In this document: piece after piece, positions 1-32,707 of the stretch
Position numbering within the stretch: the first letter of the stretch is position 1
Layout: each line of letters begins with the position of its first letter
Assembly: GCF_003391055.1 (NCBI RefSeq)
Contig: NZ_QUAJ01000029.1
Location: 1 to 32,707 of the forward strand
From: Psychrilyobacter piezotolerans
GTDB taxonomy: Bacteria > Fusobacteriota > Fusobacteriia > Fusobacteriales > Fusobacteriaceae
Length of the DNA: 32,707 nucleotides
Direction: 5' to 3'
Translations under genes and position numbers: made by a program
Notes under the pieces: generated by a model
Databases searched by the model: none
What the model saw: only the letters and a program-made list of their open reading frames with translations
Told to the model about the DNA's origin: nothing

Positions 1-24
1 TTTGCTATTTTGGTTAAACTTCAT
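1..24 (-). CDS. 5' end of an off-window gene (8 codons)
   Basis: Only the first eight codons (MKFNQNSK) lie in the window, read leftwards from an ATG at 24-22. A good Shine-Dalgarno, GGAGG at 36-32, sits 7 bases before the ATG. The product cannot be told from so little. The start is worth noting because its ribosome binding site is one arm of a long hairpin (28-81), which suggests control of translation. Confidence 0.6.
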
Positions 25-27
25 GTG

Positions 28-81
28 GATACCTCCGTAAAATATTAGGGTTTAGTCGTCTTAATTTTACATCGAGGTATC
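28..81 (-). promoter_or_regulatory. RBS-sequestering leader hairpin
   Basis: Positions 28-35 (GATACCTC) pair perfectly with 74-81 (GAGGTATC), and 37-43 pair with 64-70. This gives a 15-bp stem with a small internal loop and a 20-base terminal loop. On the minus strand the 3' arm contains the GGAGG of the gene starting at 24, so the fold would mask its ribosome binding site. Read on the plus strand the same stem is followed by nine Ts and looks like a terminator, but no plus-strand gene precedes it. Confidence 0.6.
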
Positions 82-107
82 TTTTTTTTTCAACCATTTA
101 CTTTTTT

Positions 108-113
108 ATTATA
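108..113 (-). promoter_or_regulatory. Candidate -10 box for the edge gene
   Basis: TATAAT on the minus strand, directly preceded by TG. Transcription would start near 101 and give a leader of about 75 bases containing the hairpin at 28-81. No convincing -35 box was found. Confidence 0.4.
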
Positions 114-206
114 CAGGAATGCTCCTTTAAAAATCTATCATTCTTTAAATTTAAAGTGATATGTCTAATTCAATTTTATAACATTTATTTTTAGTTAACT
201 TATAAA

Positions 207-239
207 GTAAAAAAGCCAAAATAATTTTTTCAGCTTTTT
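207..239 (-). terminator. Terminator of the diguanylate cyclase gene
   Basis: On the minus strand AAAAAGC (239-233) pairs with GCTTTTT (216-210), with further A/T pairs inside, ending in a T run. The first arm overlaps the stop codon at 241-239. Confidence 0.6.
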
Positions 240-1585
240 CATTTTTCTACCCTATTTTTTCCATTTGCTTTAGCTTTATATAATAACTTATCAACTTTTC
301 TTATAATTTCATTTTGATTTTCATCAACTACTTCTATAACTCCTAAACTTATAGTGGTTTTAATATTTTCATTATCATATCTTATATTTTCAACTTCTTC
401 CCTGATCCTTTCAGCTATATAAAAAGATTTTTCTATATTTGTTTCAGGCAGGATAATAATAAATTCTTCCCCACCATACCTTCCAAATAGATCTATCTCT
501 CTTAAATTACTTTTTATAAATTCACTTATTTTTTTTAATACTTCATCCCCTGTTTGGTGACCATACTTATCATTTATTTTTTTAAAGTCATCCACATCCA
601 GCATAACCACAGATGGTTTTTCATGAACTCTTTTTGCATTTTCTATTTCAACTTCAAGTTTTTCTAAAATATACTTCCTGTTATAAACTTTAGTCAATCC
701 ATCTGTAATTGCTATTTTTTTTAAATTTTTATTACTTAGATGCAGTTCCTTAGTTCTTTCTTTCACCTTTTTTTCAAGTAATAAACTATAATCTTCTAAT
801 TTTTTTCGACTGATCTTTAATTTTTCATCCCTTATGTTAATTTGCTCGATCATATGATTAAATTCATCGATCAAATAATTAAATTCTAACCTAGAACTAT
901 TCTCAATTTTACTCTTATAATTCCCACGAGATACTTCTTTTGCAGCATCTGATAATTTAATTAAGGGAATAAATAATTTTTTTGTTAACAATATTAATAT
1001 TATTATTAGCAAAAACACACCAACTATAATTATATTCCTAATAATGTTATGTCTATAATCATACATGAGTTTATCTATTCCTCTCAGAGCAACCTTTATG
1101 AAGAGTACCCCGACTACTCCTGATTTTGTCACTCTACTATATTCCTTACCCTTTATAGGAACAGCCACTTTAAATCGACCCTCTTTAAAATTTATTTCCA
1201 TACTTCTTAGTTTATTTTTTATTAAAATCTCATTCACGATTTTTTCCCTCTGCTCTTCTCCAACTTCCTCTTTATTGTTAGAGGATATGATCTTATCTTC
1301 TGTATTATAGATACGTATTTTTTCGATAAAAGAATAGGAACCAATATTTTCTGTTAGCCTCTGCAAAGAATTTATTTCTTTCTTTTCTAAAAGACCTGAT
1401 GCTGCCCAGTCTAATCCTGAAATAACAGAAAAAACCTGTTCTTTATACTGGAGTTTTAAATAACTATAAAGAAGTTTATCGATGAAAAAAAACGATAAAA
1501 ACATAGTTGTAATTATTACAATTATTACCCCCGCTGAAATTCTTAGATATAAGGCATAAAAAGATCTTCGAAATCCCTTATTCAT
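239..1585 (-). CDS. Membrane sensor diguanylate cyclase (HAMP-GGDEF)
   Basis: Predicted to make cyclic di-GMP from two GTP at the inner membrane. The 448-residue protein has a membrane helix near residues 15-37, an extracytoplasmic sensor domain of about 140 residues, a second helix near 180-202, a HAMP segment around 203-255, a short coiled coil, and a GGDEF domain from about 290. The active-site loop reads GGEEF at 371-375, and the inhibitory I-site RxxD (REID) is present at 362-365, so the enzyme should be active and product-inhibited. It overlaps the upstream lipoprotein gene by 8 bases, so the two are translated together. The sensor domain matched no named family I can recognise. Inference: it receives its signal from the neighbouring binding protein. 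Confidence 0.9.
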   Translation of the reverse strand: MNKGFRRSFYALYLRISAGVIIVIITTMFLSFFFIDKLLYSYLKLQYKEQVFSVISGLDWAASGLLEKKEINSLQRLTENIGSYSFIEKIRIYNTEDKIISSNNKEEVGEEQREKIVNEILIKNKLRSMEINFKEGRFKVAVPIKGKEYSRVTKSGVVGVLFIKVALRGIDKLMYDYRHNIIRNIIIVGVFLLIIILILLTKKLFIPLIKLSDAAKEVSRGNYKSKIENSSRLEFNYLIDEFNHMIEQINIRDEKLKISRKKLEDYSLLLEKKVKERTKELHLSNKNLKKIAITDGLTKVYNRKYILEKLEVEIENAKRVHEKPSVVMLDVDDFKKINDKYGHQTGDEVLKKISEFIKSNLREIDLFGRYGGEEFIIILPETNIEKSFYIAERIREEVENIRYDNENIKTTISLGVIEVVDENQNEIIRKVDKLLYKAKANGKNRVEK

Positions 1586-2546
1586 TTTTCTCCTCTCCTA
1601 TGTCGATAATAATTTCATCTGTATATATTTTTTCTACCTCTACCCTCTCAGAGATTAAATCATTTTCGAATAAAAAATTATCCATCTCCATTAATTTTTC
1701 TTTAAATTTTTCTGAAGCAAATATTTCTTTATTTTCATCTATACTATACATTTTAAAACTTTCATAAAACAATTTGAATTCTTCAGAACTCATATTTTCC
1801 TTAGAACTCATTATCTTATAAGCTTCTTCTGGATTTTCATCTACAAATTTTTGAGCCTTATACCAGGCACGGATAAGGTTTGAATAATCTTTCTTTCTTT
1901 TCTCTAAAACCTCATTCCTGGCAAGCAAAACATCGATCACATAATCTGGTAAATCAGTTGTAGTAAGAGTAACTCTTCCTCCTCCCTTTTGAGCAGCCCG
2001 AGTCATAAAAGGTTCATATGTTAAACAGGCATCTACTTCCCCAAGGATAAATTTTTCCATACCTTCTTTAGAAGTAGCGGGGATTATTGTCACTTCCTCC
2101 TCTTTGAGACCTATTTTTTCCAATGCTTTATGAAGTAAAAAATGTTCATCTGTTCCCAGCTCTACCGCTATTTTTTTCCCTTTCAGATCTTTCAGGTTCT
2201 CAATGTAATTTTTAACAACCAGTCCATCTGCGCCTTTTATAATATCGGCAGTGAGGATCATCTTTGCATCTTCCCCTTTTTTATCATAATAAAGAGTATT
2301 AAAATATGATGAACTCACTATATCTGTTTTCCCTAAATAAAAAGCTGTTAAATTGTCTGCCCAGGTAGAAAATCTAATAATTTCCACTTTGGTATCTTCA
2401 AAATAACCCTGTTTTTCAGCTATATACCACAACTCACACGGAGGCCAATCATTGACCCCTATTTTTATAGGTTCCTCATATTTTCTGCAGGAAATCAAAC
2501 TTAAAAATAAAACACCTAATATCAAATATAATTTTTTATTTTTCAT
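1578..2546 (-). CDS. Substrate-binding lipoprotein, NMT1/TauA/SsuA type
   Basis: A periplasmic-binding-protein fold of the type serving thiamine-precursor, sulfonate or nitrate ABC importers. The signal peptide ends in the lipobox LISC with Cys20. The N-terminal part has the family pattern VNDWPPCELWYIAE near 31-43, and GEVDACLTYEPF near 169-180 is the usual hinge-side motif. The start is placed at the ATG of codon 2546: an upstream in-frame ATG at 2558 lies inside the sequence that provides the Shine-Dalgarno GGGAGGAG. No permease or ATPase gene is nearby; instead the gene overlaps a diguanylate cyclase. The ligand is unknown. A sensing role is inferred from the arrangement, as in NspS-MbaA of Vibrio cholerae, where a binding protein controls a c-di-GMP enzyme. 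Confidence 0.85.
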   Translation of the reverse strand: MKNKKLYLILGVLFLSLISCRKYEEPIKIGVNDWPPCELWYIAEKQGYFEDTKVEIIRFSTWADNLTAFYLGKTDIVSSSYFNTLYYDKKGEDAKMILTADIIKGADGLVVKNYIENLKDLKGKKIAVELGTDEHFLLHKALEKIGLKEEEVTIIPATSKEGMEKFILGEVDACLTYEPFMTRAAQKGGGRVTLTTTDLPDYVIDVLLARNEVLEKRKKDYSNLIRAWYKAQKFVDENPEEAYKIMSSKENMSSEEFKLFYESFKMYSIDENKEIFASEKFKEKLMEMDNFLFENDLISERVEVEKIYTDEIIIDIGEEKNE

Positions 2547-2726
2547 TTCTCCTCCCATATTTTTTTCATAATATACAATTCATTAAATAATTCATTTTTC
2601 ATTTAAAATATATACAAAAAAATCTTGTGAAATCCTTCTACTTTTACAAAATCACAATTTTCCATTCAATAAATAGTTATTGCCTGAAAAAGAGAAAATA
2701 AAAGTAATCAAAAGTATTTAATATTA

Positions 2727-2735
2727 TGATATAAT
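2727..2735 (+). promoter_or_regulatory. Extended -10 promoter element of aroK
   Basis: TGATATAAT is a perfect extended -10 (TGnTATAAT). Transcription would begin near 2742, at the Shine-Dalgarno GAGGTG (2742-2747), leaving almost no leader. No clear -35 box, as is common for extended -10 promoters. Confidence 0.5.
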
Positions 2736-2753
2736 TGTCTCGAGGTGAACCTT

Positions 2754-3275
2754 ATGAAACAAAATTTAATTTTAATAGGATTTATGGGAAGTGGAAAATC
2801 TACAGTGGGCAGGGAGCTGGCTAAAGTTCTGGAGATGAACTTTGTAGACACGGACCATTATATAGAAAATAAAGAAAAAATGAAGATAAAAGAGATCTTT
2901 TCCCTGAAAGGTGAGAAATATTTTAGAGAAATTGAAGCTAAATATGTTAAAGAAATTTCAAAGATGAACAACACCGTTATCTCTACAGGTGGTGGTGTGG
3001 TAGCGTCCGATACCAATATAATGCTTCTAAAAAAAAGGGGTTTTGTGATCTATTTGGATTGTACTGTTGAATGTATATACAAGAGAGTTTCCAGGAGAAA
3101 TACCCGGCCTCTCCTCAACGATGTCAAGGATCTGCACTCCCGTATTGTGGAGCTTTTAAACGAAAGGGTAGATAATTATAAAAAATATATGGATGACAAA
3201 GTATATATTGATTCTAACACTAACATTTGGGATACTGTGGATAAGATTAAAAAAATGTATATTAAGTTTGATTAA
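2754..3275 (+). CDS. aroK: Shikimate kinase
   Basis: Phosphorylates shikimate at O3 using ATP, the fifth step of the pathway to chorismate and aromatic amino acids; cytoplasmic. The 173-residue protein has the Walker A loop GFMGSGKS (10-16), the shikimate-binding DTD (32-34), Arg58 in FRE, the GGG loop (79-81), and the LID arginine in RNTRPLL (115-121). Length is normal for the AroK/AroL family. The ATG at 2754 is chosen over an in-frame GTG at 2745 because that GTG is part of the Shine-Dalgarno GAGGTG. The gene stands alone, with no other aromatic-pathway gene beside it. Confidence 0.93.
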   Translation: MKQNLILIGFMGSGKSTVGRELAKVLEMNFVDTDHYIENKEKMKIKEIFSLKGEKYFREIEAKYVKEISKMNNTVISTGGGVVASDTNIMLLKKRGFVIYLDCTVECIYKRVSRRNTRPLLNDVKDLHSRIVELLNERVDNYKKYMDDKVYIDSNTNIWDTVDKIKKMYIKFD

Positions 3276-3280
3276 AAAAG

Positions 3281-3290
3281 GCAACGTGAC
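3281..3290 (+). repeat. Partial copy of the 39-bp repeat
   Basis: GCAACGTGAC preceded by an A-rich tract, just after aroK. It matches the left half of the repeats at 8159-8197 and 12826-12864 (A tract plus GCAACGTGAC) and then diverges. It may be a decayed copy; on its own it could be chance. Confidence 0.3.
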
Positions 3291-3325
3291 TAATTACAAT
3301 CAAAGTTTTGATAACCTTTAATTTA

Positions 3326-3354
3326 TTGTTAAATTTTATAATTTTTTAGATAAT
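3326..3354 (+). promoter_or_regulatory. Candidate promoter of the M42 peptidase gene
   Basis: TTGTTA (3326-3331), a 17-base spacer, then GATAAT (3349-3354). A start near 3361 would leave a short leader carrying the Shine-Dalgarno AGGGGG. Confidence 0.45.
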
Positions 3355-3378
3355 AAAAATAATAGGGGGCATAATTGT

Positions 3379-4425
3379 ATGAACAGAAAATTTTTAATGG
3401 ATCTTTTGGATACTTCTTCACCATCTGGAATGGAAAAGGAGGTGCAGCTTCTTTGGCTGGACTATATGAAACAGTTTTCTCATAAAACAGAGAGTGATAA
3501 TGTAGGCAATGCATATGCAGTTTTGAATCCAGAGGCAGATTTTAAAATAATGATTGCAGCTCATGGGGATGAAATTGGATTTATGGTAAAAAGAATCGAT
3601 TCTAACGGTTTTATTTTTCTAGAAAAACTAGGGGGAATCAGTCCAAAAGTCGCCGTAGGAATGAAGATAAAATTCCTGGGTAAAAAAGAGGTAGTTGGAG
3701 TAGTTGGAGCTAATGCCGAACATCATGGCGGGGTGAAGGAAGATCTTACTATGGATGATATCTATGTGGACTGCGGCTTCAAAGATAAGGAATCAGCAGT
3801 AAAATTTTTAAATATCGGAGATATGGCAGTTTATAAAAGAGAAACTGAAATTTTGCAGGAAAATAGGATCGCCGGAAAAGCTTTGGATAATAAAACCGGA
3901 AGTTTTATCATAGCTGAAGTTATGAGAAACCTGGCTAAGGAAGACCTGGGTATAGGAGTCTATGCAGTCAATACAAGTACTGAGGAAACCAATCAGGGAG
4001 GAGCTTATTTTGCCGGTTCAAAAATTAACCCGGATATGGCTGTAATTTGTGACGTTACCTTTGCCACTGATTATCCAGGTGTAGATACCAATGCCAATGG
4101 AGAGTTTTCATTGGAGGGTGGTCCGGTCCTGGCCAAGGGGGCCCCTATAAATTTAAAGATCAATACAGAATTAGAAAAATCAGCTGAAGAATTGGATATA
4201 AATTTACAGTATGAGCTGACTCCCAGAAGGACCGGAACAGATGCAGATACTATAAAGTATACCGGTAAAGGAGTTCCTGTAGCTCTTCTTTCCCTTCCAA
4301 TCAGATATATGCACTCCCCGGTGGAAACAGCTAGTTTTTATGATATTGAAGATGAAATAAATCTGCTTACTCATTTTATCCTGAATTTAGATCCTAAAAT
4401 TAATTTAAACCCAATTGAGGGATAG
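3379..4425 (+). CDS. M42 family glutamyl/aminopeptidase
   Basis: A cytoplasmic di-metal aminopeptidase of family M42 (FrvX/PepA-like; older annotations call it endoglucanase), trimming N-terminal residues from peptides. The full metal and catalytic set is visible in 348 residues: AHGDE (His62, Asp64), ALDN (Asp170), STEE (Glu202-Glu203), Asp225, and His312 in RYMHSP. The Shine-Dalgarno is AGGGGG, 9 bases before the ATG. It appears to be monocistronic, followed by a strong inverted repeat. A paralogue with the same motifs lies at 19258-20289, in the histidine-degradation operon. Confidence 0.88.
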   Translation: MNRKFLMDLLDTSSPSGMEKEVQLLWLDYMKQFSHKTESDNVGNAYAVLNPEADFKIMIAAHGDEIGFMVKRIDSNGFIFLEKLGGISPKVAVGMKIKFLGKKEVVGVVGANAEHHGGVKEDLTMDDIYVDCGFKDKESAVKFLNIGDMAVYKRETEILQENRIAGKALDNKTGSFIIAEVMRNLAKEDLGIGVYAVNTSTEETNQGGAYFAGSKINPDMAVICDVTFATDYPGVDTNANGEFSLEGGPVLAKGAPINLKINTELEKSAEELDINLQYELTPRRTGTDADTIKYTGKGVPVALLSLPIRYMHSPVETASFYDIEDEINLLTHFILNLDPKINLNPIEG

Positions 4426-4441
4426 AAGGTTAAAAGACTAT

Positions 4442-4476
4442 AAAGTCCAAAAAAAAATTGCTTTTTTTTGGACTTT
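4442..4476 (+). terminator. Long AT-rich hairpin after the M42 gene
   Basis: AAAGTCC plus eight As (4442-4456) pairs perfectly with 4462-4476 around a 5-base loop. It is symmetric, so it could act on either strand. It overlaps the pyrG -35 box. Confidence 0.6.
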
Positions 4477-4486
4477 ACTGTATACT
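4458..4486 (+). promoter_or_regulatory. Promoter of pyrG
   Basis: TTGCTT (4458-4463), exactly 17 bases, then TATACT (4481-4486). A start near 4493 gives a leader of about 130 bases holding two further hairpins with T runs. The -35 box lies inside the preceding hairpin. Confidence 0.55.
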
Positions 4487-4499
4487 TATTAAAGTAAAT

Positions 4500-4529
4500 A
4501 AAACAGGGGAAAGATATTTTCTGTTTTTT
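4500..4529 (+). terminator. First hairpin in the pyrG leader
   Basis: AAAACAG (4500-4506) pairs with CTGTTTT (4521-4527) and runs into Ts to 4529. Either an early terminator or part of an attenuator. Confidence 0.4.
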
Positions 4530-4545
4530 AAAAAAAAATTATTAT

Positions 4546-4589
4546 AGGCGATAAATCAAAACATCCGTTTTTTTTTTCGCCTTTTTTTT
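4546..4589 (+). terminator. Attenuator-like terminator before pyrG
   Basis: AGGCGA (4546-4551) pairs with TCGCCT (4577-4582), with A/T pairing inside the loop, followed by eight Ts to 4589. It lies between the candidate promoter and the pyrG ribosome binding site (AGGAGGAG, 4611-4618), where transcription of pyrG could be stopped. CTP-dependent attenuation of pyrG is known in Bacillus subtilis, but the poly-G mechanism used there is not evident here. Confidence 0.6.
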
Positions 4590-4598
4590 ATGTGTTAA

Positions 4599-6218
<1,620 letters not shown>

Positions 6219-6223
6219 AAGTA

Positions 6224-6252
6224 TTTGGCTGGGATCTCTCAGCCAAATTTTT
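6224..6252 (+). terminator. pyrG terminator
   Basis: TTTGGCTG (6224-6231) pairs with CAGCCAAA (6240-6247), followed by five Ts. Confidence 0.85.
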
Positions 6253-6368
6253 GTCTAAAAAGAAAAAATGAATCGCGAATTACACCAATAGATATAAAGA
6301 AATTAAAATTAATGATTTTAGAGACAGGACATATAGTGTTAATTAGTGATCAAAAGGAGAAGATAATT

Positions 6369-6680
6369 ATGAAAGATAGAATGTTGGCCCTAGGGTTATA
6401 TATCAATGAAAGATTGGGTAAAAATATAAATTTTAAACAGATAAAAGGAGATCCTATCTATAGGGGTGTTCTGTTCACCTGCATGAAGGAGGACTATCTA
6501 GTCAGTAATAAAAAATCTGAAGTAATCAATACCATAGTTACTATGAGTAGGAAGAAAGCAGAAGATTATCCTCAAAAAATGGTGAAAAGATATACCCATA
6601 CAAAATTTAGAAAAATCAGGGAAAGAAAACCCGTGGAATTTAAAGTTAAAGGAAAGAGTTATTTTATAATCCATCTATAA
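6369..6680 (+). CDS. Small conserved-looking protein, function unknown
   Basis: 103 residues, basic (many Lys/Arg near residues 70-90) and with no signal peptide or membrane helix. I do not recognise a family. The reading frame runs back to a TTG at 6225, but that would place the start inside the pyrG terminator. The ATG at 6369 has a good Shine-Dalgarno (AAGGAGA, 6354-6360) 8 bases ahead, so it is taken as the start. A clean terminator directly after the stop supports a real, separately transcribed gene. The basic C-terminal half could bind nucleic acid, but nothing in the sequence proves this. Confidence 0.65.
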   Translation: MKDRMLALGLYINERLGKNINFKQIKGDPIYRGVLFTCMKEDYLVSNKKSEVINTIVTMSRKKAEDYPQKMVKRYTHTKFRKIRERKPVEFKVKGKSYFIIHL

Positions 6681-6685
6681 AATTT

Positions 6686-6711
6686 AGGAGGACACACAGT
6701 CCTCCTTTTTT
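6686..6711 (+). terminator. Terminator of the small gene at 6369
   Basis: AGGAGGAC (6686-6693) pairs with GTCCTCCT (6699-6706) around a 5-base loop, followed by Ts to 6711. Confidence 0.85.
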
Positions 6712-6727
6712 AATTCACAGAGCTCTG

Positions 6728-6760
6728 TCACAACCTTATGAGTTTTGTATAAAAACCCAT
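6728..6760 (-). CDS. Possible 10-codon ORF or gene stub
   Basis: On the minus strand a very good Shine-Dalgarno (AAAGGAGG, 6774-6767) stands 6 bases before an ATG that opens MGFYTKLIRL and then a stop. Either a tiny peptide or the surviving 5' end of a lost gene. The evidence is the initiation site only. Confidence 0.25.
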   Translation of the reverse strand: MGFYTKLIRL

Positions 6761-6809
6761 GATTTTCCTCCTTTAATATTTTATATTTATATGATAAGCT
6801 TTAACCTAA

Positions 6810-6929
6810 GAGATTTTTTTTAATAAAAGAATATTTGAAAATAAATCAGCTAGAAGAGCCATCTTAGGAGCTCATACATCAAGTTTAACCAATGATTATT
6901 TGAGTGAAATATTATACAAGGGAGGAAAT
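6810..6929 (+). pseudogene. Coding-like remnant fused in frame to the ybaK start
   Basis: Forty sense codons run from just after a TAA at 6807 into the ybaK ATG without a stop. Part of the reading is KSARRAILGAHTSSL, and codon choice resembles real genes here. There is no start codon with a ribosome binding site; the only option is a TTG at 6900. It looks like the tail of a deleted gene rather than part of ybaK, whose family does not have this extension. The parent gene is unrecognised. Confidence 0.3.
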
Positions 6930-7406
6930 ATGAAAAAAACAAATGCCATGAGAATCCTGGATAAAAATAAAATTCCATATGGGACAGATGAATATGAATA
7001 CGATGAGTCCGACCTCAGCGCTGTGGCTATGGCAGAAAAAACTAAGGTTGATATAGACAGAATCTTTAAAACTTTAGTTCTTTTAGGAGATAAAACCGGA
7101 TATTTAGTAGCCTGTATACCCGGAAAACAGGAATTAGACCTGAAAAAATTAGCTAAGATCAGCAAAAATAAGAAAGTTGAGATGATTCATATGAAAGATC
7201 TCCTGAAGATAACAGGATATATGAGAGGCGGGTGTTCTCCCCTGGGGATGAAGAAACTTTTTCCTACTTACATGGAAAATTCCTGCCTGAATTTTGAAAC
7301 TATTTTTATCAGTGGTGGAAAAAGAGGGATGCAAATCGAGATAGCTCCAAATAATTTAATCAAAATTTTAGATATCCGTGTAGACGACATATCTATAAAC
7401 ATCTAA
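6930..7406 (+). CDS. ybaK: Cys-tRNA(Pro)/Cys-tRNA(Cys) deacylase, YbaK type
   Basis: Hydrolyses cysteine wrongly attached to tRNA(Pro), a trans-acting proofreading step in translation; cytoplasmic. The 158-residue protein shows the YbaK pattern: the catalytic lysine in FKTLV (Lys47), the glycine-rich pocket in GYMRGGCSPLG (97-107), and a C-terminal segment reading IEIAPNNLIKIL. The start is the ATG at 6930, directly behind GGGAGG; an in-frame TTG at 6900 has no ribosome binding site. It ends near a large inverted repeat shared with the convergent DUF2023 gene. EbsC is another name used for this family. Confidence 0.88.
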   Translation: MKKTNAMRILDKNKIPYGTDEYEYDESDLSAVAMAEKTKVDIDRIFKTLVLLGDKTGYLVACIPGKQELDLKKLAKISKNKKVEMIHMKDLLKITGYMRGGCSPLGMKKLFPTYMENSCLNFETIFISGGKRGMQIEIAPNNLIKILDIRVDDISINI

Positions 7407-7410
7407 GTAA

Positions 7411-7460
7411 AAAAATCTTGAAATAAATAGAGATTTACTTGATTAAGCTCTATTTATTTC
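7411..7460. terminator. Bidirectional terminator between convergent genes
   Basis: GAAATAAATAGA (7420-7431) pairs perfectly with 7449-7460, which lies inside the end of the DUF2023 gene. A second, mutually exclusive stem joins AAGTAAA near 7405-7411 to TTTACTT at 7434-7440. On the minus strand that second stem runs into a T tract. Confidence 0.6.
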
Positions 7461-7769
7461 ATCATATTTCATAAATCTCTCACATTGTTTTTTTCTGTCG
7501 TAACCTAACATTATCCCCAACATAAAATCTTCCTCTGCTGTATAATCTACCAAATAATCCTTCCCAATTTTCTTTATGACATCTACACATTCCTTTGCCC
7601 CAAAAAAAATATTAAGTTTTCCATTTTTGGTTTCATATATTTTATAACTTATCTTTCTATTTCCTAATTTCATTTCAATCATCTCAAGGTTATCTTTAGA
7701 TGTTGTATGCAATACTAAATTTCTCAACCCTTTTTCATATTCATATATATGATGAACAAATACCTGCAT
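7443..7769 (-). CDS. DUF2023 family protein
   Basis: A 108-residue cytoplasmic protein. Its opening, MQVFVHHIYEYEKGLRNLVLHT, is what I recall of the DUF2023 family, which has no assigned function. The N-terminal half looks like alternating strands and helices, with no signal peptide or membrane helix. It lies 9 bases after the DUF2325 gene and is surely co-transcribed with it. Family members are often found near flavodoxin genes in other anaerobes, which would hint at redox metabolism, but no flavodoxin is in this window. The family call is from memory of its N-terminal pattern. Confidence 0.65.
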   Translation of the reverse strand: MQVFVHHIYEYEKGLRNLVLHTTSKDNLEMIEMKLGNRKISYKIYETKNGKLNIFFGAKECVDVIKKIGKDYLVDYTAEEDFMLGIMLGYDRKKQCERFMKYDEINRA

Positions 7770-7778
7770 CTTTGCCTC

Positions 7779-8069
7779 CTAATTATTTAAATACTCACAT
7801 ACTTCACCGATGCTTTCCTTTAGTTTATTTATGCTGCTTGAATGAACTCTTATTAATTTAATATCATTTTTCTTACAGACCTTGTTGCATGAAACCGAAA
7901 GTTTATGACTTATTGTATTGGTAAACATTATACATACTTCACAATTTTTTATTTTCTTCTCAAAATTCGGACAATTTTTATTGTATATTTTACACTTAAG
8001 ATTATTTTTCTTCATCAATCCCTTATATTCAAACTCAATCCCCTTTACTCCTCCAATTATCGCTATCAT
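7779..8069 (-). CDS. DUF2325 family protein
   Basis: A 96-residue protein with a Rossmann-like opening (MIAIIGGVKG), a middle strand followed by TNTISHKL, where DUF2325 members have a similar DxxSH segment, and a final strand near IKLIRVHS. It has six cysteines, unusual for a cytoplasmic protein of this size, in two pairs and a CNKVC motif; metal or thiol chemistry is possible. Function unknown. It is first in a two-gene operon with the DUF2023 gene, behind a strong promoter. Shine-Dalgarno GGGAGG is present. Confidence 0.6.
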   Translation of the reverse strand: MIAIIGGVKGIEFEYKGLMKKNNLKCKIYNKNCPNFEKKIKNCEVCIMFTNTISHKLSVSCNKVCKKNDIKLIRVHSSSINKLKESIGEVCEYLNN

Positions 8070-8118
8070 TGTTCCTCCCGCTTACTTTTTATTTTGATTT
8101 TCAAACTATATGTTAATC

Positions 8119-8147
8119 ATTATATACGACAAGTGAAACATTTGCAA
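8119..8147 (-). promoter_or_regulatory. Promoter of the DUF2325-DUF2023 operon
   Basis: On the minus strand TTGCAA (8147-8142), exactly 17 bases, then TATAAT (8124-8119). The start would be near 8112, about 40 bases before the ATG. The 39-bp repeat lies just upstream. Confidence 0.7.
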
Positions 8148-8158
8148 CTTTATTTAAC

Positions 8159-8197
8159 AAAAAGAAACGTGACGTTGTATCCAGACAGGTATAATTT
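8159..8197 (+). repeat. 39-bp repeat, copy 1
   Basis: Matches positions 12864-12826 (opposite strand) at 35 of 39 positions. The shared core is the near-palindrome AACGTGACGTT followed by ATCCAGACAG and ATAATTT. Read on the minus strand it forms a small hairpin, AACG-TCA-CGTT, followed shortly by a T run, like a minimal terminator. Confidence 0.75.
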
Positions 8198-8207
8198 CCT
8201 TGATACT

Positions 8208-8238
8208 AAAAAAAGGAGCTTTCAAAATAGAAAACTCC
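8208..8238 (-). terminator. Terminator of the psu-linked transporter gene
   Basis: On the minus strand GGAGTTTTC (8238-8230) pairs with GAAAGCTCC (8223-8215) around a 6-base loop, followed by seven Ts. Confidence 0.8.
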
Positions 8239-8253
8239 ACAATAATATTATTT

Positions 8254-9420
8254 TTACATAAATGAACTATAAAACATGAATAAGAAATGTGCACTAGATC
8301 CAGCTGCCAGTCCGGCTATAGTATGACTAAATATGGCTTTCCCGGTAAGATTTCTAAATTTCAGACTGTCCATCATAGCTACGTGGGTACTCAAATAACC
8401 ACTCCAGCACATTCCCATGGCTGTAAATACTGCTATCTCATTCCCGCCAATTAATTTATCTCTCAAAAGCTGAGGCACCAAACTTATGGCTGCTCCCACT
8501 GCTCCCAAAGATGTGATAGGGAAAGCCAGTGCTTCTGAATGCTGAAATCCAAATATCGGTGTAAATATAAATGATAATTTATCCCCTAAAAAAGGCAGTA
8601 ACTTTATCCCTTCATAGGCTGCACCAGTATATCCATTTGGACTCGGTCCATTTGTGAGCATCATTACCATGGTACAGATAATGAGAACTCCCGGAATTAT
8701 TTCCAGCCCCATCTTAACACCTGTTTTCCCACCTTCTAAAGCGGCTTCCAGAGCTCTTCCTGTAACACTCCCATCCCTTACTTCACGGTAATTCAGTATA
8801 TCTGCATTGGAGTCAAAATCACTGTTACCGTCAATATATTCTTCTGTTCCATATAGTTTTTTTGTAAATACCAGCATCATGTTTACACTGACGATACTTC
8901 CTAAAAAGGCTCCAATATTACCTATTATCACTGGAGCTATTAAACTTTCCCCTGCCACAGCACTCTGGGCTACCATAAAGGCTGAAACTACCAATCCCAT
9001 CCCAAATGATGTCCCTAAATTGGTAAGAGCCGGTAACTGGAATTTTTTAAAATATTTTCTAAACCCCTTATCTTCAGCCAAAGTAATAACTGCCGGATTA
9101 TCCGACAGATATGTAGTTATAACCCCTAAGACTGCTGCTCCAGGCAGATTATAAAGTGGTTTCATCAACGGAGATAAAACTCTATTAATTATAGATATCA
9201 CTCCAAATTCCGACAATACACCGGCTAAAGAACCGGCTAAAACCGCTATTCCCATTATGAAAAACACCGTATTTAAAAGTAAATCGTGAGTGGTTTTCAT
9301 TATAGTGTTGATCATATTTATCCCACCCATTATACCAGCTGTATAACTTATGCCTCCAATAATCAATAAAATTGCAAGTATCCCTTCCAAACTAATGGAT
9401 TTTTTGTATTTTTTGTTCAT
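8254..9420 (-). CDS. Gate-domain membrane transporter, candidate pseudouridine importer
   Basis: A 388-residue integral membrane protein with about nine or ten hydrophobic segments. It has the nucleoside-recognition (Gate) style of repeated helical halves and resembles the family annotated as CD0519/CD1768 membrane proteins and YjiH relatives. Conserved-looking motifs are TYLSDNPAVITLAEDKG, PALTNLGTSFGMG and FGFQHSEALAFP. The start is the ATG at 9420 behind GGGAGG; a longer frame from 9465 would begin inside the psuG terminator. It is the third gene after psuK and psuG, with a terminator before it that may reduce its expression. Pseudouridine uptake is inferred from the neighbourhood only; the Escherichia coli transporter PsuT belongs to a different (NupC) family. 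Confidence 0.75.
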   Translation of the reverse strand: MNKKYKKSISLEGILAILLIIGGISYTAGIMGGINMINTIMKTTHDLLLNTVFFIMGIAVLAGSLAGVLSEFGVISIINRVLSPLMKPLYNLPGAAVLGVITTYLSDNPAVITLAEDKGFRKYFKKFQLPALTNLGTSFGMGLVVSAFMVAQSAVAGESLIAPVIIGNIGAFLGSIVSVNMMLVFTKKLYGTEEYIDGNSDFDSNADILNYREVRDGSVTGRALEAALEGGKTGVKMGLEIIPGVLIICTMVMMLTNGPSPNGYTGAAYEGIKLLPFLGDKLSFIFTPIFGFQHSEALAFPITSLGAVGAAISLVPQLLRDKLIGGNEIAVFTAMGMCWSGYLSTHVAMMDSLKFRNLTGKAIFSHTIAGLAAGSSAHFLFMFYSSFM

Positions 9421-9441
9421 TTTTTCCTCCCTTTTTTTACA

Positions 9442-9501
9442 AAAAAAAATCTTCTTCCCAAACAAGATACACTATTGTGAACTTATTAGCAAGAAGATTT
9501 T
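9442..9501 (-). terminator. Terminator between psuG and the transporter gene
   Basis: On the minus strand AAAATCTTCTT (9501-9491) pairs perfectly with AAGAAGATTTT (9456-9446) and runs into Ts to 9442. It sits inside the operon and would set a lower level for the downstream transporter. Confidence 0.75.
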
Positions 9502-9510
9502 TCTATTTAA

Positions 9511-10434
9511 TTATAATTTTGAATATTCTACAGCTAATTTTGCAGCTAATCTGGCATTATTATAGACTAACTCAATATTTGATTCCAATGAATCCCCACC
9601 GGTTAATTCCTTTACCTTAGCTAATAAAAATGGTGTACTTTCCTTACCTTTTATTCCTAATTTTTCGGCCTCTTCCACAGCTTTATTGATAGCATCTGTA
9701 ATTGTATCAAAATCCATCTCATATTTTTCAGGAATTGGATTAGCTATTACAAACCCTCCATTTAGATGCAGATCCCATTTAGCTTTTAAAGCAAGTGCTA
9801 ATTCACTTGGGGTCTGGATATTATAATCTACCTTAAATCCACTTTTTCTGGTATAAAAAGCAGGCAGTTCATCGGTTTGGTATCCTACTACAGGAACTCC
9901 CTTTGTCTCTAAATATTCCAAAGTCAGGTTTATATCCAATATTGATTTTGCTCCTGCACAAACTACTGCTACATCTGTTCTTCCTAGTTCTTCCAAGTCA
10001 GCAGATATATCAAAACTTGTTTCTGCTCCTCTGTGCACTCCTCCGATACCGCCGGTAGCGAATACTTTGATTCCTGCGATATCAGCTATTATCATTGTTG
10101 AAGCTACAGTAGTTGCACCGTCCAATTGCTTTGCAATAATAAATGGAATATCTCTTCTGCTGGTTTTAATAACTTTCTGCCCGGCTTTTCCAAGATAATC
10201 GATCTCTTCCTTTGTCAATCCTACTTTTAACCTTCCATTTAAGATGGCAATGGTTGCCGGAACAGCCCCACCCTCTCTGATTATATCTTCAACTTTAAGT
10301 GCAGTCTCTACATTCATAGGATAAGGCATCCCATGAGAAATAATCGTAGACTCCAATGCTACTACAGGTTTACCATGATCCAATGCTTCCATAACCTCAC
10401 TGCTGATGTCTACATACTTTTCATAAATTAACAT
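9511..10434 (-). CDS. psuG: Pseudouridine-5'-phosphate glycosidase
   Basis: Splits pseudouridine 5'-phosphate to uracil and ribose 5-phosphate, cleaving a C-C glycosidic bond; cytoplasmic. At 307 residues it is of normal length. Visible family motifs: ALESTIISHGMPYP (26-39, with catalytic Glu28), the ATGGIGGVHRGAE loop (126-138), Asp146 in DISADL, and Lys163 in CAGAKSILD, the lysine that opens the sugar ring. The spacing of Glu28, Asp146 and Lys163 equals that of Glu31, Asp149 and Lys166 in the E. coli enzyme. It follows psuK by 15 bases in one operon. Confidence 0.95.
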   Translation of the reverse strand: MLIYEKYVDISSEVMEALDHGKPVVALESTIISHGMPYPMNVETALKVEDIIREGGAVPATIAILNGRLKVGLTKEEIDYLGKAGQKVIKTSRRDIPFIIAKQLDGATTVASTMIIADIAGIKVFATGGIGGVHRGAETSFDISADLEELGRTDVAVVCAGAKSILDINLTLEYLETKGVPVVGYQTDELPAFYTRKSGFKVDYNIQTPSELALALKAKWDLHLNGGFVIANPIPEKYEMDFDTITDAINKAVEEAEKLGIKGKESTPFLLAKVKELTGGDSLESNIELVYNNARLAAKLAVEYSKL

Positions 10435-10449
10435 AATACACTCCTTTTA

Positions 10450-11559
10450 TTATAAAATTATTTTATTATTCTTAAAATTTAGTTTTTCTATTGTTTTTTC
10501 CACCAAACTAGATGTTATATTTGGATTTATAGTCTCCTCTGAGGAGATTGCCAAGATCGATGCTCCAATGGCAAACCTTATCTCATCTTCTATATTTTTA
10601 TCGTTGAATAATCCGTAGGTTAAACCTGCTACGAAAGCATCTCCTGCTCCTGTGGCTCCTACCATCTCCATGGTAGGGGGGACTACGATCCCTTCTATTT
10701 TAGGAGTTTTATAGTATACCCCGTCTGCTCCCAAGGTAATAAAGACATTTTTTACCCCCTTATCTACAAAGTATTGGCCTGCTTTTTTAAGATCTGATTC
10801 ATTCTTTATGGCTATTCCAGATAAGACTTCAGCTTCCATCTTATTGGGTTTTATAGTGTGAAAATAACCCACTAGATCCTTTATTTTTTTAGCCTTACTT
10901 GCAGATACCGTATCTAAAATAAATGGCACATCATAGGTAGTTACCAGATATTCCAAGATTTCCGGAAGGTTGGCATCCACTATACAATATTTTGAATTTT
11001 TAACGATATAATCATTCTTTTTTATATAGTCTATATCCATATTTTTTAAGATATCCATATAGGATATTGCTACATTCATATCTCTTTTCTCATCCAATAC
11101 ACAGAGGTAGGTAGAGGTACTTTCTCCCTTGACCACCAGGGTATTTTCCATATGAAGATCGATTGATTTAGCATGAGTAAGGATTCTTTTTCCATTCTCA
11201 TCATCTCCTACCACACTTAAAAACTTGGTTTTTACCCCTAATCTTGTAAGATTTTCTGCAATGTTTCTCCCTACACCACCTAGGGATGTTTTTACACTCC
11301 CCGGGTTGGAATCACCTGGAATAAGCGAATCTTTTGGATATCCCTGGATATCAATATTTGATCCCCCAACCACACAAATATATGATTCCTCCTTAGATAA
11401 AACATATCCCTTCCCCATAATCACACCTTTTTTCATAAGATTGCTTATATGAACTGCTACAGAAGACCTTGTAATTTCAAGGATACTTGCTATCTCCTCT
11501 TGGGAGATCATGGGGTTGCTTTCAATTAATTTTAAAACTTCCCTTTCCCTATTAGTCAT
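10450..11559 (-). CDS. psuK: Pseudouridine kinase with N-terminal HTH domain
   Basis: A PfkB-family sugar kinase that should phosphorylate pseudouridine for PsuG. A winged helix-turn-helix occupies residues 1-58 (ISQEEIASILEITRSSVAVHIS is the recognition region). The kinase domain follows, with the PfkB signatures LGGVGRNIAENL (about 92-103) and GATGAGDAFVAG (about 301-312; the aspartate is the catalytic base). Such HTH-PfkB fusions occur in pseudouridine and sugar operons, where the kinase also acts as regulator. The ATG at 11559 is used; a GTG at 11565 overlaps the Shine-Dalgarno AAGGAG. An inverted repeat downstream of the promoter is a likely binding site for its own HTH domain. Confidence 0.88.
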   Translation of the reverse strand: MTNREREVLKLIESNPMISQEEIASILEITRSSVAVHISNLMKKGVIMGKGYVLSKEESYICVVGGSNIDIQGYPKDSLIPGDSNPGSVKTSLGGVGRNIAENLTRLGVKTKFLSVVGDDENGKRILTHAKSIDLHMENTLVVKGESTSTYLCVLDEKRDMNVAISYMDILKNMDIDYIKKNDYIVKNSKYCIVDANLPEILEYLVTTYDVPFILDTVSASKAKKIKDLVGYFHTIKPNKMEAEVLSGIAIKNESDLKKAGQYFVDKGVKNVFITLGADGVYYKTPKIEGIVVPPTMEMVGATGAGDAFVAGLTYGLFNDKNIEDEIRFAIGASILAISSEETINPNITSSLVEKTIEKLNFKNNKIIL

Positions 11560-11573
11560 GATCACTCCTTAAT

Positions 11574-11595
11574 TAATGTTTATTTCTTAACATTA
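11574..11595 (-). promoter_or_regulatory. Candidate operator of the psu operon
   Basis: A perfect 7-bp inverted repeat, TAATGTT (11574-11580) and AACATTA (11589-11595), separated by 8 bases. It begins at the -10 box and covers the expected transcription start, the normal place for a repressor site. Confidence 0.55.
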
Positions 11596-11623
11596 GTTTA
11601 ATACACGAAGGTATTTTTGTCAA
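11595..11623 (-). promoter_or_regulatory. Promoter of the psu operon
   Basis: On the minus strand TTGACA (11623-11618), exactly 17 bases, then TAAACT (11600-11595). It directly abuts the end of the upstream lipoprotein gene. Confidence 0.8.
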
Positions 11624-11624
11624 C

Positions 11625-12776
11625 TTATATTTTATCCGATATATCCTGGGAGATCTTAGAGACTGCATCTGCCAGTGCCATCTCTGTCAGTTCTTTCTTG
11701 GATTTTAATTTCCTTACATAAGTTCCCCTTGCCTGACCTTTAGGAAGGTTTCCTGAAAAATCAGACCATCCATAGCTGTCCTCCCCTATCCCGTCAAATG
11801 TTCCCGATCCTATGATCTCACCGGTGGAAAGATCTTTCATGATATATGTAAAACTTACCCTTACATCTGCTGACTTATAAAAATCATGTCTGAAATATGT
11901 TTTTTTAATATTTTTTACTACGGGACCATCTTTAGTATTAGCCACATACTGTTCATACCAGGTTAAAGGTATTACAGATTTTTTTACGGATTCAGGAGTT
12001 GAGGTTATATAATTTAAATTTATTTTTATCCCTGTATTTATAATATTGTCAGCCTTATTGTTTTCCCATGCATCTGCAAATCTTTTTCCATCCAGGGGAA
12101 CTAATCTTATAAGGGTTCTTTTTTCCCCTTGAGCAACATTTCCCTTTACCTGACTTTCCAGATTGATTCTATATGAAACAGGAGTATTTTTAGAAAATTC
12201 AATCATGGCTTTGACCAAAGCCTCTTCATAGGCTTTTTCACGGCGGTCTGCAAGGTCTTTATATTTCGGTGACAGCTCTACACCTCTTTCATAGAGAAAG
12301 TATCTTTCCCTTTTTTCTGCCCTGTTTAACTTTCTGTCTTCCAATTCATTCCCTGCACTATAGTATACTTCACCCATTGTGGCTTTTAACTTATATAACT
12401 CCTCAATTGTGAGGATCTCCAGACTCAAGCTCAATTTTTGATGAACCAGGTCATCTGCATAATAGTAGTTATTTTTTAATTTGAGGAGATCCTCATAGGC
12501 ATAAGCTTCCAATTTATAATCGGATACTTTTTGATATTCACCTATTTTTTCAACAGCCTGGTCCAGTGCCCGTGGGTATACATTTCTATAATTAACCATA
12601 CCATCCAGGTAGTCGGGGTTGATCCTGATGGCATCATTTAACAGGTAAGATGCTTTTATAAAATTCCCCCTGTCTATCTCCATTACAGCCTCGCTATTTA
12701 TCTTTTCTTCCGCATTACTGCATCCCATAAGCATCAATTCTAACAACAGTATAAATATCACCTTGTTTTTTTTCAT
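11625..12776 (-). CDS. Lipoprotein with TPR-like N-terminal half, function unknown
   Basis: A 383-residue exported lipoprotein: signal peptide with lipobox LMGC and Cys19. Residues about 25-190 are helical and repeat-like (for example DRGNFIKASYLLNDAIRINPDY), resembling tetratricopeptide repeats. The C-terminal half (about 200-370) is rich in strands, with VSFTYIMKDLSTGEIIGSGTF suggesting a beta domain. I do not recognise a named family. A strong Shine-Dalgarno (AGGAGG) precedes the ATG. It is transcribed alone, between the ppdK terminator and the psu promoter, with a copy of the 39-bp repeat about 50 bases upstream. A surface or envelope-assembly role is a guess. Confidence 0.7.
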   Translation of the reverse strand: MKKNKVIFILLLELMLMGCSNAEEKINSEAVMEIDRGNFIKASYLLNDAIRINPDYLDGMVNYRNVYPRALDQAVEKIGEYQKVSDYKLEAYAYEDLLKLKNNYYYADDLVHQKLSLSLEILTIEELYKLKATMGEVYYSAGNELEDRKLNRAEKRERYFLYERGVELSPKYKDLADRREKAYEEALVKAMIEFSKNTPVSYRINLESQVKGNVAQGEKRTLIRLVPLDGKRFADAWENNKADNIINTGIKINLNYITSTPESVKKSVIPLTWYEQYVANTKDGPVVKNIKKTYFRHDFYKSADVRVSFTYIMKDLSTGEIIGSGTFDGIGEDSYGWSDFSGNLPKGQARGTYVRKLKSKKELTEMALADAVSKISQDISDKI

Positions 12777-12825
12777 TACTACCTCCTAATTATTATCTAG
12801 AAAATTATAATTTTATAAAAATCTA

Positions 12826-12864
12826 AAATTATGTCTGTCTGGATGCAACGTCACGTTGCTTTTT
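12826..12864 (-). repeat. 39-bp repeat, copy 2
   Basis: Inverted relative to the copy at 8159-8197; four mismatches in 39. The core here is a perfect palindrome, CAACGTGACGTTG. Read on the plus strand it gives GCAACG-TCA-CGTTGC followed by five Ts, a minimal terminator shape, although no plus-strand gene precedes it. Confidence 0.75.
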
Positions 12865-12893
12865 ATAAGTATACCAAACCCATCTCGATTATT

Positions 12894-12938
12894 CCTATAA
12901 AAAAAGATCTATATAGAATTTCTCTATACAGATCTTTT
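12894..12938 (-). terminator. ppdK terminator
   Basis: On the minus strand AAAAGATCT (12938-12930) pairs with AGATCTTTT, with TATAGA/TTCTATA pairing inside the stem, followed by a T run down to about 12900. Confidence 0.85.
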
Positions 12939-12950
12939 AATTTTTATTTT

Positions 12951-15536
12951 TTAGAAATGATATTTTCTTCCTTTTATAGTGTTTTGTGCTACTGCTAATT
13001 TAGCAATAGGAATTCTATATGGTGAACAACTTACATAAGCCAGACCAATTGAGTGGAAAAATTCAATACTCTTTGGATCTCCCCCATGTTCTCCGCAGAT
13101 ACCTATTTTAAGGTTCTTTTTCTCCCCTCTACCCAGGGTCACTGCCATCTCCATCAATTTTCCTACACCCTTTATATCTATGGTTTCAAACGGATCTGCT
13201 TCTAATATATCTTTTTCCCTATAGTCAGATATAAACTTTCCTGCATCATCCCTTGAATATCCAAAAGTTATTTGAGTCAGGTCATTGGTTCCAAAACTAA
13301 AGAAATCAGCTTCTTTGGCAATCTCGCCAGCTGTAACACAAGCTCTGGGAACTTCTATCATAGTTCCTATCTTATATTCTAACTCTATACCTGAATTTTC
13401 TATTACCTCATCTACTACTGAAACTAATCTTTCTCTCAAGTATCCTAATTCTTCTACCTTACCTACCAACGGAATCATTATCTCGGGTTTTACATCGATC
13501 CCGGATTTTTTCACTTCTATAGCAGCTTCAATGATTGCTCTGGACTGCATCTCATAAATCTCCGGATAAGTTATTCCCAGCCTGCATCCACGATGCCCCA
13601 GCATAGGGTTTAACTCCTCTAACTTTAACATCCTGTTCTCTATATCTTCCATGGTAATGCCCATAGATTTAGTCAGCTTTAATTTTTCTTCCTTCTCTTT
13701 TGGTAAAAACTCATGCAGTGGAGGATCGATCAATCTTACCGTCACAGAATTACCTTTCATTGCCTCGAATATCCCTATAAAATCAAGTCTTTGAAGAGGT
13801 AAAATATTATCTAAAGCTATTTTTCTTTCATGACTATTTTCAGCTAAGATCATCTCTCTCACATGATTTATCTTTTTTTCCTCGAAAAACATATGCTCAG
13901 TTCTGCAAAGACCTATTCCATTTGCCCCAAAGTCATAAGCAACCTTGGCATCTAACGGGGTATCAGCATTTGCCAATACTTTCATAGCACCAATTTCACT
14001 GGACCAGTCCAGGATCATCTTAAATTCATCGGTCAATCCGGAATCACTTTTATTAAGTTCACCCAGGTATACATTTCCTGTACTTCCGTTTAATGATATA
14101 TATTCTCCTTCAGAGACTGTGATATTTCCTACTTTAAACTCTTTTTTTTCTTCATCTAAATCCATTGACCCGCATCCACAGATACAGCATCTACCCATTC
14201 CACGGGCAACTACTGCTGCATGGGAAGTCATCCCTCCACGAACAGTTAGTATTCCATCTGCTATGTTCATCCCTTCAATATCTTCCGGAGAAGTTTCTAA
14301 TCTTACTAAGATTCCTCCATTATTTTCCTTTATCTTTTCTGAACTAAAATATACTCTTCCTGTTGCGGCACCTGGTGATGCAGCTAGTCCAGTCACTAAA
14401 ACTTCTGAATTTGCTAATTCTTCTTCTGAAAATGTCGGATGCAGCAGCTGAGAGATCATCTCAGGTTCTATCATCATTATAGCTTTTTCCTTAGTTATTA
14501 TACCTTCATTAACCAGGTCTGTAGCTACTTTTATAGCAGCATTTGCAGTTCTCTTTCCATTTCTTGTTTGAAGGATGTATAATTCATTATTTTCAATGGT
14601 AAATTCTATATCCTGCATATCCTTATAATGATCTTCTAAAAGATTACATAGGTCTATCAATTCCTTATAAGTTTCAGGCATTACAGCTTCTAATTCTTCT
14701 ATCTTTTTAGGAGTTCTTATCCCTGCTACTACATCTTCCCCCTGAGCATTGATTAAAAATTCTCCAAATAATTTATTTTCACCACAAGATGGATTTCTGG
14801 TAAATACAACTCCTGTTCCTGAAGTATCCCCCATATTACCAAATACCATAGACTGAACGGTAACTCCCGTTCCGATATCATGTGGAATATTGTTTAAATT
14901 ACGGTAGTAGATAGCTCTCGGGTTGTTCCAAGAGCTAAATACTGCTTCGATTGCTGCTAACAGCTGGTCCATTGGATCTTCCGGAAACTTAAAGTTTACT
15001 TCTGATTTAAAGAGATTTTTATATTCTTTAATATAAGCTTCTTTTTCAGTTCCATTCTTTTCAAGTTCTTTTTCAAGTAAATCATACTTGTACTTTTCAA
15101 TTCCATATACTACCTCCGAAAACATTTGTATAAATCTTTTATAACTATTAAAAGCAAACTGTTCATTGCCTGTCTGCGTTGCAAGTAACTTATATGTTTT
15201 ATCGTTTAAACCTAAGTTTAAGATTGTATCCATCATTCCAGGCATAGATATGGCAGCCCCGGATCTCACTGAAACAAAAAGTGGATTATCTCCTCCAAAA
15301 TTTTTATCTGTCACGGCCTCTAAGTTCTTTAAGTTTTGCTCTATCTCTTTCTTTAAGCCTTTCCATATTTTTTTTTCCTCTTCATAGTATTTCATACTAG
15401 CTTCTGTCGTTATAACAAATCCCTGGGGAATCGGTAATCCTAATTTAGTCATCTCAGAAAGGTTTGCACCTTTTCCACCTAATAATGACTTCATTTCCTT
15501 TCCACCATCCTTAAAAGGATAAATAAATTTTTTCAT
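12951..15536 (-). CDS. ppdK: Pyruvate, phosphate dikinase
   Basis: Interconverts pyruvate, ATP and phosphate with phosphoenolpyruvate, AMP and pyrophosphate; in anaerobes it serves glycolysis or gluconeogenesis. The 861-residue protein is nearly full length for the family (about 870-880). The N-terminal ATP-grasp domain starts at KSLLGGKGANLSEM. The phosphohistidine swivel domain has GGMTSHAAVVARG with His439, and Thr437 is the residue its regulator phosphorylates. The PEP/pyruvate TIM barrel ends with Cys814 in ICGEHGGDP. It lies 21 bases after the regulatory protein gene, with the Shine-Dalgarno AAGGAGG, and ends in a strong terminator, so the operon is ccpN, regulator, ppdK. Confidence 0.97.
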   Translation of the reverse strand: MKKFIYPFKDGGKEMKSLLGGKGANLSEMTKLGLPIPQGFVITTEASMKYYEEEKKIWKGLKKEIEQNLKNLEAVTDKNFGGDNPLFVSVRSGAAISMPGMMDTILNLGLNDKTYKLLATQTGNEQFAFNSYKRFIQMFSEVVYGIEKYKYDLLEKELEKNGTEKEAYIKEYKNLFKSEVNFKFPEDPMDQLLAAIEAVFSSWNNPRAIYYRNLNNIPHDIGTGVTVQSMVFGNMGDTSGTGVVFTRNPSCGENKLFGEFLINAQGEDVVAGIRTPKKIEELEAVMPETYKELIDLCNLLEDHYKDMQDIEFTIENNELYILQTRNGKRTANAAIKVATDLVNEGIITKEKAIMMIEPEMISQLLHPTFSEEELANSEVLVTGLAASPGAATGRVYFSSEKIKENNGGILVRLETSPEDIEGMNIADGILTVRGGMTSHAAVVARGMGRCCICGCGSMDLDEEKKEFKVGNITVSEGEYISLNGSTGNVYLGELNKSDSGLTDEFKMILDWSSEIGAMKVLANADTPLDAKVAYDFGANGIGLCRTEHMFFEEKKINHVREMILAENSHERKIALDNILPLQRLDFIGIFEAMKGNSVTVRLIDPPLHEFLPKEKEEKLKLTKSMGITMEDIENRMLKLEELNPMLGHRGCRLGITYPEIYEMQSRAIIEAAIEVKKSGIDVKPEIMIPLVGKVEELGYLRERLVSVVDEVIENSGIELEYKIGTMIEVPRACVTAGEIAKEADFFSFGTNDLTQITFGYSRDDAGKFISDYREKDILEADPFETIDIKGVGKLMEMAVTLGRGEKKNLKIGICGEHGGDPKSIEFFHSIGLAYVSCSPYRIPIAKLAVAQNTIKGRKYHF

Positions 15537-15557
15537 GAGTTAATCCTCCTTGAGCAT

Positions 15558-16325
15558 TTAAGCTTTTATTAATTTTAAGATGATCTCTGCCGTCTCTTCA
15601 ATGGCTTTTTCCGATACATCTATTACTGGACACTGTAATTTTTTCATTATTTTATCCGAATAATCTAATTCTTCCAATATCCTGCCAAAGGAAGCATAGC
15701 TGGATGCTCTCTCCTCCGCTTTCATGGTTTTTAATCTCTGTTCCCTTATCTTATTTAATTTATCTATAGATATGGTCAGCCCAATTACCTGGGTTGCCTG
15801 AAAAACCTCTTTTGGAATAGGCACTTCTGGTACCAATGGTATATTTATTATCTTTAACCCGCTTTTATTGGCCAAATAGATTGACAGCGGTGTTTTGGAT
15901 GTCCTGGATAAGCCTACAATCAATAGATCTGCTTCTAATATTCCCCGGCTGATCTTTCCGTCGTCATATTTTACCGCAAATTCCATAGCTTCAATACGCT
16001 TAAAATATTTTTCATCCATCTTTTTAAATGAATTTGCTTTGGATTTTTCAAATAACTTTTTAAACCCGTATTTTAAAATTTTAAAAGTATCAAAATGTAC
16101 GATATCTTTTTCCATACAAAAACTTTCCAGTTTTCGGAGTCGTTTTTTATCTTTCAGGCTATAAAAAACTAAGTTCTGAGAGTTTAAAACATCTAAGCTT
16201 TTAAATTCTTTCAACGTTATCTGTATCAGTTTAAAGTCTTCACGATTCAATTCATCTTTAATTACTTTTAAAATAACTTCTGAATCTACTATAGCATCAT
16301 CTTTTATAAAATATATATCAATAAT
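15558..16325 (-). CDS. PPDK regulatory protein (kinase-pyrophosphorylase), ATT start
   Basis: DUF299/PPSR family: switches PpdK off by ADP-dependent phosphorylation of a threonine and on again by phosphate-dependent removal. The central P-loop GLSRTSKTPLSIYLANKSG matches the family signature, followed by NIPLVPEVPIP. The first ordinary start codon in frame is a TTG at 16250 with no ribosome binding site, giving 230 residues and losing the family's first strand. The frame stays open upstream and encodes IDIYFIKDDAIVDSEVILKV, aligning with the usual IYIVSDSxGETAE opening. The strong AGGAGG at 16338-16333 lies 7 bases before an ATT at 16325, so I take ATT as the start (256 codons with the stop). 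It follows ccpN closely. The first-strand residues differ from the usual SDS motif. Confidence 0.85.
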   Translation of the reverse strand: MIDIYFIKDDAIVDSEVILKVIKDELNREDFKLIQITLKEFKSLDVLNSQNLVFYSLKDKKRLRKLESFCMEKDIVHFDTFKILKYGFKKLFEKSKANSFKKMDEKYFKRIEAMEFAVKYDDGKISRGILEADLLIVGLSRTSKTPLSIYLANKSGLKIINIPLVPEVPIPKEVFQATQVIGLTISIDKLNKIREQRLKTMKAEERASSYASFGRILEELDYSDKIMKKLQCPVIDVSEKAIEETAEIILKLIKA

Positions 16326-16339
16326 AGAAATCCCTCCTG

Positions 16340-16960
16340 TTATAATAAAGTTTCAAATAAAACCCTGCTTAGATCCGTCTTCGAAATCTTCCCTACAATT
16401 TTATACCCTTTTAATTCATTGGAATACTCAACCACAGGCAGGGAATCTATCTCTTTTTTCACAATTATTTCAGCAGCTTCAAACAATGTAGCATCAGTAG
16501 TGCAAAAATGTATATTAGGCATCCTGCTCATTATCAAACTTATCGGCAGAGAAGTAAGATCCATCCCTCCTATGGCTGCTTTCAGCAGATCTTTTCTGGA
16601 AACTACACCAGAAAGCAGATCTCCATTGGTTATATAGATAGTTCCTGAATCTCTTGTGAATATTTCTACTATCCCATCGTGAATAGTGGCTTTTTCCGAT
16701 AAAACCAGAGCTTCACCTATAAACTCTGTTACATTTAGATTTTTCAATGAAGAACTGTCTATTTTTTTAGGCTTTTGCGGATTCAAACTATATCCCACCT
16801 TGGTTTTAGACTTTATAATCTCTGATTTTATTAAAAAGGAAAAATCTGTTCTGAGAGCTGATCTTGTCACTCCTAAGATCTTAGCTATCTTCTCCCCTGT
16901 AATTGAACCGTTCATTCTAATAATTTCTATTATTCTATATTGTCTTTCAGATAAATTCAT
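16340..16960 (-). CDS. ccpN: CcpN-like repressor (HTH plus two CBS domains)
   Basis: A 206-residue regulator with a winged HTH at about residues 5-55 (GEKIAKILGVTRSALRTDFS) and two CBS domains at about 78-205, which in this family bind ATP/ADP or related nucleotides. In Bacillus subtilis CcpN represses gluconeogenic genes during growth on sugars and is encoded beside yqfL, the homologue of the kinase-pyrophosphorylase gene downstream here. Gene order and neighbours (ppdK downstream, fbp upstream) match that role. Shine-Dalgarno AAAAGGAG. Its own promoter is well formed. Whether it controls fbp and ppdK here is inference. Confidence 0.88.
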   Translation of the reverse strand: MNLSERQYRIIEIIRMNGSITGEKIAKILGVTRSALRTDFSFLIKSEIIKSKTKVGYSLNPQKPKKIDSSSLKNLNVTEFIGEALVLSEKATIHDGIVEIFTRDSGTIYITNGDLLSGVVSRKDLLKAAIGGMDLTSLPISLIMSRMPNIHFCTTDATLFEAAEIIVKKEIDSLPVVEYSNELKGYKIVGKISKTDLSRVLFETLL

Positions 16961-17022
16961 AAATTCTCCTTTTAGTGTTCACAAATACCCTGTGATTATT
17001 CCATAAACCTATCTTTGATCTA

Positions 17023-17051
17023 ATAATAATCTTTTACCGGGCAAAAGTCAA
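17023..17051 (-). promoter_or_regulatory. Promoter of the ccpN-regulator-ppdK operon
   Basis: On the minus strand TTGACT (17051-17046), exactly 17 bases, then TATTAT (17028-17023). Two phased A-tract repeats lie immediately upstream. A start near 17016 gives a leader of about 55 bases. Confidence 0.75.
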
Positions 17052-17091
17052 CCTTTTTTTATTATTTTTTAACCTTTTTTATCATTTTTTT
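17050..17091 (-). repeat. Two 21-bp direct repeats upstream of the ccpN promoter
   Basis: Plus-strand units at 17050-17070 and 17071-17091 both begin AACCTTTTTT and differ at few places. On the minus strand these are A tracts exactly two helical turns apart, abutting the -35 box. This fits an UP element or curved DNA, or twin regulator sites. Confidence 0.5.
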
Positions 17092-17108
17092 AACAAAAGT
17101 AGTGTACA

Positions 17109-19043
17109 TCAATGTTTCCCTATAAGATTTCCGCTTCTATACATCTTTAACAGCACCCTTAAGTCCTTCAAACTTTTTATAAGGAGCTCCCCCGTTTCTG
17201 TATCTTTAACTTTTTTTCTCTCTGCCTTATCCACTAATTGTATTACCGATATTATTTCATGGCTGTCTTCAATGGCTTTTTCAATACTTTTAAATGGTTT
17301 GTGGGAAGCTAACCTCAAACCATAAGAATTATAAATCAGGGTATACCCTGCAGTCCCGGTACTTGACTGGTATGCCTTGGATAATCCGCCATCAATTACT
17401 AGCAGCTTTTTCCCCGCCCTTATAGGCAGCTCACCATTTTTAGCCAGTACAGGTGTATGCCCGTTTATAACATGACCATTTTCTTTTAGAACCCCAAAGT
17501 GATCCATGAGTTTTAATATTATCTCTTCGTTCTCCCTCAATGTATAGTATGGGTTCTTTATCTCTTTATGCGTTTCTTTCTCACTGACAAAATACCTCTC
17601 AAAAGTTTTCATCTCTTCCTTACCAAATAGTGGTGAATATTCACCCGTCCACATATACCAGAACCAGTCCAAATCTTTTTTGTCCTTTTTAAAATAAGCT
17701 TTACGAGCTAATTTCTCAAACTTATCCATGAGTTCCTTACCGCAGTATTCCTTACCGTCTATGGTAAAACATTTATAGTTCCCATGGGAATCCATAGGAA
17801 TACACCCATGAAACATCAGCTGATTATTATATTTCAGGTATATGTTTCCATTGGAAAAGAAAAAACGAGCATGTTTTTGCAGTTTGTCACTTTTTTCAAA
17901 ATAGTTAGCTATTTTTTCTATGACTTCTTCTTCCCTTTCCGTAAGTTTGTAGGGATCTTTGGGATCTATCGTGGGAAAATTATTACTGGTTAACTTATAT
18001 TCTTTGCCATTCAATATAATGGTCCCCTTAGTCTGATCTATCTTATCTAAAAGCATCCTCCTTTCCATATGAAATTCCGGTCTTTTTTTGATAACTGCCG
18101 CTTCTAATTTAAATTGGATAATAGCTATAGCTTTATGCATCTGCCCCCGGACGTACTGCTCCTTGTCATTAAATAGTTCGTCACTGTTGGCTATGGGTAA
18201 AAATTCTTTACACGGGTCCCCACCATAGGTTTCCATAGCAAATCTTCCCAGGGGCAGTAAGTTTATCCCGTATCCCTCCTCCAAAGTTTTTAAATTACTG
18301 TACCGGAGAGAGATACGAAGCACATTGGCTACACAGGCAAAGTGCCCCTTAGATGCTCCTACCCATAATATATCGTGATTTCCCCACTGAATATCACAGT
18401 CATGATGCCCTATGAGGTTATCCATAATCTTATGGGGATCTGCCCCCCTGTCATATATATCTCCTAAAATATGCAGTTTATCTACCGACAACTGCTGGAT
18501 CAGATTAACAGATTTTATAATAAAATCATCTGCTATTCCCAATTCTATCACTGTAGATATGATCTGGGAATAATATTCTTCCTTGTTGAAGTCCTTGCTG
18601 TTTAATGTCAGAAACTCTTCCAATATATATGCATATTCATTGGGTAACGCCTTCCTTACTTTAGATCTTGTATATTTAGATGACACTAATCTAAACAGGG
18701 ATAAGATCCTCTTTATAGACACTCTGTACCAATGAACTTTCTCATATTCATTCAATTTTAATCCTTCCAGTATTTTTTCGGGATAAAATATTAATTTAGA
18801 AAAATTATGTTTTTCTTCCAATGAAAGGATGTCTCCGAAAAGTTCATCTATCTTTATTTTTAAACTTCCAGAGGCTGTTTTCACCAGATGCCTGAATGCA
18901 TGGTATTCTCCATGAAGATCTGTAAGATAATGTTCTGTCCCCTTGGGAAGATTCAGTATAGCTTCCAAATTTATAATTTCACTTGTGACCTCTCCTATAT
19001 TTTTATACCGATTTGATAATAACTCATAGTACTTCCTTTCCAT
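17109..19043 (-). CDS. fbp: Fructose-1,6-bisphosphatase, class III
   Basis: Removes the 1-phosphate of fructose 1,6-bisphosphate, the committing step of gluconeogenesis. The class III enzyme (Bacillus subtilis Fbp type) is a metallophosphatase. Of its 644 residues, the metal motifs are TDLHGE (41-46), GDIYDRG (194-200), GNHD (221-224) and, near the C terminus, VINGHTPV. Length is as expected. The start has Shine-Dalgarno AGGTGG unusually close to the ATG. The promoter overlaps a small inverted repeat. It lies directly upstream of the ccpN operon on the same strand, with no strong terminator between, so some read-through is possible. Confidence 0.96.
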   Translation of the reverse strand: MERKYYELLSNRYKNIGEVTSEIINLEAILNLPKGTEHYLTDLHGEYHAFRHLVKTASGSLKIKIDELFGDILSLEEKHNFSKLIFYPEKILEGLKLNEYEKVHWYRVSIKRILSLFRLVSSKYTRSKVRKALPNEYAYILEEFLTLNSKDFNKEEYYSQIISTVIELGIADDFIIKSVNLIQQLSVDKLHILGDIYDRGADPHKIMDNLIGHHDCDIQWGNHDILWVGASKGHFACVANVLRISLRYSNLKTLEEGYGINLLPLGRFAMETYGGDPCKEFLPIANSDELFNDKEQYVRGQMHKAIAIIQFKLEAAVIKKRPEFHMERRMLLDKIDQTKGTIILNGKEYKLTSNNFPTIDPKDPYKLTEREEEVIEKIANYFEKSDKLQKHARFFFSNGNIYLKYNNQLMFHGCIPMDSHGNYKCFTIDGKEYCGKELMDKFEKLARKAYFKKDKKDLDWFWYMWTGEYSPLFGKEEMKTFERYFVSEKETHKEIKNPYYTLRENEEIILKLMDHFGVLKENGHVINGHTPVLAKNGELPIRAGKKLLVIDGGLSKAYQSSTGTAGYTLIYNSYGLRLASHKPFKSIEKAIEDSHEIISVIQLVDKAERKKVKDTETGELLIKSLKDLRVLLKMYRSGNLIGKH

Positions 19044-19093
19044 TCTCCACCTGCCCTAATTATTATTTATGTGCACTAATTCTCTTTAAACAT

Positions 19094-19122
19094 AGTTTAC
19101 CCACTTTATATGCAAAATGCAA
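19094..19122 (-). promoter_or_regulatory. Promoter and possible operator of fbp
   Basis: On the minus strand TTGCAT (19122-19117), exactly 17 bases, then TAAACT (19099-19094). The -10 lies within a 13-bp inverted repeat, TAAAC-TAT-GTTTA, a plausible site for the CcpN-like repressor; this is inference. Confidence 0.65.
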
Positions 19123-19192
19123 GTAAATAAACCCCATTAAATGCACCGAGTTAAAGTGTACATATATACAGAAAGAATTTGAAATAATAAAA

Positions 19193-19232
19193 AAAACATA
19201 AATTCCCGGTATCCACCAAAAATTTATGTTTT
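19193..19232 (-). terminator. Terminator of the hut-linked operon
   Basis: AAAACATAAATT (19193-19204) pairs perfectly with AATTTATGTTTT (19221-19232). Ts follow on the minus strand down to about 19190. Confidence 0.8.
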
Positions 19233-19257
19233 TCTTTTTATCTATTTATTTGTTTTT

Positions 19258-20289
19258 TTATCTGCAGTATTCAATTACTAACTTAGCTGTATTGAGCAGT
19301 CCGTCCACATGGGTTCTCTCATATGAATGAGATGCATCTACCCCGGGACCTATAAGAGCATGTTTAATTTGTGCTCCTCCACGTAAAAGTGCACTGGCAT
19401 CTGAACCATAGTGCTTATAAATATCTATAACATAATCAATTTCCCCGCCTTCACATAAGTTCACCAGGCGTTTCTTCATCTCCAAATCGTAGGGACCCGA
19501 AGAATCCTTAGCACAGATAGTCACCTTATTCTCTTTGGAAGTCTGCCCGATCCCCGGAGATGCCATATCTATAGCCAATATTTCACGGGTCAATGGTGTA
19601 GCTATTCCCGATGCACCATGACCTACTTCCTCATAGTTAGATATAAAAAATTCCAAGGTGTACTCCGGGACTATCTCATTTTCCATTAGGTATTTACAGA
19701 CACCTAATATTATCGCTACCCCGGCTTTATTATCCAGATGACGACTCTTAACAAATCCAGACGGAGTTACCTCTACCCTGGGATCCAAGTATACGAAATC
19801 CCCTATATTTATCCCCAATTTTTTAATATCTTCTGCATTTTCTACCAGTTCGTCCAATCTTACTACCATATTATCTTCTGTTCTCTTATCTGTTCTAGGA
19901 GCGTCCCCGTAGTTATGTACAGAGGATTTTTCAAATAAGATCGTCCCCCTGATCTCCCTGCCATTCATAGTAGATACAGTGCAGTATTCTCCGTCTACAG
20001 AGTTCCAGGCATACCCGCCAATCTGAGTTAATTTTAAACAACCGTTGGATGTAACCTCCCTTACCATCCCGCCTAAGGTATCGATATGTGCTGCAATTAT
20101 CCTGCTCCCCTCTTTTTTACCGGCTATCACTGCCTTCAATGCTCCCTTGGGAGTTATTTCAGTTTTCACCCCTAATCTTTCAAACTCCTTCCTGCATACT
20201 GCTATCCCCTTCTCGGTGTCACCACTTGGACTGGGGATATTCAATATCTCAACTAATTTTTCTACCATATAGTTTGTAATATATTTCAT
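19258..20289 (-). CDS. M42 family aminopeptidase, hut operon
   Basis: A 343-residue M42 metallopeptidase. Visible metal and catalytic motifs: AAHIDTLG, RHLDNKAG, the catalytic Glu pair in NYEEVGHG, DMASP, and the distal histidine in GVDASHSYERTH. Its N-terminal strand-helix and the IPSPSG motif are typical of the family. It begins 14 bases after fchA and shares its transcript with histidine catabolism genes, so it may supply histidine-containing peptides' residues to the pathway; that link is inference. It differs enough from the M42 protein at 3379-4425 to be a distinct subfamily. Confidence 0.87.
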   Translation of the reverse strand: MKYITNYMVEKLVEILNIPSPSGDTEKGIAVCRKEFERLGVKTEITPKGALKAVIAGKKEGSRIIAAHIDTLGGMVREVTSNGCLKLTQIGGYAWNSVDGEYCTVSTMNGREIRGTILFEKSSVHNYGDAPRTDKRTEDNMVVRLDELVENAEDIKKLGINIGDFVYLDPRVEVTPSGFVKSRHLDNKAGVAIILGVCKYLMENEIVPEYTLEFFISNYEEVGHGASGIATPLTREILAIDMASPGIGQTSKENKVTICAKDSSGPYDLEMKKRLVNLCEGGEIDYVIDIYKHYGSDASALLRGGAQIKHALIGPGVDASHSYERTHVDGLLNTAKLVIEYCR

Positions 20290-20303
20290 CTGTTTCTCCT
20301 TTT

Positions 20304-20948
20304 TTATAACTCAATTTTTTTATTTACAAAATCCATAATGGCTTCCTTCAGGATTATAGATTCTTCCTCAATTCTTTCGTAGTTCCTCTTAAATCTATCT
20401 ACTTTATCCTGGTCTTTTAAAGATCCTAAATTTATCTTTACATTGAGTATAGCTCCTCTGATCCCTGTTTCCAGCAGCATAGCTCCTACACCCAGATCTG
20501 TTATGGCATTCATATTTCCGTATTCAGAGAAAAACGGTAATAATTCCATCGCCTCTAAAGATGTTTTAGCTATTTCAAAGGGAACTTCCGTAGCTTTTAA
20601 GGTAGCTTTTTGAATTTCCTCTTTTCTGACTGCTATATTTTCATCGTTATCTTTAGGCAGTTTATATGCTCCCATAAGCTCATTAAAAGATTTTGTATCC
20701 TCATCTATTAACATTTCTACTCTTTTTCTTATTTTTAGAAGTCTTCTGTGTTTTGTTAAAAACTCTTCCTTAACCATATCATCAAATTCTCTGTACTTCT
20801 TCTTATCTATAACCAGTGATGCCATCATACGAGACAGTGCTATCCCCAGTGATGAAGAGAGAGCTGCCACACTTCCTCCTCCAGGTGCCGGTGCATCTGA
20901 ATCCACCACATCTATAAAGTCTCCTAATTCTATATTTAAATAACTCAT
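20304..20948 (-). CDS. fchA: Formiminotetrahydrofolate cyclodeaminase
   Basis: Converts 5-formimino-tetrahydrofolate to 5,10-methenyl-tetrahydrofolate and ammonia, following FtcD in histidine breakdown. The 214-residue helical protein starts with the family motif DSDAPAPGGGSVAALSSSLG (17-36), where the glycine-rich stretch binds folate. Bacteria carry this activity as a separate protein; in animals it is the C-terminal half of FTCD. It is separated from hutI by a 131-base spacer that holds a hairpin directly before the Shine-Dalgarno GGGGGG. Confidence 0.93.
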   Translation of the reverse strand: MSYLNIELGDFIDVVDSDAPAPGGGSVAALSSSLGIALSRMMASLVIDKKKYREFDDMVKEEFLTKHRRLLKIRKRVEMLIDEDTKSFNELMGAYKLPKDNDENIAVRKEEIQKATLKATEVPFEIAKTSLEAMELLPFFSEYGNMNAITDLGVGAMLLETGIRGAILNVKINLGSLKDQDKVDRFKRNYERIEEESIILKEAIMDFVNKKIEL

Positions 20949-20954
20949 ATTTAT

Positions 20955-20975
20955 CCCCCCTATCGCCTGCGGCGA
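20955..20975 (-). promoter_or_regulatory. Hairpin-SD cassette before fchA
   Basis: On the minus strand TCGCC-GCA-GGCGA (20975-20963) is followed at once by GGGGGG (20960-20955), the ribosome binding site, and ATAAAT. Nearly the same arrangement stands before hutI with a different but again fully paired stem. The flanks ATTATAAATT and GGGGGGATAAAT are shared. Confidence 0.6.
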
Positions 20976-21079
20976 AATTGATAATTTATAATGTATAGTT
21001 ACATTTGAAATCCATTCAGATCTCTTAATTGTGTTTTATCTTCCATTTCACCGTTACAATTCATGGTTCTGGTTTTTAC

Positions 21080-22342
21080 TTAGTAAATAATTCTTCCATC
21101 TTCCACTACCTGCACTCCATTTTTATACACATCCTTGGTATGATTGATTCCAAAGTGATACATTATATATTCCAGGTTTGGTGTATCAAAAATCACAAAA
21201 TCTGCTCTCTTCCCTTTTGAGATACTCCCAATCTCCTTTCCTCTATCCACTGAATAAGCAGAATTAACGGTAACTGCAGTAATAACCTCTTTAGGAGTCA
21301 TCCTTAATTTCAATGATCCCAATTGCATAGCCAGCTGCAAATTCTCTGTAGGAGAACTTCCAGGATTATAGTCTGTAGACAGGGCTACTGCTACACCTTT
21401 TTCTATCATCAGACGGGCACGGGCATAGTCTTTATTCAAATTAAATGAGGTTGTAGGCAGGATATCAGCTATTACTCCAGCTTTTGCCATATCATCCATC
21501 CCTTTTTCACTGGCAGCCATAAGATGGTCAGCAGAAAACGCTCCTAACTCTGCCGATAATTCTGCTCCCCCCAGGGTTGCTATCTCATCTGCATGGATCT
21601 TCACTTTAAATCCCAATTCTTTGGCAGCATTCAATATCTTTCTGGTTTCCTCTATGGAAAAAACTCCCTCTTCACAAAAAACATCACAAAACTCCGCTAA
21701 TTTTTTTTCTTTAACTACAGGCAGGGCTTTTATTATCTCGTCAATAAATTTATCCCTGTCATCCCTATATTCAGGCGGCATAGCATGGGCTCCTAAATAT
21801 GTTGACACTAAGTCTACAGGATGATCTTCATTTAATTTTTTTGCAACTTCCAGCTGTTTTAGTTCAGTTTCAAGATCCAGACCATACCCGCTCTTCGCTT
21901 CTGCAGTGGTTACACCAAAAGATAACATTATATCCAAACTTTTTTTAGCTTTTTTATATAATTCTTCAAAACTGGCCTGCTTTGTGGAATTCACTGTACT
22001 CAAAATCCCCCCTCCGGCTTTCAAAATATCCATATAGGGAACCCCGTCTAACTTCTTAGAGAACTCATTTTCACGACTTCCCCCATGGACCAGATGTGTA
22101 TGAGGGTCGATTAATCCGGGAGTTACAGTGAGTCCCATGGCATCCTTTATAAGGGTAGATCCCCCTATGTATTTTTTATCCGCCTCCCCTGATCCTACCT
22201 CTAAAAATTTCCCGTCTTTTATTACTATATATCCATCTTTTATTATCTCAACTTCATTCATTTCTTTTCCAACCCTTGGTTTTTTTCCTTCTCCCATGGT
22301 AATTAAATTACCTATATTTTTTACAATTAAATCAGCATACAT
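21080..22342 (-). CDS. hutI: Imidazolonepropionase
   Basis: Hydrolyses imidazolone-5-propionate to N-formimino-L-glutamate, third step of histidine degradation. The 420-residue amidohydrolase has the metal-binding HTHLVHGG (81-88), KIHADEIATLGGAELSAELG in the middle, SADHL, and LSTDYNPGSSPTENL near the C terminus with the conserved aspartate. The family's N-terminal small beta domain is present. The start ATG follows GGGGGG by 10 bases, behind a small hairpin. The two earlier pathway genes, hutH and hutU, are not in the window. Confidence 0.95.
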   Translation of the reverse strand: MYADLIVKNIGNLITMGEGKKPRVGKEMNEVEIIKDGYIVIKDGKFLEVGSGEADKKYIGGSTLIKDAMGLTVTPGLIDPHTHLVHGGSRENEFSKKLDGVPYMDILKAGGGILSTVNSTKQASFEELYKKAKKSLDIMLSFGVTTAEAKSGYGLDLETELKQLEVAKKLNEDHPVDLVSTYLGAHAMPPEYRDDRDKFIDEIIKALPVVKEKKLAEFCDVFCEEGVFSIEETRKILNAAKELGFKVKIHADEIATLGGAELSAELGAFSADHLMAASEKGMDDMAKAGVIADILPTTSFNLNKDYARARLMIEKGVAVALSTDYNPGSSPTENLQLAMQLGSLKLRMTPKEVITAVTVNSAYSVDRGKEIGSISKGKRADFVIFDTPNLEYIMYHFGINHTKDVYKNGVQVVEDGRIIY

Positions 22343-22352
22343 CTTAATTTAT

Positions 22353-22374
22353 CCCCCCATACGACCTTCGGTCG
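22353..22374 (-). promoter_or_regulatory. Hairpin-SD cassette before hutI
   Basis: On the minus strand CGACC-GAA-GGTCG (22374-22362) followed after three bases by GGGGGG (22358-22353) and ATAAAT. The stem differs from the fchA copy but remains fully paired. Confidence 0.6.
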
Positions 22375-22401
22375 AATTTATAATAGAACATATTTATTGT
22401 T

Positions 22402-23295
22402 TTATAGATTAGATTCCAATACCTTCTCCATAGAAAATCCATCCAGGCCTAAGTAGTATTCCATACTCATAGCCAGGGCTTCCATGGGCACACTCCCTAT
22501 GATCTCACTCCCCAATACCGGTACCCCATATCTTTTGGCTTCCATCTTTACAGTTTCAAAAACTCTGTACAACGGTGTTTTTTTATAGTTTACTACATTC
22601 ATAGTCACCTGCACTATCCCTTTTTCTTTCAGCTCTGCCGGTCCGGCCTTTATATATCTGAACCCGCCGCTGGAATGCCTGATTGCCTTGGCTATATTCT
22701 TGGCTATATTTATATCTGTCGTTCCTAAATTTATATTAAATGCTACCAGCGGCAGCCTGGCTCCTACCCCTACTACTCCTGCTGTTTTATGGGGGATACA
22801 CTGGCCGAAATCAGGCTTCCACTGGGGATCTTTCAATTTTTCTGCCATCCCTTCAAACTGCCCTTTTCTCACAGCAGCAAGATTCACCCTTTCCTTGCAG
22901 GTAGCTGCCTCTTCATATAAGAATACCGGAATTTTATAGTCATCAGCTATCCTTTTCCCCAATGTTATGGCTAACTCTATACACTCCTCCATCTCTATAT
23001 TTTTAACAGGTATGAAGGGTACTACATCTGTAGCCCCCATCCTGGAGTGCTCTCCCCTATGAATATTCAGGTCTATCAATTCTGTGGCAATTCCTACAGC
23101 TTCATATACAGCTTCCAATACTTTTAAGGGCTCCCCTATTATATTTACAACTGTTCTGTTATAGTCTTTATCCGGCTCTACACTGAGGAGTTTTACCCCC
23201 TCTCTATTTTTTAAAGGAGCAACTATTTTTTCTATCTTTTCTAAATCTTTTCCCTCGCTAAAATTAGGTACACACTGTATTATTTGATCCAACAT
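22402..23295 (-). CDS. ftcD: Glutamate formimidoyltransferase
   Basis: Moves the formimino group from N-formimino-glutamate to tetrahydrofolate, releasing glutamate. The 297-residue protein is the stand-alone bacterial form. Its opening, IQCVPNFSEGKD (6-17), and HRGEHSRMGATDVVPFIPV (79-97, with the catalytic histidine) are family hallmarks. First gene of the operon ftcD-hutI-fchA-M42, behind its own promoter. Shine-Dalgarno GGGGG lies 8 bases before the ATG. Confidence 0.95.
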   Translation of the reverse strand: MLDQIIQCVPNFSEGKDLEKIEKIVAPLKNREGVKLLSVEPDKDYNRTVVNIIGEPLKVLEAVYEAVGIATELIDLNIHRGEHSRMGATDVVPFIPVKNIEMEECIELAITLGKRIADDYKIPVFLYEEAATCKERVNLAAVRKGQFEGMAEKLKDPQWKPDFGQCIPHKTAGVVGVGARLPLVAFNINLGTTDINIAKNIAKAIRHSSGGFRYIKAGPAELKEKGIVQVTMNVVNYKKTPLYRVFETVKMEAKRYGVPVLGSEIIGSVPMEALAMSMEYYLGLDGFSMEKVLESNL

Positions 23296-23334
23296 CCCTC
23301 TGACCCCCTAAATTTTTTAATTTTCTACACCTTT

Positions 23335-23363
23335 ATATTAGTACTTTTTCCGCTTTTTTCCAA
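23335..23363 (-). promoter_or_regulatory. Promoter of the ftcD-hutI-fchA operon
   Basis: On the minus strand TTGGAA (23363-23358), exactly 17 bases, then TAATAT (23340-23335). It diverges from the FNT channel promoter. Confidence 0.6.
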
Positions 23364-23422
23364 TTTTTTTATATATTTTTTTAAGCTTAAGTGAAAAAAG
23401 TATTTTATTTATTTTTGTTTTA

Positions 23423-23431
23423 TGATACAAT
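23423..23431 (+). promoter_or_regulatory. Extended -10 element of the FNT gene
   Basis: TGATACAAT matches an extended -10 (TGnTAnAAT); the -35 side is a T-rich tract without a clear box. The leader would be about 38 bases. Confidence 0.4.
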
Positions 23432-23475
23432 ATCTTCTGTGTTCAAATTTAGGAATTAAAAAAGGATGGTATAAT

Positions 23476-24261
23476 ATGTGTAAAGAAAACATGTACGATA
23501 ATTATGAAACAGCAAATAATGTTGTCAACATGGGTATTAAAAAAGCTAAAAATAAAAGTATCGACGTATTCTTATTTGGTATTTTAGGCGGATTTTTCAT
23601 TGCTCTGGGGTATATGGGATATATGGTTGTTACCCAGACTATGAGAACCAGGGTAGATACAGGATTAGCCAGCTTCCTGGGAGCCAGTGTCTTCCCGGTT
23701 GGGATAATGTTATGTATAGTTGTAGGAGGGTCTTTATTTACCAGCAATAACCTGCTGACTCTTGCACTGCTGGATAAAAAAATCAGTTTAAAAAATTTAC
23801 TTAGAAACTGGACCTTTGTATGGCTGGGAAACTTTACAGGTTCTATAATCGCAGCTGTATTAGCTGTTACAGCAGGGCTGTATAAGTCTGAAGCAGTTCA
23901 TTCTGTGGCTGTCCATATGGCAGAGCATAAGGCAATTTTAGGTTTTTCTGAAGCTGTAGCCAGTGCATTTTTCTGTAATGTTTTAGTAGCTTTAGGTGTT
24001 TGGATGACCATGTCTGGAAAGGATCTTATCTCTAAAGTTATAGGTGTTTGGTTCCCGATTATGTTATTTGTACTTTGCGGATTTCAGCATGTAGTAGCTA
24101 ATATGTATGTTTTAAGTTTAGGAAAGATATTAGGAGCACATTATACCTTAGGGGAGATGTTCATGAACAATCTTATTCCTGTTACCATTGGAAATGCTCT
24201 TTCTGGAGGATTAATTTTTCCTGCTGTATATTATTTCTTATTAGTGAAAAACAAAAATTAA
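23476..24261 (+). CDS. Formate/nitrite transporter family channel
   Basis: A 262-residue member of the FNT family (FocA, NirC, HSC), pentameric channels for formate, nitrite or hydrosulfide. Six hydrophobic segments are visible. Family motifs: SLFTSNNLLTLALLDKK around the third helix region, GFSEAVASAFFCNVLVALGVW, and GFQHVVANMYVLSLG carrying the gating histidine, plus the final NLIPVTIGNALSGG. The ATG at 23476 follows AAAGGATGG; an earlier in-frame start at 23422 has no ribosome binding site. It diverges from the histidine operon, whose one-carbon product can become formate, so formate export is a fair guess; the true substrate cannot be told from sequence. Confidence 0.88.
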   Translation: MCKENMYDNYETANNVVNMGIKKAKNKSIDVFLFGILGGFFIALGYMGYMVVTQTMRTRVDTGLASFLGASVFPVGIMLCIVVGGSLFTSNNLLTLALLDKKISLKNLLRNWTFVWLGNFTGSIIAAVLAVTAGLYKSEAVHSVAVHMAEHKAILGFSEAVASAFFCNVLVALGVWMTMSGKDLISKVIGVWFPIMLFVLCGFQHVVANMYVLSLGKILGAHYTLGEMFMNNLIPVTIGNALSGGLIFPAVYYFLLVKNKN

Positions 24262-24271
24262 ATTTCACTTC

Positions 24272-24300
24272 AAAAGCCGGCAATCTGCCGGCTTTTTATT
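24272..24300. terminator. Terminator between convergent FNT and PaaK-like genes
   Basis: AAAAGCCGGCA (24272-24282) pairs perfectly with TGCCGGCTTTT (24286-24296), with Ts after. Symmetric enough to serve both strands. Confidence 0.85.
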
Positions 24301-24320
24301 TTTTATACAGTCTTATGACT

Positions 24321-25679
24321 TCAGTCTTCTTTTTTGTATGGAATTATCTGCCTGTATTTTCCTGTACGGGGATCTACAGGAATTCTTTCTACTTTTTCTG
24401 TTATTATTTTTACATCCTTCTCAAGATTTTTAGATCTAAAAAATTCAATCATCAGGGATAAAATTTCTTTCCCGGGTTCTAAGTCCCCCCTTCCAACATA
24501 TTTAATTTTTAAGGTATTTTTATCATTCTGTACAAATTGAATTTTCTTTACATTATTAAAATACATTCCCACCAGTTGAAGAGCTGTTATTTTTTCCCCG
24601 CTTCCGTCTCCTCTTTCAAAATAGAGATCATCCACTACTCTACCTGCAATTTCATCTATAAGGGTGAAATTAAAATTCTGGTCTTTGGATTTTTTCAGCC
24701 TGTCTTCCATCCTATACCTTAAAAGGGGCATTACATAATTATAAAGGTTGGTTACTATGAGATCCCCTACTTCTCCCGGCAGTACTTCCTCCATTTTTTC
24801 ATCGACTATCTCAAATTTATAATAGTCATCAAAAAGAATAAGTTTACTTGTTTTGGGATCCTCAGAAGCCATTCCCAGAGATTCGGTTGCTCCGTAAAAA
24901 TTCAAGGGAGTTACTCCGAACGCTCTTTCAATTATCTCCCTCCTGTTTCGAGTTAATTTATCCGCTGAGCAGAATACTCTTTCTGGATATATATCCAAAT
25001 TCCCACTGAGTTTTTCTTCTGCCAGGGCGGCTATAGATGAAGAGTATCCTGACAATATAGTCGGTTGAAATTCCTTTAACAATTTTACCATCTCTTCAAA
25101 GTCATCATTAACATTTAAAATTAAAGTTGTATAGTTAATATTTTTTGCTTCCTGGGCCAGATTATAGCTGGCAAAATTCCCCCCTGTTGCTATAATAAAA
25201 GCAATCCTCTCTTTTTTTAATAATTTAACCTTATGAGAAGGATCGACCCTTCCTATAATAAAAGCCTTTACTGCAGCCCATGCCTTTTGATCATAAACAA
25301 ATATCGTAGGATTCCCGGTAGAACCTGAAGAAGTCATAGCTGTATATTTACCTTTATATTTTTTTCCCCAATTTTCCCTATGACTTACAAAACCTTCCAA
25401 TTTTTCCCTGTTAAAATCTTTTGTGCAGATAAGATCATCAAAATTGTCTATTATAATTTCTTTATCAATTGTAGGGTATTTGTTGTAATCTATTGTTTTA
25501 TAGTTTTCCAGGGTTATCCCGTGTTTTCCGTAAAATTCACGATAAAATTTTGAGTTTTTCAGTACATGTTCAATAAGATCATTTAATTTATTTTTTTGGA
25601 GTTCTAGTATCTCATCCCGTGAGCGTTTATTATTTTTTTTTACATTATAGACCTCTTTAAGTAAATGCATAACTTCCAT
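24321..25679 (-). CDS. PaaK-like adenylate-forming enzyme
   Basis: A 452-residue member of the ANL superfamily, closest in shape to phenylacetate-CoA ligase and the proteins annotated as coenzyme F390 synthetase. The ATP loop TSSGSTGNPT (116-125) and the YGATE motif (262-266) are present, and the C-terminal lid has VERIPVDPRTGKYRQI with a lysine in the expected catalytic region. It activates an unknown carboxylic acid as its adenylate; the sequence does not give the acid. No carrier protein or CoA-pathway gene is beside it. A strong Shine-Dalgarno (AGGAGGGG) precedes the ATG, and a 19-bp palindrome lies 30 bases upstream. Confidence 0.8.
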   Translation of the reverse strand: MEVMHLLKEVYNVKKNNKRSRDEILELQKNKLNDLIEHVLKNSKFYREFYGKHGITLENYKTIDYNKYPTIDKEIIIDNFDDLICTKDFNREKLEGFVSHRENWGKKYKGKYTAMTSSGSTGNPTIFVYDQKAWAAVKAFIIGRVDPSHKVKLLKKERIAFIIATGGNFASYNLAQEAKNINYTTLILNVNDDFEEMVKLLKEFQPTILSGYSSSIAALAEEKLSGNLDIYPERVFCSADKLTRNRREIIERAFGVTPLNFYGATESLGMASEDPKTSKLILFDDYYKFEIVDEKMEEVLPGEVGDLIVTNLYNYVMPLLRYRMEDRLKKSKDQNFNFTLIDEIAGRVVDDLYFERGDGSGEKITALQLVGMYFNNVKKIQFVQNDKNTLKIKYVGRGDLEPGKEILSLMIEFFRSKNLEKDVKIITEKVERIPVDPRTGKYRQIIPYKKED

Positions 25680-25707
25680 AAAAATCCCCTCCTGCCTTTA
25701 TTAGATC

Positions 25708-25726
25708 TCCTAATATAATATTAGGA
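25708..25726 (-). promoter_or_regulatory. Palindrome upstream of the PaaK-like gene
   Basis: TCCTAATAT-A-ATATTAGGA, a perfect 9-1-9 inverted repeat ending about 28 bases before the start codon. It has no loop to speak of, so it suits a dimeric regulator better than an RNA hairpin. Confidence 0.5.
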
Positions 25727-25811
25727 TTTCTTTATTTTTTTCCTTGTTTTAATTTATACTATGGCTTCACATAGATTTTTTTTGCTTTTATTCTTAAATT
25801 TTTTAAAAAAT

Positions 25812-25848
25812 AAAAAAAAAATGTCCAAAATATCTGATTTAGGACATT
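25812..25848 (-). terminator. Terminator of the second diguanylate cyclase gene
   Basis: On the minus strand AATGTCC (25848-25842) pairs with GGACATT (25826-25820), followed by a run of Ts. The stem overlaps the last codons of the gene. Confidence 0.8.
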
Positions 25849-26675
25849 CTTTGAACAAATTTTTGTTTGTTTTCGTGGGATTTTAAAAAAACTGTATCTT
25901 TCTTCACTCTAAATTTGGGATTTTCCACATTATTATTTATACCACCTGTTTTCAACAGAAAAACCTTTCCTTTGTTTTCTTTCTTCATAGCATACATTCT
26001 GTTGTCCGCTTCTACCAGGAGATCCTCCAACGTCCTCGCATCACAGGATGAAAATCCCGAAATCCCAAAGCTCACCGATGCCCTGTAATATTTTTGGGAA
26101 ACTTCATTATATACTCTCATCTTCTCTCCTAATCTTCTCATAACTTTTTCTGCACCCTCTATACCGCATTCAGGAAAGATTATTAGAAATTCATCTCCCC
26201 CCATCCTGGAGACAATATCCGACTTCCTTACACTTGATCTCAGCATTTCAGAAATATTCCTTATGAGTTCATCCCCCTCCACATGACCAAAGCTGTCATT
26301 TACACACTTTAGTTCATCGATATCCACATAGCATACCGATAAGTTATTTTTATGTCTCTTTGACAGAATAAAATAATTTTTCAGCATCTTCAGCCCCATT
26401 CTTCTATTATAGGTATTGGTCATATCATCCATGGTTGCATAGTGCTCAAATTCCTTTGTTTTTTCTCTTATCTTCTCCTCCAAATCCCTGGTTCTCTTCA
26501 CAGATAAGTATGTATTAATAATCCCAAATAAGATTCCCAAAAATACAGGCAGAATAAAAAAATTCAATTCAACCTCTATTCTGTTTATTTTTAGATTTAC
26601 CGCTCCCATAATAAGTATGAAGATCATCATCGAAATAATATTCATAACTAAAAACTTCCACCTCTTCAACCCCAT
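25839..26675 (-). CDS. Membrane diguanylate cyclase (GGDEF)
   Basis: 278 residues: two membrane helices near 8-28 and 37-58 with almost no external loop, a short coiled coil (62-78), then a GGDEF domain. The signature loop is exact (GGDEF, 159-163) and the product-inhibition site RxxD (RKSD, 150-153) is present, so it should be an active, feedback-controlled cyclic di-GMP synthase. The C-terminal 40 residues are basic and unstructured. It lacks a recognisable sensor domain. An HD-GYP gene lies 190 bases upstream on the same strand, so synthesis and breakdown enzymes are encoded together. Confidence 0.9.
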   Translation of the reverse strand: MGLKRWKFLVMNIISMMIFILIMGAVNLKINRIEVELNFFILPVFLGILFGIINTYLSVKRTRDLEEKIREKTKEFEHYATMDDMTNTYNRRMGLKMLKNYFILSKRHKNNLSVCYVDIDELKCVNDSFGHVEGDELIRNISEMLRSSVRKSDIVSRMGGDEFLIIFPECGIEGAEKVMRRLGEKMRVYNEVSQKYYRASVSFGISGFSSCDARTLEDLLVEADNRMYAMKKENKGKVFLLKTGGINNNVENPKFRVKKDTVFLKSHENKQKFVQRMS

Positions 26676-26865
26676 ATTTCACTCTCCAATGTATAAAAAT
26701 CAATCATCCAGTATAAATCCCTCGACTTTTTATAATATAATACCTCATTAAACTTCACTTCCCCTTAAAATTAAAACTAAAAATACTTAAAAAATACTCC
26801 CAAGTAAACATTTTTAAGCCATTATACCACAGCTTTTTTTATGTTCATTCAAAAGGATCCTTTTT

Positions 26866-27819
26866 TTATTTGGCTAAGACCTTATAATATTCATCCTGAC
26901 TGATATTAAAACCTGACTTTAAAAATATTTTTTCCATTTTTTTATTCTCTATTTTTATCAATATTTCAACTATTCCGCTGTCCAGCTGGGTACCTGAAAT
27001 TTCTTTTAAAATTTCAACTGCCTCTCTGTGGGATCTCTTCCTCTGGTATATACGGGATGTAGTAAGTGCAGAATAGGTGTCTGCTACAGCTATAATTCTG
27101 GATTCCAGGGGTATTTCATTTTTTTTCAGTCTGTAATACCCCTGGCCGTCAATTCTTTCGTGATGGTATTTGATCCATGGAATTATTTTATGAAAGACCT
27201 CAAAGGGTTCTAAAATATAGATTCCGTCGGATACATGTTTTTTTATTTGTTCGTATTCCTGGGCAGATAATTCGCTTTTTTTATTTAGAATTTCTGAAGG
27301 AGTCATAATTTTTCCTATGTCATGAAGGAGCGCCGCTTCTACCAGATCGTTTTTTGAAAGATTTTTCTTCAATTTTGAAGGGAGATCCTCAAATATGGCT
27401 TTCACTAAATTGGCTACATGTTCGGAATGGTTGCCTGTGTACCTGTCTCTTAGTTTGACTGCCCTGGTTAAACTCTCAATTGTCTGCGTATAAAAAGAAT
27501 TTAGGGAAGATGAAAGATTTTTCAGCAGCAGTATGATTATATATATGAAAAAACCATCCATAAAAAACAGCAGTGAAGTTGCAAGTGTGAGCTGATTATT
27601 CATTACTTTTTTCAAATTAAGATAACCAAAATGAGATAGATATAAAAATAGAAAGGAAACCATTGCTGCAAAAACAATAAGAGTTTTTTTCTTTTTATGG
27701 GAACCTTTTATTATTTTGAAGACATTTCCAGAATTTTTTAAAAGCCTCAAATAATTTATTAAGCCTAAAAAAATAAAGATCACTCCCAGTGTGACTAGTG
27801 CTGAATTTATATATTCCAT
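26866..27819 (-). CDS. Membrane HD-GYP protein, predicted c-di-GMP phosphodiesterase
   Basis: 317 residues with about three membrane helices (8-25, 46-64, 80-100) and an HD-GYP domain from about 108. Metal-site residues are visible: His131 in GNHSEHV, the HD pair in LLHDIGK (166-167), HHE (219-221) and Asp247 in ADTYSAL. The motif naming the family reads HHERIDGQGYY instead of GYP: the proline is a tyrosine (229), which is outside the metal site. It should hydrolyse cyclic di-GMP to pGpG or GMP, though activity with the altered loop is not certain. The ATG at 27819 is preferred because the GTG at 27828 is part of the Shine-Dalgarno GAGGTG. Confidence 0.87.
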   Translation of the reverse strand: MEYINSALVTLGVIFIFLGLINYLRLLKNSGNVFKIIKGSHKKKKTLIVFAAMVSFLFLYLSHFGYLNLKKVMNNQLTLATSLLFFMDGFFIYIIILLLKNLSSSLNSFYTQTIESLTRAVKLRDRYTGNHSEHVANLVKAIFEDLPSKLKKNLSKNDLVEAALLHDIGKIMTPSEILNKKSELSAQEYEQIKKHVSDGIYILEPFEVFHKIIPWIKYHHERIDGQGYYRLKKNEIPLESRIIAVADTYSALTTSRIYQRKRSHREAVEILKEISGTQLDSGIVEILIKIENKKMEKIFLKSGFNISQDEYYKVLAK

Positions 27820-27867
27820 TAAATACACCTCTTTTTATTTAAAACAATAAAAATATAATTTCAATAT

Positions 27868-27891
27868 ATTTTACCATGGTTTTTGTAAAAT
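27868..27891 (-). promoter_or_regulatory. Inverted repeat upstream of the HD-GYP gene
   Basis: ATTTTAC (27868-27874) and GTAAAAT (27885-27891), a perfect 7-bp inverted repeat with a 10-base spacer, about 50 bases before the start codon. Candidate operator. Confidence 0.4.
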
Positions 27892-27946
27892 CCTGCAAGG
27901 ATCTGATCTTTGTTTAAGCAAGTTTTATACAGGAGTATCGTAAGAT

Positions 27947-28020
27947 AAAAAAGGCTGCCTTCAGTACTCTCAAGGAAGTTTTTAATTTCCTTAAGGATAC
28001 TCAGCAGCCTTTTGTCTTTT
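27947..28020. terminator. Large bidirectional terminator-like hairpin
   Basis: AAAAGGCTGC (27949-27958) pairs perfectly with GCAGCCTTTT (28004-28013). Further pairing inside (AGTA with TACT, AAGGAA with TTCCTT) makes a stem of about 25 bp. Ts follow on both strands. On the minus strand it would end any transcript coming from the structured region to its right, about 130 bases before the HD-GYP gene. Confidence 0.75.
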
Positions 28021-28198
28021 TTTCTCCCAATCCCGGCAATACCTTTAACAGGGACGTTTCACCTCATTTCTCTAATAATTTCAGGGCATCTTAGAAGGGA
28101 AATGAATAGCGCCTTATTAAGCCGCTTCCAAAAAAATTAAAATTAACCGCCTGTTTATGGCTATTTTAATTTAATTTGAATTGTTGAGCCTTCAATTC
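28021..28198 (-). other. Gene-free segment with several strong RNA hairpins
   Basis: No convincing gene. On the minus strand, in order: GAATTG/CAATTC (28198-28178); a terminator-like AT-rich stem closed by GCC/GGC and followed by Ts (28177-28130); AGCG-g-CTT-AAT-AAG-g-CGCT (28126-28108); CATTTC plus TCTAA pairing with TTAGA plus GAAATG across a 3-base bulge (28104-28065). The large terminator at 27947-28020 comes next. This could be a structured leader or a small RNA. It matches no riboswitch consensus I know. Confidence 0.4.
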
Positions 28199-28230
28199 CT
28201 TGTTCTTTGTTTAGGGGTCAGCCTATCCAT
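28192..28230 (-). pseudogene. Stub of a vsr (very short patch repair endonuclease) gene
   Basis: A Shine-Dalgarno-like GGGAG (28240-28236) stands before an ATG opening MDRLTPKQRTRN and then a stop. Twelve residues are few, but the string closely fits the N terminus of Vsr endonucleases (xLTPxQRSxNM), which nick at T:G mismatches. The rest of the gene is absent. It lies on the opposite strand, 350 bases from the NUDIX-helicase operon, and hints that a repair or restriction gene was lost here. Confidence 0.4.
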
Positions 28231-28286
28231 AAATACTCCCATTATATTATCATTCAACATCACATTTTTTTATCATCGCACAAATC

Positions 28287-28316
28287 CAGCAGATACTTTT
28301 CCTCTGCTGTCTTTTT
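28287..28316 (+). terminator. Plus-strand terminator
   Basis: CAGCAGA (28287-28293) pairs perfectly with TCTGCTG (28303-28309), followed by a T-rich run. No plus-strand gene precedes it, so it either insulates the NUDIX promoter or ends an unseen RNA. Confidence 0.6.
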
Positions 28317-28353
28317 AGTTTATTATAAATTCAAATAAGAATCTGCACTAATC

Positions 28354-28382
28354 TTGTAAGTAAAGTAATAACATTGTATACT
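28354..28382 (+). promoter_or_regulatory. Promoter of the NUDIX-helicase operon
   Basis: TTGTAA (28354-28359), exactly 17 bases, then TATACT (28377-28382). Start near 28389 leaves a leader of about 195 bases with no gene in it. Confidence 0.55.
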
Positions 28383-28583
28383 TTAGAAGTGTTAAAAGCT
28401 TTCTAATTTAAGTGTTAGAGTTGTATTTTTAGAAAGTGATACAGAAGATTTTTGAGATAGAGAAAATTATAAAAAATTATTCATTTGTTGATAGAAATAA
28501 AAGATTATGAGTCTCTATTTTTTTTTTATTAAAGTCAATTAAATAAATAAAGAAGATTAAAGTATCAATAAAAGGAGCGTGCT

Positions 28584-28970
28584 ATGAAAAAAATTGAAGT
28601 AGTTGCAGCGGTATTAAAATATAAAGATAAATATTTTTGCGCTCAAAGAAAAAATAAAGGTCCTCTAGCTATGAAATGGGAATTCCCTGGAGGAAAAATT
28701 GAAAAAGGAGAGACCAAAGAAGACGCTCTTATTAGAGAGTTAAAAGAAGAGCTTCTATTGGATATTACTATAGATAATTTTATTATGACTATTGAACATC
28801 AATATGAAACATTCCATCTAACAATGCATGCTTATCTTTGTCATGGAGATACAAACGATATTAAATTAATGGAACACTTAAACAGTAAATGGTTAGATAA
28901 AAATAACCTAAAAAATTTAGATTGGGCTGAAGCAGACATCCCAATAGTAAAAAAATTAATAGGAGAGTAA
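28584..28970 (+). CDS. NUDIX hydrolase (MutT/CTP pyrophosphohydrolase-like)
   Basis: A 128-residue NUDIX enzyme, of the type that cleaves (deoxy)nucleoside triphosphates to monophosphate and pyrophosphate. The NUDIX box runs 37-59: G37, E43, R51-E52, E55-E56, so all metal-binding acidic residues are there. The glycine that usually follows EEx is a leucine (58). The QRKNKGPLAMKWEFPGGK segment is typical of MutT/NudG relatives. The Shine-Dalgarno is AAAGGAG. One base separates its stop from the helicase start, so the two proteins are made from one message. Whether it cleans the nucleotide pool or makes or removes a signal nucleotide for the helicase is unknown. Confidence 0.87.
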   Translation: MKKIEVVAAVLKYKDKYFCAQRKNKGPLAMKWEFPGGKIEKGETKEDALIRELKEELLLDITIDNFIMTIEHQYETFHLTMHAYLCHGDTNDIKLMEHLNSKWLDKNNLKNLDWAEADIPIVKKLIGE

Positions 28971-28971
28971 G

Positions 28972-31758
28972 ATGGATAAAGCTATAAAAAAATCACTATT
29001 TAATAAAGAGGTAGAGTCTATTACTTATAATCCTAACTTAGTTGTTAATACTAATATTAAAAACATAAAAGACAAAGTGCAAAACCTTCTAAGAACTTCT
29101 AAAAGAGTTGACATTGCTGTCAGTTATGCTGTTTGGTCTGGACTCTCCCTTATTTACCAAGATTTGAAAAACTTTGACTCTAATAGCCGAATAATCGTAA
29201 CTACTGAAGGAATGGTAACTGACCCTAGATCTTTGAGAAAACTTCTTGAGTTACCTATGGAGTCAAAAGTTTATACTCCTCGTCTTGGGGATAAAGGATT
29301 CCATTTAAAAACATATCTAGGTGAAGGTGAAGATCAATGTAAGATAATTTTGGGAAGTTCTAATATTTCAGCTAGGGCATTTGGTCTAGTTCATGAACTA
29401 GCAGTAGAAATAAATTCTACAAAAGATGGGTATATCATAGAAGAACACACAGATATTTTTAATAACATTTGGGAAGATTCTCTTTCTAAAACTATCACCA
29501 CCGAATTAATAAAACAATATACACAGTTATTTAATGAAAAAAAAACATTTAATAAAAGAATTCATGACTTCCAATTAAAAAACAATATTATTCCTAATTA
29601 CATGCAAGAAAAAGCACTAATTGAGTTGAAAAAATGTAGGGAAGAATCTGAAAAAGGTCTTGTAATTGCTGCCACTGGGACTGGAAAAACATATCTTTCT
29701 GCTTTTGATGTGAAACAATTTGAAGCTAAAAAAGTACTATTTTTAGTACATAACAGACTTATACTATCATCTGCTATAGAAACATTCCAAAAGGTTTTTC
29801 CTAATAAGAAGTTATTAGAATTAAATTCATCAAATTTAAGAACTATTCATAGTTCTGACATTATTTTTACTACTGATAAAACGGCTTATAGCCACTTATA
29901 TAATAAATTTCCCGATGATTATTTTGACTATATAATCTATGATGAGGCTCATAAAATAGGAGAGAATACTAATTATCATAATTTAATAGATTTCTTTAAT
30001 CCTCAATTTACTCTTGGAATTACAGCAACTCCAGAGAGAACTGAAGATCCTAAATTTTTATTTGATATTTTTGATTATACAGTTCCTTATGAAATAAGAT
30101 TATTAGATGCTATGAATCATCAATTAGTCTGTCCATTTACTTACTATGGTTTAGATCTTGAAGAAAAATTGTTAGAACCCAATCAAAAGTTTAATTATTA
30201 TGAATTAGCTAAATTTATGAGGCAACAACTAAATGAGAAAGGACACTTCGGAGAAAAACTAAAAGGTATTGTTTTTTGCTCTCAAATGGCTGAAGCTAAT
30301 AAACTATCTATTGAATTAAACAATATAGGAATAAATACAAAATCTATTACCAGTAATAATTCTAACAGAGAAGATGTAGAAGACTATATAAAACGATTAA
30401 AAAGTGACGTAGGAGATATAGAACTTTTATGTGTAGTAAATAAATTTAATGAAGGTGTTGATATCCCTGACATAAACACAATTTTCATGGTAAGAAACAC
30501 TACTTCTTCCATTATATATTTACAACAATTAGGTAGAGGACTTAGAAAAACTGAAGACCCACATAAATATGTTACTGTCTTTGATATTATTGGAAATTCA
30601 AATAACAACTATTCCATTGCTGAAGTTTTGACTGGAAATACTACTGCTGACAAAAGAACTTTGTTTGAACATGCTAACGAAGAATTTGAATCTGTTTCTC
30701 CATTTATCAATGTTAAGATTGAAAAAAAAGCTATGGAAAATATAATCAATTCTATATCTAATAATTTTAAAGTAGAATCAAGATTAAAAACTAAAATCAT
30801 AGATGAATTATATCGGTTTAAAGAAATTCCTAGATTGGTTGAACTATATAATAATCCAAACTTTAAAGAATTAGACCTTTTGCAACTGCTTTGTAAAAAT
30901 TTTTATGAACCCTTTATGAATAAATATGTTGAAAAATACGATATAACTAAAGATGATAAATTTCTTATAAAATTCTTTGGATTGATTACTCAATTTACTT
31001 TTAGGGGTTATAGCAGCGATATCTTAAAACAGTACGTTAAATTATTGAGAGGTGAAAAAATATATAACCAAGAACTTATCTCTATTCTCATTCCTAGAGA
31101 TATAAATGGTAAAAAAACTGCTATAAATAGTGATTACTTCAAAAAAGGAAATGATTTTGTTAATATTTTTAATTATGGAACTAAACTTTCATTAACTTCT
31201 GAAGTTATAGAAGAGTTAAAAAATAAGAATGCTTATGAATTATTCATAGAACATATTGAGTTATTTGAAGAATTGTCTAAAAAAGAATCATACGAAATGA
31301 AAACATTTGATCTTGTTGACAAAGGAGAGTTTCTTTACAATATGAATGCTAATGATTGCTATATGAACGCCGTTGGTGAGAGAATAGATCACCAACAAAA
31401 GAAATTTTATTCTCCTATTCAAATAATTAACTCTGACTCTTTTCATAATAACTATATAGATGATAGAGGAAGGGTGGTCTATATGACCCAAGAATCTACT
31501 ACTATAGAGGGGGCTTTAAAAAAAGTAGAGATGTTAAAAAATGGTTATAAAATGGTAGTTTGTGCTAAATTTCCACATTTAGGATATAGTTCTACTGCCT
31601 ACTTTAACTTAGGAGAGACTATCATCGATGAAATATCACCAGTAAAAATTCAAGAAAAAAAGAATAGCTCTGGAAAAATAGTAAAAAAATATAACAATAA
31701 AATCTTCCTAAGGTTAGATAAAAAAATACCTGAAGAACTTTTACAATATAAAAAATAA
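28972..31758 (+). CDS. PLD-like nuclease/DEAH helicase/DUF3427 protein
   Basis: A 928-residue protein with three parts. Residues about 20-175 are a phospholipase D-like domain with one HxK (His111, Lys113) followed by GSSN (128-131), as in PLD-type nucleases, which usually work as dimers. Residues about 205-560 are a superfamily 2 helicase: ATGTGKT (234-240), DEAH (324-327), TAT (351-353) and QQLGRGLRK (518-526). The C-terminal third ends in a DUF3427 domain (about 800-925, with MNANDCYMNAVGERIDHQQKKFYSPIQ). This architecture occurs in many bacterial genomes near mobile elements and defence genes. Predicted to move along and cut nucleic acid. Its AT-rich codons and its setting between hairpin-rich and decayed sequence suggest transfer. 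Confidence 0.88.
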   Translation: MDKAIKKSLFNKEVESITYNPNLVVNTNIKNIKDKVQNLLRTSKRVDIAVSYAVWSGLSLIYQDLKNFDSNSRIIVTTEGMVTDPRSLRKLLELPMESKVYTPRLGDKGFHLKTYLGEGEDQCKIILGSSNISARAFGLVHELAVEINSTKDGYIIEEHTDIFNNIWEDSLSKTITTELIKQYTQLFNEKKTFNKRIHDFQLKNNIIPNYMQEKALIELKKCREESEKGLVIAATGTGKTYLSAFDVKQFEAKKVLFLVHNRLILSSAIETFQKVFPNKKLLELNSSNLRTIHSSDIIFTTDKTAYSHLYNKFPDDYFDYIIYDEAHKIGENTNYHNLIDFFNPQFTLGITATPERTEDPKFLFDIFDYTVPYEIRLLDAMNHQLVCPFTYYGLDLEEKLLEPNQKFNYYELAKFMRQQLNEKGHFGEKLKGIVFCSQMAEANKLSIELNNIGINTKSITSNNSNREDVEDYIKRLKSDVGDIELLCVVNKFNEGVDIPDINTIFMVRNTTSSIIYLQQLGRGLRKTEDPHKYVTVFDIIGNSNNNYSIAEVLTGNTTADKRTLFEHANEEFESVSPFINVKIEKKAMENIINSISNNFKVESRLKTKIIDELYRFKEIPRLVELYNNPNFKELDLLQLLCKNFYEPFMNKYVEKYDITKDDKFLIKFFGLITQFTFRGYSSDILKQYVKLLRGEKIYNQELISILIPRDINGKKTAINSDYFKKGNDFVNIFNYGTKLSLTSEVIEELKNKNAYELFIEHIELFEELSKKESYEMKTFDLVDKGEFLYNMNANDCYMNAVGERIDHQQKKFYSPIQIINSDSFHNNYIDDRGRVVYMTQESTTIEGALKKVEMLKNGYKMVVCAKFPHLGYSSTAYFNLGETIIDEISPVKIQEKKNSSGKIVKKYNNKIFLRLDKKIPEELLQYKK

Positions 31759-31930
31759 TAGTTGGGATTGTTGTAAGTTTTGTGTAAACTTTAAAAATGA
31801 AGTTTTTAGTCGTTGAGCTTTGGCAATAGTTTTTTCTACAATGACGGTTGTAACTTACTAGCAAAGACAATTATAAACTAATCTAATTTAGAAATTTTTC
31901 AACCACTAAAAAAAATATTAAGTAAAAAGA
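31759..31930 (+). other. Gene-free segment after the helicase
   Basis: No gene seen. GTAAGTT near 31779 can pair with AACTTAC near 31852 across about 65 bases, and AAACTT/AAGTTT near 31788-31807 followed by Ts could be a weak terminator for the helicase operon. Confidence 0.35.
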
Positions 31931-31975
31931 GGATGGCTTAAGTAGAAAATCTACTTATGAGCCACCCTTATTTTT
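31931..31975. terminator. Strong bidirectional hairpin
   Basis: GGaTGGCTtAAGTAGA (31931-31946) pairs with the segment 31950-31967 around a short loop, with T-rich tails on both strands. On the minus strand it contains the stop codon of the coding fragment at 31955-32134. Confidence 0.7.
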
Positions 31976-32134
31976 ATTTCTTTTTAAACTTACATTTCTT
32001 ATATGCTTTTTCATTACATCATACGAATGTTTGTTTTCATTTATCCAATTGGAAAAATATGCCATTGTATCTCTTACAATATTTGCTCTCAATCTCATTA
32101 ATACCAATGAATTTAAGACTTTGATAGAGCCATT
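31955..32134 (-). pseudogene. C-terminal coding fragment, parent unknown
   Basis: Fifty-nine sense codons and a stop, following a stop codon at 32137-32135. Part of the reading is RANIVRDTMAYFSNWI and later HSYDVMKKHIRNVSL, with gene-like codon use, a basic tail and a terminator hairpin at its end. There is no ribosome binding site before the only internal ATG. It looks like the tail of a lost gene. A transposase is possible from the setting, but I cannot assign a family. Confidence 0.4.
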
Positions 32135-32181
32135 TTATCCCCCTTCCCTATACATTCATAAGGGAAATGAATGTTAGAACT

Positions 32182-32222
32182 AAAAAAGGACAAATAGATT
32201 TAGTTTATCTCTTGCCCTTTTT
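32182..32222 (-). terminator. Terminator of the edge transporter gene
   Basis: On the minus strand AAAAAGGgCAA (32222-32212) pairs with TTGtCCTTTTTT (32193-32182), with AGAT/ATCT pairing inside. It lies about 100 bases after the transporter stop. Confidence 0.7.
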
Positions 32223-32324
32223 AAGATATTGAATATGAATGTTCTTTCGACATATATCAGTTGTATCAAAAGTAGCAGAAAAAAATAGAACTGATTATTG
32301 TTTATTATAATTCAAATTATAGAT

Positions 32325-32707
32325 TTAAAAATATTTGAAGAACAGGTAGATATTAGCTGCAATTAAAGTCTGAACTGCTATTACGAGGCCGAATTTCATA
32401 AATTTACCAAAACTTATCTTACACCCTGCCTTAGTGGCTGAATTTATAGCCACTACATTGGTTGCCGATGCCAGGATAGTTATGTTCCCTCCCAGGAGTG
32501 ATCCCATAGAAAGTGCCCACCAGAATGTCGTAGTCTGCAGACCTTCAAAACTGGGAATCATAAAATGAATTATCTTGGATACCATGGCTGCATTGGCTAC
32601 ATTTCCAATTACCGAGGTGAATAATGCCGATACCCACATTATCATACTCACTGCCAATGGGAAATTTCCCCGGGTGTATTTTACAATATTGTGTCCAACA
32701 ATATCCA
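32325..32707 (-). CDS. ArsB/NhaD/DASS-type ion transporter, C-terminal part
   Basis: The last 127 codons of a membrane transporter; the frame is open to the window edge, so the gene continues to the right. Three or four hydrophobic segments are visible. The pattern MWVSALFTSVIGNVANAAMV, then TTFWWALSMGSLLGGNITILASATNVVAINSATKAG, then SFGKFMKFG, is typical of the second half of ion transporter superfamily members (arsenite pump ArsB, sodium/proton antiporter NhaD, and related citrate or anion carriers). The substrate cannot be decided from this half. Confidence 0.85.
   Translation of the reverse strand, partial: DIVGHNIVKYTRGNFPLAVSMIMWVSALFTSVIGNVANAAMVSKIIHFMIPSFEGLQTTTFWWALSMGSLLGGNITILASATNVVAINSATKAGCKISFGKFMKFGLVIAVQTLIAANIYLFFKYF

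What the first reader, a model, noticed from the sequence alone, without database searches (positions are those of the whole stretch)
28584..31758. NUDIX plus PLD-helicase-DUF3427 operon as a candidate defence or repair module
The two genes are one base apart. The large protein combines a single-motif PLD nuclease, a DEAH helicase with all main motifs and DUF3427; the partner is a nucleotide pyrophosphohydrolase with intact metal residues but Leu for the NUDIX-box glycine. Flanks are gene-poor with decayed genes. Helicase-nuclease pairs with a nucleotide-processing enzyme are a common anti-phage layout, yet this pairing matches no named system I know. The NUDIX enzyme may remove a modified nucleotide or control a signal.
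Basis: partly seen in the sequence, partly recalled or inferred. Interest (0 to 1): 0.7.

Follow-up and report, generated by a model that had tools for sequence, protein, structure and literature searches.

The report
Type IV restriction enzyme with modified-dCTP hydrolase
Two neighbouring bacterial genes encode a DNA-shredding enzyme related to one that attacks DNA carrying chemically tagged cytosine, and a small partner enzyme whose closest tested relative destroys the tagged building blocks (5-methyl- and 5-hydroxymethyl-dCTP), so the pair probably stops the cell from building the very tags it attacks into its own DNA.

Summary
The two ORFs are real, intact and one base apart. The large protein is a divergent member of a known family: SauUSI-type, ATP-dependent, modification-dependent (Type IV) restriction enzymes. 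SauUSI (7CLG) is its best solved relative, and the predicted C-terminal fold matches SauUSI alone, although Pfam DUF3427 does not score.

The new part is the partner. In the phylum survey, 19 of 81 SauUSI-like genes have this NUDIX type directly beside them, upstream, downstream or fused. The pairing recurs in Bacillota, Bacteroidota, Acholeplasmataceae and archaea. SauUSI itself has it, one base upstream. The NUDIX type also sits beside an unrelated SRA-HNH (McrA-like) enzyme in prophages.

The closest assayed relative, B. fragilis Q5LBB1/3GWY, lies inside a clade whose other nine members are all SauUSI-paired. It hydrolyses 5-methyl-dCTP and 5-hydroxymethyl-dCTP at about 4-5x10^6 M-1 s-1, the triphosphates of the bases that SauUSI attacks in DNA.

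Best reading: a Type IV restriction module with a matched nucleotide-pool sanitiser that prevents self-attack and may also starve base-modifying phages. Substrate and function here are inferred, not assayed. Adjacency of MutT homologues to SauUSI homologues was already noted in a 2020 figure legend; I found no functional explanation.

The parts
28584..28970 (+). NUDIX hydrolase, 128 aa; member of the clade that holds the 5-methyl-dCTP / 5-hydroxymethyl-dCTP pyrophosphatase Q5LBB1 (3GWY)
   Evidence: PADLOC PDC-S07 169 bits; Pfam NUDIX_4 1.7e-20; best PDB match 3gwy 114 bits; tree; catalytic residues conserved
28972..31758 (+). SauUSI-type Type IV restriction enzyme, 928 aa (PLD nuclease - SF2 ATPase - coupler - SRA-like target recognition domain)
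   Evidence: PADLOC mREase_IV 5.7e-83; PDB 7clg 1.5e-81 over residues 5-761; motifs
28972..29545 (+). PLD nuclease domain (about residues 1-191; one HxK...GSSN motif, expected to act as a dimer as in SauUSI)
   Evidence: PF13091 residues 38-167; HLK at 111, GSSN at 128; domain limits by analogy with 7CLG (PMC7913695)
29587..30795 (+). SF2 DEAH ATPase (translocase), about residues 206-608
   Evidence: PF04851 2.1e-34, PF00271 2.7e-8; motifs
30796..31323 (+). Coupler, mostly helical, about residues 609-784
   Evidence: Predicted structure of residues 609-928; position by analogy with 7CLG
31324..31755 (+). Divergent SRA-like target recognition domain, about residues 785-928
   Evidence: hhalign to the SauUSI-family recognition domain, probability 79%, E 1.7e-5; model with pLDDT about 70-93 here; only significant PDB folds are 7clg_A and 7clg_B, E 6e-5 and 2e-4; Pfam DUF3427 not hit
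28574..28578 (+). Probable ribosome-binding site (AGGAG) before the NUDIX start
   Evidence: sequence
26866..27828 (-). Intact HD-GYP gene that anchors the variable defence site; not part of the module
   Evidence: 78-79% orthologues lie near SauUSI-type loci in three sister genomes

Best explanation
[quoted passage not shown] The 928-aa protein probably binds a modified cytosine in incoming DNA through its SRA-like C-terminus, switches on its SF2 translocase, and shreds the DNA with dimerised PLD nuclease domains (shown for SauUSI, inferred here). The NUDIX protein probably hydrolyses the triphosphates of the same modified cytosines (5-methyl-dCTP, 5-hydroxymethyl-dCTP) to monophosphates (shown for its close relative Q5LBB1, inferred here). 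These triphosphates could come from shredded methylated DNA, from salvage, or from phage enzymes that make them during infection. Removing them keeps the host polymerase from building modified cytosine into the chromosome, which the nuclease would then cut. A second, compatible effect is to deprive phages that make 5-hydroxymethyl-dCTP of their precursor. I put about 0.7 on 'Type IV enzyme plus modified-dCTP hydrolase acting on the same base', and about 0.45 on self-protection being its main use.
For: (1) Nuclease identity: PADLOC mREase_IV and 7CLG; the C-terminal model matches only SauUSI in the PDB. (2) The link is functional, not chance. In the helicase-first phylum survey, 19 of 81 SauUSI-like genes have this NUDIX directly beside them on the same strand (12 downstream, 4 upstream, 3 fused), against about 0.02 expected. 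The pairing state changes at least 13 times on the helicase tree. (3) Single-chain NUDIX-SauUSI fusions in G032 and G035 (69% orthologues). (4) SauUSI itself is preceded by this NUDIX, TAA-1 nt-ATG; that NUDIX is the solved protein 5X1X. (5) Substrate: 3GWY/Q5LBB1 falls inside a 10-row clade (support 95/92) whose other nine members, window included, are all SauUSI-paired. It has kcat/Km of 4.8e6 for 5-Me-dCTP and 4.4e6 for 5-hydroxymethyl-dCTP (PMC5158307). SauUSI acts on 5mC and 5hmC (PMC7913695). (6) The same NUDIX clade overlaps a SRA-HNH, McrA-like Type IV enzyme in IMG/VR contigs (12 of 12 readable). (7) Two lactobacilli add a MazG-like pyrophosphatase right after SauUSI; mammalian dCTP pyrophosphatases cited as 5-methyl-dCTPases (DCTPP1, RS21-C6; PMC10742078) are, to my knowledge, of this MazG-like kind.
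Against: No activity was measured for either window protein. The window NUDIX is only 44% identical to Q5LBB1. Whether Q5LBB1 itself is paired in B. fragilis could not be checked. Most SauUSI-like genes in the phylum (62 of 81) have no adjacent NUDIX, so it is not obligatory. The window recognition domain is divergent: its methyl-contact Tyr831 equivalent is not conserved in a weak alignment, so 5mC/5hmC specificity is an assumption. Pairing does not track the presence of host cytosine-5 methyltransferases (3 of 16 paired versus 14 of 45 unpaired genomes, p=0.52), which argues against host-methylome turnover as the main source. Destroying hm-dCTP would lower modification of phage DNA and so could work against the nuclease, which makes the phage-starvation variant less simple.
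Confidence: 0.7

Rival explanations
1. Two-pronged attack: the NUDIX enzyme is mainly an anti-phage weapon that destroys the 5-hydroxymethyl-dCTP (or 5-methyl-dCTP) pool of base-modifying phages, while the nuclease cuts whatever modified DNA is still made.
For: Same substrate evidence; mobile, defence-island settings; PADLOC lists the NUDIX alone as defence candidate PDC-S07.
Against: Lowering modification removes the mark that the nuclease needs; no phage test exists; PDC-S07 papers read here only list occurrences.
Confidence: 0.2
2. The NUDIX is a general MutT-like sanitiser (8-oxo-dGTP) or DNA-repair helper that merely travels with the nuclease.
For: MutT-type fold and annotation; E. coli MutT has slight 5-methyl-dCTP activity (PMC3744803), so the families blur.
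Against: MutT and NudG fall outside the paired clade (98/94); D118 replaces the MutT Asn119 and Trp114 is near-universal in paired enzymes and 3GWY but not in NudG or MutT; fusions and repeated recruitment argue for a specific link.
Confidence: 0.07
3. The NUDIX protein is a physical subunit or sensor: it binds the nuclease and gates its activity, with its catalysis clearing a nucleotide signal.
For: Natural N-terminal fusion to the nuclease domain; one-base spacing suggests translational coupling.
Against: SauUSI alone is a stable, active dimer in vitro (PMC7913695); most relatives have no NUDIX neighbour.
Confidence: 0.08
4. Defence-island hitch-hiking: the two genes lie together by chance or shared mobility and have no joint function.
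For: Defence genes cluster; the locus is a variable site.
Against: Immediate, same-strand adjacency in 19 of 81 cases while only two NUDIX genes of this clade lie elsewhere within 6 kb; both gene orders; fusions; two unrelated Type IV nucleases.
Confidence: 0.03

Closest known systems
SauUSI (Staphylococcus aureus, PDB 7CLG; Type IV restriction enzyme)
   Same: Same domain order: single-motif PLD nuclease, SF2 ATPase, coupler, SRA-like recognition domain; same NUDIX gene one base upstream in S. aureus
   Different: Window protein is divergent: 283 bits to the mREase_IV model against 771 for a paralogue in the same genome, no Pfam DUF3427 match, recognition-pocket residues not clearly kept
Q5LBB1_BACFN (PDB 3GWY), 5-methyl-(d)CTP / 5-hydroxymethyl-dCTP pyrophosphatase
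   Same: Same clade of NUDIX enzymes, 44% identity, same catalytic residues, same Trp114 and Asp118, no box glycine
   Different: Q5LBB1's gene neighbourhood was not available; the window enzyme is not assayed
E. coli NudG (Orf135)
   Same: Homologous; hydrolyses 5-methyl-dCTP (PMC5158307 table)
   Different: Outside the paired clade; lacks Trp114; not beside a restriction gene in E. coli K-12
PADLOC candidate PDC-S07
   Same: Window NUDIX matches the model over its full length, 169 bits
   Different: PDC-S07 is listed as a stand-alone candidate; here it reads as an accessory of Type IV nucleases
MutT homologues beside SauUSI homologues in Streptococcus (Bell et al. 2020, PMC7641849, Fig. 9 legend)
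   Same: Same adjacency, noted in print
   Different: Only a legend remark; no substrate or function proposed in the passages found

Membership tests
SauUSI-type Type IV restriction enzyme | N-terminal PLD nuclease with HxK...GSxN | tested here: met
   PF13091 above its cut-off; HLK 111, GSSN 128
SauUSI-type Type IV restriction enzyme | SF2 DExH ATPase with intact motifs | tested here: met
   PF04851, PF00271; GTGKT, DEAH, TATP, QLGRGLRK
SauUSI-type Type IV restriction enzyme | C-terminal SRA-like target recognition domain | tested here: met
   Remote: hhalign E 1.7e-5; predicted fold matches only 7clg in the PDB. The alignment used for folding held SauUSI relatives
SauUSI-type Type IV restriction enzyme | Cleavage depends on 5mC/5hmC and ATP | not testable with these tools
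   needs enzyme assays; pocket residues poorly conserved
Pfam DUF3427 (PF11907) | Match above the curated cut-off | tested here: not met
   No match at E<0.1 for the window protein or E<0.01 for orthologue L098
5-methyl-dCTP / 5-hydroxymethyl-dCTP pyrophosphatase clade (3GWY) | Clade membership with an assayed enzyme | tested here: met
   Starred 10-row clade 95/92
5-methyl-dCTP / 5-hydroxymethyl-dCTP pyrophosphatase clade (3GWY) | Hydrolysis of 5-substituted dCTP | not testable with these tools
   needs assay
MutT (8-oxo-dGTP diphosphatase) | Equivalog score; Asn119 for 8-oxoguanine | tested here: not met
   TIGR00586 83.6 bits against cut-off 97.9; Asp at that position
NudG equivalog (NF007834) | Score above cut-off 156 | tested here: not met
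   91 bits
PADLOC PDC-S07 | Full-length profile match | tested here: met
   9.6e-51, positions 3-129 of 135

The most novel reading that the evidence does not exclude
Type IV restriction enzymes of at least two unrelated classes carry a dedicated enzyme that removes, from the nucleotide pool, the triphosphate of the same modified base that they attack in DNA. Self versus non-self would then be kept apart not by a DNA methyltransferase, as in classic restriction-modification, but by cleaning the precursor pool. Candidate defence gene PDC-S07 would be this component, and S. aureus SauUSI would be half of an overlooked two-gene system.
Probability: 0.45. Interest if true: 0.78.

Novelty: new variant of a known kind. 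Interest (0 to 1): 0.62.

Why it matters
How a cell that destroys modified DNA avoids marking its own DNA is a natural question for Type IV systems, because they have no companion methyltransferase. A matched modified-dCTP hydrolase would be a simple answer and would give a function to a listed but unexplained defence candidate (PDC-S07). It would also bear on S. aureus, where SauUSI is a main barrier to gene transfer, since its NUDIX neighbour is already solved (5X1X) and can be assayed at once. The prediction is sharp: the substrate range of the NUDIX should match the base specificity of the nuclease beside it.

Tried and rejected
Rfam and tRNA scans of the window: nothing. No attachment-site-like direct repeat pair around the locus stood out among short AT-rich chance repeats, and promoter and terminator pattern hits were below shuffle level. 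Viral-contig scan with the window helicase: no relative. Correlation of host cytosine-5 methyltransferases with NUDIX pairing: none. Co-divergence of NUDIX and nuclease: Mantel r=0.71, p=1e-4, but the signal vanishes among distant pairs (r=-0.05), so it shows only shared recent descent. L055 (G051), which looked like a 599-aa NUDIX fusion, is an artefact of a long open frame in GC-rich DNA. Search for the B. fragilis locus of 3GWY in plasmids and IMG/VR: best 51-54%, so its context stays unknown. Prior reports of a SauUSI-NUDIX function: only the legend remark in PMC7641849; Xu et al. 2011 (SauUSI discovery) is not held. ADP-ribose or signal control by the NUDIX: no specific support, dropped.
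Full report
WHAT IS THERE. The NUDIX ORF (28584-28970) and the helicase ORF (28972-31758) are both open, on the + strand and one base apart (TAA-G-ATG), with AGGAG before the first ATG. The window is a whole contig (G000:C29) of a 3.36-Mb, 99.8% complete genome. Below, 'the phylum' means the 98 genomes the tool assigned to the window's phylum.

THE LARGE PROTEIN. PADLOC's best model is mREase_IV, Type IV methyl-directed restriction enzyme (5.7e-83), and the best solved relative is 7CLG (1.5e-81 over residues 5-761). 7CLG is SauUSI, for which the published structure gives nuclease 1-191, ATPase 221-617, coupler 618-805 and an SRA-fold recognition domain 806-953, with ATP-dependent shredding of DNA carrying 5mC, and cleavage of 5hmC DNA (PMC7913695). 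In the window protein the PLD and helicase motifs are intact. A profile built from the window protein and its three orthologues aligns with the SauUSI-family recognition domain (E 1.7e-5, 15% identity). An AlphaFold2 model of residues 609-928 (mean pLDDT 77.6, about 70-93 in the recognition domain) has only the two 7CLG chains as significant PDB matches. So it is a divergent SauUSI-type enzyme. In the weak alignment, SauUSI Asp858 falls on Asn, Trp868 on Tyr, and Tyr831 (methyl contact) is not kept, so its exact target is open.

THE NUDIX PROTEIN. It matches PADLOC PDC-S07 along its full length (169 bits) and misses the MutT and NudG equivalog cut-offs. All catalytic residues are present. The 'odd' Leu at the box glycine is normal for the group: 29 of 30 paired relatives and the assayed enzyme 3GWY have another residue there. 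The nearest solved relative, 3GWY, is Q5LBB1 of Bacteroides fragilis. In a 74-compound screen that protein proved to be a pyrophosphatase for 5-Me-CTP (6.7e6 M-1 s-1), 5-Me-dCTP (4.8e6) and 5-hydroxymethyl-dCTP (4.4e6), about 50-fold better than for 5-OH-dCTP (PMC5158307). In a maximum-likelihood tree of 50 NUDIX proteins it lies within a starred set of ten rows (95/92), the other nine of which, the window's included, sit beside SauUSI-type genes. E. coli MutT and NudG lie outside the larger clade (98/94). Trp114 and Asp118 are shared by the window, 3GWY and 29-30 of 30 paired proteins; MutT has Phe and Asn there, NudG Leu and Asp.

THE PAIRING IS REAL AND RECURRENT. Starting from the nuclease, I read the flanks of 81 SauUSI-like genes in the phylum. 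19 have a NUDIX of this group directly beside them on the same strand: 12 downstream, 4 upstream, 3 fused, the three fused copies from two genomes. With roughly 34 such NUDIX genes in about 98 x 2300 genes (my estimate of gene number), 0.02 would be expected. On the nuclease tree the pairing state needs at least 13 changes. Starting from the NUDIX, its closest relatives in GTDB (Acholeplasmataceae, Geomicrobium, the archaeon Methanobrevibacter) all lie beside SauUSI-like genes. So do those on Hymenobacter and Latilactobacillus plasmids, and on an L. plantarum plasmid reached from the nuclease. In G032 and G035, 69% orthologues of the window protein are one open frame of 1055-1056 codons with NUDIX first. 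Most telling, an S. aureus contig carries SauUSI itself (2066 bits to 7CLG) with the NUDIX gene ending one base before its ATG. The S. aureus NUDIX protein is identical over 124 aa to the solved 5X1X.

A SECOND NUCLEASE CLASS. In 12 of 12 readable IMG/VR contigs found with 3GWY, several with terminase-like genes nearby, the NUDIX gene is followed at once by a 277-aa SRA-HNH protein (its gene is broken in L187); in L177 the two genes overlap by 7 bases. Its HNH part matches E. coli McrA (6ghc, 4e-17) and PADLOC mREase_IV; its SRA match is weak (22.6 bits, below cut-off). Two lactobacilli also have a MazG-like pyrophosphatase gene right after SauUSI. A recent paper cites mammalian RS21-C6 and DCTPP1 as specific 5-methyl-dCTP hydrolases (PMC10742078); that these are of the MazG-like kind is from my own knowledge. 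Looser neighbours of clade NUDIX genes are an EVE-like and a GmrSD_N gene, a PDC-S41 helicase and an AbiLi-like ATPase, and a NUDIX-Vsr fusion.

LOCATION. The HD-GYP gene left of the pair (26866-27828) has 78-79% orthologues in three sister genomes, and each lies near a SauUSI-type locus. G061 has NUDIX + SauUSI, G055 SauUSI-NUDIX-SauUSI, and G059 SauUSI without NUDIX plus PDC-S41. The site is thus a variable defence spot where different Type IV cassettes are swapped. The right flank cannot be judged because the contig ends in a repeated transporter gene.

HOW IT MOST LIKELY WORKS. Shown elsewhere: SauUSI-type enzymes destroy C5-modified DNA; 3GWY destroys 5-methyl- and 5-hydroxymethyl-dCTP. 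Shown here: the two families are physically and evolutionarily tied, with the assayed NUDIX inside the tied clade. Inferred: the window NUDIX has that substrate, and its role is to keep the modified precursor out of host DNA (self-protection), with starvation of base-modifying phages as a second use. Self-protection is preferred because destroying the modified precursor lowers the mark that the nuclease needs on phage DNA. It is not obligatory, since 62 of 81 relatives lack the neighbour. It does not track host cytosine-5 methyltransferases (p=0.52), so foreign or salvaged nucleotides are a likelier source than host methylation.

PRIOR KNOWLEDGE. 52 held papers mention SauUSI. Among them I found one remark that bears on this: a figure legend in Bell et al. 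2020 states that small proteins adjacent to SauUSI homologues in Streptococcus are MutT homologues (PMC7641849). I found no statement of function. The 2011 SauUSI paper and subscription papers were not readable, so prior proposals cannot be excluded.

VERDICT. The nuclease is a divergent member of a known kind. The module, a Type IV nuclease with a matched modified-dCTP hydrolase, is a new variant whose functional logic is testable at once.

Noticed in passing
L019/L020 (G035:C5:68430-71579 -, G032:C12:25838-28987 -): NUDIX and SauUSI-type nuclease fused in one open frame; G035 carries two identical copies about 62 kb apart in opposite orientation.
   Followed up: partly
L176-L188 (IMG/VR contigs), e.g. 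L177 5995-7238: The NUDIX clade forms an overlapping operon with a 277-aa SRA-HNH, McrA-like nuclease; in L187 the nuclease gene is broken into two frames.
   Followed up: partly
L069 6001-6990 (Collinsella aerofaciens plasmid): NUDIX (PDC-S07) fused to a Vsr mismatch endonuclease domain, another protein family tied to 5-methylcytosine.
   Followed up: no
L068 6001-9499 (Selenomonas ruminantium plasmid pSRC2): NUDIX of this clade next to a weak EVE-domain match, a nucleoside 2-deoxyribosyltransferase and, on the opposite strand, a GmrSD_N protein.
   Followed up: no
L208 2499-7894 (Lactiplantibacillus plantarum plasmid): Four-gene run NUDIX - SauUSI - MazG-like pyrophosphatase - GIY-YIG/SLFN-g3 helicase; a MazG-like gene also follows SauUSI in L. 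fermentum (L067 9431-9742).
   Followed up: partly
L093 647-3061: PDC-S41 (SLFN-g3 helicase) 12 bp upstream of a clade NUDIX; PDC-S41 also lies in the HD-GYP defence spot of G059 (L205 5979-7946).
   Followed up: no
L100/L206 (G055:C3:334404-339937): Two different SauUSI-type nucleases in tandem with one NUDIX gene between them.
   Followed up: no
G000:C19:6387-9257 - and G000:C6:15904-17784 +: The window's genome has two more SauUSI-type genes without an adjacent NUDIX; the C19 copy is far closer to the family model (771 bits) than the window's (283).
   Followed up: partly
window 32325-32705: Partial ArsB/CitMHS-type transporter at the contig end with 94-96% identical copies on contigs C20 and C5; the repeat probably broke the assembly here.
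   Followed up: partly
G000:C7:116681-117589 +: The host encodes one cytosine-5 DNA methyltransferase, so its own m5C motif must escape its Type IV enzymes.
   Followed up: no
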